Shown here: positions 1-62,491 of the stretch, in pieces
Position numbering within the stretch: position 1 is the first letter of the stretch
Layout of the letters: each line of letters begins with the position of its first letter
From: Candidatus Poseidoniales archaeon
Lineage (GTDB): Archaea; Thermoplasmatota; Poseidoniia; Poseidoniales; Thalassarchaeaceae
Assembly (NCBI GenBank): GCA_012964335.1
Contig: DTUF01000004.1
Coordinates: 1-62,491 of the forward strand
DNA: 62,491 nt
Direction: 5' to 3'
Position numbers and translations under genes: made by a program
The notes under the pieces: generated by a model
Database searches by the model: none
Told to the model about the DNA's origin: nothing
The model's input: the letters and a program-made list of their open reading frames with translations, nothing else

Positions 1-150
1 TTATCCACATCTGAGGTGTTTACTCATGTGTTCGGTATGATTGGAATACTCGTCCCTTTGTTTGTAATTGGGTTGATGTTCAAAACTTATCAACAACAAT
101 CCCGGCTTGAAAATAGCCAAGGCAAAACAGATTCTTTTGAAGAAGAATAG
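1..150 (+). CDS. C-terminal end of a membrane protein (partial)
   Basis: Frame 1 is open from the window edge to a TAG at 148-150, giving about 49 residues. It holds one hydrophobic stretch (about residues 13-30, VFGMIGILVPLFVIGLMF) followed by a polar, acidic tail. This looks like the last membrane helix and cytoplasmic tail of a protein that begins outside the window. The function cannot be assigned. The next gene downstream is a membrane-anchored copper-protein-like gene on the same strand, so a role in the same envelope or electron-transfer system is possible but unproven. Confidence 0.5.
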   Translation, partial: LSTSEVFTHVFGMIGILVPLFVIGLMFKTYQQQSRLENSQGKTDSFEEE

Positions 151-309
151 TATTATGTGTGAGTTATTGCGAGTTATTTCACGCAATTTCGTACAATTTC
201 AACGAAGGCTGATAGGCTGTTGCATCAATCTAAATACTAGAGTGAGAGAATGGAACTTGGAAATATAGATAAAAAAATTGCGAACGAAGAAATGAGGGGT
301 AGGACAACA

Positions 310-861
310 ATGAGGAGGACGGCAACAGCTGTCTTGCTGTTGGCGTTATCAGTAATGCTACTACCTGGGATAAATGCAGAAGCTACGGATTCATCCGGAT
401 CTTTAACCCAAGGTGATGCTTGGTCATTTACATTTAATGAAGAAGGTTTGGTGACATTTTGGTGTTCACCTCATCCTACGATGACTGGTGATATTCAAGT
501 TGTTCCTGTTGGCACTGAAGGTGCTCTTTCAGGACAAGTATTCATTGAGATAATTGATTATTCCTTCTCGCCTTCTAACATTACAGTAGAGGTCGGGTCA
601 ACAGTTACTTGGACAAATAAAGATGATGTGACGCACACTGTCGAGATTGACCTTGAGGGTGGTGACGCTCCAGAAGGAGGGATGATGATGCAACATGGTT
701 CCTCAATGTCATGGACAATGTTCTGGGACATGGCTGGTTGGAAAGGTGTATTGGGGCTCACTTTGGTTTTTGGTGGCTTAATTTTCCTAATCGTAACTGT
801 TGTCAGGGGTAGAAAAGGTGGCTGCAATTATCCAAAACTAGATGTTCAACTGGAAGAATAA
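310..861 (+). CDS. Membrane-anchored cupredoxin-like protein with permuted-looking halves
   Basis: The protein has 183 residues if it starts at the ATG at 310, preceded by a TAGG element; ATGs at 250 and 292 are alternatives. Residues 1-23 form a signal peptide. A CSPHPTM segment (Cys52, His55, Met58) matches the C-terminal copper loop of amicyanin/plastocyanin. Downstream, FSPSNITVEVGSTVTW plus a THTV His (about His109) matches the N-terminal half of the same fold. The halves are therefore in reverse order, or each is the remnant of one of two domains. A Met/His-rich segment and a single helix (about 146-164) with a basic tail follow. The likely role is copper-dependent electron transfer or copper handling on the outer face of the membrane. 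The family assignment is good; the copper site is inferred. Confidence 0.75.
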   Translation: MRRTATAVLLLALSVMLLPGINAEATDSSGSLTQGDAWSFTFNEEGLVTFWCSPHPTMTGDIQVVPVGTEGALSGQVFIEIIDYSFSPSNITVEVGSTVTWTNKDDVTHTVEIDLEGGDAPEGGMMMQHGSSMSWTMFWDMAGWKGVLGLTLVFGGLIFLIVTVVRGRKGGCNYPKLDVQLEE

Positions 862-957
862 ATCAGCGGGTTAGATACAAACAAATTGTTTATTTTTCAT
901 TTATCTCGCGTGTCAATGATTATGAACGGTTTGCAGGCACGATTCTAAGGTGCAAGG

Positions 958-2280
958 GTGACTTCAGACGGCGGCTTTAGTCCCGGAGAAGGTCAACCCG
1001 GCGTTTTTAATCCATTTTGTGGCATTGATGCCTCAGATATCCTCCAAAGTGCCACTCCCGCTGTTGACAAACCCGCTCATGGCAGAGGTGTTATTCTCCT
1101 AGCTGATGGATCTCGATTCGAGGGCGAACTTTTTGGAGCAGCAAAAATCGGCGAAGGTGAGTTGGTTTTCACCACCGGGATGACAGGTTTTCAGGAATCT
1201 TTGACTGACCCATCTTTTGCTGGACAGGTATTGACCTTTACTTGGCCACTTCTAGGTAATTATGGAGTGGCACCCAGTATTTCAGAATCAGCAGGGGTTT
1301 GGCCTCGGGGTGTTGTTTGTCGAGAATGGATTGACCATCCTGACCACCGCCACTGTATTGGTTCTGTGAATGAGTTCCTACTCGCTCATGGGGTCCCTGG
1401 GATAACAGAGGTAGATACTAGGGCTCTGACGATGAGAGTGAGAGAACATGGAGTGATTCTGTGTCAGTTTGGACCCCTTGAGATGGAACAAGAGATGCTT
1501 TCACGGCTGGAAAAAATGACTTCGCCAGATTTAGAGGACTTGGTTGATGAAGTTAGTAGAGATGATGCCATCCTCATCAATGAGGGGGTTACGGGCTCAG
1601 ATGGATTGGCCTTACCGCGGGTAGCGGCACTTGATTGTGGAATCAAGTACAATATTCTGCGCCAACTGAGTAACCGATTTGAGGTTCTATGGTGCCCACC
1701 TGACATTGGTTATGACACACTTGTTAGTGATTGGCAGATAGATGCACTTTTCTGTTCTAATGGGCCTGGAGACCCTGCTCACGCAGGAAAAGCGATGGCT
1801 GCTAGGCAAACATTGGCGGATGGATTGAATGAGAAGATACCAGTAATGGGTATTTGCCTTGGTCATCAACTGCTAGGGCTTGCAACTGGTTTAGAGACTT
1901 ACAAATTGCGTTATGGTCACCGAGGTGCTAACCAACCCGTAGTTGATTTGGTGACAGGTAAAGTAACAATCACTAGTCAAAATCATGGTTTTGCTGTGAA
2001 TCCTAGAGGTGAAAAGCCTCTAGCACCTCATCCAATTTGGAAAAGTCAAGGTGCGCCAACAACCCTTTCGGAGGCAAAAACAGAAGTTCGCTTTGTCAAT
2101 GCTAATGACCGAACGGTGGAAGGTTTGGATGTTGTTGGCCGGCCAGCGTTTAGTGTTCAATATCACCCAGAGGCTTGTCCAGGGCCACATGATGCCGAAC
2201 CATTGTTTGACCGGTTTTCAGAAATTGTGGCTAAAGAGATGTCTGGGCAATTACCTAACTCAAAGAGAGGTGGTGCATAA
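958..2280 (+). CDS. carA: Carbamoyl-phosphate synthase small (glutaminase) subunit
   Basis: This subunit releases ammonia from glutamine for CarB, which makes carbamoyl phosphate for pyrimidine and arginine synthesis in the cytoplasm. The 440-residue product has the small-subunit N-terminal domain (LADGSRFEGELFG, TTGMTGFQESLTDP) and a class I glutamine amidotransferase domain. The catalytic triad is visible: Cys300 in GICLGHQ, and His403 and Glu405 in QYHPEA. The start is a GTG; it gives about 40 residues before the usual start of the domain, with no good alternative. The TAA stop overlaps the carB ATG by one base, so the two are translationally coupled. The domain is intact and the assignment is secure; only the start is uncertain. 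Confidence 0.95.
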   Translation: MTSDGGFSPGEGQPGVFNPFCGIDASDILQSATPAVDKPAHGRGVILLADGSRFEGELFGAAKIGEGELVFTTGMTGFQESLTDPSFAGQVLTFTWPLLGNYGVAPSISESAGVWPRGVVCREWIDHPDHRHCIGSVNEFLLAHGVPGITEVDTRALTMRVREHGVILCQFGPLEMEQEMLSRLEKMTSPDLEDLVDEVSRDDAILINEGVTGSDGLALPRVAALDCGIKYNILRQLSNRFEVLWCPPDIGYDTLVSDWQIDALFCSNGPGDPAHAGKAMAARQTLADGLNEKIPVMGICLGHQLLGLATGLETYKLRYGHRGANQPVVDLVTGKVTITSQNHGFAVNPRGEKPLAPHPIWKSQGAPTTLSEAKTEVRFVNANDRTVEGLDVVGRPAFSVQYHPEACPGPHDAEPLFDRFSEIVAKEMSGQLPNSKRGGA

Positions 2281-5200
2281 TGCCTCGCCGTGACGACCTC
2301 AAGAGAATCATGATACTTGGTTCTGGTCCAATCAAGATTGGTCAAGCCGCTGAATTTGATTTCTCAGGCTCACAAGCCTGTCGTGCTTTGCGTGCAGATG
2401 GCTACGAAGTCATACTAGTCAACAGCAATCCAGCAACAATTCAGAATGACCCTGAAATGGCAGACCAAATTTACATTGAACCTCTTCTTCCTGATGTAAT
2501 TCGCAGAATCTTAGAAATTGAGCGACCAGATGCATTGCTTGCTGGAATGGGCGGTCAAACCGCGCTGAATTTGGCATCATCTTTGGCTCACGACGGCACA
2601 TTAGAGAAATTAGAAGTTGAATTAATTGGTTGCGACCTTATCGCTATTGATGAAGCTGAAGACCGTCATTTATTCAATCAAGTTTGTAGTGAAATCGGGT
2701 TACCGATTTGTGAAGCCCACGCCTGCAACTCAATCAATGAAGTACTATCTGCGGCAGAAAAAATCGGTTCTTTCCCGCTGTTGGTTCGCCCAGCATTTAC
2801 TCTAGGGGGCTTAGGGGGGGGGACTGCGTGGAATCGAGGTGAATTAGTTGAGATTGCTAGTCAGGGTATACTCCACTCACGAATTGGCCAGGTGCTCATC
2901 GAAGAGAGTATTTTGGGGTGGCAAGAACATGAGTATGAGGTCATGCGTGATGCTGCAGACAACTGCATAATTGTCTGTACAATGGAAAATATTGACCCGA
3001 TGGGTATTCACACGGGTGAGTCTGTGGTGGTTGCCCCTCAGCAGACGCTATCTGACCGTGACCATCAGATGTTGAGAGATGCAGCACTCCGTTTGATTCG
3101 CCGCCTTGATATCAAAGGTGGATGCAATGTTCAATTCTCTTTCAACCAAGATACCGGTGAGTATGTAGTGATTGAAGTAAATCCGAGGGTTTCTCGCTCA
3201 TCTGCTCTTGCTAGCAAGGCGACCGGATATCCGATTGCTAGGATGGCGGCGCTAATTGCTGTTGGTTACACTTTAGATGAATTACCAAATCCAATTACTG
3301 GTGAAGGAACAACAGCAGCTTTTGAGCCAACTCTAGACTACTGTGTCGTCAAGATTCCACGTTGGCCTTTTGACAAGTTTAGAACTGCTGATAGAACTTT
3401 AGGAACTTCAATGAAATCAACTGGAGAAGTTATGGCTATTGGCAGATGCTTTGGAGAAGCGTTTCTCAAGGCATGGGCATCGCTTGAGTATGGACCCCCA
3501 CATCCTAGACCACTTACCATGGCTGATATTTCTGAGGGCGAGGGAATGGGTGAAAGGGCGATTGAGTCGCTTCCCGATCACATTCTTGAGGATTGGATTA
3601 GAATTGCCACTGACCGGAGAATGGGTGCTCTTTACGAGTCTTTCAGACGAGGATGGTCTGTTGATAAGGTAGAGGAGATCACCTCAATTACGCGCTGGTT
3701 TTTACACCAGTTTGAGAGAATGGCAGCGATTGACAATGAGATTGTCGCTGCTGGGAAGAGTGGATTGAAAGCCGCTGACATTTCCGTTTCAAGTATGAGA
3801 TATTGGAAAGCAAATGGTTTGACCGATGCTCATATCGCAGATGCTTTGGCTGGATATCCGGCCTCAGGATGGCGTATCAAAGAAACTGGTAAGACTGAGT
3901 TTGATGTTATGGCTCGGCGCCATGAATTAAACATGCACCCTGTCTATAGAATGGTAGACAGTTGTGCTGCTGAGTTCGCTGCTGTAACCCCTTACTATTA
4001 CTCAACTTACGAGCCAAATGGACAATCAGGGATTGATAGAGTAACTCAGAAGAGGAAACTAACTCCTTCAGGTGAAGAAGCAAGAAGGCTGGTTGTAATC
4101 GGTTCTGGTCCCATCCGCATTGGGCAGGGAATAGAGTTTGATTATGGTGCAGTACACGCGGTACAAGCGATTCGTGAAGTCGGTCATGAATCGATACTCA
4201 TCAATAATAACCCTGAAACCGTTTCAACTGATTTTGATACATCTGACCGCCTCTATTTTGACCCGCTAACTTTAGAGGCGGTTGCTGAAATCCTGTTAAG
4301 AGAAGGCGCAGATGGTATTTTGCTCCAATTCGGTGGTCAAACTGCAATCAATTTAGCCCTGCCACTTGATGGAAGATTAGAACATCTAACAACACTAGGC
4401 TTGAATTTGCAATTAGAAGGAACTTCACCTGATGCAGTTGATGAGGCAAGCGATCGGGAACGCTTTGAAGCGTTTGCAAAGAGAGCTGAATTGAAGATGC
4501 CAAGAGGTCAAACTGGTAGCACTCCTGAAGAAGTGAGGGCAGCAGTACAAGAGATTGGATTCCCTGTTCTAATCCGTCCATCATATGTTCTTGGTGGGCG
4601 AGGTATGGAGATACTTACTAGTGAAGCACAACTAGATGCATACATGCAAGAAGCATTCTTAGCACCAGATAAACCATTGCTTGCAGACGAATATTTAGGC
4701 CACGCAATTGAACTTGATGTGGATGCAGTATCTGATGGGACCGAAGTACTGATTGGAGCCATTATGGAACATTTGGAAGAGGCTGGAATCCATTCGGGAG
4801 ATTCAACTTGTTTCATACCTCCTCAACACGTTAGTGATGAGATTCTCGCTCAAGTTGAAGATTGGACAGAAAAAATCGGGCTAGGGCTCAACATCATCGG
4901 TTGTTACAACATTCAATTCGCTATATGTAAGAACGAACTTTACGTCTTGGAAGTTAACCCCAGAGGCTCTCGCACTTTCCCATTTGTAGCAAAATCAACC
5001 GGTATACCCTTGGCTAGGATAGCGGCACATGTGACCATTGGCGCGAAGTTGGCAGATTTGGAAATTCCAAAACGAACTGTTGGGCTTGTTTGTGTCAAAG
5101 CACCAGTCTTCCCATTCATAAAACTCAGAGGTTTGGACCCAGCACCAGGGCCAGAAATGAAGTCAACTGGTGAAGTGATGGGTAGTGATGTAGATCCAGC

Positions 5201-5654
5201 GCGTGCATATCTGAAGGCGAGGCTTGCGACCGAGTTGCCGGTTCCTATAGGTGGCGGAGTTTACCTGACTGTCAAGGATGGAGATAAAGAAGGGTTAGTG
5301 CCAATCGCAGAGAAACTTGTTGGGATGGGTTTCTCACTTTACGCCACGACCGGTACCTCAAATGCTCTGAAAGCAGACGGAGTTCCTGTTGAAAGGGTGT
5401 TCAGAATTGCTGAACAACAATCACCGGATGCCTTGGATTTGATGAGGGAGGGTAAAATCAACTTAGTGATAAATACGCCAAGTAAGAGCGGAGGAGCAGT
5501 TCTTGACGGGAATATGATGCGCAGGTTAGCAGTTGAATTGAACATCCCGTTTGTAACCACAATGTCAGGGGCATTTATGGAAGCGGAAGCGATTGAAGCT
5601 ATGCTGGATGGATTACCTGAACCGAGGGCACTCAAAGTTGATTATCTGAAGTGA
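2280..5654 (+). CDS. carB: Carbamoyl-phosphate synthase large subunit
   Basis: The large subunit makes carbamoyl phosphate from bicarbonate, ammonia and two ATP. It is one 1,124-residue chain, close to the usual length of about 1,070. Two homologous synthetase halves are clear: the first opens with GSGPIKIGQAAEFDFSG near residue 14 and the second with GSGPIRIGQGIEFDYG near residue 607. Each half has an ATP-grasp domain (RPAFTLGGLGGG; RPSYVLGGRGM). From about residue 990 an MGS-like regulatory domain follows (YATTGTS motif, where UMP or ornithine effectors bind in relatives). The ATG overlaps the carA stop. The chain is undivided, unlike archaea in which carB is split in two genes. Confidence 0.96.
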   Translation: MPRRDDLKRIMILGSGPIKIGQAAEFDFSGSQACRALRADGYEVILVNSNPATIQNDPEMADQIYIEPLLPDVIRRILEIERPDALLAGMGGQTALNLASSLAHDGTLEKLEVELIGCDLIAIDEAEDRHLFNQVCSEIGLPICEAHACNSINEVLSAAEKIGSFPLLVRPAFTLGGLGGGTAWNRGELVEIASQGILHSRIGQVLIEESILGWQEHEYEVMRDAADNCIIVCTMENIDPMGIHTGESVVVAPQQTLSDRDHQMLRDAALRLIRRLDIKGGCNVQFSFNQDTGEYVVIEVNPRVSRSSALASKATGYPIARMAALIAVGYTLDELPNPITGEGTTAAFEPTLDYCVVKIPRWPFDKFRTADRTLGTSMKSTGEVMAIGRCFGEAFLKAWASLEYGPPHPRPLTMADISEGEGMGERAIESLPDHILEDWIRIATDRRMGALYESFRRGWSVDKVEEITSITRWFLHQFERMAAIDNEIVAAGKSGLKAADISVSSMRYWKANGLTDAHIADALAGYPASGWRIKETGKTEFDVMARRHELNMHPVYRMVDSCAAEFAAVTPYYYSTYEPNGQSGIDRVTQKRKLTPSGEEARRLVVIGSGPIRIGQGIEFDYGAVHAVQAIREVGHESILINNNPETVSTDFDTSDRLYFDPLTLEAVAEILLREGADGILLQFGGQTAINLALPLDGRLEHLTTLGLNLQLEGTSPDAVDEASDRERFEAFAKRAELKMPRGQTGSTPEEVRAAVQEIGFPVLIRPSYVLGGRGMEILTSEAQLDAYMQEAFLAPDKPLLADEYLGHAIELDVDAVSDGTEVLIGAIMEHLEEAGIHSGDSTCFIPPQHVSDEILAQVEDWTEKIGLGLNIIGCYNIQFAICKNELYVLEVNPRGSRTFPFVAKSTGIPLARIAAHVTIGAKLADLEIPKRTVGLVCVKAPVFPFIKLRGLDPAPGPEMKSTGEVMGSDVDPARAYLKARLATELPVPIGGGVYLTVKDGDKEGLVPIAEKLVGMGFSLYATTGTSNALKADGVPVERVFRIAEQQSPDALDLMREGKINLVINTPSKSGGAVLDGNMMRRLAVELNIPFVTTMSGAFMEAEAIEAMLDGLPEPRALKVDYLK

Positions 5655-5716
5655 TTACAAATTAATTCACTAAGGCAATATGGAAATAAGATGGCCTTAA
5701 TCGCAAATTGGTAAAC

Positions 5717-5974
5717 ATGAGTGACAAGAAACCAAAACGACTTGGAAAATTTGCTTCAAAAGTTGGTGGGGCTGGAAAGGCTGCAATGAAGAAGAAGGCT
5801 GCAGATGCAGTAAAATCGGCTGCAAAAACCGCTGCCAAGCCGGTGACAGATGTAGTTAGTGCAAAGGCCTCAGAACTCACACAAAAGGCAACATCGGCAA
5901 TTGAGGAAAAGGCTACGGAAATGGTCAAAAAACAGATGAAAAAGGAAGCCAAGAAAAAATTCTTTGGCCGCTGA
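5717..5974 (+). CDS. Small Lys/Ala-rich basic protein, histone H1-tail-like
   Basis: This 85-residue protein (ATG at 5717) is made largely of Lys and Ala with a few Thr, Val and Glu; examples are KKPKRLGKFASK and KSAAKTAAKPVTD. It has no cysteine, signal peptide or membrane segment. The C-terminal part is predicted amphipathic helix ending KKEAKKKFFGR. The composition resembles the tail of histone H1 or bacterial H1-like nucleoid proteins, which suggests binding to DNA or RNA. Composition alone does not prove this, and a LEA-like or lipid-surface helix is also possible. It follows carB by about 60 bases and converges with the next gene. The function is not known. Confidence 0.6.
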   Translation: MSDKKPKRLGKFASKVGGAGKAAMKKKAADAVKSAAKTAAKPVTDVVSAKASELTQKATSAIEEKATEMVKKQMKKEAKKKFFGR

Positions 5975-6025
5975 TGTACATTAATAATAATCAATTTAAT
6001 GGTGTAACTTGATTTTTCAAGTCAA

Positions 6026-7243
6026 TCAGCAAGCATCGTATGCTTCTATGATGTAACGAGTTGAAGGACTAGTCCAAGCAAGTTCACTCAGTCCATCTTC
6101 GCCTTCCTTGGCATATATTCTTACGACATCTTGCACCCGTACATTCCCATCACTTGAACGTGCTAGAATTGACTTTGGCTTGAGAGGTTTACCTGTACCA
6201 TGAGGGTCATAAATCGTGTCTAAAGCCTCATCAAGGAACCAGTCTGGTTTGTCTTTCTTTGCTCCCTCGTATTTCTTTGATATTTTCGGCCCGCCACCAA
6301 ATAGAGCCGCTGCTCCACCAACTTTCCCACCTGCTTTTCCCTTGGGTTTGGCTGTACGTGTTGCAGTTTTCTTCGCTTGGCGTGTGTCAGACGCAGCAAC
6401 AGCTTCGGATTTGTACTCTTTTTCTAGTTCTGCGCGTACCTTTTTACGAATTTTTGGTTCTAGTTCTTTAGCCAACTCTTCTTGGTCAACATCAGCTAAT
6501 TTTTCTTCTAGTTGTTTGTTAGAAATTTCAAGAGAATCCATTGCTTTCAGATAATGGGCAGCGATTTGGACTAGAGATGCTTCCATAGCCGCTTGTGCTT
6601 GAACTTGCACAACCTCAGCAGAATGGTCCCTCCATTTCTTCCATTGTAGATTACTGTGAGATAGAATATCTGAACCACACTTTGGGCAAAATGATCTCTT
6701 AGGTGGTTTTAGTACGGGAATTGCCCGTAAATCCTCATTAGTAAGATTAGTTTCATCAATTCCACCGTGAGATATGTCGTGAATATGGTGACTTGCCTCC
6801 ATGCCCAAATCCATTGCTTGCTTGAATATCTGATCGGATGTGTTGACTCTACCTGCCATCACCATCCCCCAAGCGTCGCTTTCCTGTGAGACTAAGGCAA
6901 CGGCTGCGGCTGCGGCCGGACTTGAGACAAATGTTGAGGTGACAGCAGGTTCAGATGATGGTTTAGGTTTCATCGCTTGTTGTTGGGCTTCTTCAGCGGC
7001 TTCTACGGAAGATGCAGCGATTCCAAGTTCAATTGGATTTGCACCATCTTCAATTTTAGCAATCAAGTCAAATTTTTCTGACATTGAGAGGTCATCTCTA
7101 CTTTTGATAGAGTCTTTTAACGATTTCACATCATGCCCTGTTGATGTAATTGGGCCATCCGCCTCGAAGTCATTTCCACATTGTAAACAGAACTTCGCGA
7201 TGGCTTCGTTTGGGCCTTCGCACTTGGGGCAGTAGACCGTCAT
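6026..7243 (-). CDS. Zinc-ribbon and coiled-coil protein of unknown function
   Basis: The protein has 405 residues from the ATG at 7243, whose N-terminus MTVYCPKC begins a zinc ribbon directly (C5-x2-C8, C19-x2-C22). The ATG at 7264 would add 7 residues and place a perfect inverted repeat inside the gene. A second FCPKCG knuckle lies near residue 185. A long Glu/Lys-rich segment (about 225-290) looks like a coiled coil, followed by a Lys/Ala/Thr linker. The C-terminal 85 residues form an unrecognised globular region containing KPDWFLDEALDTIYDP. Alanine-rich low-complexity stretches join the parts. It is probably a cytoplasmic scaffold or nucleic-acid-associated protein, but no function can be named. 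Confidence 0.7.
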   Translation of the reverse strand: MTVYCPKCEGPNEAIAKFCLQCGNDFEADGPITSTGHDVKSLKDSIKSRDDLSMSEKFDLIAKIEDGANPIELGIAASSVEAAEEAQQQAMKPKPSSEPAVTSTFVSSPAAAAAVALVSQESDAWGMVMAGRVNTSDQIFKQAMDLGMEASHHIHDISHGGIDETNLTNEDLRAIPVLKPPKRSFCPKCGSDILSHSNLQWKKWRDHSAEVVQVQAQAAMEASLVQIAAHYLKAMDSLEISNKQLEEKLADVDQEELAKELEPKIRKKVRAELEKEYKSEAVAASDTRQAKKTATRTAKPKGKAGGKVGGAAALFGGGPKISKKYEGAKKDKPDWFLDEALDTIYDPHGTGKPLKPKSILARSSDGNVRVQDVVRIYAKEGEDGLSELAWTSPSTRYIIEAYDAC

Positions 7244-7245
7244 CA

Positions 7246-7261
7246 GGTGCGTACACGCACC
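7246..7261. repeat. 7-2-7 perfect inverted repeat at a gene start
   Basis: GGTGCGT-AC-ACGCACC lies three bases upstream of the ATG at 7243 of the minus-strand zinc-ribbon gene. It could be an operator or a hairpin in the 5' leader. Its position supports choosing the ATG at 7243 over the one at 7264. Confidence 0.5.
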
Positions 7262-7315
7262 CATCCCATTTCAAACATAATGCTCACGCGTGTTAAAGGA
7301 GGGGGTTTTCTTAGA

Positions 7316-8890
7316 CTAGTTTAGTTGGTCAAGAAGTCTATTTACATTATCTTGTCCTAATTCAACCAGAAGGGCTGCTAATTTAGGGCCTCTATCTCTT
7401 TTTAGTAATGCTTGATAAAGAGTTGTAAACGCTTGACGTGGCTCTAATGTTGAGTTAGATATCGCCTCTCTAATAGTTGCCAATAGGCTATCTTCAACCC
7501 ATTCAGAATTTGCTAACATCTCAGAAAATATCTGTAGGAATTCAAGTTCATTTGAGGTGAAATCAGCGGAATTTATTGAATCTGCTAACTGAATCCGCGC
7601 GTTGCCGGGAAACCACTCCGAATCAACCCAATTTCTCATTCTTTTTACTCGGTCAACTAATCGCTTATCAGGCTGATTCACATCAACCCCATGGGTCCTC
7701 GCTAAGGATGCCAATAAGTCTTCATTTTGTGATTTAATCTGGCATAGTGTTGAAAGGTGACTGAATGAGATTCCAAGACTTGAATCATAATCCGTTCCGG
7801 AACGGATTCCTTGAGCCAACTCGAATTTTCGGGCTTCATCAATCAATTGCTGCTCTTTACGACTGCTTTCACCTAGGTTTTTATGGACAATTTCGCTCAA
7901 TTTACTATGATATCGTTGCTCTAATCTTTCATACTCATCAGCTAATGAAATCAAACCTTCACCAGGGTCAAAATCAATGTGCTTGCTAGGTTTTACACGA
8001 GTAATTAGGTAGCGCATTATTTCTGGAGGTACGATATCAAGGAGTTGTTTGCCACTGACGGTATTTCCCTTACTACTAGCCATTGCACCTTTGCCCTTGA
8101 GATAGATCCATTCGTACATCATTCCCATAGGTGGGTCAGAGCCAAAAATTGGTGCTAGGTGTTGCCCTGTATCCCATGAACCTCCTGCTGCAGAGTGGTC
8201 TTTTCCATATCCTTCAAAGGTGATGTCTAACCAATGCCATCGCGCCGCCCAATCTAACCTCCAAGGGAGTTTACCTCCGCCTTTTTCGATATTTGTTCGG
8301 CCGGTACGTCCGTCTTCTGAAACCCATTCAACCCATGGCCAATCGCAGTTGGTCACTTTGATGCCATGCATTTTTCCTTCATCGTCTGTGGGGTTGTATG
8401 GGAACCAATCATCATCGAGAGGGCGTTGTGAGACTTCTGAAATTATATCACGAATTTTCACTCGGTTGTCGATTGCAGTTTTTACTGATTCAGTATATTT
8501 TCCCTCCAAGTATGCTGCATGAACATCTACAACACGATATTCTACTCCAAGATCATCTAAGGCAGAGAAAAACGGTGACAAGAAGTAATCTGGATAACTA
8601 CCTTCTCCATCTGGGGACGGAAGTGTCGCCAATGCTTTTCCCACATGTTGCCCATATTCTTGTTCATTGAGAAAGGGGTAGACTTTACGAAGAGGGTCCG
8701 CAGTATCTGCGATATAGATTAATTCTGCATCTACTCCTATTCTTTCACAAGCACGAACCACCAAGTCTGCTGTCAGAACCTCTCGCATGTTTCCAACATG
8801 GATTGGACCAGACGGTGTTATCCCAGTAGCGACGACATGCGAATCACCTTGCTCTGCCAATCGCTCAGCGATGACATCTGCCCAGTGCAT
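7316..8890 (-). CDS. lysS: Lysyl-tRNA synthetase, class I
   Basis: This enzyme charges tRNA-Lys. At 524 residues it is the class I (LysK) type common in archaea, not the class II enzyme of most bacteria and eukaryotes. The HIGH signature is PIHVGN (29-34) and the KMSKS signature is MASSKGN (270-276). The C-terminal part is the helical anticodon-binding cage. The start ATG has an AGGTG ribosome-binding site six bases upstream, lying in the 13-base gap after gfcR, so the two genes are co-transcribed. No key residue is missing. The identification is secure. Confidence 0.95.
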   Translation of the reverse strand: MHWADVIAERLAEQGDSHVVATGITPSGPIHVGNMREVLTADLVVRACERIGVDAELIYIADTADPLRKVYPFLNEQEYGQHVGKALATLPSPDGEGSYPDYFLSPFFSALDDLGVEYRVVDVHAAYLEGKYTESVKTAIDNRVKIRDIISEVSQRPLDDDWFPYNPTDDEGKMHGIKVTNCDWPWVEWVSEDGRTGRTNIEKGGGKLPWRLDWAARWHWLDITFEGYGKDHSAAGGSWDTGQHLAPIFGSDPPMGMMYEWIYLKGKGAMASSKGNTVSGKQLLDIVPPEIMRYLITRVKPSKHIDFDPGEGLISLADEYERLEQRYHSKLSEIVHKNLGESSRKEQQLIDEARKFELAQGIRSGTDYDSSLGISFSHLSTLCQIKSQNEDLLASLARTHGVDVNQPDKRLVDRVKRMRNWVDSEWFPGNARIQLADSINSADFTSNELEFLQIFSEMLANSEWVEDSLLATIREAISNSTLEPRQAFTTLYQALLKRDRGPKLAALLVELGQDNVNRLLDQLN

Positions 8891-8903
8891 CTATCACACC
8901 TAC

Positions 8904-9482
8904 TTAGACTGAGACGGCTCTGATTAGACCGCGTAATGGGACTCCAGCGATTTCATTCTTTTCGGTCTTGTTAACCATGACTAGGCAAAGAACAACTTCA
9001 GCACCATCATTTTGTAACACTTCAATAGCTCTTCGCATTGTTTCGCCGCTATTGAAAAGGTCGTCAACGATTACCACTTGTCTGCCACCGACATTTGCGT
9101 ATTTGTGGGATAAGGCCCCGCCTTTATCACCAACCGCACTTCGGAATATCGAAACTTCAGCACCAATTTGTTCAGCAACAGATTGGGAGAAGAAAATTCC
9201 ATTGAGGCTGATACCTACAACGGTATCAATTCCATCAGGATGGTGTTCATCAATAATATCAGCCATAATCATGCCGATTGCATCAATTCGTTGAGGTCTA
9301 ACACCGATTGACCGCCAACCAATCCTAACATCATCTGGCTTCGCCTCAGGTGCAGAACTGCCTTGTAACCAAGTGATTGTAGATTTTGAAATAGACATCT
9401 CATCAGCAATTTGCTGGTCGTTCAACCCTTCTTCTCGTAGGGCAAGGACTCTATCCCTCAATTCATCAACACTCAATGCCAT
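8904..9482 (-). CDS. gfcR: GfcR-type regulator: HTH fused to phosphoribosyltransferase
   Basis: The 192-residue protein (ATG at 9482; a GTG two codons earlier is possible) has an N-terminal helix-turn-helix (about 5-40, DQQIADEMSISKSTITWL) and a type I phosphoribosyltransferase domain. The PRPP-binding motif VVIVDDLFNSGET lies at about 136-148. The architecture matches the archaeal orotate-phosphoribosyltransferase-like family whose haloarchaeal member GfcR regulates sugar catabolism. In this family the PRTase domain is thought to sense a ligand. It is first in a two-gene unit with lysS. A perfect 7-3-7 palindrome lies 34 bases upstream and is a candidate operator. The PEP synthase gene nearby is a plausible but untested target. 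Confidence 0.85.
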   Translation of the reverse strand: MALSVDELRDRVLALREEGLNDQQIADEMSISKSTITWLQGSSAPEAKPDDVRIGWRSIGVRPQRIDAIGMIMADIIDEHHPDGIDTVVGISLNGIFFSQSVAEQIGAEVSIFRSAVGDKGGALSHKYANVGGRQVVIVDDLFNSGETMRRAIEVLQNDGAEVVLCLVMVNKTEKNEIAGVPLRGLIRAVSV

Positions 9483-9516
9483 TCGCACTTAAGGATGAGT
9501 AGGACCGTAATGAACC

Positions 9517-9533
9517 CACCGCCATAGGCGGTG
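9517..9533. promoter_or_regulatory. Palindrome upstream of gfcR, candidate operator
   Basis: CACCGCC-ATA-GGCGGTG is a perfect 7-base inverted repeat with a 3-base centre, 34 to 51 bases upstream of the gfcR ATG. Its place upstream of a DNA-binding regulator suggests autoregulation; a leader hairpin is the alternative. Confidence 0.45.
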
Positions 9534-9537
9534 TTAA

Positions 9538-9558
9538 ACAACTCAATATGCGAGTTGT
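9538..9558. repeat. Second inverted repeat between dut and gfcR
   Basis: ACAACTC-AATATGC-GAGTTGT is a perfect 7-base stem with a 7-base loop, five bases from the gfcR palindrome. It could help end the dut transcript or be part of the gfcR control region. The remaining bases to 9672 show nothing recognisable. Confidence 0.35.
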
Positions 9559-9672
9559 CCAAAGTCAACGGTAAAGCAGTAGAATTCAATGTTAATAGAT
9601 TTCAAAAAACAGTTCAGATTTATTTTGATAGTATCCTAGTAATAAGATGGCGGTCTGAGGGTAAGTTGTGGG

Positions 9673-10122
9673 TCAGAATCTGCCAGTGCTTCCAAATCCA
9701 CCTTCACCTCGTTCGGTATCACCTAGGTCTTCCGCGTTTACCTCAACAAACGAGACTTGTGGTACAGGGGAAATCACCAGTTGCGCTACTCTCTCACCTT
9801 TGGGGATGGTGTACGAATCACCTTCACCAATCCAGGTTAGTAATACCATCAATTCTCCTCGATAGTCAGCGTCTATAGTTCCTGGTGCGTTAGGTAAAAT
9901 CAATCCTTTTGCGGCTAAGGAAGAGCGTGCTCTAACTTGTCCTTCAAACCCTGCGGGGATTGCGATTTTCAGTCCGATTTTGACCTTCACAGCAACACCC
10001 GAGCCAACAACTGTTTCCTCAACTGCTCTCAAATCCCAACCAGCAGCTAGTGAAGAGCCTTGAGTTGGTGTTTGAGCATCGGCATGAATTTTTACAAATT
10101 GGACGGTCACTTGCTCTCGCAT
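9673..10122 (-). CDS. dut: Deoxyuridine 5'-triphosphate nucleotidohydrolase (trimeric dUTPase)
   Basis: The enzyme hydrolyses dUTP to dUMP and pyrophosphate, keeping uracil out of DNA and supplying dUMP. The 149-residue product has all five trimeric dUTPase motifs in order: AGWDLRA (27-33), RARSSLA (64-70), GTIDADYRGEL (81-91), PKGERVAQ (107-114) and RGEGGFGSTG (138-147). The ATG at 10122 follows AGGAAG; a GTG one codon earlier is possible. It diverges from aIF2-beta across 74 bases. Length and motifs are those of bacterial and viral dUTPases rather than the DCD/DUT fusion of some archaea. The identification is secure. Confidence 0.94.
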   Translation of the reverse strand: MREQVTVQFVKIHADAQTPTQGSSLAAGWDLRAVEETVVGSGVAVKVKIGLKIAIPAGFEGQVRARSSLAAKGLILPNAPGTIDADYRGELMVLLTWIGEGDSYTIPKGERVAQLVISPVPQVSFVEVNAEDLGDTERGEGGFGSTGRF

Positions 10123-10196
10123 CACTTCCTGCGGAGCGCGTCAAGGCTGTTGAATTAACGGTGGGCTTAACAACGGTGCGCAGGTCGGCGAATTCA

Positions 10197-10607
10197 ATGG
10201 CAGACTTTGACTACGAGTCACTTCTCGACCGAGCCCGCGACAACATACCCCAAGAGTTGTCGTCATCTGAGCGTTGGAAACTCCCAGAACCAGATGTAAT
10301 GATTGAGGGAAGCCAAACGATTATCCGCAATTTTGGTGATATCATTGACATGATGGATAGAGATGGAAATCATGTTTATCATTTTTTGCAAAATGAACTA
10401 GGTACTTCAGGCTCAAGAGAAGACCGGCGTGTATTACTAAAAGGTAGAATCCCTCCTAAGAGAATCCGTGAAAAGTTGGGAAATTATGTAAAAACCTTCA
10501 TTTTATGTGGTCAATGCAATGCTCCAGATACACGATTCATCAAGGAAGATAGAACGACTCTTCTCAAGTGTCAAGCTTGTGGTGCAACTCGCCCAGTTAG
10601 ATTATAA
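10197..10607 (+). CDS. Translation initiation factor aIF2 subunit beta
   Basis: This is the beta subunit of archaeal initiation factor 2, which brings initiator Met-tRNA to the ribosome with GTP. From the ATG at 10197 the product is 136 residues, the usual archaeal length. It has a short N-terminal helix, the IF2B alpha/beta core (RNFGDIIDMMDRDGNHVYHF) and a C-terminal zinc ribbon with Cys104, Cys107, Cys125 and Cys128. The reading frame stays open upstream to 10050, but that extension overlaps dut on the other strand and matches nothing in the family, so the internal ATG is chosen. It converges with the PEP synthase gene. Confidence 0.93.
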   Translation: MADFDYESLLDRARDNIPQELSSSERWKLPEPDVMIEGSQTIIRNFGDIIDMMDRDGNHVYHFLQNELGTSGSREDRRVLLKGRIPPKRIREKLGNYVKTFILCGQCNAPDTRFIKEDRTTLLKCQACGATRPVRL

Positions 10608-10620
10608 TCAACCATTTGGC

Positions 10621-13290
10621 TTACGATTTTAAATTCGCTTCTGCTTCTGCAATTGATATTCTTACTGCCATCACTGTATCTGGTGTTACTGAGATGCTTG
10701 AGATTCCACAATCAATTAAGAATGCAGGGAATTCATCAGGGTGGTCTGACGGTGCTTGGCCGCAGATTCCTATTTCAAGTCCAGATTCGGTGAATTTTCT
10801 GACAGCATCCCTAATCATTGATTTCACCGCTGGTGAACGTGCATCAACTGGATGCTGATAACCTTCTAAATCGTCTCTAGATACAGCATATACTGTTTGG
10901 ACTAAATCGTTTGAACCGATTGAACCTCCAAATAATTCCATTTTTTCTATGAAATTATCAGCATCTATCACATTGGACGGTAATTCAACCATCACAAATA
11001 ATGGCACATTTGAGTCAGGTCCAACATTGTGTTCGTTCAGTAGGTGCTTGACCGCCTCGCCTTCTTCAGGCGAGCGGCAAAACGGCACCATCAACTGAAG
11101 ATTATCTAATCCAAAGTCATGCCTGACTGAAGCCATCGCTTCAAGTTCCATCTCAAATGCTGGCTTGAAATTTTCATCAAGGTATCGTGAAGCTCCACGC
11201 CATGCAATCATAGGATTCTCTTCATTAGGCTCAAAGATTCTGCCACCGAGAAGTTCGCGGTATTCATTTGATTTGAAATCCGATAGCCTGACAAGCACTG
11301 GACGCGGATGGAATGCTGCACAGATTAATCCGACACCTTCGCGGAGTTTATCGATGAATAGTCCACGTTTATCGTCGTATGACCATGCTCGTCTTTCAAC
11401 TGCTTCAACTGCCGACCGGATTACGGATTCATCAATAATTTCTAGTGCTTCAATATATGGTTGTAGCCCAGCGCCCACCTCGCCGTTCTCAAGATATTCT
11501 AACAACTCTTGATAGTGGATAAATGTGAGTGGATGTATCCCAACTTCAGCAGATAGTACGAATTCAATTCTTGCTAAACCCACTCCATCAACCGGTAATA
11601 GCGAATCAGCAAGTGATTTAGTTGGAAACCCAACATTCAACTTTATCTTGGTGTTTAATTTGACACTTGAATCAACCTCAATTTCTTCAATTTCAAAAGG
11701 ATGATTTCCTGAGTATATGAATCCAGTATCGCCTTCAGCACAACTTCCCGTGACGGTAGCCAAATTCTCTAGTTCCATGGCGCCTGCACAGCCGACGATT
11801 GCGGGAATACCAAATTCTCGAGCGATGATAGCAGCATGTGATGTTCTGCCACCTTTTCGTGTGACAATCAATGACGCTTGTTTCATCAATGGTTCCCAAT
11901 CTGGAGTAGTCATTTCTGTGACTAAAACATCACCTTCCTCAAAGACTCGGTTTTCGTGAGGGATTTCCTCAATCCGAACGCCCTCTGTAAGCCTTTTCCG
12001 AATTGCTCTTTTACCTTCTAAGACCTCTTCGTACGAGCGGTAAGATCTGACTTTACCACATCCGATTCTCTTGCCAACTGCTTGACCAGTAGTTAGAACC
12101 AAACCACCTTTCTTGAGTTTCTTAATCAGTGAATCATCCATACTGTAGCGGATTAGTTTAGCAGAACTCGCTTGTGCGTGTACGGTTTCAGGTCTTGCTT
12201 GAACGATGAATAATTGGTCCGTAACACCGTCTTTAGCCCATTCAATATCCATTGGTTGCCCATAATGTTCTTCAATTGCTAGAGCCATTTCTGCAAGTTG
12301 TCGGCATTCTTGGTGACTCAATGACCAGGCCCTTCTTTCTTCAAGTGGGACACTAGTTGTGGTCACTTCGTTTACGGTCCCATGTGCATATACCATACGG
12401 GAATCTTTGCTGCCTAGGACGCGGTGAACAATCGCGAAATTACCGCGCCGCAATCCTTCTTTCCAAACAGTGTAGGTATCTGGTGTGACGCTACCTTGTA
12501 CTACCAGTTCCCCCAATCCGTATGCTGAGGCGATATGGATAACTCCTCGATGGCCTGAATCAGGGTCAATCGTAAACATCACACCTGAACAAGCCTTGTC
12601 AGACCTTGCCATCTTCATTATCACAACAGCGATTGCGCTATCTAGTGGATTCATTTTCTTCTCAAGTTGGTAACTAATTGCTCGCTCCGTAAACAGACTA
12701 GCAACACATTGTCTCCACTTTTGGATAACGGCCCTCTCGCCACTTACATTGAGAAAAGACTCGTATTGGCCAGCAAATGATGCTTCGGCAGAATCTTCTG
12801 TGGTTGCTGAGGAGCGAACTGCAACATCTGCACCTTGACCATATTCTTCACACAATTGGCCGTAAGCGGTGATGATGGCTTGTCGAATAATTTCTGGGAC
12901 TGGCGTGTCACGAACAATCGCTCTCGCTAATGAGGCTCTGCCGTGCAAATTGAGGTGGTCACTTGGGTCTGCTCCTATGAGACAAATTTCCAATGCATCT
13001 GACAGGGTTGTGCAAGCTATTGCTTGTTCACGAATATCTTCAACACCTTCTGGATTTCGAACATTGTCCCAAGTTGATGCTGGGACTTCTGTATTGACAA
13101 ATTGTTGAAAGGCTTCAACTGTAACATTGAAGCCGTTAGGAACTCTTACTCCTGCAGTTGTGAGATTACAATACAATTCACCTAGAGAGGAACCCTTTCC
13201 GCCAACAGTTGCAGAATCTGCCATGCTGACTTCACTGAACCATTCAACTAATTTCGCAGTTACCAAGCGATTCAACCCCACACCGACCAT
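10621..13290 (-). CDS. ppsA: Phosphoenolpyruvate synthase
   Basis: The enzyme makes PEP from pyruvate and ATP, giving PEP, AMP and phosphate, and is the entry to gluconeogenesis. The 889-residue product has the three expected parts: an N-terminal ATP-binding domain (VGGKGSSLGELY; VRSSATTEDSAEASFAGQ), the swivelling phosphohistidine domain with His485 in GGRTSHAAIIARE, and the C-terminal PEP/pyruvate barrel ending with the catalytic Cys (about 843) in GICGQAPS. The length is somewhat above the usual 790-820. It stands alone on the minus strand. The role fits growth on amino acids, with neighbouring GfcR a possible regulator (inference). Confidence 0.94.
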   Translation of the reverse strand: MVGVGLNRLVTAKLVEWFSEVSMADSATVGGKGSSLGELYCNLTTAGVRVPNGFNVTVEAFQQFVNTEVPASTWDNVRNPEGVEDIREQAIACTTLSDALEICLIGADPSDHLNLHGRASLARAIVRDTPVPEIIRQAIITAYGQLCEEYGQGADVAVRSSATTEDSAEASFAGQYESFLNVSGERAVIQKWRQCVASLFTERAISYQLEKKMNPLDSAIAVVIMKMARSDKACSGVMFTIDPDSGHRGVIHIASAYGLGELVVQGSVTPDTYTVWKEGLRRGNFAIVHRVLGSKDSRMVYAHGTVNEVTTTSVPLEERRAWSLSHQECRQLAEMALAIEEHYGQPMDIEWAKDGVTDQLFIVQARPETVHAQASSAKLIRYSMDDSLIKKLKKGGLVLTTGQAVGKRIGCGKVRSYRSYEEVLEGKRAIRKRLTEGVRIEEIPHENRVFEEGDVLVTEMTTPDWEPLMKQASLIVTRKGGRTSHAAIIAREFGIPAIVGCAGAMELENLATVTGSCAEGDTGFIYSGNHPFEIEEIEVDSSVKLNTKIKLNVGFPTKSLADSLLPVDGVGLARIEFVLSAEVGIHPLTFIHYQELLEYLENGEVGAGLQPYIEALEIIDESVIRSAVEAVERRAWSYDDKRGLFIDKLREGVGLICAAFHPRPVLVRLSDFKSNEYRELLGGRIFEPNEENPMIAWRGASRYLDENFKPAFEMELEAMASVRHDFGLDNLQLMVPFCRSPEEGEAVKHLLNEHNVGPDSNVPLFVMVELPSNVIDADNFIEKMELFGGSIGSNDLVQTVYAVSRDDLEGYQHPVDARSPAVKSMIRDAVRKFTESGLEIGICGQAPSDHPDEFPAFLIDCGISSISVTPDTVMAVRISIAEAEANLKS

Positions 13291-13366
13291 TGCCGGCGAA
13301 AAGATGCTGATTAAGGGGGTAAATAATGATGGGGTAGTGCAAAAAGTAAACTATATGGTCACTAGA

Positions 13367-14389
13367 TTATTTTGGACGGAAATTTATCAATACTTTTCCA
13401 CGGTTTTTCCTGTCATGAATATACTGTTGAGCAGAGGCAACATCAGTATAGTGAAACACCTTGTCTACAATAGGTGAAATCTCACCTCTTGTGAGCATAT
13501 TAGAGAGTTCTTCCATGTGCCCTTTGAGAACCTCATGGTCCGGCCAAGTTCCCATGTGAACTCCGAAAACGGCCTTATTAGAACTCATCATTCTCATTGG
13601 GTCAAACTTAGGCATACCCCAAAGAAACCCAAGTGCAGCTCGAAGTGAGCGCTTACTTCCACGGACTGCTGAAGAACCACCAAAGGCGTATAGATTCCCA
13701 CCATTTCTAAGTGCTTTGTAAGAGCGCAGTAGGTGTTTTCCGCCAACTGGGTCTAAGGCGTGGTGTACTCCTTTACCGCCGGTTTCTTTTTTGCAAACAG
13801 CGACGAAATCCTCGGCTTCCCGATCAATATACCTCATACCAAGTTCGTTAACAAAGTCAGATTTTGCAGTAGATGCTGTGCCGATGATTATACCTGCACC
13901 AAGTGCTTTTCCGATTTGTGCAGTCGCAGTCCCAACTCCTCCAGCGGCATGGTGAATTAGGATTGTATCATTTGGTTGAAAATTTCCTAAATACTTCAGC
14001 ATGTGGTACGTAGTCAAGTAAGTGACAGGTAGTGCTGCTGCTGTATCAAAATCTACATCATCAGGTAATTTGAACACACGGTCTGATGCGACCGCAACTT
14101 GCTGTGAGTAACCACCCATCCCACATAGTGCCAATACCCGCTCGCCGATAGTGAAGTTCTCAACTCCTTCGCCAAGGGCTGAGATAGTTCCTGAAACTTC
14201 GTAACCAGGTGTGAATGGAAATGGAGGGGTCGGTTGGTACAAACCCTGGCGCATCATAAGGTCGGCGAAGTTTATTCCTGCTCGGTGTACTTCAACCACA
14301 ATTTCGCCCGTGGCAGGGATTGGATTCTCTTCATCAACGATTTTAATGGCTTCTAAACCACCTCTTTGAGTATAGACTACACATTGCAT
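13367..14389 (-). CDS. Zinc-independent quinone oxidoreductase-like protein (MDR superfamily)
   Basis: The 340-residue protein is a medium-chain dehydrogenase/reductase of the quinone-oxidoreductase and VAT-1-like branch. It has the N-terminal GroES-like fold (AGINFADLMMRQGLY, PFTPGYEVSG) and a Rossmann fold with an AAGGVG NADPH-binding motif (148-153). The catalytic and structural zinc ligands of alcohol dehydrogenases are absent, as is normal in this branch. It probably reduces a quinone or an enone with NADPH, but the substrate is unknown. The ATG lies two bases after the ferredoxin-like gene, making it last in a four-gene minus-strand run from 15422. Confidence 0.88.
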   Translation of the reverse strand: MQCVVYTQRGGLEAIKIVDEENPIPATGEIVVEVHRAGINFADLMMRQGLYQPTPPFPFTPGYEVSGTISALGEGVENFTIGERVLALCGMGGYSQQVAVASDRVFKLPDDVDFDTAAALPVTYLTTYHMLKYLGNFQPNDTILIHHAAGGVGTATAQIGKALGAGIIIGTASTAKSDFVNELGMRYIDREAEDFVAVCKKETGGKGVHHALDPVGGKHLLRSYKALRNGGNLYAFGGSSAVRGSKRSLRAALGFLWGMPKFDPMRMMSSNKAVFGVHMGTWPDHEVLKGHMEELSNMLTRGEISPIVDKVFHYTDVASAQQYIHDRKNRGKVLINFRPK

Positions 14390-14391
14390 AA

Positions 14392-14709
14392 TCAGGACTC
14401 CGGGTGCATCAATAGATTGTTTGCTACAGTTCCTGTTCGTAAATGCTCAAGGAGGTCGGAGATGTTTTCTTCGCCCGTAAGTGTATACCATACACCTTCA
14501 GGATAAACTACACATGAAATTCCATTCTCACAATTACTCAGACACCCTGATTTTTGCACGCGAATATTTGAGATACCTTCGGATTTCGCAGCGTTTTTGA
14601 TTTTCTTCATCAATTCTAAACTTCCTTTTGCAGCACAGCATTCTCGCACCGCATCATCAGGCCTTTCATTGGCGCAAATGAACATGTGATGTCGAAATTT
14701 GGTACTCAT
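14392..14709 (-). CDS. Thioredoxin-like [2Fe-2S] ferredoxin
   Basis: The 105-residue protein begins HHMFICANERPDD and carries Cys12, Cys24/25, Cys56 and Cys60 (GCLSNCENG), followed by VVYPEGVWY. This is the pattern of the thioredoxin-fold [2Fe-2S] ferredoxins related to the NuoE subunit. It likely carries single electrons in the cytoplasm; its partner is unknown. It lies four bases from the pterin dehydratase gene and two from the quinone-reductase-like gene, so it may pass electrons to or from one of them (inference). All four expected cluster ligands are present. Confidence 0.88.
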   Translation of the reverse strand: MSTKFRHHMFICANERPDDAVRECCAAKGSLELMKKIKNAAKSEGISNIRVQKSGCLSNCENGISCVVYPEGVWYTLTGEENISDLLEHLRTGTVANNLLMHPES

Positions 14710-14713
14710 GGTT

Positions 14714-14956
14714 TCATTCCACCAGAATATCTAGAGCCTGAATTAGAACATGATCTCGCTCAGAAATACCATCAATATCATGGCTCCAAGTTCTGACAAG
14801 GACACTACCCCAATTTAGTACAAATTCAGCGTGATGATTCAACTCTTCACAAACGGCACCAGCTTTGTTGACAAAATCTAGAGCACTAACAAAGTCTGTG
14901 AATTTCCAAACCCGTTCGTAATGATGATTGTCAATTAATTCCCAATTCTGATGCAT
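14714..14956 (-). CDS. Pterin-4a-carbinolamine dehydratase-like protein
   Basis: The enzyme family dehydrates 4a-hydroxytetrahydrobiopterin to recycle pterin cofactors; archaeal and bacterial members also occur without a known hydroxylase partner. From the ATG at 14956, just after GGTG, the product is 80 residues, shorter than the usual 95-105. An in-frame start at 15013 would overlap the preceding gene by 47 bases. Visible features are NWELIDNHHYERVWKF, the His pair in ELNHHAEF and the third His in TWSHDIDG, matching the family's three active-site histidines. The usual HHP is HHA here. Folate/pterin genes also occur at 35.5 kb. The fold assignment is good; activity is inferred. Confidence 0.8.
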   Translation of the reverse strand: MHQNWELIDNHHYERVWKFTDFVSALDFVNKAGAVCEELNHHAEFVLNWGSVLVRTWSHDIDGISERDHVLIQALDILVE

Positions 14957-14966
14957 TTTCACCCAA

Positions 14967-15422
14967 TCAACCCCAGACGTGGCTGTCATCAGCCCCAGTG
15001 GAATCCTTTTCAACTTCTTCGTGTAATGAGTTTCGGCGCTTCATATCCTCTCGTTCATAGTTCAACAGGTCACGGTCGTCAATGTAAGCCGCTCTCATAT
15101 GAGCCACTAGGCAGACATCAACAATAACATCCCTAGAGATGTAATGGTAATTTTTGTCAGCAGTGAGAAGTTCGATTGTCAATTTATTAGTGCCCATTAA
15201 ACGGCCACGCATCCATGGGTCCATCTTTGAAGGTAATGCTCTGGCATCGATTAGGATTTCAACAAGGTCATCTCTTCGAAGTCCAGTTCTTCGTTCAAGG
15301 AGAGGACCATTACGAATATCTTGGAATTCAGAAAAGTCAGGTTTCCCAAGATCTTCCCATAATGTAACTGCCCAATCGGGTAGGTCATTTTTCTTGCTCC
15401 GACTCCGTTTCTTCGCTGCCAA
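14967..15422 (-). CDS. Hypothetical protein, first gene of the pterin dehydratase cluster
   Basis: The 151-residue protein starts at a TTG (MAAKKRSRSKK) with a GAGG element upstream. It has a basic N-terminus, a mixed alpha/beta core with RRDDLVEILIDARALPSK and DRDLLNYEREDMKRR, and an acidic C-terminus. It has no membrane segment, cysteine pairs or motif I can place in a family. It is tightly followed by pterin dehydratase, ferredoxin and quinone-reductase-like genes, so it is probably expressed with them. I do not recognise it. Confidence 0.6.
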   Translation of the reverse strand: MAAKKRSRSKKNDLPDWAVTLWEDLGKPDFSEFQDIRNGPLLERRTGLRRDDLVEILIDARALPSKMDPWMRGRLMGTNKLTIELLTADKNYHYISRDVIVDVCLVAHMRAAYIDDRDLLNYEREDMKRRNSLHEEVEKDSTGADDSHVWG

Positions 15423-15577
15423 CTCGCCCGCCTCAAATACCCTGAGTAACCCAACCCTTGAAAAGAGAACCCCTTGGAACTAGAATACAAATTAATCCAA
15501 ATGACGGATTATAATGAGAAATCCAAACCTTTGCATTGAAGAGGGATGGGCGAGCCGCCAACAGCGGAGGGAGTACA

Positions 15578-16621
15578 ATGCCGGTCATTATCTGGAAGAA
15601 ATTGCCTACTGTTTTGCTCGCTGATGAGCTACTTGACAAGGCCTATAGGCGAGCCACTAAAGCCAAGGATTCAGTTGAAGATACTGATAGATTATTTCGC
15701 ACACGAAAGCAAATGATTCGCATGATCCAATCAGCTAGCGACGTTTTGGATGCTACACTGAAAGGCTATGTGGCAAAATGGCCATCGCTAGACAAACAGT
15801 CCGAATTTGATCGCTCACTCATAGATGCTTCAGTTGGTTGTGATGCTTTTCGCCATCATCTTTCAAACCTACAATGGGCTGCTAACCAAACCATGTCACT
15901 TGCCAAGAAGTATGAACAACAAATTCAGAGAATGATGAATATTGATGGCATGCATGTCCGCAGGCGTGAGGCCTATGGCAGAATATCCTCAGTAATTGAC
16001 CAAGTGAACCCTTCTCTGTTGTGGTTGAACCGAGCAAGAGACCAGTTGCGAGAATTACCATCAATTGACACTTCTGAACCCTGCATTGTTGTTGCGGGCT
16101 CCCCAAATGTAGGCAAGTCAGCTCTGATTGGTGTGTTATCAAGTAATGAACCAGAAGTAGCAGCGTATCCATTCACCACTAAACAGTTACATGTTGGTCA
16201 TTTTGAACATCGCCGGCGTGTTTACCAAATGGTTGACACACCTGGACTGCTTGACAGACCTATGGAAGACAGAAATAATATTGAGATGCAAGCAATTGTT
16301 GCCTTAGAAAATATAGGCTCAATTGTATTATTCTTACTTGACCCAGCCGAGCATGGTGGTACATCTATGGAATCCCAAGAAAATTTGTTGGCTGAAGTTG
16401 CGGCCTTGTTACCACAGACTCCACTCATCGTTGTTGATGGTAAGGCAGACTTACTGAAAATTGACACTGGGGTTAATCCAGTATCTGGTCATCTATGTAT
16501 CTCAGCAACTGAAGGCTACGGGATTGAGCAGTTGCGAGAAGAATTAGTTGCTAGAATTGCAGCAGATGATATTGGTGACCCACTACTACTTCCTGAAGGA
16601 TGGCACCGTTCAGACCGTTGA
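15578..16621 (+). CDS. Nog1-like GTPase
   Basis: The 347-residue protein starts at an ATG with a GGAGGG site six bases upstream; a TTG 14 codons earlier is less likely. The N-terminal 160 residues form an all-helical domain as in Nog1 (ribosome large-subunit biogenesis GTPases of the Obg group). The GTPase domain has G1 GSPNVGKS (174-181), a G2-like PFTTK segment and G3 DTPGLLD from Asp220. The G4 position reads VDGKAD, so the Asn of NKxD is replaced by Gly. The C-terminus is short, as in archaeal members. Its likely job is large-ribosomal-subunit assembly, inferred from the family. Confidence 0.87.
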   Translation: MPVIIWKKLPTVLLADELLDKAYRRATKAKDSVEDTDRLFRTRKQMIRMIQSASDVLDATLKGYVAKWPSLDKQSEFDRSLIDASVGCDAFRHHLSNLQWAANQTMSLAKKYEQQIQRMMNIDGMHVRRREAYGRISSVIDQVNPSLLWLNRARDQLRELPSIDTSEPCIVVAGSPNVGKSALIGVLSSNEPEVAAYPFTTKQLHVGHFEHRRRVYQMVDTPGLLDRPMEDRNNIEMQAIVALENIGSIVLFLLDPAEHGGTSMESQENLLAEVAALLPQTPLIVVDGKADLLKIDTGVNPVSGHLCISATEGYGIEQLREELVARIAADDIGDPLLLPEGWHRSDR

Positions 16622-16649
16622 ATTGCAAAGAACTCGTAACAACTTGAAC

Positions 16650-16769
16650 TCAGTTAGTTGCAGATATATGTCCACAGCGGGTACAGTATATCTTGTATCC
16701 ATATTGACTGCTTTCCAGCCCTTCAATAGAAATTGCAACTCCGCAACCCTGACACTTGAAACCCGGCAT
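16650..16769 (-). CDS. 39-residue zinc-ribbon microprotein
   Basis: A short minus-strand frame from ATG 16769 to TGA 16650 encodes 39 residues. It carries two CxxC knuckles, Cys6-x2-Cys9 (KCQGCG) and Cys29-x2-Cys32 (YCTRCGH), 19 residues apart, which is the layout of a minimal zinc ribbon. It fills the gap between the converging Nog1-like gene and the minus-strand membrane-protein gene, about 50 bases downstream of the latter. Archaeal genomes carry many such tiny zinc ribbons, some bound to ribosomes or transcription factors; the partner here is unknown. Support comes from the paired motifs and complete start and stop. Confidence 0.6.
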   Translation of the reverse strand: MPGFKCQGCGVAISIEGLESSQYGYKIYCTRCGHISATN

Positions 16770-16818
16770 GACCAATCCTCACCTCTCCCGAGTAGCATAG
16801 GGTTCTTCAACGGTCCGA

Positions 16819-17403
16819 CTAATCGTTGTCACGTTTTATGAACTTTAGAGGGAAGGCCATTTGCACACCTGCGAGGCACAATACTACACCTACCACACCT
16901 AGAATAAGCATCGGGAAAAGAGCCATACCGGCGCTATACGAGTATGTCACTATGTTAGTGTCAAGCGAAATAGTGCCAGCGCGCCCACCAGTAATGAATC
17001 GTGTATTGCCAGGGTCTAAGTCCCATTCTAATCCAGCCTCAGAATTAGGGCCGCCAGCTATAATGTCAAAATCTGATGCAGTACATCCGGTCAAGCCTTG
17101 ATCATTTGGACTGCATTTCTCCCAGTCAATATTATCAGCATCAACAATTCCAATCCACGCTTCGCCACTATGGTCCCAGTTCATTGACACTGAAACATCA
17201 AGGAGCATGAAAGGCTGGGGAATTGATAGGTTATCTTGATTCATTCCGACCTCACAATTTTCATCTGAACCGGGCGCACAAGGTGGGATTGGAACCCCAA
17301 CTGTACTTGAATCCGAAGAGTAACCTATTGCACCAACTAGCACTAGAATGATGCAAATTACACCTGTAATCATCGGCAAGGCCGACATGATACGTACCAT
17401 CAT
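16819..17403 (-). CDS. Two-helix membrane protein of unknown function
   Basis: The roughly 194-residue protein (ATG at 17403 or 17400; AGGT upstream) has an N-terminal hydrophobic helix (about 11-30, MITGVICIILVLVGAIGY), an extracellular-looking domain of about 130 residues with four cysteines (PPCAPG, ENCEVG, EKCS, TGCT), and a second helix near the C-terminus (about 166-188) followed by the basic end KFIKRDND. The middle contains VSVSMNWDHSGEAWIGIVD and may be a beta-sandwich. The cysteines could form disulfides outside the cell. No family is recognised. Confidence 0.65.
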   Translation of the reverse strand: MMVRIMSALPMITGVICIILVLVGAIGYSSDSSTVGVPIPPCAPGSDENCEVGMNQDNLSIPQPFMLLDVSVSMNWDHSGEAWIGIVDADNIDWEKCSPNDQGLTGCTASDFDIIAGGPNSEAGLEWDLDPGNTRFITGGRAGTISLDTNIVTYSYSAGMALFPMLILGVVGVVLCLAGVQMAFPLKFIKRDND

Positions 17404-17471
17404 CAAACCATACCTGCGGGTTTCGGTGAATCAATCCTTCGCTTTCAAATCTCTTGCTAAATATTCTAGAA

Positions 17472-17768
17472 CTAGGTTAGTATGGGAAATAAGAACAACA
17501 TAATTGCAATTGCTGGGAATAAATAAAGCATCAAATTAAGGCGTTTCCTAGACTTTTCCTGCCTTGCGTGCTTGTCTGAACAAGGTTGGTCCCCACAGTG
17601 TGCTGGGTCAGCGTCTAGAGGAATTGGGGTGTGACAAATTACACAGTGCCGATGGCGCGCAATGTACTTCGGGTTTTTCGGATTCTCAGAGATTTGTTTT
17701 ACTACCTTTTTTGTTGTCTTTGCAGTATCTGCAATTGCTTTCTTCAAACGCTCTTCCATTCGTCCCAT
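17472..17768 (-). CDS. DUF2116-like zinc-ribbon protein with C-terminal membrane helix
   Basis: The 98-residue protein starts at an ATG overlapping the pyrH stop by one base (TAATG). After a charged helix it has Cys42-VI-Cys45 followed by TPIPLDAD and Cys58/Cys63, the pattern of the archaeal DUF2116 zinc-ribbon family, then a single hydrophobic helix (about 79-96) at the extreme C-terminus. It is probably tail-anchored with the zinc ribbon in the cytoplasm. The overlap implies co-translation with UMP kinase, but a functional link is not established. Family function is unknown. Confidence 0.75.
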   Translation of the reverse strand: MGRMEERLKKAIADTAKTTKKVVKQISENPKNPKYIARHRHCVICHTPIPLDADPAHCGDQPCSDKHARQEKSRKRLNLMLYLFPAIAIMLFLFPILT

Positions 17769-18478
17769 TAATTCACCCCGATGATAGTCCCACGGAAGGT
17801 TTCTCCGGCTATGCACTTTGCTAGTCGTTCTAACTCCCTGCCATTAAGTAATGCTAGTTCTATACTATTGTCTATAGCAATTTGTACACCTATCGGGTCA
17901 ATTACTACATTAGGGCCAGCACCACGATGTTCTGGCGGGCCTACAATTGATTGTAATTCAGCTAATGTCAGTTCCTCAAATGCGATAGCATCTGGATTTG
18001 TTTGAGGGGCTTTATCATACACAAAATCAACATTGGTTACTATTGTACATCGTTCGGCGCCGCTATCAACTGCGAGATTGATTGAAACAGCATCTGTTGT
18101 GTGACCCGGTATTGTCCCGCCCATTACTACCACGTCATGGTTTTGAAGAGATTCTGTAGCGCTAGCAGTTGTTTCTGGTACATTTTCTGAAACATCTACA
18201 CCTACTGATTTCAACGCTGCAGCGAATGTTGCTGCATTGAGCCGAGTTGCGGCAATACCAACCAAGTCAAGGTCAAATGTGTCAGTTACTCCTGACTTGC
18301 GTGCCGCGGCAATATTTTCGCGAGCTAAATGGCCCCCACCAACGACAATACCAATTTTGGTTCCTTTGGATGCAGTTTGAGAAATTATTGTGCTAGCAGA
18401 ATCAATCCACTCCTGGTTAATTTCACCATTGTCATACATCAGACTGCCACCGAGAGCAACAATGACAACCTGACTCAT
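17768..18478 (-). CDS. pyrH: Uridylate kinase, archaeal type
   Basis: UMP kinase phosphorylates UMP to UDP in pyrimidine nucleotide synthesis. The 236-residue protein belongs to the amino-acid-kinase fold: VVIVALGGSLM at the N-terminus, IGIVVGGGHLARENI for phosphate binding, and TTDAVSINLAVDSGAERCTIVTNVDFVYD split across the nucleotide site. The ATG at 18478 is preceded by a GTG one codon earlier. It acts downstream of the carbamoyl-phosphate synthase also encoded in this window. The next gene overlaps its stop. The identification is confident. Confidence 0.92.
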   Translation of the reverse strand: MSQVVIVALGGSLMYDNGEINQEWIDSASTIISQTASKGTKIGIVVGGGHLARENIAAARKSGVTDTFDLDLVGIAATRLNAATFAAALKSVGVDVSENVPETTASATESLQNHDVVVMGGTIPGHTTDAVSINLAVDSGAERCTIVTNVDFVYDKAPQTNPDAIAFEELTLAELQSIVGPPEHRGAGPNVVIDPIGVQIAIDNSIELALLNGRELERLAKCIAGETFRGTIIGVN

Positions 18479-18604
18479 CACGCTAGCGGTAGTGCCGCCA
18501 ATTGATAAGCCCGCCCGCTATATTTTAGAAATAAAACCCTTTGAAGATGGGAAAAGTGGTAACGGACAGCATGAAGGATTGATAACCCGCTGGCAATCGC
18601 CTAG

Positions 18605-18619
18605 AACCACAAGGTGGTT
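18605..18619 (+). promoter_or_regulatory. Hairpin enclosing the aRF1 ribosome-binding site
   Basis: AACCAC-AAG-GTGGTT is a perfect 6-base stem with a 3-base loop ending four bases before the aRF1 ATG. The AAGGTGG Shine-Dalgarno-like sequence forms its loop and 3' arm, so pairing would hide it. Confidence 0.4.
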
Positions 18620-18622
18620 CTG

Positions 18623-19876
18623 ATGGCAGACGATTCCGAGAAACAAGCAGCCAAACTTCGGCTAAAGCGAGTTCTTGAAGATTTGATGGAACTCAGGGGG
18701 ATGGGAACTGAGCTTGTGACTGTCATCATTCCACCGGAGCGTCAAGTCGCTGATGTTCGTCATCAACTAGCAAATGAATCAGGTCAAGCACGTAACATCA
18801 AATCAAATTTAACGAGGAAGCACGTCATTGATGCGATTGAATCAGCATCTGCGGCATTAGCAAATCGCCGCAACGCTGGTGAAAAAGGAATTGCAGTATT
18901 TACCGGGCATGTCATCGTCGGCAACAACAAATCTCGCATGACAACAATAGTTATTGACGACCCGCCAGAACCATTCACCTCTTTCAGATATCGTTGTGAT
19001 AGCACTTTTGAGACATCTCAACTTGAAGAGATGCTCATCAATCGTACTGCTTATGGATTGTTAGTAATTGACCGTGGAGAAGGTGCATACGGCATAGCAA
19101 CTGGAAGTACTGTGTATGTCAAGAAACACATCACTAGTCTTGTGCCAAGTAAGCATAGGCAGGGTGGTCAGTCCCAGCAACGGTTCGAGAGACTGATTGA
19201 AGAGGCCGCTGACAAGTTTTTCAAGAAGGTCACTGAACGTGCTTGTGAATATTGGTTACCCATGCTCCCAGACCTCAAAGGTGTGATTGTTGGTGGGCCA
19301 GGTGCAACCAAGGATTTTGTAATTAACAATGGATATCTCCACCACGAAATTCAAAAAATTGTTAAGAAACCATTGTTTGATGTAGGTTATTCCAATGAAA
19401 GCGGTCTTCGTGAATTAGTTCAGAATGCTGGAGATTTAATGGACCAAATCGCTTTGGAAGAAGAGAGAACATTGGTAGATAATTTTCTCAAAGAGATTAT
19501 GCAGGCACATCCCAAAGCAACATACGGTGAGATGATGCTACGTTCTGCTCTTGACCAAGGAGCTGTTGATACACTATTGCTTTCTGAAGCTTTGAGAAAG
19601 AAAACCGTGTTTTTCAACTGCCGTCAGTGCAAACACGAATGGTCAATGACTGTTGAGAAAACTCCTGATATTCCAGATTGCCCTGATTGTCAGGCAAATG
19701 CAGATCAAGTGAGGGAAGATTCTAGTAAGGAAATTGATATGTTAGACGAATTTACTGAACTCGCAGGGCAATCAGCGGCTAGTGTGAAGTTGATTTCAAC
19801 TGATTCAGAAGAGGGTATGACCTTGATGACAGCGTTTGGAGGAATGGCGGCGATTTTACGCTGGTCATGGAGTTGA
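18623..19876 (+). CDS. prf1: Peptide chain release factor aRF1
   Basis: The factor recognises all three stop codons and triggers release of the finished chain. The 417-residue protein has domain 1 with NIKS (58-61) and the YRCDSTF segment (a YxCxxxF motif, about 123-129) for stop-codon reading, domain 2 with the catalytic GGQ (181-183), and domain 3 ending in FGGMAAILRW. A zinc-ribbon insert with CRQC and CPDC lies near residues 333-355, as in other archaeal proteins. The ATG at 18623 has AAGGTGG five bases upstream; a GTG three codons earlier is less likely. argS begins four bases after its stop. Confidence 0.95.
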   Translation: MADDSEKQAAKLRLKRVLEDLMELRGMGTELVTVIIPPERQVADVRHQLANESGQARNIKSNLTRKHVIDAIESASAALANRRNAGEKGIAVFTGHVIVGNNKSRMTTIVIDDPPEPFTSFRYRCDSTFETSQLEEMLINRTAYGLLVIDRGEGAYGIATGSTVYVKKHITSLVPSKHRQGGQSQQRFERLIEEAADKFFKKVTERACEYWLPMLPDLKGVIVGGPGATKDFVINNGYLHHEIQKIVKKPLFDVGYSNESGLRELVQNAGDLMDQIALEEERTLVDNFLKEIMQAHPKATYGEMMLRSALDQGAVDTLLLSEALRKKTVFFNCRQCKHEWSMTVEKTPDIPDCPDCQANADQVREDSSKEIDMLDEFTELAGQSAASVKLISTDSEEGMTLMTAFGGMAAILRWSWS

Positions 19877-19880
19877 TGAG

Positions 19881-21674
19881 ATGCGTCAGTTGAGTGAAGT
19901 AATTCGCGGCACAGTTTGGGATGCCCTAACTGAAATGGGTGATGAAAACCCAGATGACACCTTAGCCCATCTTACAACACCTCGCCACGCAAACCAAGGT
20001 GACCTTGCATTGCCTTGTTTTGCTTTAGCAAAAGTGATGCGAAAATCCCCTCAAGATATTGCTGCAGATTTAGCGCAAAGAGTTGCCACTGTTTTGACAG
20101 CAATTGACGGATGCAGTGAAGTTGGCAGTGATGGTGGATTTTGCAATTTTTATGTTGAGGTTGAATGGTTAGCAAACCAAATAATGGCTGATATTTTCAA
20201 TAACCCTGAATCAGTTGGACATTTCCGCCCTTCTTCATCTCTACTGATTGAGCATACATCTGCAAACCCCAATGGGCCTTTTCACGTTGGTCGTTCAAGA
20301 AACGCAATACTCGGAGATACTTTCGTGAGGATGCACCGCCTTGCCGGTGATGATGTCAGAGCAGAATACTATGTTGATGACATGGGTAAACAAGTTGGGA
20401 TTTTGGCTTGGGCGCTTGAGAATTTAGATGACGACAGAGTGAGCGAGATTTTGTCCGCAGAAGATATGGATGAAGCACCAAGTCACCCGCACAAAGAGGA
20501 CCACAAAAGAGTTCGATACTATCAAGCAGCAAATCTGCTGAAAGAAGTAGATCCAGATGTAGAATCTGGTGTCACAAAGTTAGTGCAAGCATCAGAAGAA
20601 GCTGATGCAGAGGTTCTTGCAATTTTTGGTTCGGCTTATCAGCCAGTCCTTGATGGGATGTTAGAAACCTTAGAAAGACTTGGCATTGTGTTTGATTCCT
20701 TCACAAAAGAATCGAGATTCATTGTTGATGGCTCGGTAGAGATTATCATGGATAAACTTGGGAAGAGCGAGTTGCATGGTACAGCAGAAAATGGTGCACA
20801 TTTCCTAGAACTAGAAAGCCGAGGAGTACAAGGCAAATCAACAAAATTCTTCTATCAAAGGGGCGATGGTTCATCTCTGTACGCAACTAGAGATATCGCT
20901 TATCATCAGTGGAAGTGGGGTGATGCGGAGCGTCTTGTGAATATTCTTGGTGAAGACCACCGTTTGCAATCCCAACAGGTTGGAATTGCTCTTGATGAGT
21001 TGGATATTCGCAATCCCGAAGTTATTTTCTATGCGTTTACAAAATTACCCGATGGTAAAATGAGTACTCGACGGGGGAATGTTGTCTACATGGACAATCT
21101 ATTGGACGAAGCCTGTTCTAGGGCAACAGCGATTGTTGAAGAAATGAGAGACGATCTCAGCGCAGGAGAATTAGCCGCAATTGGCGAGGCTGTCGGACTC
21201 TCTGCTGTGCGTTACAATATCATCCGAGTTTCACCAGAAAAAGGGATAAATTTCCGTTGGGAAGATGCTCTCAGTTTTGATTCGGATTCTGCTCCATTCA
21301 TTATGTACAGTCATGCTAGGGCTTGTTCAATAAGTGGTAAACTAACTGCTCAAGGCCATGATGTTGAATCTCTTGTTGCAAACGCAGTGGCAAATGGCAA
21401 CTGGTCTAATCTCTCTGATTCAGCCTCTGGATTGATGAAGAGAATTGCAACATTCAGTGAGGCGCTAGATGGGTCAATCAAAAGTCAGCGCCCAAATCTA
21501 TTCTGTTCCTATCTACTATCTCTAGCAACAGAATACAATCGATTTTACCGCGATAATCATGTGCTGGTAGAAGGTGAGGTCAATAGTCAGAATTTGGCAT
21601 TGTCAGAAGCCGCTAGAATCTTGCTTTCAGCAGGATGTTCTGGGCTAGGAATAGTTGCCATAGAATCAATGTGA
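19881..21674 (+). CDS. argS: Arginyl-tRNA synthetase
   Basis: This class I synthetase charges tRNA-Arg. The 597-residue product from the ATG at 19881 has an N-terminal additional domain, the HIGH motif as FHVGRS (His135), an intact KMSKS-type loop KMSTR (393-397), which many ArgRS lack, and a C-terminal DALR anticodon-binding domain. The frame is open upstream into aRF1, but the ATG four bases after the aRF1 stop gives the expected N-terminus and indicates a two-gene translation operon. The identification is secure. Confidence 0.95.
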   Translation: MRQLSEVIRGTVWDALTEMGDENPDDTLAHLTTPRHANQGDLALPCFALAKVMRKSPQDIAADLAQRVATVLTAIDGCSEVGSDGGFCNFYVEVEWLANQIMADIFNNPESVGHFRPSSSLLIEHTSANPNGPFHVGRSRNAILGDTFVRMHRLAGDDVRAEYYVDDMGKQVGILAWALENLDDDRVSEILSAEDMDEAPSHPHKEDHKRVRYYQAANLLKEVDPDVESGVTKLVQASEEADAEVLAIFGSAYQPVLDGMLETLERLGIVFDSFTKESRFIVDGSVEIIMDKLGKSELHGTAENGAHFLELESRGVQGKSTKFFYQRGDGSSLYATRDIAYHQWKWGDAERLVNILGEDHRLQSQQVGIALDELDIRNPEVIFYAFTKLPDGKMSTRRGNVVYMDNLLDEACSRATAIVEEMRDDLSAGELAAIGEAVGLSAVRYNIIRVSPEKGINFRWEDALSFDSDSAPFIMYSHARACSISGKLTAQGHDVESLVANAVANGNWSNLSDSASGLMKRIATFSEALDGSIKSQRPNLFCSYLLSLATEYNRFYRDNHVLVEGEVNSQNLALSEAARILLSAGCSGLGIVAIESM

Positions 21675-21675
21675 T

Positions 21676-22194
21676 TCAAAGGTCTTCCATTAGTTCGCTA
21701 CTCATTGTTGAATGACGCTTTCGTCCTGAAGCAGTCACGGCTCCCCGCATTTCAACTAAGCCGCGAATACCAAGATTGTAACTCTCAACACGTTTTGTCC
21801 ACTGAGCCGCAGGCCAGCCACAATCCCATCTGCCTTCTTCAACATTATTTTCATCAACCCAAGCCGAACATTCTGGCCGGTGACAACGTCCATTTTTCCC
21901 ATCTCGCGTTCCTTTGTAATTCGCTTCACCCAATTCTTCCCAAAAGGCTGAACGTTCACAAATTGGGCATGGACGTCGCCGCATTCTTCCTAACTCAGTA
22001 TTAGGTTCTTCACCAACATAGTCAATCTCCCAAACCTCAACATAAGCCTCAACAAACTCAGTATTTTCAGCGCGGGCAAAGAAGGCTCGCAGGACATCCC
22101 AGGCATCACTTTCTTTGGAAGTCACTCCTAGCGGGGTGGGAACCTCATCAACATTGACTACGCTCGGCATGAACACCTGTTTCAGGTCACTCAT
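21676..22194 (-). CDS. Hypothetical protein with a zinc-binding cysteine cluster
   Basis: The 172-residue protein (ATG at 22194; a GTG just before is possible) contains CPIC (76-79), then Cys104 and Cys109 (RCHRPEC) and Cys125, enough ligands for one zinc site. The rest is rich in Glu and Trp, with WDVLRAFFARAENTEFVEAYVEVWEIDYV in two short runs. There is no signal peptide or membrane segment. It converges with argS and precedes a run of redox and protease genes on the same strand. I do not recognise the family. Confidence 0.65.
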   Translation of the reverse strand: MSDLKQVFMPSVVNVDEVPTPLGVTSKESDAWDVLRAFFARAENTEFVEAYVEVWEIDYVGEEPNTELGRMRRRPCPICERSAFWEELGEANYKGTRDGKNGRCHRPECSAWVDENNVEEGRWDCGWPAAQWTKRVESYNLGIRGLVEMRGAVTASGRKRHSTMSSELMEDL

Positions 22195-22247
22195 CACACA
22201 TCGGTGCGAGCCCTACCCCATGAAGGTGGCGTCAAATTTGTTGCTAA

Positions 22248-22553
22248 TCACTTGAACCATTCAAGAACCGCACCAACTCGAGCACCCATTACCGAGTCAA
22301 GCCATTCGCCACGTGAAAAAAGGATAGAGAAGGGTAACACACTAGCTTCGGCAGCAATTTGAGGAAAAGAGGTTTTGAATCCAACAGTTCCTGGGCTATC
22401 AAGTACTATCTTTGCTACAGGAAAATCATTTGTTGCTAATGTTTTAACAAATGGGTCACAGTTTTCACAACTGTTCCGCGTGAGAATGAGAACCGCATCT
22501 CGTTGAGCGATGAATTCTGGCCAAGTGTCATCAGTCAGGATTTCTGCTGCCAT
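22248..22553 (-). CDS. Thioredoxin-like protein with CxxC
   Basis: From the ATG at 22553 the product is 101 residues; a GTG at 22592 would add 13 residues and overlap the protease gene by 8 bases. The motif RNSCENCDPF (Cys29, Cys32) and the surrounding VLILT strand and FPVAKIVLD segment fit a thioredoxin fold. A cis-proline-like SVLPFSILF segment follows. No signal peptide is visible, so it should act in the cytoplasm as a disulfide reductase or a relative. It directly follows the secreted protease gene, which hints at a role in the same unit, but no substrate is known. Confidence 0.75.
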   Translation of the reverse strand: MAAEILTDDTWPEFIAQRDAVLILTRNSCENCDPFVKTLATNDFPVAKIVLDSPGTVGFKTSFPQIAAEASVLPFSILFSRGEWLDSVMGARVGAVLEWFK

Positions 22554-22584
22554 TGCTCTTTCGAGTTTCCTCAGCCCTTTATCA

Positions 22585-23754
22585 CTATTCACAACCAGTT
22601 AGTGCGCTGCCAGTGATTGAGCAAATCCAATCTGCGTGGCTTGAAACTCTTGTATTTAGAGCGAGGTCTCCGTAGTATCCGTCAGTAGAGCCATGGCTAG
22701 TCAATCCAATGACAGTCCACTCACCATTTATTTTCAGATATGTTGGACCTCCTGAATCCCCTGGCACAGATGTGCCTTCAAGGTCTAGTGCAATTGAACT
22801 ACTGTTCCCAACACCAACATATGAAAATAATCCACCTGAATTTTCACCTTGGGCAAGTGAGTTGTCATCACCTTCTGGGCTGTCGAAGTCATATACGACC
22901 CAACCTCCTTGCCATACATCATCACCAGAGTATTTTTTTGGGGGGTCAATGTCATCAGAGAGTCTATCAAGTGTATTTTTCCATGCTCTGCGTTGAGAAT
23001 AGTAATCTCCAGAGCCATCATCAATTATGCTCCCATAATCACCAAATCCTGAACTGTAAATCAAAGAATCGAGAAAATCATCATCTAATTCTGTAGAGTT
23101 TGCCCAAGGTGCTGGAGTTACCCCTTGAATAGATGAAGTCAATTCAATTAGTGCAATATCAACCCCATACTCTAATCCATCGTTTGAATTATCAACACGC
23201 CAGCCAGGATGAATATGGATTGCCTTGACATCGTAAGTTGCATCAGGATTTTCATAATCCGAACCAACAGATACGACCCATGCACCGGGCTGCTCTTCCC
23301 CATACTCTTCGTCGAGTACCACGTGGCCAGCAGTTAATACCCAACGGTCACCAATGATGACACCACTGCCAAAGTCACTGATAGCAACGGTTGATGAGAA
23401 GTCAGGATATCCTTCACTGACTAAGTATGGTTCTCTGTTTGCACCTAAATCTTCGTAGGTTGAGTGCGAAACATCTAATCTATGTCCAAATTCTGGAGGT
23501 GGTAAAAGTGCCCAAATAATGGCCCCGAGTAATAGAAGGATTACAATTAGGACGGCAAATATCCCGCCACCTAATAAGAGCCAAAATTTGTTGCTTTTTC
23601 GATGTGTTTGAACATACACTATGTTCTGTTGTGCGTAAGCTGGATGCAGAGGTATTGTCGGTGGCAGCTGTTGCTGATGCTGTGGCAAGTTCTGTTGAAC
23701 AGGAATCCACTTTGTTCCATCCCAAATATAATTCCCATCTTGGCTTAGAACCAT
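22585..23754 (-). CDS. Membrane-anchored trypsin-like (S1) serine protease
   Basis: The 389-residue protein opens with a YIWDGTKWIPV motif (about 9-19, like the short DUF2510/WW-like segment), then a Pro/Gln-rich linker and one membrane helix (about 57-83). The outer domain is a chymotrypsin-fold protease with the full triad: His144 in LTAGHVV, Asp199 in DIALIEL, and Ser334 in GDSGGP. It probably cleaves proteins or peptides outside the cell, consistent with a protein-degrading lifestyle. It sits three bases from the parvulin gene. Specificity cannot be read from the sequence. Confidence 0.9.
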   Translation of the reverse strand: MVLSQDGNYIWDGTKWIPVQQNLPQHQQQLPPTIPLHPAYAQQNIVYVQTHRKSNKFWLLLGGGIFAVLIVILLLLGAIIWALLPPPEFGHRLDVSHSTYEDLGANREPYLVSEGYPDFSSTVAISDFGSGVIIGDRWVLTAGHVVLDEEYGEEQPGAWVVSVGSDYENPDATYDVKAIHIHPGWRVDNSNDGLEYGVDIALIELTSSIQGVTPAPWANSTELDDDFLDSLIYSSGFGDYGSIIDDGSGDYYSQRRAWKNTLDRLSDDIDPPKKYSGDDVWQGGWVVYDFDSPEGDDNSLAQGENSGGLFSYVGVGNSSSIALDLEGTSVPGDSGGPTYLKINGEWTVIGLTSHGSTDGYYGDLALNTRVSSHADWICSITGSALTGCE

Positions 23755-23757
23755 GTG

Positions 23758-24057
23758 TCATTCATCTCGCTCATGGACCCAAATAATGTGGTAGCCAAAT
23801 CCGGTTTTAATGAAGCCATCAATCGCCTTCAGGTCTTGTTCCCAGACCTTTTTTGAGAAATCGGGAACCATCTGTTTGTAGTGGAACCACCCCAAGTCTC
23901 CCCCCTTTGAGCCGGAAGGGCAGGATGAATGTTTACGAGCCATTTTTTGGAATTCTTTTTGAGGTTTTCTAGCAGCAGTAATCTTCTCAACGATTTGAAT
24001 TGCTTGGGATTTGCTAGCAATCAAAATGTGACTTGCATGTGCTCTCTTTATTGCCAT
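23758..24057 (-). CDS. Parvulin-type peptidyl-prolyl isomerase
   Basis: The 99-residue protein is a single parvulin domain: AHASHILIAS at the start, FQKMARKHSSCPSGSKGGDLGWF in two adjoining motifs, and GFGYHIIWVHE at the end, with the His residues of the catalytic site present. It speeds cis-trans isomerisation of prolyl bonds. It has no signal peptide, so it is cytoplasmic, although both neighbours encode membrane-anchored peptidases. It may assist folding of proteins before export (inference). Confidence 0.92.
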   Translation of the reverse strand: MAIKRAHASHILIASKSQAIQIVEKITAARKPQKEFQKMARKHSSCPSGSKGGDLGWFHYKQMVPDFSKKVWEQDLKAIDGFIKTGFGYHIIWVHERDE

Positions 24058-24075
24058 CTAATCAGAACTCCATTC

Positions 24076-25875
24076 TCATACTTCTCCCCACGCAAGGTAT
24101 CTTGCATAGGTGCCATAGACGATTGAACTAATCGCTAAACTTTCCTCGTTGAAGCGAGTCATATCATCTGCATATGTGTGATATTCATATGAACCTGAGC
24201 CATAGCAGACTAGAGCATGGCCGGGCTTGTCATTATCGTCCAGCATAGTATCATACACAAACGGACCGTGATCTGAATTATATGGCATTCCAGTTGGTGT
24301 ATTTTTCTCGCCATCTAAGGTTCTGATGTTGATGGTGTAATTTGAAGTCAATTCTGGACGTTGGGATTCTAGCAATGAAACTATGTCCGTAACTTGGTCA
24401 ACATCGCTTTGATAGTTGCCGAAGAGAGTCAGACTATTGCCTCTTACAGGGTCAATATCAACATGATTCATATCTAAATTAATGTAGATAATAAGGTTGT
24501 CAGCCAAGGTTTTTTGATATTTCTCAACCCATGCTTTTGAGCCATGTAACCCTTCCTCTTCACCGCCCCATGTGCAGAACTTGATGGTGTGTTTTGGTGT
24601 ACCTAAATCACCAAACATGATTCCAAACTGCCTTGCCAACTCTAGAACTGAAGCTGTTCCTGATGTGTCATCAATAGCACCGGGTCCATTGTATACTGTA
24701 TCGTGGTGAGCGCCGAAGATAATCAGTTTGTCATCATCCCCTTGAATAATTCCGCATGGTACTCTTACTGGCCTCGTGCCTTGGTTGTCAACATCAACCT
24801 CAATGCCAATTTTCACATCGTTTGTTTCTCTTTGCTCAAACAAATCACTGAGTTCCTCCCCCATCTTTTTTGACAGTTGAACGAATGGAATTGTTTCTGG
24901 AAGGTTTCCTCCTGTTTGGTCCATCAATCCTTCAATGTCAACTGTTTTGAAAATCGGAACACAATCGTCAGCGACAACTTTACCGCAGTTATTTACTACA
25001 TTTACTAGGAAAAGTGCTGCTAAGTCGCTCTGGATTGCTTTTGCATAAATATCTGTATTACTGCCAACTCCAGCGGAGCCCCATACCATCCCAACTTCTC
25101 CTGTAGCTTGAGACCACAGTGTGTCATCACTTCCATTTGATAAATTGATAATGTTAAGGTTGTCACCAAATTGGTAGTTGCCAGTACCACTGTACCCTTG
25201 AATGACGTAATCTGTTCGGTGCTGGAATTCTTTTTGCTGAGCATTGAAGTCTTCAATACCACATGGGAAAGCTGCTTGTCCCCAAGGGTATGTTCCTGGG
25301 ATGCAATAAAAAATACTGGGCGGCGATTGGATTTCAAACATCGGTACATCAAAAACCTCAAGGGTGGCTGACATTCCATATTCTGTGAAATTTTGTTTGT
25401 TTGATTCTGCTGCAGCTAGTTCTTCTTGGCTACCAGACATTCTGCCATCCCATTGTGGGTGACCTAGGCTAACTAGGTGGCTCGCCCTATCCCGTGCTTG
25501 AGCAGGATCGAAATCAATTAGCGTATATTCAGGTTCATCTTCTAGCCAAGACATTAGTGCAGGAATGCCAATAATACCACCCCCTGCAACGCTAAGAAGT
25601 AACAGTGTTACAACTAAAATTCCAAACATCGGGATTTGAGTCCCAAATACTTCTCTGCTCGCCTTCATGCGGCTTGCGAGGGAAGAATTTTCTGAGATTT
25701 CAGCAACTAATACAGCGTCATGAACTTCTTGTTCTAACACAGAAGATTCAGTTTGTTCATATTTCTCTAGGCGGGCAAGTTTCTCTCCCTTGTTTCCACT
25801 ACTTGGGATATTAATACGTTTTAATTCAGCAGTCAATTCTGCTGAAGTCATATCCTGATATCCCATGCTACTCAT
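24076..25875 (-). CDS. SAP-domain, membrane-anchored M28 family peptidase
   Basis: The 599-residue protein has an N-terminal SAP-like motif (about 9-42, MTSAELTAELKRINIPSSG), a membrane helix (about 82-106) and a large outer region. The outer region includes a PA-like insert (about 215-330) and an M28 zinc metallopeptidase domain with HHD (390-392), a DD pair (402-403), GGEEEG (about 437-442), an NLD and a late HTYADD His. These are the two-zinc ligands of aminopeptidases. It likely trims peptides outside the cell. The SAP motif would face the cytoplasm, an odd pairing. The start is the ATG at 25875, after a GTG. Confidence 0.87.
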   Translation of the reverse strand: MSSMGYQDMTSAELTAELKRINIPSSGNKGEKLARLEKYEQTESSVLEQEVHDAVLVAEISENSSLASRMKASREVFGTQIPMFGILVVTLLLLSVAGGGIIGIPALMSWLEDEPEYTLIDFDPAQARDRASHLVSLGHPQWDGRMSGSQEELAAAESNKQNFTEYGMSATLEVFDVPMFEIQSPPSIFYCIPGTYPWGQAAFPCGIEDFNAQQKEFQHRTDYVIQGYSGTGNYQFGDNLNIINLSNGSDDTLWSQATGEVGMVWGSAGVGSNTDIYAKAIQSDLAALFLVNVVNNCGKVVADDCVPIFKTVDIEGLMDQTGGNLPETIPFVQLSKKMGEELSDLFEQRETNDVKIGIEVDVDNQGTRPVRVPCGIIQGDDDKLIIFGAHHDTVYNGPGAIDDTSGTASVLELARQFGIMFGDLGTPKHTIKFCTWGGEEEGLHGSKAWVEKYQKTLADNLIIYINLDMNHVDIDPVRGNSLTLFGNYQSDVDQVTDIVSLLESQRPELTSNYTINIRTLDGEKNTPTGMPYNSDHGPFVYDTMLDDNDKPGHALVCYGSGSYEYHTYADDMTRFNEESLAISSIVYGTYARYLAWGEV

Positions 25876-25930
25876 CACTCCGTGGTACTAGGTCCTTCAT
25901 CAACCCAACCCCAAAAGGTGTGTTTTATTT

Positions 25931-26554
25931 TTACTGTTCAAATTCAGTCAAAGTAGTTGAGTCAGTATCTGCTGACTCAGCCAAAGTAACCTCTCCACCG
26001 GTCCATCTTTGTGACAATTGATGTTCAACATCTAACTGGTCAAGGATACGCGCAATTACGAAATCAACTAAGTCATCAATTGATTGTGGATTGTTGTAGT
26101 ATCCTGGGTTGGCTGGAAGAACTACTACACCATAGCCAGAAAGTTTTGCCATGTTTTCAAGTTGTACAGTTGCGTATGGTGTTTCGCGTGGCACAACGAT
26201 GAGTTTCCTTCTTTCCTTCAAGGCGACCATTCCTGAGCGAGTAATTAGGTTGTCACTAATTCCTGCTGCTAATTTCGAAATCGTTGTCCCTGATGCAGGG
26301 CAGATGATGTAAGCGTCAAATTTTGCTGAGCCTGAGGCTGATTTCGCCGCTAAATTATCGTTGTTTTCTAGCACAGCACTATATTGTGAAGCAAGTTGTT
26401 GAGGGGTGATTCCACATTCAAGGTCGAGATTGATTGCACCTTCACGGCTAATGATGAGATTGATGTTCCAGCCAGATTGAGTCAATATCTCAAGTAGGCG
26501 GGCACCGTAGCGAGCGCCGCTTGCGCCGCTGATGGCTAATACTGCTGATGGCAT
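25931..26554 (-). CDS. ubiX: Flavin prenyltransferase UbiX
   Basis: UbiX attaches a dimethylallyl group to FMN to make prenylated FMN, the cofactor of UbiD decarboxylases. The 207-residue product has the FMN-binding GASGARYGARLLE near the N-terminus, an ICPASGTTISKLAAGISDNL segment, and RETPYATVQLENM followed by PANPGYY, all typical. About 20 extra residues form the C-terminus. No UbiD gene lies in the window, so the partner decarboxylase is elsewhere. The aminotransferase gene ends 21 bases from... its own start side, so the two are probably one unit. Confidence 0.92.
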   Translation of the reverse strand: MPSAVLAISGASGARYGARLLEILTQSGWNINLIISREGAINLDLECGITPQQLASQYSAVLENNDNLAAKSASGSAKFDAYIICPASGTTISKLAAGISDNLITRSGMVALKERRKLIVVPRETPYATVQLENMAKLSGYGVVVLPANPGYYNNPQSIDDLVDFVIARILDQLDVEHQLSQRWTGGEVTLAESADTDSTTLTEFEQ

Positions 26555-26575
26555 CGTTTCTCCCTGTCCCTTATC

Positions 26576-27736
26576 TCACTTCAACTCTTGTAAACAAGAA
26601 TCAAATGCATCCATAGCTGCTACAAAGGCTTCTGGTTCGCCTCCCCAAGCGACTCGTATCATGTTTGAAAGTTTAGATGAGAACATCAATCCAGGTGTGG
26701 CGAGCACTCCATGCTTTAGGCAGATATCTTCAATGAATCGCTGGCAATCTACGTCTGCAGGAAGTGGAATACATCCGAAGATTCCAGTTGGTGGTGGGGT
26801 CCACTCAATACCATTCGCTGTTAATACATCGATGAGGTGGGGCAGATTTTTTTCCCTTCTCATTTCTATCAATTCTAGTGGTTCTCCAAGATACGGCCAA
26901 GCCATTTCTGCAAGGCGGAGTGAAGGGGTTGCCAACATGCCTTGCAAATTATTCATCACTCTCACAGCGTTTGTAGCGGTTTTTTCTGAGCCAATAATCC
27001 AACCCATTCGAAGAGGTCCTAGCCCATAGCATTTGGTCAGAGAATTTACCGACACGCAATGTGAACCATAATTGTGCATAGGTCGATAATGCGGTGTACC
27101 AATCGTCGTATCAAGGTAAACCTCATCTGAAATCAATCCGACGCCTTTGTTGTTGCATATGTCAGACAACCATTGCTGATCATCTTCATCCATCATCCAC
27201 CCAGTAGGATTCTGAACAGGGGTCGTTATTACCGCACACACATCATCAATTATTGATTGCAAAGATTCTCGGTCTATTCGCCATGAACCGCAATCCTCAG
27301 AGTTTTTCGGCCCTCGCCAAAATGGAAGTACCTCAAAACCAAGAGCACGAGGGAACTGGGATACAGGTGCGTAAGATGGCATTTCAACAGCAACTTTCCT
27401 TGGCTTCTCTGCATTCATGACCGACAGAAGTGCGAACAAAAGGGATTGACTCACACCATGGCCGCCAGCGACCTGAGAGGGTTTCACACCCTCACGCTTA
27501 GCCACCCACACTCTTGGGTCAAGAGGGGTCTTGGTGAACGGATTTGTTAGGTCGTCTGGCATTTTCCCGCCAGATAACTTCTGCCAATCCCATGGGTAGT
27601 GGAAACCTGATTGTGACAGGTCATGGCTTACCCCTGCCTGTAATCTAGGAACGTACCACTCAAGGTAGTCTATCGGAGGGAATTCACTGCCACCAGCCGA
27701 TTGGCCGAGATTTGGTGAGAGTGGATGGTCTTCCAT
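26576..27736 (-). CDS. Class I/II pyridoxal-phosphate aminotransferase
   Basis: The 386-residue enzyme is a fold-type I aminotransferase: Asn176 in QNPTGW, Asp204 and Tyr207 in SDEVYLD, the PLP lysine Lys235 in SLTKCYG, and a C-terminal MIRVAWGG arginine that binds the substrate carboxylate. The substrate is not clear; the sequence resembles aspartate/aromatic-type enzymes without decisive features. It precedes ubiX by 21 bases on the same strand. In context it could feed amino-acid carbon into central metabolism (inference). Confidence 0.88.
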   Translation of the reverse strand: MEDHPLSPNLGQSAGGSEFPPIDYLEWYVPRLQAGVSHDLSQSGFHYPWDWQKLSGGKMPDDLTNPFTKTPLDPRVWVAKREGVKPSQVAGGHGVSQSLLFALLSVMNAEKPRKVAVEMPSYAPVSQFPRALGFEVLPFWRGPKNSEDCGSWRIDRESLQSIIDDVCAVITTPVQNPTGWMMDEDDQQWLSDICNNKGVGLISDEVYLDTTIGTPHYRPMHNYGSHCVSVNSLTKCYGLGPLRMGWIIGSEKTATNAVRVMNNLQGMLATPSLRLAEMAWPYLGEPLELIEMRREKNLPHLIDVLTANGIEWTPPPTGIFGCIPLPADVDCQRFIEDICLKHGVLATPGLMFSSKLSNMIRVAWGGEPEAFVAAMDAFDSCLQELK

Positions 27737-27819
27737 TACATTGTGGAGTATGTGTCATAACATGAAACCTCGCACTCAATTGTGCTAGTAAACCGTAACT
27801 GCAGGTGTGCGGTAGTTGT

Positions 27820-28554
27820 TCACCGTGAACGCAATTTTGACAGAAGTCTGAGGAGTTCAAGATACAGCCAAACTAATGTAATCATTAATCCAAACGCAGC
27901 ATACCACTCAAGGTGCTTTGGTGCACCTTGCTCAACTCCCTTCTCTATGAAATCGAAATCCATTACGAAGGTCAAAGCTGCAATTGCGATTACAACAAGG
28001 GAAAATCCAATTCCGATTAAGCCATTTCCGTGAATGTATGGAATCTGGTAAGGGGTTGCAATTGCTAGAATGAATGATACCATGTAAATCATGAAAACTG
28101 CTCCCATTGCTGATGCAATTCCAATTCGAAAGTTCTCTGTGGGCTTGATTAGTCGTGCGCGATAGATTACTAGCATTACAATGAAAAGCCCAAAAGTGAG
28201 GGAAATAGCAGTCAATATGATACCTTCATATGAGGTTTCATACATTCCCGACACCGGTCCAAGAAATAGTCCTTCAAAAGCCGCGAAAATAGGGCCAATA
28301 TAGACAGCATGTTCCTTATTGATGAAGCGCATGGATATTGCTGCAACCAAAGAACCGATTATTCCAACGAAGAATAGAATTCCTCCTAGTCCAGGATTAT
28401 TTAGAAAAGTGGTCCAAGATATTGTAGCTGTTACAACACAGATTCCAAGCAATAACATGGTCTTATTGGCTACTCCCTCAAGAGTCATTCTAGATTCAGT
28501 TGTGCCAAACCCAAATGAATCGTTATTCAGATAGGGGTTACTTGAGCGCATCAT
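27820..28554 (-). CDS. Bax inhibitor-1/YccA-like membrane protein
   Basis: The 244-residue protein has about seven hydrophobic helices and the Bax-inhibitor-1-like family pattern, including GIIGSLVAAISMRFI, GPIFAAFEGLFLGPVSGMYE and a C-terminal MDFDFIEKGVEQGAPKHLEWYAAFGL. The Asp residues in MDFDFIEKG are the type of acidic pair implicated in proton or calcium leak in this superfamily. The N-terminus has 30 polar residues. Its role in archaea is unknown; it is probably a channel-like membrane protein. It follows lipB by 40 bases on the same strand, so co-expression is possible. Confidence 0.88.
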   Translation of the reverse strand: MMRSSNPYLNNDSFGFGTTESRMTLEGVANKTMLLLGICVVTATISWTTFLNNPGLGGILFFVGIIGSLVAAISMRFINKEHAVYIGPIFAAFEGLFLGPVSGMYETSYEGIILTAISLTFGLFIVMLVIYRARLIKPTENFRIGIASAMGAVFMIYMVSFILAIATPYQIPYIHGNGLIGIGFSLVVIAIAALTFVMDFDFIEKGVEQGAPKHLEWYAAFGLMITLVWLYLELLRLLSKLRSR

Positions 28555-28594
28555 GGTGCTTCGTCACAGCCCATCGTTCTCAAACCTTCGCATA

Positions 28595-29263
28595 TCAATT
28601 AGGCCATGGTGGATTACTAGATTGGCAAGAGAACTTCGCAACAGTCCGGTTGAGACTAGTTTGTGCAGTTGATATCAACATCGCTTCTAAGAGTTCACGA
28701 GTAAGTCCTTGCTCACCTAAGGCATTGAGTGAGGTTGTGGTGCCAGTGGGAAGTCCACATCCAGGTAATCCTTCTACCCTGCCCTCAGGAGTATTGTAAT
28801 TGATTGTTAGTCCATGACGACTGACCCACTTCATGAAATTTAATCCTACACTCGAAAATTTATGCCCAGCCTTCCATATACCCTGCATTCTGCTGTCTCT
28901 CTCACCAATTATTCCCAACGGTCGTAATGTATTTATTATCCAATCTTCAAGCAAGTGGATTATTGCCGCGACATTCTTTTCACCATCTAAATCCCAAAGG
29001 AAAATAGGGTATGCTACTATTTGTCCCGGCCCGTGCCAAGTGATTCCACCACCTCGGTCTATAGGTGATGTCTCAAACTGTGGTGGGACTTCAACACCAT
29101 CTTTCCTAGCCTTTGGACCTATTGTGACAACTTCAGGGTGTTCAACCATAATCAGAGTATCAGGAATCTCATCTTTGATGCGTAATTGTTGAAGTCGCTT
29201 CATTTCTGTAGCAATAATTTCGTGTTCAACAACACCAGCGAGAATAACATTGAATTGGCGCAT
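28595..29263 (-). CDS. lipB: Octanoyl-ACP/lipoyl transferase LipB
   Basis: LipB transfers an octanoyl or lipoyl group to the lysine of lipoyl domains, here presumably the E2 protein of the same operon. The 222-residue protein has RGGGITWHGPGQ (70-81), Lys135 in KFSSVG and Cys169 in GCGLPTG, the catalytic Lys/Cys pair of the family. It is last in the lipA-E1alpha-E1beta-E2-E3-lipB run, four bases from E3. Together with LipA it gives a complete de novo lipoate pathway. The octanoyl donor in an archaeon is an open question. The identification is secure. Confidence 0.92.
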   Translation of the reverse strand: MRQFNVILAGVVEHEIIATEMKRLQQLRIKDEIPDTLIMVEHPEVVTIGPKARKDGVEVPPQFETSPIDRGGGITWHGPGQIVAYPIFLWDLDGEKNVAAIIHLLEDWIINTLRPLGIIGERDSRMQGIWKAGHKFSSVGLNFMKWVSRHGLTINYNTPEGRVEGLPGCGLPTGTTTSLNALGEQGLTRELLEAMLISTAQTSLNRTVAKFSCQSSNPPWPN

Positions 29264-29267
29264 TTCA

Positions 29268-30692
29268 TCACATCGTGTGAATTGCGTGTCCTAAAGTCTT
29301 GAGCACACCTTCATGGAATGCTTCACTCATTGTCGGGTGGGCTTGGATAGTTCCAGCAATATCCTCAAGGACAGCGCCCATTTCAAGAGCTACGACAAAT
29401 GCCCCAGATAATTCTGCAACATGGCTACCAACTGCTTGAATGCCTAATATCAGATGGTCAGATTCACGAGCAATTACTCGAACAAATCCTCCGGTCTTTT
29501 CTGCTTCAAGAGTTAGCGCTCGGGAATTTGCTGCTAATGGGAATTTACCAATAATAATCTCCTCTCCCAAAGCAGTTGCTTCATCTGGACTCAGGCCAAC
29601 ACTGACAATTTCAGGTTCAGTGAAGACAATTGCAGGAATAGCAACTGGTTCAAATGCACGCTTCTTGCCAGCAATAATTTCTGCAACCATTTCGCCTTGG
29701 GCGCTAGCTTTGTGGGCTAATAGAGGCTCGCCAATTAGATCTCCAATCGCATATATTCCTCGCATATTGGTTTTACATTGGGAATCAACGGCTACAAATC
29801 TCCCGGATTCATCCATTTTGACTCCCATTTCTTCAAGACCCCATCCATTTGTATTGGCTTTACGGCCAACAGTTACGAGCACTTTACCAAAGGTTTCTGA
29901 AACCAAATCTCCATCTTTGTTTTTCCAAGATAACTCAACCCCGTCACTACTGATTTCAGCGCCTTGAGCCAAACAATTTGTGTGAACTTTAACCTTATTT
30001 TTCTTGAGCCAACGTTCAAGCGGACGGCGAATTTCAGCGTCAAAAATAGATACAACGGTGTCAAGTCCTTCAATTACTGTAATCTCAACTCCAAGTTTCC
30101 TTAGAGCGCATCCGAGTTCAAGGCCGATATATCCGCCACCAATTACAGCAATCTTTTCCGGTAATTCTTCTAAGTCAAGTGCACCTGTTGATGAGATGAT
30201 GTTTTCCTCATCGTACGGCATAAATGGTAATTCAATTGACTTTGATCCAGTTGCTAGAATGACATTTTCGGTTGAAATGTGAGCGATATTGTTGCCATCA
30301 GAATCTGTCACATTACAGGTTTTCCCGTCAAGGAAGGTCGCCCAGCCGGTAATCAATCTCACTCCATTGGCCTTGAGAAGGGCTTCAACACCTTTGTTGA
30401 GTTTGTCAACTATCTTATTTTTCCAATCAACTAAGGCAGGCATATCAATTGAAACATCGCCGCTGACTTTGAGACCCATGTGCCCACTTTGATGGGCCTT
30501 AAGCGACTCAAACCTTTCAGCCGCGTGAATAATTGCTTTTGATGGAATGCAACCACGAATCAAGCAGGTTCCTCCAGCTCGGTCACCTTCGACAATAATT
30601 GTATCAAGACCTAGTTGGGCGGCCCGAATTGCAGCTACATAACCTCCCGGTCCAGCGCCGACGACTAAAACTTGGGAAGAAATTTGTTCCAT
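29268..30692 (-). CDS. lpdA: Dihydrolipoyl dehydrogenase (E3)
   Basis: E3 reoxidises dihydrolipoyl groups with FAD and NAD. The 474-residue protein has the FAD motif VGAGPGGYVAAIRAAQLG, the redox disulfide Cys43/Cys48 in GGTCLIRGCIPSK, a second Rossmann motif GGGYIGLELGCALRKLG, and the C-terminal dimer domain with HPTMSEAFHE supplying the catalytic His-Glu pair. The ATG has AGGTG upstream. It lies between E2 and lipB within the operon, and so probably serves this complex. The identification is secure. Confidence 0.95.
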   Translation of the reverse strand: MEQISSQVLVVGAGPGGYVAAIRAAQLGLDTIIVEGDRAGGTCLIRGCIPSKAIIHAAERFESLKAHQSGHMGLKVSGDVSIDMPALVDWKNKIVDKLNKGVEALLKANGVRLITGWATFLDGKTCNVTDSDGNNIAHISTENVILATGSKSIELPFMPYDEENIISSTGALDLEELPEKIAVIGGGYIGLELGCALRKLGVEITVIEGLDTVVSIFDAEIRRPLERWLKKNKVKVHTNCLAQGAEISSDGVELSWKNKDGDLVSETFGKVLVTVGRKANTNGWGLEEMGVKMDESGRFVAVDSQCKTNMRGIYAIGDLIGEPLLAHKASAQGEMVAEIIAGKKRAFEPVAIPAIVFTEPEIVSVGLSPDEATALGEEIIIGKFPLAANSRALTLEAEKTGGFVRVIARESDHLILGIQAVGSHVAELSGAFVVALEMGAVLEDIAGTIQAHPTMSEAFHEGVLKTLGHAIHTM

Positions 30693-30703
30693 TCAATTTC
30701 ACC

Positions 30704-31990
30704 TCAAAGAATCTGTGTGGGGTGCTCAAGAAGTTGCTTCAACCCTTGTATTAAAGCGGCCCCGTTGGCGCCGTCAACAACTCGATGGTCCCATGATGAA
30801 GAGAGATTCATCATTCTGCGAATAGTGATTTTTCCATCGACAACTACTGGCCTTTCAATGGCCTTGTGAACTCCTAGAATTCCGACTTCTGGAGTGTTGA
30901 TAATGGGTGTCGCTCCTAGTCCGCCATCCCTTCCTAGTGAGGTGATTGTGAAGGTTGAACCGGTAAGTTCTGAGAGTGTGGCTGTGCCATCTCGCGCTGC
31001 TCCTGCAACTCTACCCAGTTCACTTCCGAGTTCCCAAATATTCCTTGCTTCGCAATTTTTCACCACCGGTACGTAAAGCCCACGGTCAGTTGTTGTTGCA
31101 ATGCCAATATTTACTGCGTTGTGGAGTACGAGAACTTCTCGTTCATCCTCGTAATGTCCATTACATCCGTGATGACCTTCTTGGAATAGTTTGACTAATG
31201 CCTGCATGATGAAAGGTAGGTAGGTGAGTTTTGGTTGTTCTGCAGTGCGATTTACATTGAGCCACTGGCGCAATGCTTCCAAATCTGTAACATCAACTTC
31301 TTCGAAATATGAAAAGTGAGGGATCTTGGTGTATGACTTTGTCATTTGTTCTGCAATCTTTCGACGTAATCCAACTATTGGGATTTCTGTTGTCCCTTCA
31401 GCCGGTTCTCCTGGTGCTGAGAACTTGATTCCACCTCCAGATTCACCGATTTCGCTGTGAGCATCTAAATCTGCATGACTGATTCTTCCAGCCGGACCAC
31501 TGCCGCTAACTTGGCTGAGATCTACCCCTTCATCCTTTGCTCGCTGGCGTACTGCTGGAGATGCTAAGGCTCTACCGCCAACTCCATTTCCTGCACTCAT
31601 TGTGCTTGCAGAGGTGCTAGATTCGGTTTGCCTAACTGGTTTAGGCTTAGGCGCTGTTTCAGGCGCCGGTTCAGGGTTTTTTTGCTCAACTGGAACCTCA
31701 GGTTCGGGTTTCGGTTCAGGCTCAGCACTCTGAGATGTATTTCCTGCGCCCTCAACTTCAAACTCAATACAGACAGCACCTACTGCGATGATTTCTCCAG
31801 GGCCGCCAACTGTTGACAGAATTTTTCCAGTAACAGGACTTGGGATGGTGACGGTTGCCTTGTCAGTCATTACATCAACCAACGCATCGTCTTCTTCAAC
31901 CGATGCTCCGACTTCAACATGCCATTGTACGACTTCGCCTTCAACAACTCCTTCTCCGATGTCGGGCAATCTGAATGCATATATTCCCAT
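30704..31990 (-). CDS. 2-oxoacid dehydrogenase E2 (dihydrolipoamide acyltransferase)
   Basis: E2 is the core that moves the acyl group from E1 to CoA. From the ATG at 31990, with a strong AGGAGG seven bases upstream, the protein has 428 residues. It has one lipoyl domain (Lys44 in MTDKA), a long Pro/Glu/Lys linker (about 85-130), an E3-binding domain (about 135-175, ASPAVRQRAKDEGVDL) and the catalytic domain ending with His402 and Asp406 in DHRVVDG. The single lipoyl domain and the E1 type point to the branched-chain complex. Lipoylation by LipA/LipB of the operon is inferred. Confidence 0.93.
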   Translation of the reverse strand: MGIYAFRLPDIGEGVVEGEVVQWHVEVGASVEEDDALVDVMTDKATVTIPSPVTGKILSTVGGPGEIIAVGAVCIEFEVEGAGNTSQSAEPEPKPEPEVPVEQKNPEPAPETAPKPKPVRQTESSTSASTMSAGNGVGGRALASPAVRQRAKDEGVDLSQVSGSGPAGRISHADLDAHSEIGESGGGIKFSAPGEPAEGTTEIPIVGLRRKIAEQMTKSYTKIPHFSYFEEVDVTDLEALRQWLNVNRTAEQPKLTYLPFIMQALVKLFQEGHHGCNGHYEDEREVLVLHNAVNIGIATTTDRGLYVPVVKNCEARNIWELGSELGRVAGAARDGTATLSELTGSTFTITSLGRDGGLGATPIINTPEVGILGVHKAIERPVVVDGKITIRRMMNLSSSWDHRVVDGANGAALIQGLKQLLEHPTQIL

Positions 31991-31992
31991 GT

Positions 31993-33003
31993 TCAATCCT
32001 CCTGTGTTCTCTTTATTGCTTCAGCAATTCTCTGTGGACTTGGCATATAATCCCATTCTGTGCTGTGTGGGAAAGGTGTATCCCAACCGGTAACACGCTC
32101 AATTGGGCTCTCAAGATGATAGAAGCACCGCTCCTGCACACTAGCCGACATTTCAGCTCCAAACCCACTGGTTTTTGGTGCTTCGTGGACTATAACACAG
32201 CGTCCAGTTTTCTTAACTGAATTTACTACAGCATCTCTATCCCATGGCACTAGGGATTGCAGATCTAATAAGTCACAAGAGATGCCAGAATCTTTGATTC
32301 CCTGCTCTGCAACATGGACCATTGCTCCCCAAGCAATAACTGTGCATTTATCACCTTCCATTGTGAGATGTGCTTCTCCGATAGGTATGGTGTAGTGTTC
32401 TTCTGGTACATCGCTATACTCGTGACCCTTCCAAGTAGGGACATTGTGTGGGTCGCCATAAAATGGGCCGCGGTAACAGCGTTTTGGCTCAAAGAAAACA
32501 ACTGGGTCGTTGCATTCAATAGCACTGATTAGAAGACCTTTAGCATTGTAAGGGTTTGAACAGTAAACTACCTTGATTCCAGGGGTGTGAGTGAATTGAG
32601 ATTCGGGTGATTGTGAGTGGTGATGACCCCCCTTAATTCCACCTCCTGCTGGTGTTCGGATGGTTACAGGGGTGCTAAATTCGCCACCACTTCGGTGGCG
32701 TAGTTTTGCCATCTCGTTTACGATTTGGTCGTAAGCAGGGAATATGTAATCTGCAAATTGTATTTCCATTACTGGACGTAGCCCATTAAGTCCCATACCA
32801 AATGCGATAGCTGCAATTCCCCCTTCTGCAAGAGGTGCATCAAAAACACGTTTTGACCCGTGTTTCTCTTGCAGGCCGTCGGTTACTCTGAATACACCGC
32901 CAAAGTAACCAACATCTTGACCGAAGATAAGGACATTAGGATCTGATTCCAATAGATTATCAAGAGCGCTGTTTAATGATTGTATCATGTTCATTTCAGT
33001 CAT
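31993..33003 (-). CDS. 2-oxoacid dehydrogenase E1 beta subunit
   Basis: The beta chain completes the thiamine-diphosphate site of E1. The 336-residue protein (ATG at 33003 with AGGTG six bases upstream; a GTG three codons earlier is possible) has FGQDVGYFGGVFRVT, FDAPLAEGGIAAIAFGMGL and RTPAGGGIKGGHHHSQSPE, the conserved segments of branched-chain-type E1beta. The C-terminal transketolase domain ends with SPIERVTGWDTPFPH. It lies ten bases after E1alpha and two before E2. The assignment to the branched-chain group rests on E1alpha and on these segments. Confidence 0.93.
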   Translation of the reverse strand: MTEMNMIQSLNSALDNLLESDPNVLIFGQDVGYFGGVFRVTDGLQEKHGSKRVFDAPLAEGGIAAIAFGMGLNGLRPVMEIQFADYIFPAYDQIVNEMAKLRHRSGGEFSTPVTIRTPAGGGIKGGHHHSQSPESQFTHTPGIKVVYCSNPYNAKGLLISAIECNDPVVFFEPKRCYRGPFYGDPHNVPTWKGHEYSDVPEEHYTIPIGEAHLTMEGDKCTVIAWGAMVHVAEQGIKDSGISCDLLDLQSLVPWDRDAVVNSVKKTGRCVIVHEAPKTSGFGAEMSASVQERCFYHLESPIERVTGWDTPFPHSTEWDYMPSPQRIAEAIKRTQED

Positions 33004-33013
33004 ACCAATCACC

Positions 33014-34255
33014 TCACTTTCCTAATTCCTCTCGCTGTTCTTGGATATGCCATGGCACTTCCTCGTAAACTTCTGTGAATATTGTGCTGGCTGGAGGCCA
33101 AGGTCCGTTAGCAAGGTCGCCATGAGTTACTGCTTCTTTGTAGGCGGCTACCACTTCTTCATCCAGTTTCTGCTCAAGTTTGGAATGTTTCTCTTCACTC
33201 CACTCTTCAATCAAAATAAGATGGTTCTTGAGGCGCTCAATTGGGTCGCCGCCAGGCCAATGTTCATGTTCATCTGCTGGCCGATAACGGCTAGCATCAT
33301 CACTGCTGCTATGTGCACCTGTTCGATAAGTTAGGATTTCAATGTGGGTTGCCCCCATACCAGCTGATGCCCTTTTCCTCGCCCATTTGGTGACAGAGTA
33401 TAGAGCGAGGAAATCATTCCCATCAACTCTCAATGATGGAATATCATATGGTAATGCTCGTGTAGCAAAATTTTCTCCACCAGATGCAAAATTTTTGTGG
33501 GTTGAAATTGCCCATTGATTATTGACAACGCACAGGATAATTGGAGGTTTGAAAACACTAGCAAAATTGACTGCATAGTGGTAATCTCCCTCAGCACTGG
33601 CTCCATCTCCAATCCAGGTAATTGTGGCTTGGTCTTCGCCTTTGTAGGCACTTGCCATGGCAACACCTACAGCCTGAGAAAATTGGGTGCCAACTGGGCT
33701 GGAAACTGAGATGTAGTATCCCTCTTTGTAAGTATAATGCACTGGCATTTGTCTGCCCTTGACATTGTCCTTTACATTACCAATGCAGTGATTAATCATG
33801 CTAACCATACTTCTTCCACGAACAAATTGGCAACCAGGTTGTCGATATGTGGGGAACAGCCAATCATGGTCCTGCAAAGCCATTGTTTGTGAAATTGCAA
33901 TTGCTTCTTCACCAAGGGACCGCATGTAGAAAGACAGTTTGCCAGTTCTTTGCATCTTCATCATTCGGTCATCAAATATTCGCAGACGACACATATGCTC
34001 AAGTCCAAGACGCAGTTCATCAGCACTTAAATTTGGGTCCCAGGATCCGCTTGCGACCCCTTCATCATCAAGAACTCTAATCAATCCTTCAGCGTGTTTG
34101 GTAGTATCTTCTGAACTACATGTGATGGGGTCAGGTTGACTCAGATCTTCGGGTGTGTATGTCCAGGGTTCAAAATTCGATTCTTCCCCAGGTCGGCTAG
34201 GTGAATCTGGAATAGTAAAACCATCCAAGCCGCCCCCCTGCTCGTCCCCCTCCAT
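33014..34255 (-). CDS. 2-oxoacid dehydrogenase E1 alpha subunit, branched-chain type
   Basis: E1alpha decarboxylates 2-oxo acids using thiamine diphosphate. The 413-residue protein has the ThDP motif from GDGASAEGD (216-224) to VVNNQW (243-248), and the loop RTGAHSSSDDASRYR (311-325), which matches the phosphorylation-loop region of branched-chain 2-oxoacid dehydrogenases rather than pyruvate dehydrogenases. The first 75 residues are an acidic, poorly conserved extension. AGGT precedes the ATG. The expected substrates are the keto acids of valine, leucine and isoleucine, giving branched acyl-CoA and NADH. Complex activity is inferred from family and operon. Confidence 0.92.
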   Translation of the reverse strand: MEGDEQGGGLDGFTIPDSPSRPGEESNFEPWTYTPEDLSQPDPITCSSEDTTKHAEGLIRVLDDEGVASGSWDPNLSADELRLGLEHMCRLRIFDDRMMKMQRTGKLSFYMRSLGEEAIAISQTMALQDHDWLFPTYRQPGCQFVRGRSMVSMINHCIGNVKDNVKGRQMPVHYTYKEGYYISVSSPVGTQFSQAVGVAMASAYKGEDQATITWIGDGASAEGDYHYAVNFASVFKPPIILCVVNNQWAISTHKNFASGGENFATRALPYDIPSLRVDGNDFLALYSVTKWARKRASAGMGATHIEILTYRTGAHSSSDDASRYRPADEHEHWPGGDPIERLKNHLILIEEWSEEKHSKLEQKLDEEVVAAYKEAVTHGDLANGPWPPASTIFTEVYEEVPWHIQEQREELGK

Positions 34256-34290
34256 GGTTCTACCTCACAGTGCTCCGACTATGATTATTT

Positions 34291-35349
34291 TCATGCTTGC
34301 CCATCTTTAGATGGGCTAGAAGATAAATTAGTTACAGCTGCTCCTGGGGTTGAAAGGGTTGCAACAGGTTGCCCACCTTTAGCTTCTGCAAGTAACAGTC
34401 CTGCACGGTATGATGAGCGCACTAGAGGACCGCTCGCGACCGCTTTGAAACCGATTTTACGGGCCGTTTCATCCCATATTGCAAATTGTTCAGGAGTTGG
34501 AAAACGGTCAACTGCCAAATGTTTCCATGAGGGGCTAAGATATTGTCCAAGAGTGATGACGTCGACACCAGCTTCCCTGAGCAATAACATCGCTTCCCCG
34601 ACCTCTTCATCAGTTTCACCAACCCCTACCATCAAACTACTCTTCGTAAGGATGTCAGGACGGAGTCTCTTAGCCTCTTTTAGAACAGCTAATGATTGAC
34701 TAAAGGAAGCCCGTGCATCACGCACGGTTCGGTCCAATCTAGGTACACATTCTACATTGTGTGCAAATACTGAAAGTGGGCTTTCATGCAATAAGTAAGC
34801 AAGGGCTGACATATTGCCATCTAGGTCAGAACAAAGGAATTCTACAGTGACATCTGGTTCTGCGTCATTTACCGCATTGATGCACTTTTTGTAGTGGCTT
34901 GCTCCACCATCCTCCAAGTCATCTCTATTGACTACGGTAATAACTACATGGGATATTCCCATATTGCTAACTGCTTGTGCTAGGTCACTTGGTTCATTCT
35001 CATCCAAAATGGGTGGTGTTTTGATCGTACCAACTGCACAGAAACGACAGGCGCGTGTACACTCTTGGCCAGCAATCATGAATGTTGCAGTGCCTCTCCC
35101 CCAGCAATCGTGAACATTTGGGCAACGAGCTTCTTCGCAAACCGTGTGAAGGCTATTTCCTTTCACTCGTGATTTTGTTTCGTTGAATCGTAATTGTGCA
35201 TCTCCCACAGGAAGGGAAGTTCTAAACCAATCTGGTAAGCGTTTTCTTTGAGTTTTCCTGCGCTCTTCGACAGATGGCCTCGCAATACCACCACATCCCC
35301 CTGAACTCGTTTCTGAGAGGTCGTTCATTGGCAGTTGTTGTCCTGGCAT
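34291..35349 (-). CDS. lipA: Lipoyl synthase LipA
   Basis: LipA is a radical SAM enzyme that inserts two sulfurs into octanoyl groups to make lipoyl groups. The 352-residue product (ATG at 35349 after AGGGG; ATG at 35355 also possible) has the auxiliary-cluster cysteines Cys71, Cys76 and Cys82 in CEEARCPNVHDC, the radical SAM triad Cys97, Cys101 and Cys104 in CTRACRFC, and the C-terminal RSSY serine ligand. The N-terminal 30 residues, with a GGCGGIARPS segment, are extra. It heads the 2-oxoacid dehydrogenase operon and diverges from folM. The identification is secure. Confidence 0.95.
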   Translation of the reverse strand: MPGQQLPMNDLSETSSGGCGGIARPSVEERRKTQRKRLPDWFRTSLPVGDAQLRFNETKSRVKGNSLHTVCEEARCPNVHDCWGRGTATFMIAGQECTRACRFCAVGTIKTPPILDENEPSDLAQAVSNMGISHVVITVVNRDDLEDGGASHYKKCINAVNDAEPDVTVEFLCSDLDGNMSALAYLLHESPLSVFAHNVECVPRLDRTVRDARASFSQSLAVLKEAKRLRPDILTKSSLMVGVGETDEEVGEAMLLLREAGVDVITLGQYLSPSWKHLAVDRFPTPEQFAIWDETARKIGFKAVASGPLVRSSYRAGLLLAEAKGGQPVATLSTPGAAVTNLSSSPSKDGQA

Positions 35350-35471
35350 CTGCATCCCCTAATTGAGTGCGGGGGGCCGGTTCAAGTTAAGGCTTTGATT
35401 TTAGAAACTTCTCAACTCAACGCGGCAGCCTCAAGTCAGTTTGGCCTATCGCTTCTCTCGCGGGTGTTGTT

Positions 35472-36221
35472 ATGGGGGTCGCTCTAGTTACAGGCGGTGC
35501 AAAACGAATCGGTGCTGAAATATGTCGTGCCTTAGCTAGTAACGGACATTCAATTATCATACATTATCGTAATTCTGTTGAAGAGGCAACAGAATTATCT
35601 GAAGAGTTGAATAAAGTTTCAAAATCTGCAATAATCAGAGCTGATTTAGAAAACCTAGATGATGTGAAATCACTGGTACCAAAAGCAGTCAAATTTTTTG
35701 GCCATATCGACATATTAATCAACAATGCTTCAATGTTTGAATACGACAATATTAAATCAATAAATAGCGACCTATTTAATCGCTCTATAGCAACAAACAC
35801 ATTAGCGCCAATATTGTTAATTCAAGCGTTTGCAGAGCAATCACTTGAAGCGCAAGGTTGTATCATTAATTTACTAGATCAAAAACTAGAAAATCCAAAT
35901 CAGGATTATCTTTCTTATACTGCTTCAAAAACCGCACTTGCTGGGCTAGTTGAACCGCTAGCGATAGGTCTAGCACCCGCAATCCGTGTCAATGGAATCG
36001 CTCCAGGGCTAACTCTTCCTTCCCCTCATGCATCGGTTTCAGAATTTAAAAAGTTGCACGATAAGACACCTCTTGGGAGAGGGGCAACACCTCGTGATAT
36101 CTCAGAAGCGGTGGTTTTTCTCATAAGCGCACAATCCGTGACTGGCCAAGTGTTGTTTGTCGATGGCGGCGAAAGGTTACACCCTCGGGACACAGATGTA
36201 CTATACGGTAGAGGTGAGTAA
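35472..36221 (+). CDS. Pteridine reductase/FolM-like short-chain dehydrogenase
   Basis: The 249-residue short-chain dehydrogenase has the NADPH motif TGGAKRIGAEICRAL, NNAS, and the catalytic Tyr and Lys in YLSYTASK. The segment INLLDQKLENPNQDYLSY is characteristic of the FolM/pteridine reductase group, which reduces dihydromonapterin or dihydrofolate-like pterins. The next gene, dihydroneopterin aldolase, begins at the base after its stop, supporting a folate or pterin role. The sequence is visibly more AT-rich than the flanking genes, a possible sign of transfer. GGGTG lies six bases before the ATG. Confidence 0.82.
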   Translation: MGVALVTGGAKRIGAEICRALASNGHSIIIHYRNSVEEATELSEELNKVSKSAIIRADLENLDDVKSLVPKAVKFFGHIDILINNASMFEYDNIKSINSDLFNRSIATNTLAPILLIQAFAEQSLEAQGCIINLLDQKLENPNQDYLSYTASKTALAGLVEPLAIGLAPAIRVNGIAPGLTLPSPHASVSEFKKLHDKTPLGRGATPRDISEAVVFLISAQSVTGQVLFVDGGERLHPRDTDVLYGRGE

Positions 36222-36626
36222 ATGGATACAGCAGAATTTGAAAGTCAATTATTGCAAAAAGTTGGTTTTTCGTTAACTACTTTACAATTACGAAATTACA
36301 TTGTTGATATGGAAATTGGAGTATTAGAGGAAGAGCAGGGAGTAACACAACGCATACGCTTTGATGTTGACATTTTTATTTCTGGGGCATCGGTTCCTGA
36401 CGAAGATGAGATTGACCGCGTTCTAGATTATGATTTCATACGTGGTAAAATTAATGAAAAAGTTCGTGGGGTTCGTACGAATTTACTTGAATCACTGGTT
36501 GGTGATTTGATTGATTCGCTGTTAATTCCATTCGAAGCAGTTGCTGCTTCAGTTACAGCCACAAAACTAGACATCTACGATGATGGTAGTGAAATTGGAT
36601 GTAAAATGATGAGATTATCCGATTGA
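36222..36626 (+). CDS. Dihydroneopterin aldolase-like protein (FolB family)
   Basis: FolB converts 7,8-dihydroneopterin to 6-hydroxymethyldihydropterin and glycolaldehyde in folate synthesis. The 134-residue protein has the family's features: LRNYIVDMEIGVLEEEQGVTQRI split as an N-terminal strand and loop, the RVLDYDFI segment, and LLESLVGDLIDSLL leading to the VTATKLDIYDD strand. It overlaps the folM promoter unit and is directly adjacent, so the two are co-transcribed. Like folM it is AT-rich. Epimerase activity (FolX type) is an alternative; the fold assignment is good. Confidence 0.82.
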   Translation: MDTAEFESQLLQKVGFSLTTLQLRNYIVDMEIGVLEEEQGVTQRIRFDVDIFISGASVPDEDEIDRVLDYDFIRGKINEKVRGVRTNLLESLVGDLIDSLLIPFEAVAASVTATKLDIYDDGSEIGCKMMRLSD

Positions 36627-36684
36627 AATAGCATATTTGACAACTCTCATTTTTGCATGATGAATAGGTCAAGCCTCAGATTTC

Positions 36685-36690
36685 AAAAAA
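36685..36690 (-). terminator. Oligo-T terminator after tRNA-Leu
   Basis: Six Ts on the minus strand begin one base after the tRNA discriminator base. Archaeal RNA polymerase commonly stops at such runs. No hairpin other than the tRNA itself is needed. Confidence 0.5.
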
Positions 36691-36691
36691 G

Positions 36692-36775
36692 TGCAGGAGG
36701 TGGGATTCGAACCCACGAACCTCTTGAGACCGGAGCTTAAGTCCGGCGCCGTTGACCAGGCTTGGCAACCCCTGC
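36692..36775 (-). tRNA. tRNA-Leu (anticodon UAA)
   Basis: An 84-base minus-strand tRNA folds fully: acceptor GCAGGGG pairs with CUCCUGC (one G-U), anticodon stem CCGGA/UCCGG with loop CUUAAGC gives anticodon UAA, and the T arm is GUGGG-UUCGAAU-CCCAC. A long variable arm makes it a class II tRNA, as expected for leucine. The discriminator base is A and CCA is not encoded. The gene is followed on its strand by six Ts (36685-36690), a likely terminator. Confidence 0.95.
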
Positions 36776-36926
36776 ACCCCCTCGTCCACGCCTCTCACCC
36801 ATCAATGTGGCGTCTGATGACTACTTTTGCTAAACATTAAAATTTAAGAATTGGGGTGTTGTGAACTCTAGTGAGAATGATGCAGATTACATACTCCCAA
36901 CCATGAACCCTTTAACGGACCGTTGA

Positions 36927-36941
36927 CACGGCGTAGCCGTG
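36927..36941 (+). promoter_or_regulatory. Hairpin containing the GTG start of a surface-protein gene
   Basis: CACGGC-GTA-GCCGTG is a perfect 6-3-6 inverted repeat whose last three bases are the GTG start codon at 36939. An AACGG-A-CCGTT repeat lies just upstream (36914-36924). AT-rich sequence near 36836-36849 could serve promoters on either strand. Confidence 0.4.
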
Positions 36942-39902
36942 GAACAAACAACATCAACCTATGCCGCCGCACCGAGAATCTCATTGGTATCGCTATTTCT
37001 CGTTGCTGTGATGATTTCTACACTTTTAGCGCCGCTCTCCTCTCAGCCATCAGGTTCTGAATTATTATCGGAAGAACCACGTTACAACAGTGGCGAAATT
37101 CCAATGAAACTTTACAATATTTTTGTAGACAAGAGAAATTCAACCGCAGGTGGTGATGGATACCTAACCACAAAGACGCCAAATAATGGCCAGAGTAATG
37201 AATCAGCTCTTTCAGGTTCACTTGAATTTAGGACCAGAAATGTGCTAAGTGACATGCCAGTAGGTGGTAGATCGGCATCAGGAGGCGGAAGTGGTTGGGA
37301 GATACCCCTCAATATTTTCCTTAAAGCAACTGCAGGTTCACAACAGCAGACAGCAACTTACACCTTCACACTAAGGATTGAAGATGATAGTGGAAGTTCA
37401 GAAACAATCTCAACTGCGCAAAAAGAACAGAGTGCTTGTGATGATATATTTGGTTGCGGTTGGCATCAAGAAATTGTACGATTGCAATGGATTGGTAATC
37501 AGTACAAGACAATCCCATCTGGGGGCGCACTTACCCTAACAGTATCTGCCGAATCTACTTGTGAAGGACAAGGTGGTGGACCGTTTGGTCCCTCATGTGA
37601 TGCTGAAGTAATGTGGGGCGACCCAGATTCATCTGATGATTACTCAACCATGGAGTTCTGGTCTAATGCTGCCTCAGGAAGTGAGGTGAGAATCTTTTCG
37701 GAAGGTGCTCTTTGGACTGACCCTGAAACCTTGGATTGGTTTCCTAACGAATTGCCAGAAGAGCGTTCAATGGCATTCAAAGTCAGTGTCGTCAATGCCC
37801 TAGGCAGGGAAGATGTCACTGCAGTATCTGTCCAATTGCGTGCTCCAGATGGAAGTTATCCTGTTGACCACACTTTCACCAATGCTGAGTTGACTGAGTC
37901 TGCAGGTGTCTTGAGTGGTACTTTTGTTTGGACTTATCCAGCAGGTATTCAAGCTGGTGTTTACACATTGACTCTCTCTGTCAGTGATATTCAAGGTTCA
38001 AACCCATTTGTTTTCGAACATGATGAAGTAGTGGTTCACCAATATGGCGTTTCTGTCAGGAATGCCGCTGACCGTAGTGCAGAATATATTGCTCCAGATC
38101 AGACTACTCCAATAATGTTTATTTTACGTCATACTGGCTCTTCAGGTTCCTCACTTGATATTCAATTAGATTTGCAGACTACTCTTGATTCAAGTTGGTC
38201 TGCTCTATTTGACCGGCCAGAAGGCTACACTATCAGTGATGGTGGAAATGAGGTGACTGCACAATTGACATTAGCGGCTCCTACTGAATTAGGCAATGCA
38301 CCACCACGACTTGATATCTCTGTGCGTGCTTACAATACAAGTGGTGCAGAGGTACACTATACAACGATGCAAATCACTTTGGAGAAATTAGATGTATTTG
38401 CCCCCCCAATGGTCGCACTTTGGGATAGTGAGCATGACAATCAGATAGACAATTCAACCCTAAGGGGAGGACCACTCGAATTTGATGTAACAGTCCCCCA
38501 ATTTGTAGATGATTTGGGTCCCCCTACACCTTTCTACATTGAAATATTCAATACTGGTTTTGATGTTGATTCATTCCGCTTTGAAGTCACTGAAAAGCCC
38601 AGAGGAACGGTATTTTACTTCGTAGATAATCAGACTGGACAGATGATTACTCAAGACCCTAATGATGGGTTGTGGCACAGCCCAGCAATGCCAAGGCACA
38701 CCAATTACACTTTGGCACTATTTGTCAATCCCTCATCAGAGGTGGACGACCCTGACTATGGTTTAATGGAAATTGAATTATCCAGTGCTGGAAATACATC
38801 TCTGTCTGCAATAGTAGGTTTCACTCCTCATCGTACCAACGGACTACAAGCATCGGTGGTCTTTGATTGCGATGGTGAAAGTAATGGCTTAGGCCATGTT
38901 GAATATCAGAACTGTCTGAATGATGATAGTGATGAATACATTGATGTCAGAATGCGAATAGAAGCAACTCAAACTTCTGGAGATGATAACCAAGTAATTG
39001 ATTGGAGGGTAGTTAATCCTGCTACTTATGAGAGGAACGAAGATGGTGAACACGGGAAATACACTTTGTGGGATTACTTCATCACCAATACAGACAATGA
39101 TCCAATGCCAGTAATGCAAATGACCGTTGGAGATACTGTTGAGTTTAATCTTGAGATTCACCTAACTAACCAAGTATTAGCAGCAAACCACACGATTTAC
39201 GTACGAATTGAAGAAGTTACAGAGAATAATGATGCACAGCGTTTCTTTGATTTACCAATTAGTATTGAAGTAGGTGATGGCGACCCAGAATTGAAAATTA
39301 TTCAGAATACAACAAATCAAGCTATGGCTCCTGGTGTCGAAAAAACCTATGAAATGACTCTCAAGAATGAAGGGAATACAGATATGCAGGTTGTTCTTAG
39401 TGCCACTGCGCCAAGTGGATGGACAGTGGTTGCAGAAAATCATAACACACAATCATCCTTAGTCTTAGTTGATGCATTTTCAGAAATCACATTTCAAGTT
39501 ACAATTACCGCTGCAGAAAATGCTCGACACGGTGATTTCCATACAATTGTGGTGACCGGAAAACCACAATCATTTGAGACTGGATTTTCTGACCAGTTTA
39601 ATGCAGAATTAGATATTGATATTCGTGTTGAAATTAATGACCCTGTTCTCAGAATCACAAATGAACTGAGTAACATGCGCAATTCAACGATTATGATGCT
39701 TGCAGGATTCATTATCCTAGTTGTAGCAGCAATTGCAGGTAAGCGCAGAAGAGTTGACGTTTGGGATGAAGAAGAGGATGAACATGACGTTGATGAAGAG
39801 TTCGACTTACCTGAGGCAGTAACAGATGAAGAATCTGAGTTAGAGGAAATCATTGATGATGAAGATGATGACCTTGATGAAATTGAATTAATTGATGATT
39901 GA
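36939..39902 (+). CDS. Large cell-surface protein with acidic cytoplasmic tail
   Basis: The 987-residue protein starts at a GTG and has a signal peptide (about 12-36, ISLVSLFLVAVMISTLLAPL). The long outer region is rich in Ser, Thr, Asp and Gly with beta-sandwich-like repeats; segments such as NTTNQAMAPGVEKTYEMTL and NEGNTDMQVVLSA resemble CARDB/NPCBM-associated Ig-like domains. A single helix (about 918-936) is followed by RKRR-type basic residues and a strongly acidic tail of about 45 residues. It is probably an S-layer-like or adhesion protein with its tail in the cytoplasm. No enzyme domain is visible. Confidence 0.8.
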   Translation: MEQTTSTYAAAPRISLVSLFLVAVMISTLLAPLSSQPSGSELLSEEPRYNSGEIPMKLYNIFVDKRNSTAGGDGYLTTKTPNNGQSNESALSGSLEFRTRNVLSDMPVGGRSASGGGSGWEIPLNIFLKATAGSQQQTATYTFTLRIEDDSGSSETISTAQKEQSACDDIFGCGWHQEIVRLQWIGNQYKTIPSGGALTLTVSAESTCEGQGGGPFGPSCDAEVMWGDPDSSDDYSTMEFWSNAASGSEVRIFSEGALWTDPETLDWFPNELPEERSMAFKVSVVNALGREDVTAVSVQLRAPDGSYPVDHTFTNAELTESAGVLSGTFVWTYPAGIQAGVYTLTLSVSDIQGSNPFVFEHDEVVVHQYGVSVRNAADRSAEYIAPDQTTPIMFILRHTGSSGSSLDIQLDLQTTLDSSWSALFDRPEGYTISDGGNEVTAQLTLAAPTELGNAPPRLDISVRAYNTSGAEVHYTTMQITLEKLDVFAPPMVALWDSEHDNQIDNSTLRGGPLEFDVTVPQFVDDLGPPTPFYIEIFNTGFDVDSFRFEVTEKPRGTVFYFVDNQTGQMITQDPNDGLWHSPAMPRHTNYTLALFVNPSSEVDDPDYGLMEIELSSAGNTSLSAIVGFTPHRTNGLQASVVFDCDGESNGLGHVEYQNCLNDDSDEYIDVRMRIEATQTSGDDNQVIDWRVVNPATYERNEDGEHGKYTLWDYFITNTDNDPMPVMQMTVGDTVEFNLEIHLTNQVLAANHTIYVRIEEVTENNDAQRFFDLPISIEVGDGDPELKIIQNTTNQAMAPGVEKTYEMTLKNEGNTDMQVVLSATAPSGWTVVAENHNTQSSLVLVDAFSEITFQVTITAAENARHGDFHTIVVTGKPQSFETGFSDQFNAELDIDIRVEINDPVLRITNELSNMRNSTIMMLAGFIILVVAAIAGKRRRVDVWDEEEDEHDVDEEFDLPEAVTDEESELEEIIDDEDDDLDEIELIDD

Positions 39903-40033
39903 ATCGATTGAGAGGGTTCTAATAGCCCCCCCTTTAGGGCAGATTAACGACTTGGGTCGGACGCGTAGAAGTAGATGGTGGCTCCCAAAAGGATGCTTTC
40001 ATCAGATTTCACGAGGTCTAGGCAACAGATCGG

Positions 40034-40048
40034 ACCCCTTGGAGGGGT
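40034..40048 (+). promoter_or_regulatory. Hairpin enclosing the NYN RNase ribosome-binding site
   Basis: ACCCCT-TGG-AGGGGT is a perfect 6-3-6 inverted repeat ending six bases before the TTG start at 40055. The GGAGGGG Shine-Dalgarno-like sequence (40041-40047) lies in its loop and 3' arm. Confidence 0.4.
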
Positions 40049-40054
40049 TGCTAA

Positions 40055-41416
40055 TTGGTAGAAAATGAAGAAGAATCGAAGGTAGTGATAGTGATTGATG
40101 GCCCCAATGTTGGGATGAGCCACTCTGCAAATAAGTGGCCGGCATCAGCTACAGGAATTGCAACTGCGGTGACGTATTACTCTGATGCTGGATACGAAGT
40201 ATACGCGTTCGTGCCACGGCATTATCTCAGCGATAATGCGGGTAAGAAGGGTGTAGATGACCCATCAATTCTACGTGCATTGAAGGATAAAGGAACGGTT
40301 GTTTCTGTCCCATCACAAGATCATGATGATGATTACTGGCTACAATTTGCTTGGCAACAGGGCGCTTATGCCGTCACTAATGATAGAATGAAAGACCACG
40401 TGTCAAAATATCCTAATGGTGAAGAAGGTTTTTACAAATGGCGAGATAACAAAGTTATATCTTACACCTTTGCTGGAGATTTTTTCCTTCCTAACCCCTC
40501 TTTTGATTTACCAAAACCTACAGTTCATCAAGTGAAGGAATTAACCAAATCAAAGCCAAAGACTGATTCAAAAGGCAGCAAAAAACCAATTCCAAAGGAG
40601 AAGAAAAAGCAACAATCAAAGCAACCTCCTCAATCAAAGAAAAGCTCAACGTCTCCTACTGTTAGACAGGCTCGAAAAGCATTTCGTGAAGCGGTTAGAC
40701 AAAGGTTAGCAGGGGGTTCAGTAAACTGTGGACTTTTAGCCTCTGAGATTACTGGGCTTGTTAATGAAAAATTAGGACAAGATTGCGCTAATAGGAAAGA
40801 GTTGATGGGGGTAATGAATGTATCAACAACCCTCTCCTTCCATGACCAATTAATTCAGGTAATGAGTAGTGAATTGAAAGTTGAGTTAGTCAACGGCCAA
40901 CCAGTTGATGTTCACTTGCAAGATTCGCCTAATTCCAAGCCTTCAACATCAAAGTCTGAGCCTAGTAGTAAACAGCCGCAACCTAAGGCTAAGAAAAGTG
41001 TTGAAAATCAGCCTAGAAAAGTTACTGATAATAAGAGTGGAAAAGGTAAGCGAATGCACCTAGAAGAATTCAAACAAACTCTTAGTGAAAATGACCTTGA
41101 TAAATTAAAAATTTCGATATATCAATTACCATTAAAAATTGAAGAAGCAATCCCATTTCTAACTACCATTGAGTATCCTGTTAATTATGCAGATGTGGGT
41201 AATCGGTATAAGGCGAAATTTGGTACCAGAATCAGTTCTTTATTCAAAAATATGGACAATTTAATCTTATTTATGAATTTCAGATTGGAGTTTAATGTTA
41301 GTGATTTAATTCGCGATGGCGACATGATTTTACGTGAATCAGCATCTTCAAAACCTACTTCAAAAAAGCCCTCTTCCGGCGGGATAATTGGTTGGCTTAA
41401 ATCACTATTTTCATAA
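40055..41416 (+). CDS. NYN-domain ribonuclease, Regnase-1 (ZC3H12A)-like
   Basis: The 453-residue protein starts at a TTG with GGAGGGG upstream. Residues 8-148 match the PIN-like NYN domain of Regnase/ZC3H12 RNases: VIDGPNVGMSH with Asp15, an acidic HDDDYW segment (Asp91-93), AVTNDRMKDH with Asp110, and ISYTFAGDFFLP. All four catalytic acidic positions of Regnase-1 have a counterpart. A Lys/Ser/Pro-rich linker (about 160-205) leads to a helical region (205-275), a second linker, and a C-terminal domain (about 335-430) that could be OST-HTH/LOTUS-like. It probably cleaves RNA in the cytoplasm; targets are unknown. Confidence 0.82.
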   Translation: MVENEEESKVVIVIDGPNVGMSHSANKWPASATGIATAVTYYSDAGYEVYAFVPRHYLSDNAGKKGVDDPSILRALKDKGTVVSVPSQDHDDDYWLQFAWQQGAYAVTNDRMKDHVSKYPNGEEGFYKWRDNKVISYTFAGDFFLPNPSFDLPKPTVHQVKELTKSKPKTDSKGSKKPIPKEKKKQQSKQPPQSKKSSTSPTVRQARKAFREAVRQRLAGGSVNCGLLASEITGLVNEKLGQDCANRKELMGVMNVSTTLSFHDQLIQVMSSELKVELVNGQPVDVHLQDSPNSKPSTSKSEPSSKQPQPKAKKSVENQPRKVTDNKSGKGKRMHLEEFKQTLSENDLDKLKISIYQLPLKIEEAIPFLTTIEYPVNYADVGNRYKAKFGTRISSLFKNMDNLILFMNFRLEFNVSDLIRDGDMILRESASSKPTSKKPSSGGIIGWLKSLFS

Positions 41417-41654
41417 GATAAATCTGTACTATTAAGAACTGATTTTCCATGGTTATTTTTGCCCCTAATTTTTACGATACAGATGCTTAAGAATTGGGAT
41501 GGTGATTGAATCATCTGTTGAAACTAGCCCTAATGTGTGTATGAACTGTGCTCCAACTGTATTAAGAGGCAAGAGATATGGTTAGTATATAGGTTCAAGT
41601 ATGCTTATGCAAGGTCAATCAAAGTTCAGCGCGGTTTTAAGACTCCAAAGCAAG

Positions 41655-44600
41655 ATGAGGATGAAGGCTTTATTTCTAGTCTCGCTGATGATATTCACAT
41701 CGTTAGCGGCGTTGGAATTTGCATCATGGGAAGCAGCTGCAACTACCGACCAAGATGGGGATGGGTTAACCTGTGGTATGGAGTTTTTACTACAGACTCA
41801 ATGTCAAGATTGGGATTCTGACAATGATGGTTTACCCGATGGCTGGGAATGGAAGTATGGATTGAACCCAAATGATGGTTCTTCACTTTCAAGCAATGGT
41901 GCTTCAGGTGACCCCGATGGTGATTCAATGTCTAACCTCCAAGAGTACACTTACCTAACTCCACTCGGATGGGACTCTGCAAACACTCCAAATATGCTTG
42001 ATAACGGCGTATGGTGGAATGGTACTGTTCCCGTTCGAAACTGGAATGAAGAGGGTGCAATGCAAGTCAATCAACCGGCTTGTGGAGGGCCAGGAAATGA
42101 TGGGAATGGTTCCACAGTAATTCTTTGTGATGAAGATCCGGTAGGTGATATTTGTAATGATGGAATTGACAATGACAAAGATGGCCTTGTTGACCATGCA
42201 GACCCAGATAAGGATGGTGACCAAGTTTGTGGCTCAAACGATGACGATGGTGATGGCCTTTTTGATGAGGACCCTGATGGCTGGGATACCGATGGCGATG
42301 GACTTCCAGATGGTTGGGAAGTTGCAAACAACCTGAATGCAACTAATCCGACAGGCATTGACGGAATGATGGGCGACCCTGATGGCGATGGTTTAGTCAA
42401 CATTCAGGAGTATGTCAACCCCTCGTGGACAACCACAAATAGCGGCACTCCTTACTTCATGTCGGGCAACCCACAGACCGAACAGGCTACTGAGAATGTT
42501 AATCCATGTAACCCTCTATTTGGGTGTTTAGCCCAAACAGCTTCAGTAGACCAAGATACTGATACAGACCCTTGGGATAATGACACAGATAATGATGGAT
42601 TGGAAGATGGATGGGAAGCACTGACAATTCTCACTGACCCAACTTCTGCTGATACAGATGGTGACGGAATTGATGACGGTGTTGAAGCTAATGTCTCAAC
42701 ATACGGAAACCCACCTCAGCACAGCGACCCTCGTGACAACAATACAGACGGCGACCAGTTTGATGATGGAGATGAAGATAAGAATGGCAACGGCAGAGTA
42801 GATGCCAATGAAACGGACCCTACTCGCAGAGAGGATGCAGGGGATTTCGATAATGATGGAATTGATAACTGGATTGAGAATCTATCCTGTTCAATGTGGA
42901 ATGTATACGACACCGACTTTGGAGGTGTTGGCGATGGTGATGAGTCAAATCTATCACACTCAACAGATCCATGTATGTCGTTAATTGATTACAGCACAAC
43001 TCTAGACACTGCTGCACAGGCTGGTGGTTACAATGCAGGACTACAGCGCCTGTATCTTACAGACGCTTCTGGTTTTGACTCAACTCCAATTGATTGGCGA
43101 ACTCTAAATGGGGCTGTTGGCTACTACAATGATTCCAATGGACAATTGACGAGTTTCAGTTATGGTGCAGTTGTAAACAACATCCTATTTGGAGTAGTTA
43201 CTCCTCCACCAGCAAATACTGTTGAAGTGATTTCCAAGAATGGCAGTTGGTGCCACTATGAAGGTGCAAACTCTGGCAGCCTAGGCACAACACACTCTCA
43301 CTGTGATGACGATTACGCAGATAGTGATGGAGACGGATTAGCGGATTGGGAAGAGACCCTTTCAATATGGGGTTGGTTCTCAATTTCTACGCTGTATGAT
43401 TCTGATGGAGATGGTCAAAATGATTTGGATGAAATACTCAATTCAACTGACCCAATGGAACCATGTGATAACACATTAGATACTGATGGAGACTTACTCA
43501 ATAACTACTTTGAGAACACAACTGGTTGTGATTTGATGTTTGTACCAGGCATGGGTGCAGGCAACGGTTCAACTGATGCATATGTTACCGATTATCTTGA
43601 TATTGATACTGATAACGGTGGGGTTATTGATTCACAAGAATATCTAGATGGGACAAATCCCCAGAATGACCCATCTGATGATATGAATCCCGCTGATACT
43701 GATGGCGATGGTATCCCTGATAACATCGAGAATCAAACTGGTACAGACTGGCGGAATCCCGATACCGATGGTGGGGGGATGAGTGATTACGAAGAATGTC
43801 CTCCTCAATTTTGGCAAGATTGTCACCTTAGTCCGCAAAACCCATGGGACCCAACTGACGATATCAACCCTAACGAAGTTGTGTTCTACGCTAACAACAC
43901 TTCTAGCACTGGTAATGGTGTAGATACTAATTTAATTCACCGGTGGAGAGTAAAAACTTATGATTACTACACTGGAGGAGCTTATGGAATAAATACATCA
44001 TTAGTCAGTGAACAGCAATTAACTGCTGGTGAAATTAACACCTATCAGGTTGCCAACAATACTTTTTGGGATTCGACAGAAATGTGGCTAATGGAATTCC
44101 TGCAGCCGATTGAACCCGGTGGCACTTTACCTCAGCCCTCACATACAATCGAATATATGTCATGGTTTGATTCAATGGCAGAATTGAATCAGACAAACCA
44201 CACCCGAGATATCCGTGTGTCAGCAACAGCCGTTGGTGGCTTGATGGTTAGTGTGCCAGAGGTAAACTACACCGATTCCGAACTTCAGGCTGGTGTGGAG
44301 TTCCCAACCCCATACGCAACGGATTTACCAGAATATTTTACCGACTACACATTGAGAGAATCAAATGTCAGTAACATCACATATGGGGTCATTACGGATT
44401 CTGGTGCGGTCTCAGCATGGGATAAGATTCAGGCGATCAAAAATTATCTTTCAGAAGAAGATACCAATGTGACCGATCCGGATTTCAAGTTGAATTTTGA
44501 TGGTTCTGGCGCACCAAATATTGAAGATGTCTCACATTTCATCCTTGACTATTCAAGAGAAGGTTCGTGCTCAGAATATGTGACTACTTTCACCACGATG

Positions 44601-47600
44601 GCGAGGATTGCAGGAATACCTGCGCGCACAGTAACTGGTTACACAGGTGGAGTTTGGCATGGGACTGGTTACATGGTGATGGGCTCAAACTGGAATACTT
44701 GGTCTGAAGTACATCTGCAACAAATCGGGTCAAATTTGGATATGGGGTGGATACCAATTGACCCCTGCCCTCCAGCTGAACAGGTTCAATTCCTCAATGA
44801 AAGTGTAAATCCTCTAACATTCGAGAGGGACCTTTCTTCTGGATTGATTTACATTAATGGTTCCTTACAATTCACCAACAACAGTACGGGTGCTGTTGAT
44901 GCACTTGTGAATGCTTATCTCGTTTCAGCAAATGATACCAATCCTATGAATCCATCAGTTTTGAACGAAGATTCTCGTATTCGTGCTATTTTGACTGACC
45001 AAAATGGTAACTTCTCAATAAATGGGACTCCAGCGATGATGCCTGACCCAGGTTATGCAAAAGTGGTTGTTGAGTCTAGACAAGGGGGTTATGTACCGTA
45101 CTCATACCAAGTATACGCTGTGACTCTGAATATAACTGACGATGTTAATTTCACTTTAACTGGGCCCGAACCAGTCGGCGCTCCGATTATTGGGGCTGGC
45201 ACTACAACTACTATCACTGGCAATATGCTTTGGAATGCCACGCCACAAACTGACCCATCAGTGACGGGAAATTTCACTGTTGAATTGACTTATCCTTCTT
45301 CTGTTTTAAGTGCTAATGTAACCTTGCAAGCACCGGTTTGGACAGATGGTTTCTTTTCCTTCGATCTCAACTTGTCAGACCTTGAATCACAAGGCTTGCG
45401 TCAAGCAACAATCTCCTTTGCAGGTTGGCATGAGGGTAATTTGAACTTAGTCCCATCTCCGGTTTATCACGCACGCCCAGGTACATTGAATTTCACAATG
45501 AATATCTCAGCAGCACCAAATATGAATGCTACAATAGAAGGTCCCGGCGCCAATCATTCGTTGTTAGTAATCAACGAAAATATCTATGTAAATGGTACTG
45601 TGGATACCCGTGGTGCTGCACCTGCACCTATGGATGGGTACATATCCCTCTTATTGCGAAGTAATGGCAGTAATACTAGTTACACAAATATTACAACTTG
45701 GGTAGTAACCAACGGAGTTTACAACATTACTTGGAGAATGAATGGTAGTGATGTACCGATTGGGCCAGGTTATCTAGATGTCCAATTATTATTTGGGCAA
45801 GGTATTCCTGGCGCTTCTGACCAAGATGAATTCGTAGGATATGGTTTACGTAGTGAAGTTACAATGAGTTTCAATCTCGGCTCAATAGAGCGCGGTCAAA
45901 TGGCATCGGTGATGGTATCATTAGCTGACCATACAGGTATGGCTACTCTTCCATTCAATGGCACTTATCTCATGACATTTGATGGGACGCTTGTCAATAC
46001 TTCAGTTGACCCTGAGGGTGACTGGATTACTAGCGAATTTACACCCTCTGGGACTCTCGCAGCAGGTGACTATTGGTGGAATATTTCCTACGATGGATAC
46101 CTAGGTGGGAACGCAGGTAGCGAATGGTTCAAGCCAGCAAATGCTAGTGGCCTTCTCCTTGTTACTGGAACTGCTACATTATCCATCAATCTTGCTCAAG
46201 AGTGGACTCACTTAGGAGGTACTACGGTAATTTCAGGGACTCTTACGGATGATGTGCTTGGTACACCAATTCTATGGCATACCGCAGATGTACAGTTTTC
46301 AATTGCCTTGCCAGGGACTGGTCCAAATGGGCCGAATGGGGAACCTCCACTTCCAATATTCATTCCTTTAGGTAGTGGATTGTCCAACCAGACCAATGGA
46401 AATTATTCCGTTGTGGTTACTTTACCAACTGACCTAGCATCAGCAGCTCATAACCTCACTACAATACTTGATTTTGATACCTATGCTGGACCTCGTGGTG
46501 CATACTACTTCATGTACACTCCACCAGCAGCATTGATTGGACTTGAATCCGAGTTGGTGCTAAGGAGCAACATTACAACGGTGATAGTTGAAGCAGGAAA
46601 TACAATTCCTTTCAACGTCACAGTTACTGATGTGGGCGATGGTTCTGCCGTAGTTGGAGAAACAGTCAATTTCACATGGGATTGGGGCGGCACAAACACT
46701 TCGATTGGACAAGTCGTCTCAGGTGCAAATGGTGTGACGATTCTGAATTGGGTCGTGCCACCAACAATGGACCCTGGCTATTACGATGTGAGAATCTGGA
46801 TGGCTAACGATACCTCCGACCCTCTTTCATCTGGATCTGCACGATGGTGGGGCAATGAAACTTTCATGAATATCACCGTACAGGTACCGTCTGATGTTGT
46901 GATATCGTCTGTGCCACTAAATGTGACAGCAGGAACTAGCTTCCAATTAGTGGGCACAGTCAATGATGGCAACGACGTATCCCGGCCGTTCAACGGACCG
47001 GTTGGAATTGAAGTCTTCTTCTTAGGCGACCCATCAGAAACGTTGGTTGCAAGTTATATTACTGCCAACAACGGTTCATTCAACTTATCAGTTCCAACTG
47101 ATCCAAATAATGATGGTATCACAAATGGAAACAAGACTCTTGTGGTTTCAGTACTTGATGGCAGTAATCCATTCTACCTTACAGGCTCAGCAAGTTCAGG
47201 GATGCTGATTATTGGCGTTACTGATTTCGAACAACAAACCCCACTCATCCCAATAGTTGTTACTCGTGGTGAGAATGTTAGTTTCGGCGCAGTACTAGTC
47301 GAAGCATCTGACAATTATCGGCTCATTACTAACACTACAGTTGCGGCACAATTCCACGATACTTGGATACCAGATTCAATGACAGACAGTAATGCTACTG
47401 CATCGTGGACTTACTCCGTGCCAAATACCCAACCTCTTGGACAGATTACAGTGACAATTTACTATAATGCAACAGGGATTTGGGAAATGCATCCGACAAC
47501 TCATCAAATCGGCACAATTAGTGTGCGTTCAATTACCGTACTTGTTGTGGATAACATTAGCGCAAACCCACTTTCAGGTGCTGTATTTGATGTCACAGGA

Positions 47601-50555
47601 AGCCTAGTTTCTGACAACGGCTCAGGAATCATTGCTAGGAGTGGCGCTGGCCTTCTTCCACAAGTGCAGATTAGTATTGATGGTTATACCAATAATTTCC
47701 AGGTCTCTAATGCGATAGCACAACCAAACGGAACATGGACAGCAGTCATTACTTTGGATACAGACTTCCCACGTGGAACACATCTATTGGCTGCAAGTTA
47801 TACTCCAACTGTAAATTACTATCTCAGTTCAAGCGGTAACAATACCTTTGATAGCCGAGGATATTCTGTAATCACTATATTGACGCCAGAGAATCTTGAC
47901 CCTGATTACAGAACAGTGCGTGGAGATAACGTAAGCATTCAGGTGATGTTGCAAGACAACACCTTGGCAGTAATCCCGAATGCAACGATTACTATTGAAT
48001 TCCCTACTCTAAATATTTCAACAACAGTTGTTACAGATATCAACGGAACTGCATGGGCTCTACTCAATGTGCCAGACAACATCGCACCAGGTCCGCTTTC
48101 AATTAATGCCAGTTATCTTGGCATGGCTGGAACTACAGGGGTTCTTGGTGATGAAGATACGACACTCCTCATTATATTAGCACCAACCGTGATTACCATT
48201 GATTCTGTAGAAGGAAATTTCATCGCAGGTGATGTGATTTGGGTAAATGGGACTCTACTTGATGAACATGGAAACTTGTTACAAACTGGAGGGGTGCCAG
48301 CAGCCAGTATTTTGCATCTATCAGTTGATGGTAACGATTCAGGAGCATTCATTGAGTCGAATGCATCTACTGGGACTTACAGTCTGATGTACACCATGCC
48401 TAGCGAAACAGCGGCTGGTAGCCACCTAGTGACGATTTTCTTCAGGGGTGGATTCATGTGGGTTGATCCAATAGGTCAAGGCGATTCAACAAACCCCGAG
48501 TATTACCTCAATTCATCAGCTGAACAGTGGGTAAACATCAGCGTTCCAACCTACATCGTTCTGCTAGGTGGCGGAGGCGATGTAGACAGAGAAGGCCTCC
48601 TCATCATTGATGGAACTCTGTTTGATATTGTTGACAACAGATTAGCAAACGAATCCCTAGAAGTTTGGTTTGACAATACTTGGCTTACAAATGTTACAAC
48701 AGACAGTGAAGGTAACTTCCAAGTTTACTACCCTGTCCCAGCGGATTCACCTCTCGGAGCACAGATGATGGAGATGAGATTTACGGGCTCAACCTTCTAC
48801 TTACCTTCAGAAGCGAACACCTCATGGAATGTGTACAGCGCAGTCAATGTGGCTTTGATTCTCCCAACAGAGATAGCTATCAATGACAATCTTACGATTC
48901 AAGGAACGGTAAGGGATAATCTCCCTGAAGGGTGGCTCCTAAACCACTCACTTGAGGTACGTTTCAACGGTACGCTCCTTGGTACAGTGTACTCCGACTC
49001 TGATGGGGTTTGGATTATTGCGTGGACAATCCCTAACAACATTGGGCTTGGTTCGCACCCAGTAGAAATCTATGCTCCAGCCCAAGGTTGGTATCGTGAA
49101 GCAAGTGCGAATGGTACAATTTGGGTTGCTCATCATTCAGACTTATTGTTGAATAGTGAGGACAACGGTGACGCTACGCGCGGTACCTTCTGGAATGTAT
49201 CCGGACGCTTGTATGATTCCGATGCAATTGGTTTGCCAGGGATTTCAGGGCGAAGTGTTGACATTTTGCTTGATGGAGTATTTGTTGACACTGTAACAAC
49301 TGATTCATTTGGTGAATTTGAACTATTAGTTCCAGTTAGTATGGTTTCAGCACGTGGTGAGCACACACTTTCAGCACACTATTCAGGCGAGGCATCATGG
49401 CTGTCAACTAATTCAACAACAACTTTGACTACTTGGGCTGATATTGATTGGCAATTGGTTGAAAATGAGAACATCATCGTCCGTTCTTCTTCGTCTCATC
49501 CAATAATCATTGAAGGAAGAATCCTTGAGGTTGGAGGAAGTGGGAATCCAGTAGAAATGCTCGACCTTATTCTCTATTGGAATCAGAGTGACCTTGGTAT
49601 TTCTGAGCAAGTGGTATGGATGGGTGACGGTAGTTTCAGTATCCAGTTAACTGCTCCACAATATATGACAGCAGGTGAAATCATTTTGACTCTAAGAGCC
49701 ATGGATAATACCTCAAGAAACTTCAATGGTGATCAAATCAATACATCAATCTTCGTGGTCATTCCTGTTGACTTTGAGACTGGTGTGGAGATAGTACCCT
49801 ACAATGGTGACAGAGTAATCGCGTGGGTCAAGGGAACAGCTAAGGACACACAACTCCCAGCCAGTGATATTGCAGTAACAGCCGTTCTGTACAATGATTC
49901 ACATGGTCTTAGTAGGACTTTAACTGGGCGCACAGGAGATAACGGTTCGTTCTGGTTTGAGTTTGCCTCAGTACCACCAATGCCACCTTACGGAGATGGT
50001 TCAACCTACGGTTCACTTTACATACAAATCAACTCAACTGATGAAAAAGTTGCTGAAGATGATAGAGAGCGTCTTGAAACTACTATGGAAGTAATCGTGT
50101 TATCAGCGGGAACCATTGAAGATGGAATTAGTAACTGGCTGTATGGAGGATTAATTGCAGGAGTTCTTGGCGCAGTTGCTTTCGTAGTTTATTGGCGCCG
50201 TCGCAAGCAATCTGCTATGTCTGAATTAGCAGATGTATTCGCTTACACAGCAGAACTATTGGCTGCAGGAGATGAAACTAGAGAGGCTATTTTCAACTGT
50301 TATGAAAGCCTCTGTGCAATTCTGATGCGACACCGCTTCCTACGACGTGACTTTGAGACAGTCCGTGAATTCGAGATGGCTATTCGTAAGGCATTGCCAA
50401 TCAATGAGGAAGCTTTGGTTGCTCTTGACAGTGTATTCGAAGAGGCAAGGTACTCCCGACACGAAATGGGTGAGGCTCACAAGAGTCAGGCTCAGGACGC
50501 ACTTGGCCGAGTACTCGGCCAAATTGACGAACTTGCAGAAGTACCACTTCGCTGA
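41655..50555 (+). CDS. Giant surface protein with transglutaminase-like and DUF4129-like domains
   Basis: From the ATG at 41655 the product has about 2,966 residues (the frame opens 18 codons earlier). A signal peptide is followed by about 700 residues dominated by thrombospondin-type-3-like calcium motifs (DxDxDG). A transglutaminase-like domain has Cys972 in GSCSEYVTTF, His1020 in SEVHLQQ and Asp1036 in PIDPCPP. Some 1,700 residues of repeated Ig/carboxypeptidase-regulatory-like beta domains follow. One helix (2828-2846) ends in RRRK, and the cytoplasmic end (about 2850-2966) resembles DUF4129 (ETVREFEMAIRKAL; ARYSRHEMG). It probably binds or processes protein at the surface. Confidence 0.85.
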   Translation: MRMKALFLVSLMIFTSLAALEFASWEAAATTDQDGDGLTCGMEFLLQTQCQDWDSDNDGLPDGWEWKYGLNPNDGSSLSSNGASGDPDGDSMSNLQEYTYLTPLGWDSANTPNMLDNGVWWNGTVPVRNWNEEGAMQVNQPACGGPGNDGNGSTVILCDEDPVGDICNDGIDNDKDGLVDHADPDKDGDQVCGSNDDDGDGLFDEDPDGWDTDGDGLPDGWEVANNLNATNPTGIDGMMGDPDGDGLVNIQEYVNPSWTTTNSGTPYFMSGNPQTEQATENVNPCNPLFGCLAQTASVDQDTDTDPWDNDTDNDGLEDGWEALTILTDPTSADTDGDGIDDGVEANVSTYGNPPQHSDPRDNNTDGDQFDDGDEDKNGNGRVDANETDPTRREDAGDFDNDGIDNWIENLSCSMWNVYDTDFGGVGDGDESNLSHSTDPCMSLIDYSTTLDTAAQAGGYNAGLQRLYLTDASGFDSTPIDWRTLNGAVGYYNDSNGQLTSFSYGAVVNNILFGVVTPPPANTVEVISKNGSWCHYEGANSGSLGTTHSHCDDDYADSDGDGLADWEETLSIWGWFSISTLYDSDGDGQNDLDEILNSTDPMEPCDNTLDTDGDLLNNYFENTTGCDLMFVPGMGAGNGSTDAYVTDYLDIDTDNGGVIDSQEYLDGTNPQNDPSDDMNPADTDGDGIPDNIENQTGTDWRNPDTDGGGMSDYEECPPQFWQDCHLSPQNPWDPTDDINPNEVVFYANNTSSTGNGVDTNLIHRWRVKTYDYYTGGAYGINTSLVSEQQLTAGEINTYQVANNTFWDSTEMWLMEFLQPIEPGGTLPQPSHTIEYMSWFDSMAELNQTNHTRDIRVSATAVGGLMVSVPEVNYTDSELQAGVEFPTPYATDLPEYFTDYTLRESNVSNITYGVITDSGAVSAWDKIQAIKNYLSEEDTNVTDPDFKLNFDGSGAPNIEDVSHFILDYSREGSCSEYVTTFTTMARIAGIPARTVTGYTGGVWHGTGYMVMGSNWNTWSEVHLQQIGSNLDMGWIPIDPCPPAEQVQFLNESVNPLTFERDLSSGLIYINGSLQFTNNSTGAVDALVNAYLVSANDTNPMNPSVLNEDSRIRAILTDQNGNFSINGTPAMMPDPGYAKVVVESRQGGYVPYSYQVYAVTLNITDDVNFTLTGPEPVGAPIIGAGTTTTITGNMLWNATPQTDPSVTGNFTVELTYPSSVLSANVTLQAPVWTDGFFSFDLNLSDLESQGLRQATISFAGWHEGNLNLVPSPVYHARPGTLNFTMNISAAPNMNATIEGPGANHSLLVINENIYVNGTVDTRGAAPAPMDGYISLLLRSNGSNTSYTNITTWVVTNGVYNITWRMNGSDVPIGPGYLDVQLLFGQGIPGASDQDEFVGYGLRSEVTMSFNLGSIERGQMASVMVSLADHTGMATLPFNGTYLMTFDGTLVNTSVDPEGDWITSEFTPSGTLAAGDYWWNISYDGYLGGNAGSEWFKPANASGLLLVTGTATLSINLAQEWTHLGGTTVISGTLTDDVLGTPILWHTADVQFSIALPGTGPNGPNGEPPLPIFIPLGSGLSNQTNGNYSVVVTLPTDLASAAHNLTTILDFDTYAGPRGAYYFMYTPPAALIGLESELVLRSNITTVIVEAGNTIPFNVTVTDVGDGSAVVGETVNFTWDWGGTNTSIGQVVSGANGVTILNWVVPPTMDPGYYDVRIWMANDTSDPLSSGSARWWGNETFMNITVQVPSDVVISSVPLNVTAGTSFQLVGTVNDGNDVSRPFNGPVGIEVFFLGDPSETLVASYITANNGSFNLSVPTDPNNDGITNGNKTLVVSVLDGSNPFYLTGSASSGMLIIGVTDFEQQTPLIPIVVTRGENVSFGAVLVEASDNYRLITNTTVAAQFHDTWIPDSMTDSNATASWTYSVPNTQPLGQITVTIYYNATGIWEMHPTTHQIGTISVRSITVLVVDNISANPLSGAVFDVTGSLVSDNGSGIIARSGAGLLPQVQISIDGYTNNFQVSNAIAQPNGTWTAVITLDTDFPRGTHLLAASYTPTVNYYLSSSGNNTFDSRGYSVITILTPENLDPDYRTVRGDNVSIQVMLQDNTLAVIPNATITIEFPTLNISTTVVTDINGTAWALLNVPDNIAPGPLSINASYLGMAGTTGVLGDEDTTLLIILAPTVITIDSVEGNFIAGDVIWVNGTLLDEHGNLLQTGGVPAASILHLSVDGNDSGAFIESNASTGTYSLMYTMPSETAAGSHLVTIFFRGGFMWVDPIGQGDSTNPEYYLNSSAEQWVNISVPTYIVLLGGGGDVDREGLLIIDGTLFDIVDNRLANESLEVWFDNTWLTNVTTDSEGNFQVYYPVPADSPLGAQMMEMRFTGSTFYLPSEANTSWNVYSAVNVALILPTEIAINDNLTIQGTVRDNLPEGWLLNHSLEVRFNGTLLGTVYSDSDGVWIIAWTIPNNIGLGSHPVEIYAPAQGWYREASANGTIWVAHHSDLLLNSEDNGDATRGTFWNVSGRLYDSDAIGLPGISGRSVDILLDGVFVDTVTTDSFGEFELLVPVSMVSARGEHTLSAHYSGEASWLSTNSTTTLTTWADIDWQLVENENIIVRSSSSHPIIIEGRILEVGGSGNPVEMLDLILYWNQSDLGISEQVVWMGDGSFSIQLTAPQYMTAGEIILTLRAMDNTSRNFNGDQINTSIFVVIPVDFETGVEIVPYNGDRVIAWVKGTAKDTQLPASDIAVTAVLYNDSHGLSRTLTGRTGDNGSFWFEFASVPPMPPYGDGSTYGSLYIQINSTDEKVAEDDRERLETTMEVIVLSAGTIEDGISNWLYGGLIAGVLGAVAFVVYWRRRKQSAMSELADVFAYTAELLAAGDETREAIFNCYESLCAILMRHRFLRRDFETVREFEMAIRKALPINEEALVALDSVFEEARYSRHEMGEAHKSQAQDALGRVLGQIDELAEVPLR

Positions 50556-50594
50556 TTTCAAGAAGCGGTTACCAAACCGTTCCGATAATCGCTT

Positions 50595-50616
50595 AGTTAC
50601 TGAAATAGTGGTAACT
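50595..50616. terminator. Inverted repeat between convergent genes
   Basis: AGTTAC and GTAACT are separated by ten bases in the 64-base space where the giant-protein gene and the minus-strand gene meet. It could end transcripts from either side; no strong T run accompanies it. Confidence 0.3.
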
Positions 50617-50619
50617 AGA

Positions 50620-51099
50620 CTAACTCAAGCGGTTGAGGCTGAGATGCAGTTCGCCACCATCCCAAGTGGCTGTTGCCAGTCGACTTCCGCTTGGTAGTGA
50701 GAAAGCCTGTTCAAATTCGTCACCATCGCGCCCAGTCACATTCAATTTGATAATTGAATTTTCACCTAATTCAGCAGCACTAAGTTTGACGCCAGATAGT
50801 TCACACCCATGAAGTGGAAATGAGAGATGCTCATCGCTGGATTTTCCGTCAAATTTTTCCAACATTGTTTCCGTTGACAGCACCCCGGCAATGCGATCAA
50901 AATTTGCTTCTACTGGTGCAAAGTTGCTTTCCATTGTCGTTTGATGAATATCATGAATCTCTTGTAGGTGTCCAAGGTCTGAGAGGAAGTTTTGATGAAG
51001 CAATTCAGGAGAGGCACTTAGTCCCTCAGTAAAGCGTTTATCTGGTGCAACGTTGCCGTCTTGTTGGTCAACTTGAATAGTGATTGGGTGCCACTTCAT
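50620..51099 (-). CDS. Hypothetical protein beside the XPD helicase
   Basis: The 159-residue protein starts at an ATG with AGGTG six bases upstream (a GTG three codons earlier is less likely). It begins MKWHPITIQVDQQDG and has a helical middle with HQNFLSDLGHLQEIHDIH and a C-terminal half that looks like beta strands (HLSFPLHGCELSGVKLSA, LHLSLNRLS). It has one cysteine and no signal peptide or membrane helix. It lies 51 bases downstream of the helicase gene on the same strand and may be expressed with it. No family is recognised. Confidence 0.6.
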   Translation of the reverse strand: MKWHPITIQVDQQDGNVAPDKRFTEGLSASPELLHQNFLSDLGHLQEIHDIHQTTMESNFAPVEANFDRIAGVLSTETMLEKFDGKSSDEHLSFPLHGCELSGVKLSAAELGENSIIKLNVTGRDGDEFEQAFSLPSGSRLATATWDGGELHLSLNRLS

Positions 51100-51150
51100 C
51101 GCTCTCACCTAATTACTCCGTTAAGTCCGCCCTCATTGAATCCTTCGTGT

Positions 51151-53202
51151 CTAATCATCTTCGATTGCTGGGTCTGGATGGCGTTTGAAGAAACGTGTTG
51201 CATGGCGGCTTGTTGACTCTTCACTTGATACAGTCAAGATGTTGATGTTGGTTGGAAGTAATCGCTTGAATTGTGGCATCAATAGTCTATCTTCTAACAA
51301 TAAAACAAAGGCGCGGTCACCCATTTTTCTAATCGGTCTCCCCATCGCTTGCATCAGTGAGTTTACAGCAGGTTGTTGTACCGCCCAGCGATATGATTTA
51401 CTGCTCCCGAATCGCTCTTCATAGTAGTCTTTGCGAGCTTTCAGTTCTTCTGATGGCGGTGGAATCTGAAGTCCGATGCAAACCACAGCATCTAACAGAT
51501 TTCGATGATAATCTACGCCTTCTCCTAACTTTGCTGAGAATACCCCTGCAAGCAGGATTTTTTCTCCTGCAGAACGTGCCATGTCCATATCACGTAGGAG
51601 TGAGTCAATGCGCCCTTTTGACCAACCAGATTCCTCTTTCAAGACCCTGCGGCCGTGCCATATCTCGCCGCCAACAATTTCTTCTAACATCGCGTAAGAT
51701 GGGGCGAATACAGCAATATGACCTGGTGCGGCTACTGAAATTGCTCGAATATGTGCGCGAATTTTCTCATTATTTTGTGGTCCTCGCCTTGTATATTTTG
51801 AGGTCACGCCAGTTGCAATCGCTACTGGACGTTTATCGGAAAGGAATGGAGAGGGATACTCCTTGGAAGATATCGGTCTTGTGCTTGGTAGGGACAGAAG
51901 TTCTCCGTACATCTCTGGTGGCGATAGGGTTCCAGACATCAGTAATGCTCCAGCCGCTTGCTCAAACACAGGTCCAGCCACAATTCCTGGGTCAAGTAGA
52001 TGGGTGGTTAGTCGTGGTGCGTCCCCCTTACCATGGGAGAAGATGAACGCCAATGCTCTATTTTCACCCAATCTATCTATCAGTCCGAATAAATCTGAAA
52101 GACGCTCGCTAGCGGTTTCTTTGCCTTCATCTAGGTCTGGATCTAGTTCAACTTCTATTGTGGCCAATGTCTCAGAGATTTGATTTAGGCTGATATTTTT
52201 CCCGCTTATATCACTGGCTAATGCTGATGATAATAGATTTAGCAGGTCTTGATTATCAATTCGAGTCTCTTCTGATTTTTCTTTGTAGAGTGATTGAGTT
52301 TGGGTTCTGAAAAAGCCGGCTAAATCTGCACGAATCCTTTCAATTGCTGCTTTGACGGCTCGCAAATTAGCATAGGTTTCAGGTCTAACATCAAACAAAC
52401 CTTTCCTTTCTTTCTCTTCAAGAGTTTCAATGTGTTCTTCCATTTCAAGGCGAGCTGATAAAACCAATTCATCGTTTATTGTTCTCTGCATTCCTTTGGT
52501 GATTCGGTCAGGAAGGTTGTGCGCTTCATCAACTATGATGATGACTTCATCCAATTTTATCCCCATCGCATCTAGTGATGCTGCCCGCACTCGTTCATGG
52601 AATAAGTGATTGTAGTCACAAACAATAATGTCAGCGCCGATAGCACTTTCACGTGCAACTTTCCACGGACACGTTGATTTGCTTTGACCATTTTCAGTGA
52701 AACTTTTTGAAACTTGAATTAGTTCATTCACATGCAGTGGTTCTTGTAGGACTTTCAACTTTAATCCTTCAACTTCCTGAAGATATGGCCGACAATGCCG
52801 GTTCTTTCTTTTGTCGGCACAGAGGCGAGAAAATATTGAAGAAAATTCCTTGCGAATGTCATCAATACACATTGATTGTTGGCCTACAATATCTACTAAT
52901 TTCACTTTGCTTTGGCCATCTTTGAGGCGTTTGTTGATGCGGCGCACTGTTTCAACAACAATCCGGTGTTGCGCTTGACGCCCAGTAAGAAAGAAGATAG
53001 TTCGTTTTTCATTTGATGAAAAAGAAGCGTCAAGTGCAGCAGAAAGAGCTGCTGCAGTTTTACCAATTCCAGTAGGAGCGCAGGCAAGGTGACTGCCCTT
53101 GTTGACTAGGACATCATACGCTTCAGTAATCATTTCTGCTTGGCCTGGCCGTAATTCTTCATGTGCGAGATAACCGGGTATTCTAGGTTCATCTACCACC
53201 AT
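51151..53202 (-). CDS. XPD/Rad3-like DNA helicase with Fe-S cluster
   Basis: The 683-residue superfamily 2 helicase unwinds DNA in the 5' to 3' direction in its family, with roles in repair. Walker A is APTGIGKT (42-49) and Walker B is the DEAH box (225-228). Four cysteines (112, 128, 137, 178) between motifs Ia and II are placed as in the [4Fe-4S] domain of XPD. The C-terminal half has LMSGTLSPPEMYG and motif VI QAMGRPIRK. An arch domain fits residues 250-380. The domain set is complete. Upstream lies the hairpin-rich intergenic region. Confidence 0.93.
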   Translation of the reverse strand: MVVDEPRIPGYLAHEELRPGQAEMITEAYDVLVNKGSHLACAPTGIGKTAAALSAALDASFSSNEKRTIFFLTGRQAQHRIVVETVRRINKRLKDGQSKVKLVDIVGQQSMCIDDIRKEFSSIFSRLCADKRKNRHCRPYLQEVEGLKLKVLQEPLHVNELIQVSKSFTENGQSKSTCPWKVARESAIGADIIVCDYNHLFHERVRAASLDAMGIKLDEVIIIVDEAHNLPDRITKGMQRTINDELVLSARLEMEEHIETLEEKERKGLFDVRPETYANLRAVKAAIERIRADLAGFFRTQTQSLYKEKSEETRIDNQDLLNLLSSALASDISGKNISLNQISETLATIEVELDPDLDEGKETASERLSDLFGLIDRLGENRALAFIFSHGKGDAPRLTTHLLDPGIVAGPVFEQAAGALLMSGTLSPPEMYGELLSLPSTRPISSKEYPSPFLSDKRPVAIATGVTSKYTRRGPQNNEKIRAHIRAISVAAPGHIAVFAPSYAMLEEIVGGEIWHGRRVLKEESGWSKGRIDSLLRDMDMARSAGEKILLAGVFSAKLGEGVDYHRNLLDAVVCIGLQIPPPSEELKARKDYYEERFGSSKSYRWAVQQPAVNSLMQAMGRPIRKMGDRAFVLLLEDRLLMPQFKRLLPTNINILTVSSEESTSRHATRFFKRHPDPAIEDD

Positions 53203-53516
53203 GAGTTTGACCGGCGATTCGGACGCTCAATAAGGTTGGGTATTTTTCCTGCTTGATGGTATCATAGAGAGCCTATCGGCCCGATTCTATTTGGGGGGCC
53301 CCGTTAGGGGCCGGGGTATAACGAATCAAAGTTCGTCGTGAAGGGGTGTTCCCGCATATGCGGGAACGGGGGTATTATGTGAATTTGCTACTGAAATGAC
53401 CGAGTGACGGGCACGGAGACGTAGATTGAAAATCCCAAGAGTGGGGGCGGGGGGGTTTTCACACCCCCCCTGGTTCTTCTTGGTGTGCATCCCATTGCTC
53501 ACTTTCTCTCACCCTT
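53203..53516. other. Hairpin-rich 314-base intergenic region, candidate structured RNA
   Basis: No convincing protein frame is present. Four hairpins stand in a row: GGCCCC-GTTA-GGGGCC (53297-53312), ACGAA-TCAAAG-TTCGT (53321-53336), GTTCCCGC-ATAT-GCGGGAAC (53348-53367, a perfect 20-base palindrome) and seven Gs and seven Cs around an eight-base loop (53449-53470). The first and third are each followed by a similar GGGGTAT element (CGGGGTATAACG, CGGGGGTATTATG), as if a unit had been duplicated. It separates the starts of the XPD gene and the end of the regulator gene, both on the minus strand. It could be a small RNA, a long leader, or a regulatory site. Confidence 0.5.
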
Positions 53517-53888
53517 TTACTCAGTATGGTCCTCATGAGAACCTCGAAGGTCAATATCCTTCAGGACACTTAGAGCATCTGTAACTCTAGTGTCCATTTT
53601 TTCTGTTTGCTGCTCAAGGAGTAGCCCAATTCCAAGTGCCATTGCTGAACTTGCATCCATTTCAAGCATCTGTTCTAGGATTTTCAATTGTTGTGATACG
53701 CCTTCACTGATTCTGATAGTCTGTCGGCGGCCAACATTTCCTGTTGCAGTCTCGTCTAACAATTTGTGAAGTCCACGGCGTAAGACATCGCTACGGTTGC
53801 GCATGCCGTCAAATCCCACACGGCGCTCAATTTCGAAGATTTCCTCTTCGGTGAGGCGCACTGAAACCATCTGACTTGGACTGCCCAT
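53517..53888 (-). CDS. Ribbon-helix-helix (CopG-like) transcription regulator
   Basis: The 123-residue protein begins with a strand and two helices typical of ribbon-helix-helix DNA-binding proteins: MVSVRLTEEEIFEIERRV, then MRNRSDVLRRGLHKLL. A second half, IRISEGVSQQLKILEQMLEMD, looks like a related strand-helix unit or a dimer/effector region and ends in a polar helix. The ATG at 53888 has GAGAGGA upstream; an internal Met at residue 7 is possible. The upstream region carries several copies of a TGTAATACA-like motif, suggesting autoregulation. No toxin partner is visible, so it is probably a stand-alone regulator. Confidence 0.8.
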   Translation of the reverse strand: MGSPSQMVSVRLTEEEIFEIERRVGFDGMRNRSDVLRRGLHKLLDETATGNVGRRQTIRISEGVSQQLKILEQMLEMDASSAMALGIGLLLEQQTEKMDTRVTDALSVLKDIDLRGSHEDHTE

Positions 53889-53945
53889 CTGTTCCTCTCC
53901 GACCTATCCACGGTGGGGGGGGGTTTATTATCCTGTCTTACGAAG

Positions 53946-54051
53946 TTAATACATTGTAATACAGTTATGGGCAAAGTGTAATGCAACGTAGTACAACGAT
54001 TTTATTGATAAAAATGGTAAATAACCTAGAAATGCCGATTATTGTAATACA
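53946..54051. promoter_or_regulatory. Array of TGTAATACA-like motifs upstream of the RHH regulator
   Basis: TGTAATACA occurs at 53955-53963 and 54043-54051, with variants TGTAATGCA at 53977-53985 and CGTAGTACA at 53987-53995; TAATACATTGTAATACA at 53946 forms an imperfect inverted repeat. The starts are 22, 10 and 56 bases apart. A nine-G run (53915-53923) lies between the array and the gene. This is a candidate operator of the regulator. Confidence 0.45.
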
Positions 54052-54088
54052 CACAAACTGAATCATTTTTTCAACCGACAATGTTTGG

Positions 54089-54574
54089 TCACTTCTCTAA
54101 TTCAGTTCGTAATCTTTTCACAGCATTAGCTAAGATTACATGTTTTGTCTTTGCCTCAGTTTCTAACTCTCTTATCAGTTCAAGTGGTGAGACCTTTAAT
54201 TCCCACAAATGTCGAGGTCTGCCCTTTCCCCTAACTGCACCTTGAGTTGATAATACCCAGCCTCGAAAACGACACTGTTTCAAACCACTAGAAACCTGAC
54301 TAACTGACAGCCCACAGTCTTCTGATAATTGTTTGATTGTAAGATAATTATTGTTTGATAATGATGAAACAACTTTGGCTACACTTTGAGGATGACCGGC
54401 AGCAGAAAGAACTTCGGGGGGGATGTTTCCTTTCACCTCACACTGCCCCCCATACAGGTGGAAAAGGGGGTGACAATATATGATTTCACATGAAATGCTA
54501 ATTTGAAGGCCCTCTGAGTCTTGTTGTGAGTCTAAGGTCACCGTCAAATAGCGGAGGCGATTGGCCTTGGCCAT
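54089..54574 (-). CDS. Winged-helix DNA-binding protein
   Basis: From the ATG at 54574 the protein has 161 residues; the frame stays open a further 47 codons, but that part lies under the divergent gene. Residues about 75-130 form a helix-turn-helix with a wing: LTIKQLSEDCGLSVSQVSSGLKQCRFRGWVLS followed by the basic wing GKGRPRHLWEL, in separate motifs typical of MarR/ArsR-like regulators. The N-terminal half has three cysteines and may bind a ligand or metal. A Lys/Arg-rich helix ends the protein. It diverges from the TerB-like gene, a plausible target. Ligand and target are unknown. Confidence 0.75.
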   Translation of the reverse strand: MAKANRLRYLTVTLDSQQDSEGLQISISCEIIYCHPLFHLYGGQCEVKGNIPPEVLSAAGHPQSVAKVVSSLSNNNYLTIKQLSEDCGLSVSQVSSGLKQCRFRGWVLSTQGAVRGKGRPRHLWELKVSPLELIRELETEAKTKHVILANAVKRLRTELEK

Positions 54575-54599
54575 GACGCACACAGCGAGTCGTGGATTG

Positions 54600-55022
54600 A
54601 TGGTGTATCTTAGAACATTAAGAGTGGCGATGGAAGACAATATTGTCACAGATGATGAAATGGCAATTCTCAATATTTTGGCCAACTGTATTGGGCTGGA
54701 TGAAGAGACTGCCAAGTTCGCTAGTGCAATTCTAAACCAGATTGAGAAATCACCTATTACATCGGTCCAGGAAGATGAATGGTCAAACCGTCACATCGGG
54801 GATGCAACTTGTTACCAATCTGCTTTGATAGCAGCCCTTGATGACGATGTGATTAGTGATGATGAGATGGCAATGCTTGATTGTTTACGTAGGGCCATGG
54901 GACTCCAACCAAATGAACACGCATTGGTCGTGGAATCAATTAGAGTAATGATAGAAAACCAAGGCGATGTTCGATTGATGACTAGACTAGAATCTTACCT
55001 AACATCATTTCCGGGTGTTTGA
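54600..55022 (+). CDS. TerB-like protein with two tandem helical repeats
   Basis: The 140-residue protein is built of two similar halves: RVAMEDNIVTDDEMAILNIL and AALDDDVISDDEMAMLDCL, each an acidic loop within helices, as in TerB-like or EF-hand-resembling folds. The start at 54600 keeps the first helix that matches the second repeat; ATG 54630 would remove it. The acidic loops could bind a metal ion, as TerB does, but this is inference. Only 25 bases separate its start from the divergent winged-helix gene. It probably acts in the cytoplasm. The function is unknown. Confidence 0.65.
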   Translation: MVYLRTLRVAMEDNIVTDDEMAILNILANCIGLDEETAKFASAILNQIEKSPITSVQEDEWSNRHIGDATCYQSALIAALDDDVISDDEMAMLDCLRRAMGLQPNEHALVVESIRVMIENQGDVRLMTRLESYLTSFPGV

Positions 55023-55085
55023 GTCCCCAAAAAGCACGGCGAAAGGTTCTATTCTTTGCACCCCGCGTGCGTGTGAGGGACAACC

Positions 55086-58000
55086 ATGAGTGACGGACCA
55101 ACTGCTGGACGGAGAATGTTTGCCAAATCGGCAATTTTAGTCGCAATATTCATGTTTTCAATCATGTCAACCATGATTCCGAATGCAGAATTAGGTGATG
55201 AATCAGTCACAAATTTCAGTTCACCTCAAGAAACTTTACTGTGGGGTACTTCGATAGCAGGCAGTTCTAGTACTGACTCAGTGGAAGCAATAGAAATGGA
55301 TGCATTTGGCAATACCTATGTCTGTGGTTATTTTTACAACAATGCTAGATTTGGAAATATCAATCTTAATGGGCTGGGGTCTACCGATGGTTTTGTTGGG
55401 AAAATTTCACCATCAGGTACATGGTTGTGGGTTAAAAAAATGGGCGGCAGCAGTTCAGATCACTGCTATGATATTGACGTTGACGATGGCGGCAATGTTT
55501 CTATCACTGGATCATTTTACAGTACAGCAACCTTTGGTTCTACTTCTTTGTCTAGCCAAGGTGGTTACGATATTTTCGTTGCAAAGTTAGACACTAATGG
55601 GACTTGGCAATGGGTGATTAAAGGAGGGGGCACTAGTCATGATTATGGTCATGGTGTTGCTATTGACAATAATGGAAATGTTTACGCTACTGGTTATTTC
55701 TATACATCCGGGACAATTTATTTTGGTTCAACAACAATACCTGGTTACACATATGATGATGCATATGTGGCTAAGATAAATTCAGCCGGAACGGTTGAAT
55801 GGGCACATAGGATGTATGGTAGTTATTACCAAAGAGGGAGAGGGATTGATGTCAATGATAATGGTGAAATTGCCGTAGTCGGAGAATTCAGTTATTGGAT
55901 GACTCCTGAAGGTACTGGTGGCAGTTGTGGTCAGTTGTCACCGAGCTATCAATCATCAAATTACTATCGCGTCTTCATCACTAAGTATACCTCAAGTGGA
56001 AATTGCGTTTGGGCAAAGTGGGCTGGATATGAAAGTTCATACCAATCTTATGGAGAAGATGTCGTGATAGATAACTCGGGTGTAATTTCACTAGTTGGTA
56101 GATTTAACTACAGGATGCAATTTAGTGGGACGTGGATTTACGCATATCAACAAAGTTCCAACTGGGATTGTTTCGTGGCCCAATATAGTAATTCAGGTGC
56201 TGCATTATGGGCACAAAATGTAGGTGGGAGTAGTACAGACTATTGTTGGGCTATTGATTTAGATGAATCATCTGGAAATCTTACAATTGTAGGCGATTAT
56301 CATTCTTCAACAGCATGGTTTGGTAATACCTACATTACAAGCGTAGGCTCTCCTGATGCGTTCTATGCTACTCTTGTGAATCAAGGAGGATCTTGGACTT
56401 GGGACACAATCCACCATTTTGGTGGTAGCAGTTCTGACTATGGTCGGGCTGTAGCAGTTCGCAACGGTACAATTGCTTATGGTGGATATTTCCATAGTAA
56501 TGCTTACGACGATGCCAATTCACATACGTTAAGCAGCGTAGGTGGTGCTGATGGTTGGATAATTGTTTATGGAACCGACTCTGATGGAGATGGGGTTGGT
56601 GATGGCACAGATGTCTTCCCCAACGACAGTAGCCAATGGTCTGATCGTGATGGTGATGGATTTGGAGATAATCTAACCGGATTTCAGGGTGATGATTGTC
56701 CTGATATCTTTGGTAATTCAACAGGTGCAGGATATTTTGGTTGTATAGATACTGATGGAGATGGGTGGCCTGATTCACTAGACCACTTACCCGATGACCC
56801 TACTCAGTGGGAAGATACTGATGGAGATGGCTTTGGAAATAATCCGAATGGCACAACTCCTGACGGATGCCCGATGATGTGGGGTAATTCCTGGAGAGAT
56901 CAATATGGTTGTTTAGATTTAGATGGAGACGGCCAATCGGTGTTGAACGACCGATTCCCAAGTCAGCCAACTCAATGGAATGACTCAGATGGTGATAGTA
57001 TGGGTGATAATTGGGCTGATGGATCATGGAATTCAACCCGCAAAACACACTGGCCAGGTATGTGGGTAGCAGGTGCTTTTTCACCTGACCCATCACCATT
57101 AGACTGGGATAATGATGGTTTTGAGGATGAAGGCATAGACGATAGTATTCCACCATGGGATGATTGCGAGTATGAGGTCGGTGATTCTTGGCAGAATCTA
57201 ATTGGCTGTCCTGATTCTGACGGTGATGGTTGGGCAGATATTGAAGATGCAGTTCCAGAAAATCCTAGTCAACATGATGATAGTGATGGTGATGGATTTG
57301 GAGACAGTTCTAACGGTTCAGAAGTTGATGCATGCCCTGACAGATATGGGAACAGTACGTTAGATCGTTTTGGCTGTCCCGATAATGATGGTGATGGACT
57401 TTCCAACGACAATGATGATTGCCCAACTGTAGCTGGTTTACCATCTAATGGTTGCCCGGACAGAGATGGTGATGGCTATGTTGATGAGGCTGAAGAAAGT
57501 AACGAGCCAGTTGATGATTGTCCAGACACATTCGGCACTTCCTTTGAGGACCTGTATGGTTGTATTGATTCCGATGGAGATGGGTATTCAGATGAAGGCG
57601 ATCCGTTCCCCGAAGATGAAACTCAATGGGCGGATAGTGATGGTGATGGCTACGGAGATAATCCAGCAGGTGAAAATCCAGATGATTGCCCCGCACGTTG
57701 GGGTAATTCCTCTCTAGGTGGTTTACTAGGCTGTGAAGACTGGGATGGTGATGGGTACTCAGACAGCGTAGACCCTTTCCCTCAAAATGGTTCACTATGG
57801 TCTGACTTAGATGGAGATGGATTCGCTGACCAACCTAATACAAATATTTCCGATGATTGCCCTAACAAAGCAGGTAATTCAACAGTCTTTATGTACGGCT
57901 GCCCTGATATGGATGGCGATGGAATCCCAGATTCTTGGGATTGGGATATTGATGGTGACGGATACTCAAATACGGATGAAGTCCGATCAGACCCAGTAAG

Positions 58001-58526
58001 TAACCCGCTCGACCCAAACAGTGTGCCTGTAGATGCTAACAATGATGGCAGGGCAGATGATGTGGTAGAATCAGAACTCGCACAAAGCGCGTTGTTACAG
58101 GATAGCGTTGGCCAGGTGATAACGGGTGCAGTACTCCTGCTGGTGATATTTTCAATTGGTATGATTGGAATTTCAATGACCTCTACTTCGCGTTCAAGGA
58201 AATTGTTCGAAAAAATGGAAGGCGAATTGCATACATCAGAAGGTTTCCAAGGTCTTGCAGACCTAGAAGATGAACTTGATGAAGCATTGCGTGCAGGCTC
58301 TATTGCAGGCTCACAAGGAATGCTATTACGTCACAATATAGATGAGAGGCGGGCTGAACTTGAGGAGGAATTACGTATTTCACAACAAGCTGAATGGTGG
58401 GCCCAGATGGGGCAGCAACAACAGCAACAAGGTGGTTGGTATCCTACTGAAGGACAAGCCCAGTGGTATGCTGGTCAATATGACCAACAGGCGTACGACC
58501 AGCAACAAGGACACGAACAACCATGA
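55086..58526 (+). CDS. Surface protein with beta-propeller and TSP3-like repeats
   Basis: The 1,146-residue protein has a signal peptide or anchor (about 14-37) and GAGGG before its ATG. Residues about 50-490 contain SBBP-type repeats (GNTYVCGYFYNNARFG, GNVSITGSFYSTATFG, GNVYATGYFYTSGTIYFG) predicted to form a beta-propeller. From about 496 to 985 there are many Asp-rich calcium motifs (DSDGDGVGDG) with CPDxxGNS cysteines, like thrombospondin type 3. One membrane helix (about 1010-1030) is followed by a helical, Gln-rich cytoplasmic tail of about 110 residues. It is likely an adhesion or polymer-binding protein. Confidence 0.83.
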   Translation: MSDGPTAGRRMFAKSAILVAIFMFSIMSTMIPNAELGDESVTNFSSPQETLLWGTSIAGSSSTDSVEAIEMDAFGNTYVCGYFYNNARFGNINLNGLGSTDGFVGKISPSGTWLWVKKMGGSSSDHCYDIDVDDGGNVSITGSFYSTATFGSTSLSSQGGYDIFVAKLDTNGTWQWVIKGGGTSHDYGHGVAIDNNGNVYATGYFYTSGTIYFGSTTIPGYTYDDAYVAKINSAGTVEWAHRMYGSYYQRGRGIDVNDNGEIAVVGEFSYWMTPEGTGGSCGQLSPSYQSSNYYRVFITKYTSSGNCVWAKWAGYESSYQSYGEDVVIDNSGVISLVGRFNYRMQFSGTWIYAYQQSSNWDCFVAQYSNSGAALWAQNVGGSSTDYCWAIDLDESSGNLTIVGDYHSSTAWFGNTYITSVGSPDAFYATLVNQGGSWTWDTIHHFGGSSSDYGRAVAVRNGTIAYGGYFHSNAYDDANSHTLSSVGGADGWIIVYGTDSDGDGVGDGTDVFPNDSSQWSDRDGDGFGDNLTGFQGDDCPDIFGNSTGAGYFGCIDTDGDGWPDSLDHLPDDPTQWEDTDGDGFGNNPNGTTPDGCPMMWGNSWRDQYGCLDLDGDGQSVLNDRFPSQPTQWNDSDGDSMGDNWADGSWNSTRKTHWPGMWVAGAFSPDPSPLDWDNDGFEDEGIDDSIPPWDDCEYEVGDSWQNLIGCPDSDGDGWADIEDAVPENPSQHDDSDGDGFGDSSNGSEVDACPDRYGNSTLDRFGCPDNDGDGLSNDNDDCPTVAGLPSNGCPDRDGDGYVDEAEESNEPVDDCPDTFGTSFEDLYGCIDSDGDGYSDEGDPFPEDETQWADSDGDGYGDNPAGENPDDCPARWGNSSLGGLLGCEDWDGDGYSDSVDPFPQNGSLWSDLDGDGFADQPNTNISDDCPNKAGNSTVFMYGCPDMDGDGIPDSWDWDIDGDGYSNTDEVRSDPVSNPLDPNSVPVDANNDGRADDVVESELAQSALLQDSVGQVITGAVLLLVIFSIGMIGISMTSTSRSRKLFEKMEGELHTSEGFQGLADLEDELDEALRAGSIAGSQGMLLRHNIDERRAELEEELRISQQAEWWAQMGQQQQQQGGWYPTEGQAQWYAGQYDQQAYDQQQGHEQP

Positions 58527-58545
58527 GTTCCAGCCATCAGGCACT

Positions 58546-58568
58546 ACCCCTCAAGTTGAAAGAGGGGT
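58546..58568. terminator. Hairpin between surface-protein and HD genes
   Basis: ACCCCTC and GAGGGGT form a perfect 7-base stem around a 9-base loop, 20 bases after the surface-protein stop and 30 before the HD-domain start. It may end transcription or mark a leader hairpin; no T run follows. Confidence 0.4.
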
Positions 58569-58597
58569 TGCAATCAGCGACATAATGAGGGAGTGGC

Positions 58598-59920
58598 ATG
58601 AGTGGCAAAGTGATAAATGATGCAATTCATGGAATGTTCCGCATCAAAGGGGTGCGAGAGGAACTTTTAGCAACTCCTGAATTCAACAAACTTAGCCATA
58701 TTAAGCAACTTGGATTGGCGCATCTAGTTTTCCCTGGAGCCCACCATACGAGGTTTGAACACTCTCTTGGAGTATCACATATTGGCGGATTGATGGCTGA
58801 TTCAGTTGGCTTAGATGAACATGAAAAGTCAATTGTAGAGGTGGCTGGAATGCTTCACGACGTAGGTCACGGACCCTATTCTCACACACTTGAGCACATC
58901 TTGCATGAGCGAGGTGGGGCGGACCACATGCACATTACTGAAGGAATCATCACCGGTGATTACGACATTTTGAGAGAGGACGAAAACTCCCTATTTGATA
59001 ATCGGCAAAAAGTTCCTGATATTCTTGAAAAGTATGACATTGATCCGGAGCAAGTTGCTGGTTTGATACATGGAGCAGATGCGGCTGGTACCGAGAGAAA
59101 TCTATTCAACTGGTCAGAGGGGGGAAACAATTTTGAGACACAAGACAACACATTAGCACACCTAATTCATGGGCCTGTCGATTGTGACCAACTTGACTAC
59201 CTGCTAAGAGATGCTCACTTCACTGGAGTTAGGCACGGGGTGGTTGACCACCTTAGGTTAGTAGAATGTCTAGAAAGGCATAGTGGTGATGTTGCTGTGA
59301 CTGAAGGAGGCGTTCCAGCCCTTGAAGGTATGTTGATGGCCCGCGGTTTGATGTATTCAGCGGTATATTTCCACAAGGTTACGCGGGTGACTGAAATGAT
59401 GCTTTCAAGAGCAGTTGAGCGTAGCGAGGATAATCTTCCGGATGCTGTTGATATGCAACGCATGGTTGATGCTGAAATATGGCAGGCGTTATCTGAAGCG
59501 GGTGGAATTGCTAAAGATATGTTGAGGAGGCTAAAATACCGCCAATTGTTGAAAGTGTGTGTTACTAGAAGAGCTGAAGAATTCAGCGATGCACAAATTG
59601 AGCGGTTAGTGAAATTAGCTGAAAATAGTGCTGAGCGGCGTGAGATAGAGGATGAAATATGCCGACGCGCTAAAGTTCCTGAAGGATATGTGGCAATTGA
59701 TGTCCCAAGTGTAAAGTTACTACTATCAGAACCAAGAATGTCGCAGGTTGATGTTAGAATAATTGGCCGAGATGGAAAGACTCGCTGGTTCCAAGAACAT
59801 ACCCCAATTGCCGATGCGCTTCGAAAGAGACAGGTGTCTCAGGCTGCGATGTTTATCATGACTCTGCCAAATGCTACTGAAGCAGTTGCGGAAGTCGCTG
59901 AGCGCATCATCTTTCAATAA
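58598..59920 (+). CDS. HD-domain phosphohydrolase (SAMHD1/dGTPase-like)
   Basis: The 440-residue protein has the HD metal motif: His55 in TRFEHSLG, His87-Asp88 in MLHDVGHGPYSH, and a late Asp (about 195-200) in DCDQLDYLLRD. The surrounding segments match HD phosphohydrolases related to SAMHD1 and bacterial dGTPases, which cut dNTPs to nucleosides and triphosphate. Substrate here is not established; a cyclic or other nucleotide is possible. A GGGAG site lies just before the ATG. The C-terminal 150 residues are helical with a beta-strand pair and no clear regulatory motif. Confidence 0.87.
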   Translation: MSGKVINDAIHGMFRIKGVREELLATPEFNKLSHIKQLGLAHLVFPGAHHTRFEHSLGVSHIGGLMADSVGLDEHEKSIVEVAGMLHDVGHGPYSHTLEHILHERGGADHMHITEGIITGDYDILREDENSLFDNRQKVPDILEKYDIDPEQVAGLIHGADAAGTERNLFNWSEGGNNFETQDNTLAHLIHGPVDCDQLDYLLRDAHFTGVRHGVVDHLRLVECLERHSGDVAVTEGGVPALEGMLMARGLMYSAVYFHKVTRVTEMMLSRAVERSEDNLPDAVDMQRMVDAEIWQALSEAGGIAKDMLRRLKYRQLLKVCVTRRAEEFSDAQIERLVKLAENSAERREIEDEICRRAKVPEGYVAIDVPSVKLLLSEPRMSQVDVRIIGRDGKTRWFQEHTPIADALRKRQVSQAAMFIMTLPNATEAVAEVAERIIFQ

Positions 59921-59941
59921 ACCAACACCCTCGGGTCAATC

Positions 59942-60370
59942 ATGGATGAGGGGGCGGAGGTGGATGCATCCACCATTGAAATTCTCAAATCGCCGGCAGC
60001 AATGATGGCTGTAATCTCTGGCGGGGCTTTGGGTATCTCGGCGATATTACAGCCAAGTCGAGTTACTGGACTGAGCCTTTGCCCAATTTTTCATTTTACA
60101 GGTGTGCTGTGCCCTTTTTGCGGGATGACTCGTTCTTTCGTATCAATTACTCATGCACGTTTTTCTGAAGCATTGGATTACAATCTTGGCTCACCGTTAA
60201 TTTATGGGGCATTTGTCTGGATGTTATATGCCTCAATTAGAGATTTGAGGTTGAAACAGTATGGAGCAATACCATCTGCTCCAAAATGGTTGTACCTTGC
60301 CTGGTTATGGGTGACAATCCCTATATTTGCATGGCTCTTTTGGAGCCGTTGGTTAAGCAACTTATTCTGA
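59942..60370 (+). CDS. DUF2752 membrane protein
   Basis: The 142-residue protein has three hydrophobic segments and the DUF2752 signature: Cys47-P, then TGVLCPFCGMTRSF with Cys57 and Cys60, and SEALDYNLGSP. The cysteines near the membrane may bind metal or form disulfides; the family's function is unknown. It begins 21 bases after the HD gene stop, and its stop is directly adjacent to the end of the converging TM2 gene. It may be co-transcribed with the HD gene. Confidence 0.85.
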   Translation: MDEGAEVDASTIEILKSPAAMMAVISGGALGISAILQPSRVTGLSLCPIFHFTGVLCPFCGMTRSFVSITHARFSEALDYNLGSPLIYGAFVWMLYASIRDLRLKQYGAIPSAPKWLYLAWLWVTIPIFAWLFWSRWLSNLF

Positions 60371-60802
60371 TTACTTTACAAGTTGGTTACCATTAGAATC
60401 AGTCATGCTTCCAGTTACAATCATGATTAAGTCAATTAACCACCAAATTCCACATCCACCCAGAGTAATCAGTTTCAAAATTCCCAAGCCAGTATAGCCA
60501 AGATAGAATCTGTCAACCCCTATTGTCCCAAGGAAAATCGATAGTAATAATGTAACAAGCCAGTCCTTTCCATCTTTTGCAACCCCCATTGCATCACCCA
60601 TTGATGTAGCGGCACCGGTTGCTAATGGCGCACCCATTGCAGGTGCAGGTGCAGGTGCTGGTGCTGGTGCTGGTGCAGGTGCAGGTGCAGCGGCTGCTGC
60701 CGGCACAAATCCAGGGAAGTGTTGTTGTGTATACTGTAAAGCACTCTCGGGTGGATGCCCTTGTGTAATCAGTCCGTCATAGTATGTTTGCGCTTCGCTC
60801 AT
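60371..60802 (-). CDS. TM2-domain membrane protein with Ala-Pro repeat
   Basis: The 143-residue protein has an N-terminal polar segment ([23 protein letters not shown] in two parts), a run of Ala-Pro pairs (about residues 35-55), and a C-terminal TM2 domain with two helices: [18 protein letters not shown] and [17 protein letters not shown]. The DRFYLG motif between the helices is diagnostic. TM2 proteins are small membrane proteins with no settled role. The N-terminal segment resembles a short helical binding domain (SHOCT- or UBA-like, uncertain). It converges with the DUF2752 gene end to end. Confidence 0.85.
60641..60688. repeat. Hexanucleotide tandem repeat (eight AGGTGC/TGGTGC units)
   Basis: Eight perfect or near-perfect 6-base units lie inside the TM2 gene and encode the Ala-Pro run on the minus strand. 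Copy number changes by six bases would keep the frame and vary the linker length. Confidence 0.75.
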
Positions 60803-60817
60803 GTCTCATTCCCGACA

Positions 60818-60832
60818 TTAGCCAATGGCTAA
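60818..60832. promoter_or_regulatory. Inverted repeat upstream of the TM2 gene
   Basis: TTAGCC-AAT-GGCTAA is a perfect 6-3-6 repeat 15 to 30 bases upstream of the TM2-gene ATG on the minus strand. It may be an operator or leader hairpin. Confidence 0.35.
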
Positions 60833-60940
60833 CTGCATTTCAATCCATCCCATTGAATTATTAGAGGACAATGCGTTTTCTTCCTTTTTTTGATTTATTT
60901 TGCATGCGCGATGAAATGCCATATCTTCCAAATTGCTTAA

Positions 60941-62398
<1,458 letters not shown>

Positions 62399-62419
62399 AT
62401 TGCTGAGAAAGGACCTAAC

Positions 62420-62438
62420 ACCCATCGGTTTGATGGGT
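62420..62438. terminator. Hairpin after gdhA
   Basis: ACCCATC-GGTTT-GATGGGT is a perfect 7-base stem with a 5-base loop, 21 bases after the gdhA stop. It may end the transcript, though no T run follows. The remaining bases to the window end show no gene. Confidence 0.35.
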
Positions 62439-62491
62439 ACCGACGCGTTCATGCCCGTTCCCAGTGGATTTTACCATCTCGATCTACCCAA

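Follow-up and report, generated by a model that had tools for sequence, protein, structure and literature searches.

The NYN gene and its neighborhood

The window analyzed here is the whole stretch of 62,491 nucleotides, taken from a draft genome of 1.97 Mb in 54 contigs. On its forward strand, an open reading frame lying exactly at positions 40055 to 41416 starts with TTG and encodes a putative NYN ribonuclease of 453 residues. An in-frame TAA stands immediately 5' of the TTG (positions 40052 to 40057), so that this TTG is the first possible start. The start is TTG in all seven orthologs of the genus, and a stop codon (TAA or TGA) abutting the TTG in frame was also observed in genera g1, g139, and g140.

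The NYN gene is present in a single copy in its own genome and occurs in 7 of the 9 genomes of the genus, its own counted; the two genomes that lack it have completeness values of 76% and 53%. At the level of the order, matches were found in 27 of 318 genomes, spread over 9 of 22 genera, and in the phylum 23 of 292 genomes have a match to the Pfam family RNase_Zc3h12a (PF11977) above its cut-off. Elsewhere in the phylum, three genomes of one family (loci L036, L041, and L042) have Zc3h12a-type NYN domains within open frames of about 1000 to 1580 residues. We found no relatives of the protein in viral contigs, phages, or plasmids, and an origin of the gene from a virus or plasmid was rejected on that ground.

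Judged by the sizes of the open reading frames, the gene order around the NYN gene is kept in the two relatives examined: two short genes, a membrane protein, the NYN gene, and a giant secreted protein. Of the two short genes, one resembles a short-chain reductase gene and the other that of a FolB-type aldolase. The gene directly upstream (36939 to 39902, forward strand) encodes a protein with NEW3/NPCBM-associated domains, in an order kept in the two relatives. Positions 41601 to 50555 of the same strand encode a protein of 2984 residues whose core is transglutaminase-like and which also has TSP3 repeats, Ig-like repeats, and a C-terminal DUF4129.

A Zc3h12a-type nuclease domain followed by probable winged-helix modules

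The catalytic domain spans residues 11 to 148 (40085 to 40498, forward strand) and is of the Zc3h12a type. It scores 77 bits (1.6e-21) with PF11977, whose cut-off is 23, and the nearest solved proteins by sequence are ZC3H12C, ZC3H12B, and ZC3H12A (3e-10 to 6e-9, with ZC3H12C at 3e-10); PRORP and KHNYN give weaker matches. The predicted structure of the domain superposes on ZC3H12A, ZC3H12B, ZC3H12C, and KHNYN with VIA Z scores of 12 to 13.4 over 135 to 151 residues. According to PMC12982082, the catalytic aspartates of Regnase-1 are D141, D225, D226, and D244. Their counterparts in the active site of the archaeal protein are D15 (D141), D91 and D92 (D225 and D226), and D110 (D244), with D114 in addition; in 7ndk, an entry titled as a catalytic mutant of the ZC3H12C PIN domain, an asparagine aligns with D15. 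Among 39 aligned archaeal NYN sequences, D15 is kept in 38 of 38, D92 in 38 of 39, and D110 in all 39. The MSHxxNK motif is common to the archaeal protein and ZC3H12C. The original prediction, of a NYN/PIN domain with counterparts of all four ZC3H12A catalytic acids and similar flanking motifs, is thus borne out at this end of the protein, where the profile comparison and structure prediction that it proposed give a PIN-like fold (Z of 12 to 13.4).

NYN/PIN nucleases cleave RNA with the help of a divalent metal. Given the PIN/NYN fold and the intact Regnase-type active site, metal-dependent endoribonuclease activity of the protein is very probable.

Beyond the nuclease, the protein has two further domains on long linkers. 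The latter, which had been noticed beforehand, are indeed basic, low-complexity stretches: the first is rich in Lys, Ser, Pro, and Gln and of low predicted confidence (residues 157 to 198, 40523 to 40648), and the second is rich in Lys and Ser, as seen in its composition and predicted structure (residues 291 to 334, 40925 to 41056). The full-length predicted model has a mean pLDDT of 52.6 and is poor over the linkers. Between them, residues 199 to 290 (40649 to 40924) form a winged helix in both structure predictions, LOTUS-like by fold. Its top VIA-align match is the LOTUS domain of TDRD5 (3s93; Z of 7.1, below 8; rmsd of 3.1 over 78 aligned residues), a match that rests on one of five models (pLDDT of 71, the other four having 52 to 54). 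Egalitarian, TDRD7, MARF1, Tejas, and Oskar are further LOTUS matches among those listed, and the winged helices of SelB and cullin rank close behind. Foldseek alone gave no match for this domain with E below 0.2. The conserved C-terminal domain (residues 336 to 427, 41060 to 41335), followed by a short conserved tail, shows helices and then two strands in the same model, an order of elements similar to that of the first, and is possibly a second winged helix. The two domains are weakly similar to each other (hhalign E of 0.0006, probability 28). Taken alone in Pfam, they were assigned to no family, OST-HTH included; an OST-HTH search of the archaeon's own genome gave no match over the cut-off, and comparing sequence profiles of both domains with solved structures brought no convincing match. 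The domains may still be distant OST-HTH members.

The LOTUS-like C-terminal domain of the original prediction therefore has to be moved: LOTUS-type fold matches exist, but they concern the middle domain. In our models, a nuclease with LOTUS-like modules is a fair working description of the layout. Calling the protein Regnase-1-like stands for its Zc3h12a-type NYN domain and intact active site, but not for the CCCH finger, as no CCCH-like pattern was found and the 453 residues include two Cys. Since the CCCH zinc finger is the defining feature of the Regnase family, that name applies to the NYN domain only.

A conserved RNA element precedes the NYN gene

The upstream stop codon (39902) is separated from the TTG by 152 bases, in which a leader element of 117 nt begins (39944 to 40060, forward strand). 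It consists of a long irregular hairpin with compensatory changes (39948 to 40032), seen in the folding and the pair counts, and of a CCCC/GGGG hairpin (40033 to 40049) that pairs part of the Shine-Dalgarno sequence (GGAGG at 40041 to 40045). A structured leader had been predicted ahead of this gene; it is present, and larger than the single hairpin then described. About 22 to 34 nt before the long hairpin, the motif GGGTTCTAATAG (39914 to 39925, forward strand), partly kept in relatives, could by its sequence be a TATA box.

In three close relatives, the identity of the leader is 0.93, 0.76, and 0.89, against 0.78/0.77, 0.45/0.50, and 0.72/0.81 at the adjacent third codon positions. In three more distant relatives it falls to 0.52, 0.51, and 0.62, near the values of third codon positions, and there the leader keeps its fold rather than its sequence. 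Each of the seven leaders of the genus, folded alone, gives a long irregular hairpin followed directly by the CCCC/GGGG hairpin. Their folding-energy z-scores range from -0.1 to -4.3, and two leaders (L021 and L025, at -0.1 and -0.7) are not more stable than their shuffles. When the leaders were aligned by MAFFT without structure, 7 of 32 pairs had changed on both sides, against a mean of 2.6 in shuffles, none of which (0 of 500) was as high. An alignment of nine leaders has 16 of 35 pairs changed on both sides, with none of 500 shuffles as high and 3 to 8 in slid controls, and 91.6% of its cells pair (38 to 50% with the partner slid), figures that lean toward the model because this alignment was fitted to the covariance model. 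The four G-C pairs of the Shine-Dalgarno hairpin are invariant in the nine leaders and hence show no covariation. G-U pairs make up 61 of the 283 paired cells in this table; as these would be A-C on the other strand, we read the RNA on the forward strand, with the gene. Conserved features of the long hairpin are its internal loops and its upper part, GGYGG(A/C)UC ... CUKYC.

Searched over 40 genomes, the covariance model gave matches with E below 0.2 in eight, all of them abutting NYN genes. Seven are the leaders of the genus, and one is in a genome of another family (G048, E of 0.118 in that genome), where the leader ends at the point at which a NYN fragment, located by protein search, begins. 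G429, which belongs to the same genus as G048, has the leader too (E of 0.0044 among 19 loci), abutting the NYN gene. A sequence-only model built from the same alignment finds the seven leaders of the genus and misses these two. The NYN gene of G048 has different, divergent neighbors, which indicates that the leader travels with the gene. The model did not recognize the long hairpin in genera g139, g140, g7, and g3. Weak matches in two genomes (G023 and G039, E of 0.64 and 0.91) were taken as chance, and so probably is a match on the reverse strand of the window past the 3' end of the giant gene (50645 to 50749, 17.2 bits, E of 0.053).

Several other identities of the element were considered and rejected. 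It is not a regulon element, as no second copy was found in the genome, the sole one preceding the NYN gene. Nor is it a tRNA or a known RNA family: the sole Rfam match in the window is a tRNA at 36692 to 36775, and there is none in the leader. A coding sequence was rejected because no frame is open in all seven leaders, with interruptions in different orthologs, and a bacterial-type terminator because none was found and the neighbors are divergent in G048.

A GC-rich stem at a non-ATG start

The proposed hairpin over the ribosome-binding site is present as ACCCCT-TGG-AGGGGT within 40033 to 40049, but the first two G of GGAGG are in the loop, and the Shine-Dalgarno sequence is thus covered only in part. 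Owing to these looped G, its predicted accessibility is not unusually low: among the 31 window genes with a Shine-Dalgarno-like motif (median 0.31), the NYN gene falls outside the 12 least accessible, a point against restraint by the hairpin.

A GC-rich stem close to the start was found in 22 of 26 NYN genes of Poseidoniales, versus 2 of 45 neighboring window genes. The 27 matching genomes divide into a close set of 17 and 10 others, of which 9 were measured and one (G252) was left out. In all 17 close orthologs, which come from six genera and are related rather than independent, the 32 bases 5' of the start contain a perfect stem that includes four or more G-C pairs, mostly CCCC/GGGG with the Shine-Dalgarno sequence in the 3' arm. 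Shuffling leaders at constant composition yields such a stem in 298 of 3000 cases, so composition accounts for part of its occurrence, not for 17 of 17. The inferred start in this set is TTG in 14, CTG in 2, and unclear in 1; in G020 it is ACG by position, with an upstream ATG possible. The more distant NYN genes have a stem in five of nine cases, with other sequences (GGCCC/GGGCC, GGTCC/GGACC, and CTGGG/CCCAG) and an ATG start; those without it are in G386, G470, G409, and G406, the last two with uncertain starts. A second NYN subfamily with ATG starts and a GC stem by the start was observed in genus g7 (L072, L074, L075, L076, and L078), where the stem sequences differ in compensating fashion between genomes.

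Within the archaeon's own genome, the pattern CCCC-N-GGGG before a start has 63 matches, against 22 for the reversed control pattern. Apart from the NYN gene, about six precede long open frames, some of them unconvincing as starts. One leader of this genome (L129, contig C47, from 80560) has a CCCCCC/GGGGGG hairpin ahead of a gene that we take, by its looks, to encode ribosomal protein eS19; the idea that it shares the hairpin-plus-TTG layout was dropped, as its likely start is an ATG downstream. The hairpin of the NYN gene is predicted to be folded from 5 to 65 C, and an RNA thermometer working at sea temperature was rejected for this reason.

Discussion

Our analysis describes an archaeal gene for a predicted RNase with a leader of its own, and its parts recall several known systems. 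Like Regnase-1 to -4 (ZC3H12A to ZC3H12D), the protein has the NYN/PIN fold, the four catalytic aspartates, the MSHxxNK motif, and a nuclease joined by linkers to what may be an RNA-binding module. It differs from them in having winged-helix domains in place of the CCCH finger, in lacking the 8-residue insertion before the DD motif, and in having its conserved element in the 5' leader and not in the 3' UTR. KHNYN belongs to the same NYN family (structural Z of 12 to 13), whereas the Pfam scan found no KH domain in the archaeal protein. PRORP shares the NYN-type metallonuclease fold (Z of 8 to 9.6) but matches less well than Zc3h12a, and no PPR part was seen. As PMC2848206 describes it, in animal MARF1/Limkain b1 and bacterial LK-nuclease (DUF88)-OST-HTH proteins one or two LOTUS domains come after a PIN/NYN-type nuclease, and the LOTUS/OST-HTH domain is very rare in archaea. 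The archaeal protein may have the same order of parts, with modules that are LOTUS-like by fold only, but its nuclease is of the Zc3h12a type and not DUF88. The literature we searched held little on archaeal Zc3h12a-type RNases, the archaeal mention being a table entry in PMC11915815, and little on self-regulating archaeal RNases.

RNases that control their own synthesis are known in other organisms. In Escherichia coli, RNase III (rnc), RNase E (rne), and PNPase (pnp) feed back on their own mRNAs (PMC3997798), and Regnase-1 degrades its own mRNA via a stem-loop (PMC12982082). The E. coli genes resemble the archaeal one in that the mRNA leader of an RNase has a stem-loop, but feedback is established there and inferred here, and the enzymes and leaders are unrelated.

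We propose, with slightly less than even confidence, that the NYN gene encodes a metal-dependent endoribonuclease kept low by its conserved 5' leader, most likely via feedback on its own mRNA. In such a mechanism, the NYN domain would cut RNA, and structured RNA would be held by the winged-helix, LOTUS-like domains, which sit on flexible and basic linkers. The leader stacks a long stem-loop on a GC hairpin over part of the ribosome-binding site, ahead of a poor start codon (TTG or CTG), and would lower the synthesis of the enzyme post-transcriptionally. Once there is enough enzyme, it would bind and probably cut the leader stem-loop, and its own mRNA would be shut off. It is likely that the leader restrains translation of the NYN gene. 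Cleavage of the leader by the enzyme itself is plausible, and the idea of feedback is strengthened by the leader being both specific to this gene and structurally conserved. Because a gene-specific conserved stem-loop stands before an RNase with modules of an RNA-binding type, the leader is best read as the enzyme's own operator.

The leader could also act in simpler or different ways. The GC hairpin on the Shine-Dalgarno sequence and the TTG could be a fixed brake that holds a potentially harmful RNase constantly low, with the long hairpin shielding the 5' end from exonucleases and no feedback at all. Such a brake would fit the persistence of the hairpin and the non-ATG start where the long hairpin is not recognized, as well as the predicted stability of the hairpin from 5 to 65 C, hence no thermometer at sea temperatures. 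However, an 85-nt hairpin whose internal loops and upper part are conserved would be superfluous for it, and we consider it unlikely. We give considerably less credit to an operator or riboswitch of this single gene that answers to another ligand or protein, such as a ribosomal protein or a metabolite. Its complex conserved fold and single copy in the genome would suit this role, but riboswitches usually recur before several genes, whereas in the 40 genomes searched the element was seen ahead of NYN genes only, and Rfam gives no match to it.

Other explanations concern what the enzyme cuts. MARF1 and KHNYN act against foreign RNA in animals, and the NYN enzyme could do the same against viruses or mobile elements, its patchy presence in 9 of 22 genera being that of a defence gene. 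We find this improbable, more so than another ligand for the leader: the gene order, by sizes of open reading frames, is the same in two relatives and includes no defence genes, the best PADLOC match (E of 0.041) is to another stretch of the protein, and no relatives are found on phages or plasmids. Least probable of all is a structure-specific processing enzyme akin to protein-only RNase P, acting on tRNA-like or stable RNAs, with a leader irrelevant to its substrate. The PRORP profile does match the protein (29.9 bits, 5e-7), below its cut-off of 39.1, and the G429 ortholog with 52 bits (1e-13), above it. Yet the Zc3h12a profile scores higher in both proteins, the Pfam scan has no PPR part, and a gene in only 27 of 318 genomes is unlike a housekeeping tRNA enzyme.

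Our preferred reading remains feedback by the enzyme on its own leader. Stated in full, it is that of an archaeal Regnase-type RNase controlled by cutting or binding its own conserved 5' leader stem-loop, a new RNA family that has accompanied the gene through two or more families of the order while the sequence of its helices changed much; in this fuller form, we hold it slightly more tentatively than the general proposal. The leader is a ready candidate substrate for the enzyme. If the reading is true, the element is a candidate for a new RNA family, and stem-loop self-targeting by a Regnase-type nuclease occurs outside animals.

Follow-up and report, generated by a model that had tools for sequence, protein, structure and literature searches.

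A conserved small-protein gene with putative cis-acting mRNA hairpins between regulator-type and helicase genes of Candidatus Thalassarchaeaceae

In the stretch of Candidatus Poseidoniales DNA analysed here (62,491 nucleotides, referred to as the window), the interval that separates a ribbon-helix-helix (RHH) type regulator gene from an XPD/DinG-type helicase gene, each of them encoded by the minus strand, is best explained as holding a gene for a small protein, with cis-acting RNA hairpins in its mRNA (Table 1). A hairpin within the coding region, termed hpN, is proposed to act in early translation, and a 3' hairpin is proposed to act at the end of the mRNA. This reading, drawn from comparisons of sequences, is favoured with moderate confidence. 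A preliminary description of the same DNA had pointed to a cluster of four hairpins, had stated that no protein frame explained it and had proposed an undescribed structured RNA or a protein-binding locus.

Table 1. Features of the hairpin interval and its flanking genes, with positions in the window
Feature	Position	Strand	Remarks
XPD/Rad3-DinG type helicase gene	51151..53202	-	Pfam DEAD_2 and Helicase_C_2; downstream neighbour of the small ORF
Short conserved hairpin, GGCC-GATA-GGCT	53270..53281	-	97.8% of cells paired; AGCC-GATA-GGCT in relatives
hp3, GGCCCC-TAAC-GGGGCC	53297..53312	-	100% paired; past the stop codon, C tracts on both flanks
hp2, GACGAA-CTTTGA-TTCGTT	53320..53337	-	88.9% of cells paired; loop holds the stop codon TGA (53326-53328)
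hp1, 20-base palindrome	53348..53367	-	97.2% of cells paired; near the 3' end of the ORF, between ACCCCC and ACCCC
hpN, GGGGGGGT-GTGAAA-ACCCCCCC	53449..53470	-	G7/C7; codons 11-18; first base at +33 from the start codon
Small protein-coding ORF, 58 aa, GTG start, MSNGMHTKKNQGGCENPPAPTLGIFNLRLRARHSVISVANSHNTPVPAYAGTPLHDEL	53326..53502	-	ORF listing, family-wide orthologues, dN/dS, other frames closed
Conserved coding segment AAT GGG ATG CAC	53485..53496	-	codons GGG and CAC invariant
Shine-Dalgarno (SD)-like GGGTGAG	53508..53514	-	5 nt ahead of the GTG start
RHH type regulator gene	53517..53888	-	adjoins the small ORF upstream throughout the family

The small ORF and its neighbours

Because it encodes only 58 residues, the small ORF fell below the 60-residue limit of the first ORF list and was absent from it, and the statement that no protein frame explains the hairpins proved wrong. 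The ORF spans most of the hairpin interval and overlaps three of the four hairpins, one of them across the stop codon. Over the listed pairs of orthologues, dN/dS ranged from 0.06 to 0.49 (0.17 for the window and its nearest relative), while the differences at codon positions 1, 2 and 3, counted over 88 orthologue pairs, numbered 805, 596 and 1928, respectively, such that 1928 of 3329 fell at the third position. The alternative frames are closed, with stops being found in 35 to 45 of 46 sequences per frame. The start codon swaps between ATG, GTG and TTG at a constant SD distance, a GGTGAG-type motif lying 9-11 nt 5' of the start in all 46 orthologues. Upstream of hpN, the segment [GA]AT GGG ATG CAC was present in 56 of 56 distinct loci, with zero synonymous changes. 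As judged by dN/dS, the codon positions of the differences, the open frame and the start codons, the ORF is a protein-coding gene under purifying, protein-level selection.

Searches of the small protein against Pfam, NCBIfam and PHROGs models and against PDB sequences returned no significant match, and structure modelling yielded one helix at low confidence. A phage origin of the locus was sought, with no match being obtained, and a search for literature on the locus found nothing. Given its basic residues, it is plausible that the small protein binds RNA.

An order-wide search gave matches in 71 genomes, 66 from the same family and five, with weak scores, from a sister family. Named relatives point to Ca. 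Thalassarchaeaceae and Ca. Poseidoniaceae, in the order Ca. Poseidoniales, as these two families. Across Ca. Thalassarchaeaceae (MGIIb), orthologues of the small ORF sit behind the RHH-type gene and, in the loci inspected, close behind its stop codon in an operon-like manner; the small gene is probably co-transcribed with this upstream gene. In Poseidoniaceae loci, a diverged ORF found at the same place shares GM and a GL..L..RARLA segment. A same-genus orthologue (L012 and L044, from genome G001) contains a 24-codon in-frame insertion that repeats an LR.RA-like segment. In another relative (G004), contigs C74 and C86 (L043 and L046) both end within the hairpin region, so that such loci may drop out of assemblies.

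The product of the RHH-type gene has a conserved N-terminus, with the pattern SLR..E....L..RVG.DG.RNRSDVIR, and helices predicted at positions 14-24 and 32-46 after an N-terminal segment. It matches the CdrS equivalog model NF058555 weakly (16.4 bits, E 0.0067, relative to a model cut-off of 100 bits), gives weak matches to phage repressors and, in Pfam at 1e-3, no match. A run of nine G residues is found upstream of this gene (53915-53923, C9 on its coding strand), with a second such run at 2814-2822 of the window.

The helicase gene scores under the cut-off of the NCBIfam rad3 model. Directly 5' of its start, at 53219-53239 on the minus strand, lies CCAACCTTATTGAGCGTCCGA. Variants of CCAATCTTCTTGG, together with their surroundings, are found 5' of the helicase gene in the family regardless of which gene precedes it and, in the genus, perfect or one-mismatch copies of this type of motif occur only there. 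The CCAATCTTCTTGG/CCAACCTTATTGAGCGTCCGA motif is a candidate helicase promoter or operator. Also beside the helicase gene, the plus strand at 41601-50555 encodes a predicted repeat-rich protein of 2984 residues, with repeats that are Asp-rich by eye, that is probably secreted or found at the cell surface.

Pairing on the coding strand and linkage to the small gene

The four-stem cluster of the preliminary description is real, comprising the perfect stems GGCCCC/GGGGCC (hp3), AACGAA/TTCGTC (hp2), GTTCCCGCATATGCGGGAAC (hp1) and GGGGGGGT/ACCCCCCC (hpN). Three non-overlapping perfect stems of at least 6 bp are found in 211 bases; in 500 dinucleotide shuffles, the total stem length was never matched, and the stem count was matched four times. 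Folding relative to shuffles gave a z of -3.8 for minus-strand RNA and an unremarkable -1.7 for plus-strand RNA. The duplication of GGGGTAT was likewise confirmed, appearing on the minus strand as ATACCCC ahead of two hairpins, each followed by a C tract (ATACCCC-hairpin-CCCC), in two copies here and nowhere else in the window.

When hpN, hp1-hp3 and the fifth short stem were considered together, 96.2% of cells were paired, and eight pairs showed changes on both sides (genera g1 and g2). In hp1, such changes were seen at three of eight pairs, across two genera, with its codons specifying AYA, TYV or EYS and the stem being kept in each case. In hp3, two of five pairs changed on both sides, while hp2, the weakest hairpin of the set, showed such changes at one pair.

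In the genus of the window, the ORF ends within the series formed by hp1, hp2 and hp3, which follow one another with C tracts in between. In most other genera, the ORF terminates earlier and a single hairpin, CACACC-GYCYCGYNC-loop-GNRCGRGRC-ACC, follows the stop codon. This post-stop hairpin was 97.9% paired, with both-side changes at six of nine pairs and with G.U pairs on the coding strand in 7 and 4 of 26 cases at two of the pairs. Based on architecture, hp1 and hp3 would appear to be homologous to this hairpin.

Since the G.U pairs occur on the minus strand and the plus-strand fold is weaker, the minus strand was taken to be the RNA strand. Pairing in relatives, on which the preliminary description had made its own reading hinge, is strongly conserved, with compensatory changes, on that strand. 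These comparisons establish that base pairing has been selected and hence that the hairpins are maintained as RNA on the coding strand. The possibility that the stems instead correspond to a DNA operator or another dyad bound by protein, such as one through which the neighbouring RHH protein would regulate its own gene, was also considered. Although a perfect 20-base palindrome and an adjacent RHH gene are what such a site would offer, the stems are located in and after the ORF, away from the start of the operon, and vary in sequence while pairing holds, whereas a DNA site would conserve sequence; their many G.U pairs, moreover, are found on the coding strand only and would be mismatches in a DNA dyad. 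An operator is, therefore, the least probable of the readings weighed here, and the protein-binding locus that had been proposed, understood as DNA, is disfavoured.

It had been noted earlier that the locus does not fit RNase P, SRP or 5S RNA, and this was correct, with Rfam 15 yielding no match at gathering scores, only chance-level matches when lax filters were used and none in three orthologous loci. RNase P RNA was found on another contig (C22:146202-146499). As such, the proposal of an undescribed structured RNA stands for the individual elements, which show conserved pairing and belong to no Rfam family, while there is no evidence for a free-standing RNA. The presence of several conserved hairpins in one stretch, covariation on the sense strand and the lack of an Rfam family could all reflect a free-standing structured non-coding RNA, or one with a dual function that encodes the small protein as well. 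Such an RNA is nonetheless unlikely, given that the ORF is under protein selection and lies operon-like close behind the RHH stop codon, and that no single overall fold is conserved, hpN being family-wide while the 3' hairpins come and go.

A covariance model of the post-stop hairpin gave one strong match per genome, beside the small ORF wherever the position of the ORF was known, and a general 3'-end signal was rejected on this basis. A repeat or mobile element was ruled out, as the hairpin region is present in a single copy in its own genome. In about 760 kb, comprising stretches of two genomes, no similar C-flanked hairpin was found elsewhere. The ORF and hairpin are followed by a PEP-synthase-like gene (assigned by eye) in g6, in g9 and in part of the g4 and g11 species. 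Six genomes from g4, g6 and g9 were checked, and there the helicase gene lies some 3 kb downstream. As the hairpins of g6 and g9 remain with the ORF, the idea that they form part of the helicase gene was rejected. Indeed, with the hairpin remaining with the ORF and the CCAATCTTCTTGG motif remaining with the helicase gene, comparison of these loci demonstrates that the hairpins belong to the small gene and not to the helicase gene. The 3' hairpin is absent in g8, g10 and part of g5 and is thus not essential to the small gene.

The position of the hairpin immediately past the stop codon in most genera raises the alternative of a transcription terminator or attenuator that sets the helicase gene apart from the RHH-ORF unit, with the 3' hairpin ending or gating transcription. 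The absence of the hairpin from g8 and g10, where the helicase gene lies within a few tens of bases of the ORF, would be expected in this case if those genomes have no separate transcript end at that point. Still, the coding strand lacks a U tract, the sole terminator-like match being on the plus strand, no other genes are followed by the hairpin, which has one strong copy per genome, and hpN would be left unexplained. A terminator or attenuator is accordingly deemed improbable, and the 3' hairpin is better viewed as a cis-acting element of the small gene.

The hairpin inside the coding region

In all 46 orthologues scored, hpN forms a stem of 8-13 bp. Its first base lies at +28 to +36 from the start codon (mean 30.8, sd 1.8; 46 orthologues), with the distance from the GMH motif being looser (9 to 23, sd 3.0). 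In genus g3, additional codons ahead of GMH are offset by a smaller number behind it, so that the position of hpN relative to the start codon is unchanged, while in genus g8 another variant of hpN, GCGGGAGGGCC/GGCCCTCTCGC, is also found at +31. Among the orthologues compared, the spacing of hpN from the start codon is, as such, nearly fixed. When stretches from two genomes were scored, 3 of 307 ORFs in one and 1 of 254 in the other reached a hairpin score of at least 22 at +20 to +80; the score of hpN in the window is 23.

With the arms aligned by pairing and joined by an artificial spacer, both-side changes were found at six of ten hpN pairs, a signal matched by none of 500 shuffles and abolished upon sliding the partner. 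When synonymous codons were shuffled so as to encode the same protein, the strength of hpN was reached in 0-3 of 100 trials (one row of that table, concerning an unrelated plus-strand ORF, was left out). The best hairpin of each sequence was chosen to supply the hpN arms, which favours high pairing percentages but does not affect the shuffle test in the same way. G.U pairs, on coding-strand RNA only, made up 11 of 21 at one pair. In lineages g5 and g6, GGG to GAG (Gly to Glu) is accompanied by CCC to TCC or an equivalent change (Pro to Ser), such that the base pair is kept.

These findings bear on the possibility that only coding is involved, the stems being by-products of Gly and Pro codons amid runs of G and C. 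The GGG GGG ... CCC CCC codons of hpN do specify conserved residues, which impose part of its G/C richness, and the window abounds in runs of at least five G or C (49 in all). Synonymous shuffles, however, almost never generate the stem, the paired non-synonymous changes alter the protein yet keep the pairing, and the 3' hairpin covaries although it lies outside the coding sequence in most genera, making an origin in codon usage alone highly unlikely and favouring hpN as an RNA element of the small gene's mRNA.

A programmed frameshift site was also considered and rejected, as no consistent slippery sequence was seen by eye. Sequestration of the SD sequence by the 3' arm of hpN was likewise set aside, the arm being complementary to it (CUCACC) in some genera but not in others. 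In Poseidoniaceae, the +31 hairpin is absent. Six loci of that family (L022, L026, L030, L032, L036 and L038) contain another hairpin in the same ORF (CCGTACGG/CCGTACGG, CTGTACAG/CTGTAYGG), some 60-120 nt past the RHH stop codon, with changes that, by eye, are apparently compensatory or create G.U pairs.

Proposed roles and relation to known systems

The mRNA hairpins probably control the translation or stability of their own gene, with the mechanism outlined here being inferred. Together with the invariant GGGATGCAC segment, hpN may determine or modulate early translation of the small protein. The footprint of an initiating ribosome would extend from the start codon to some +15 to +20, so that a stem at about +31 would lie just past it and be encountered only some codons into translation; at that position, hpN alone does not block the initiating ribosome. 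The ligand of hpN or of GGGATGCAC is perhaps the basic small protein itself or another RNA-binding protein, while the 3' hairpin may protect or define the 3' end of the mRNA. Extending this to the whole family, such that an RHH-associated small protein would control its own synthesis through an hpN some 31 nt past the start, under both protein and RNA selection, and a C-flanked 3' hairpin, is offered only tentatively and with more doubt than confidence.

Like archaeal RNase P, SRP and 5S RNA genes, the locus presents GC-rich hairpins in what appeared to be an intergenic region; unlike these, it has no Rfam match. Small RNA-binding proteins, such as those encoded in ribosomal protein operons, can be controlled by autoregulatory structures in their own mRNAs. 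The present case resembles these in that a short gene for a basic protein is carried on an mRNA with a conserved hairpin near the translation start. It differs in that the hairpin is found within the coding region, at about +31, rather than in the leader, in that the ligand is only a candidate and in that the small protein has no match among the library families. Peptide-encoding dual-function small RNAs, such as SgrS/SgrT and RNAIII, likewise combine a small ORF with an overlapping conserved RNA structure, whereas the ORF considered here is second-cistron-like, behind the RHH gene. As for that gene, CdrS is an RHH regulator of haloarchaeal cell division (PMC7439475), and the upstream gene described here similarly specifies a short archaeal protein whose N-terminus is of RHH type, although it scores far under the equivalog cut-off and has the small ORF and a helicase gene as neighbours, and not ftsZ2.

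The locus thus combines ingredients of known kinds, with the combination and the near-fixed spacing being unusual. It adds a small-protein family that is absent from the libraries searched; marine archaea of an abundant order conserve it, in linkage with a regulator gene and, as a rule, with an XPD-like helicase gene. It also provides a clean natural case of an in-coding hairpin whose spacing from the start codon is near-fixed and whose upkeep has in some cases altered the protein, which opens the control of early archaeal translation by mRNA structure to direct testing.
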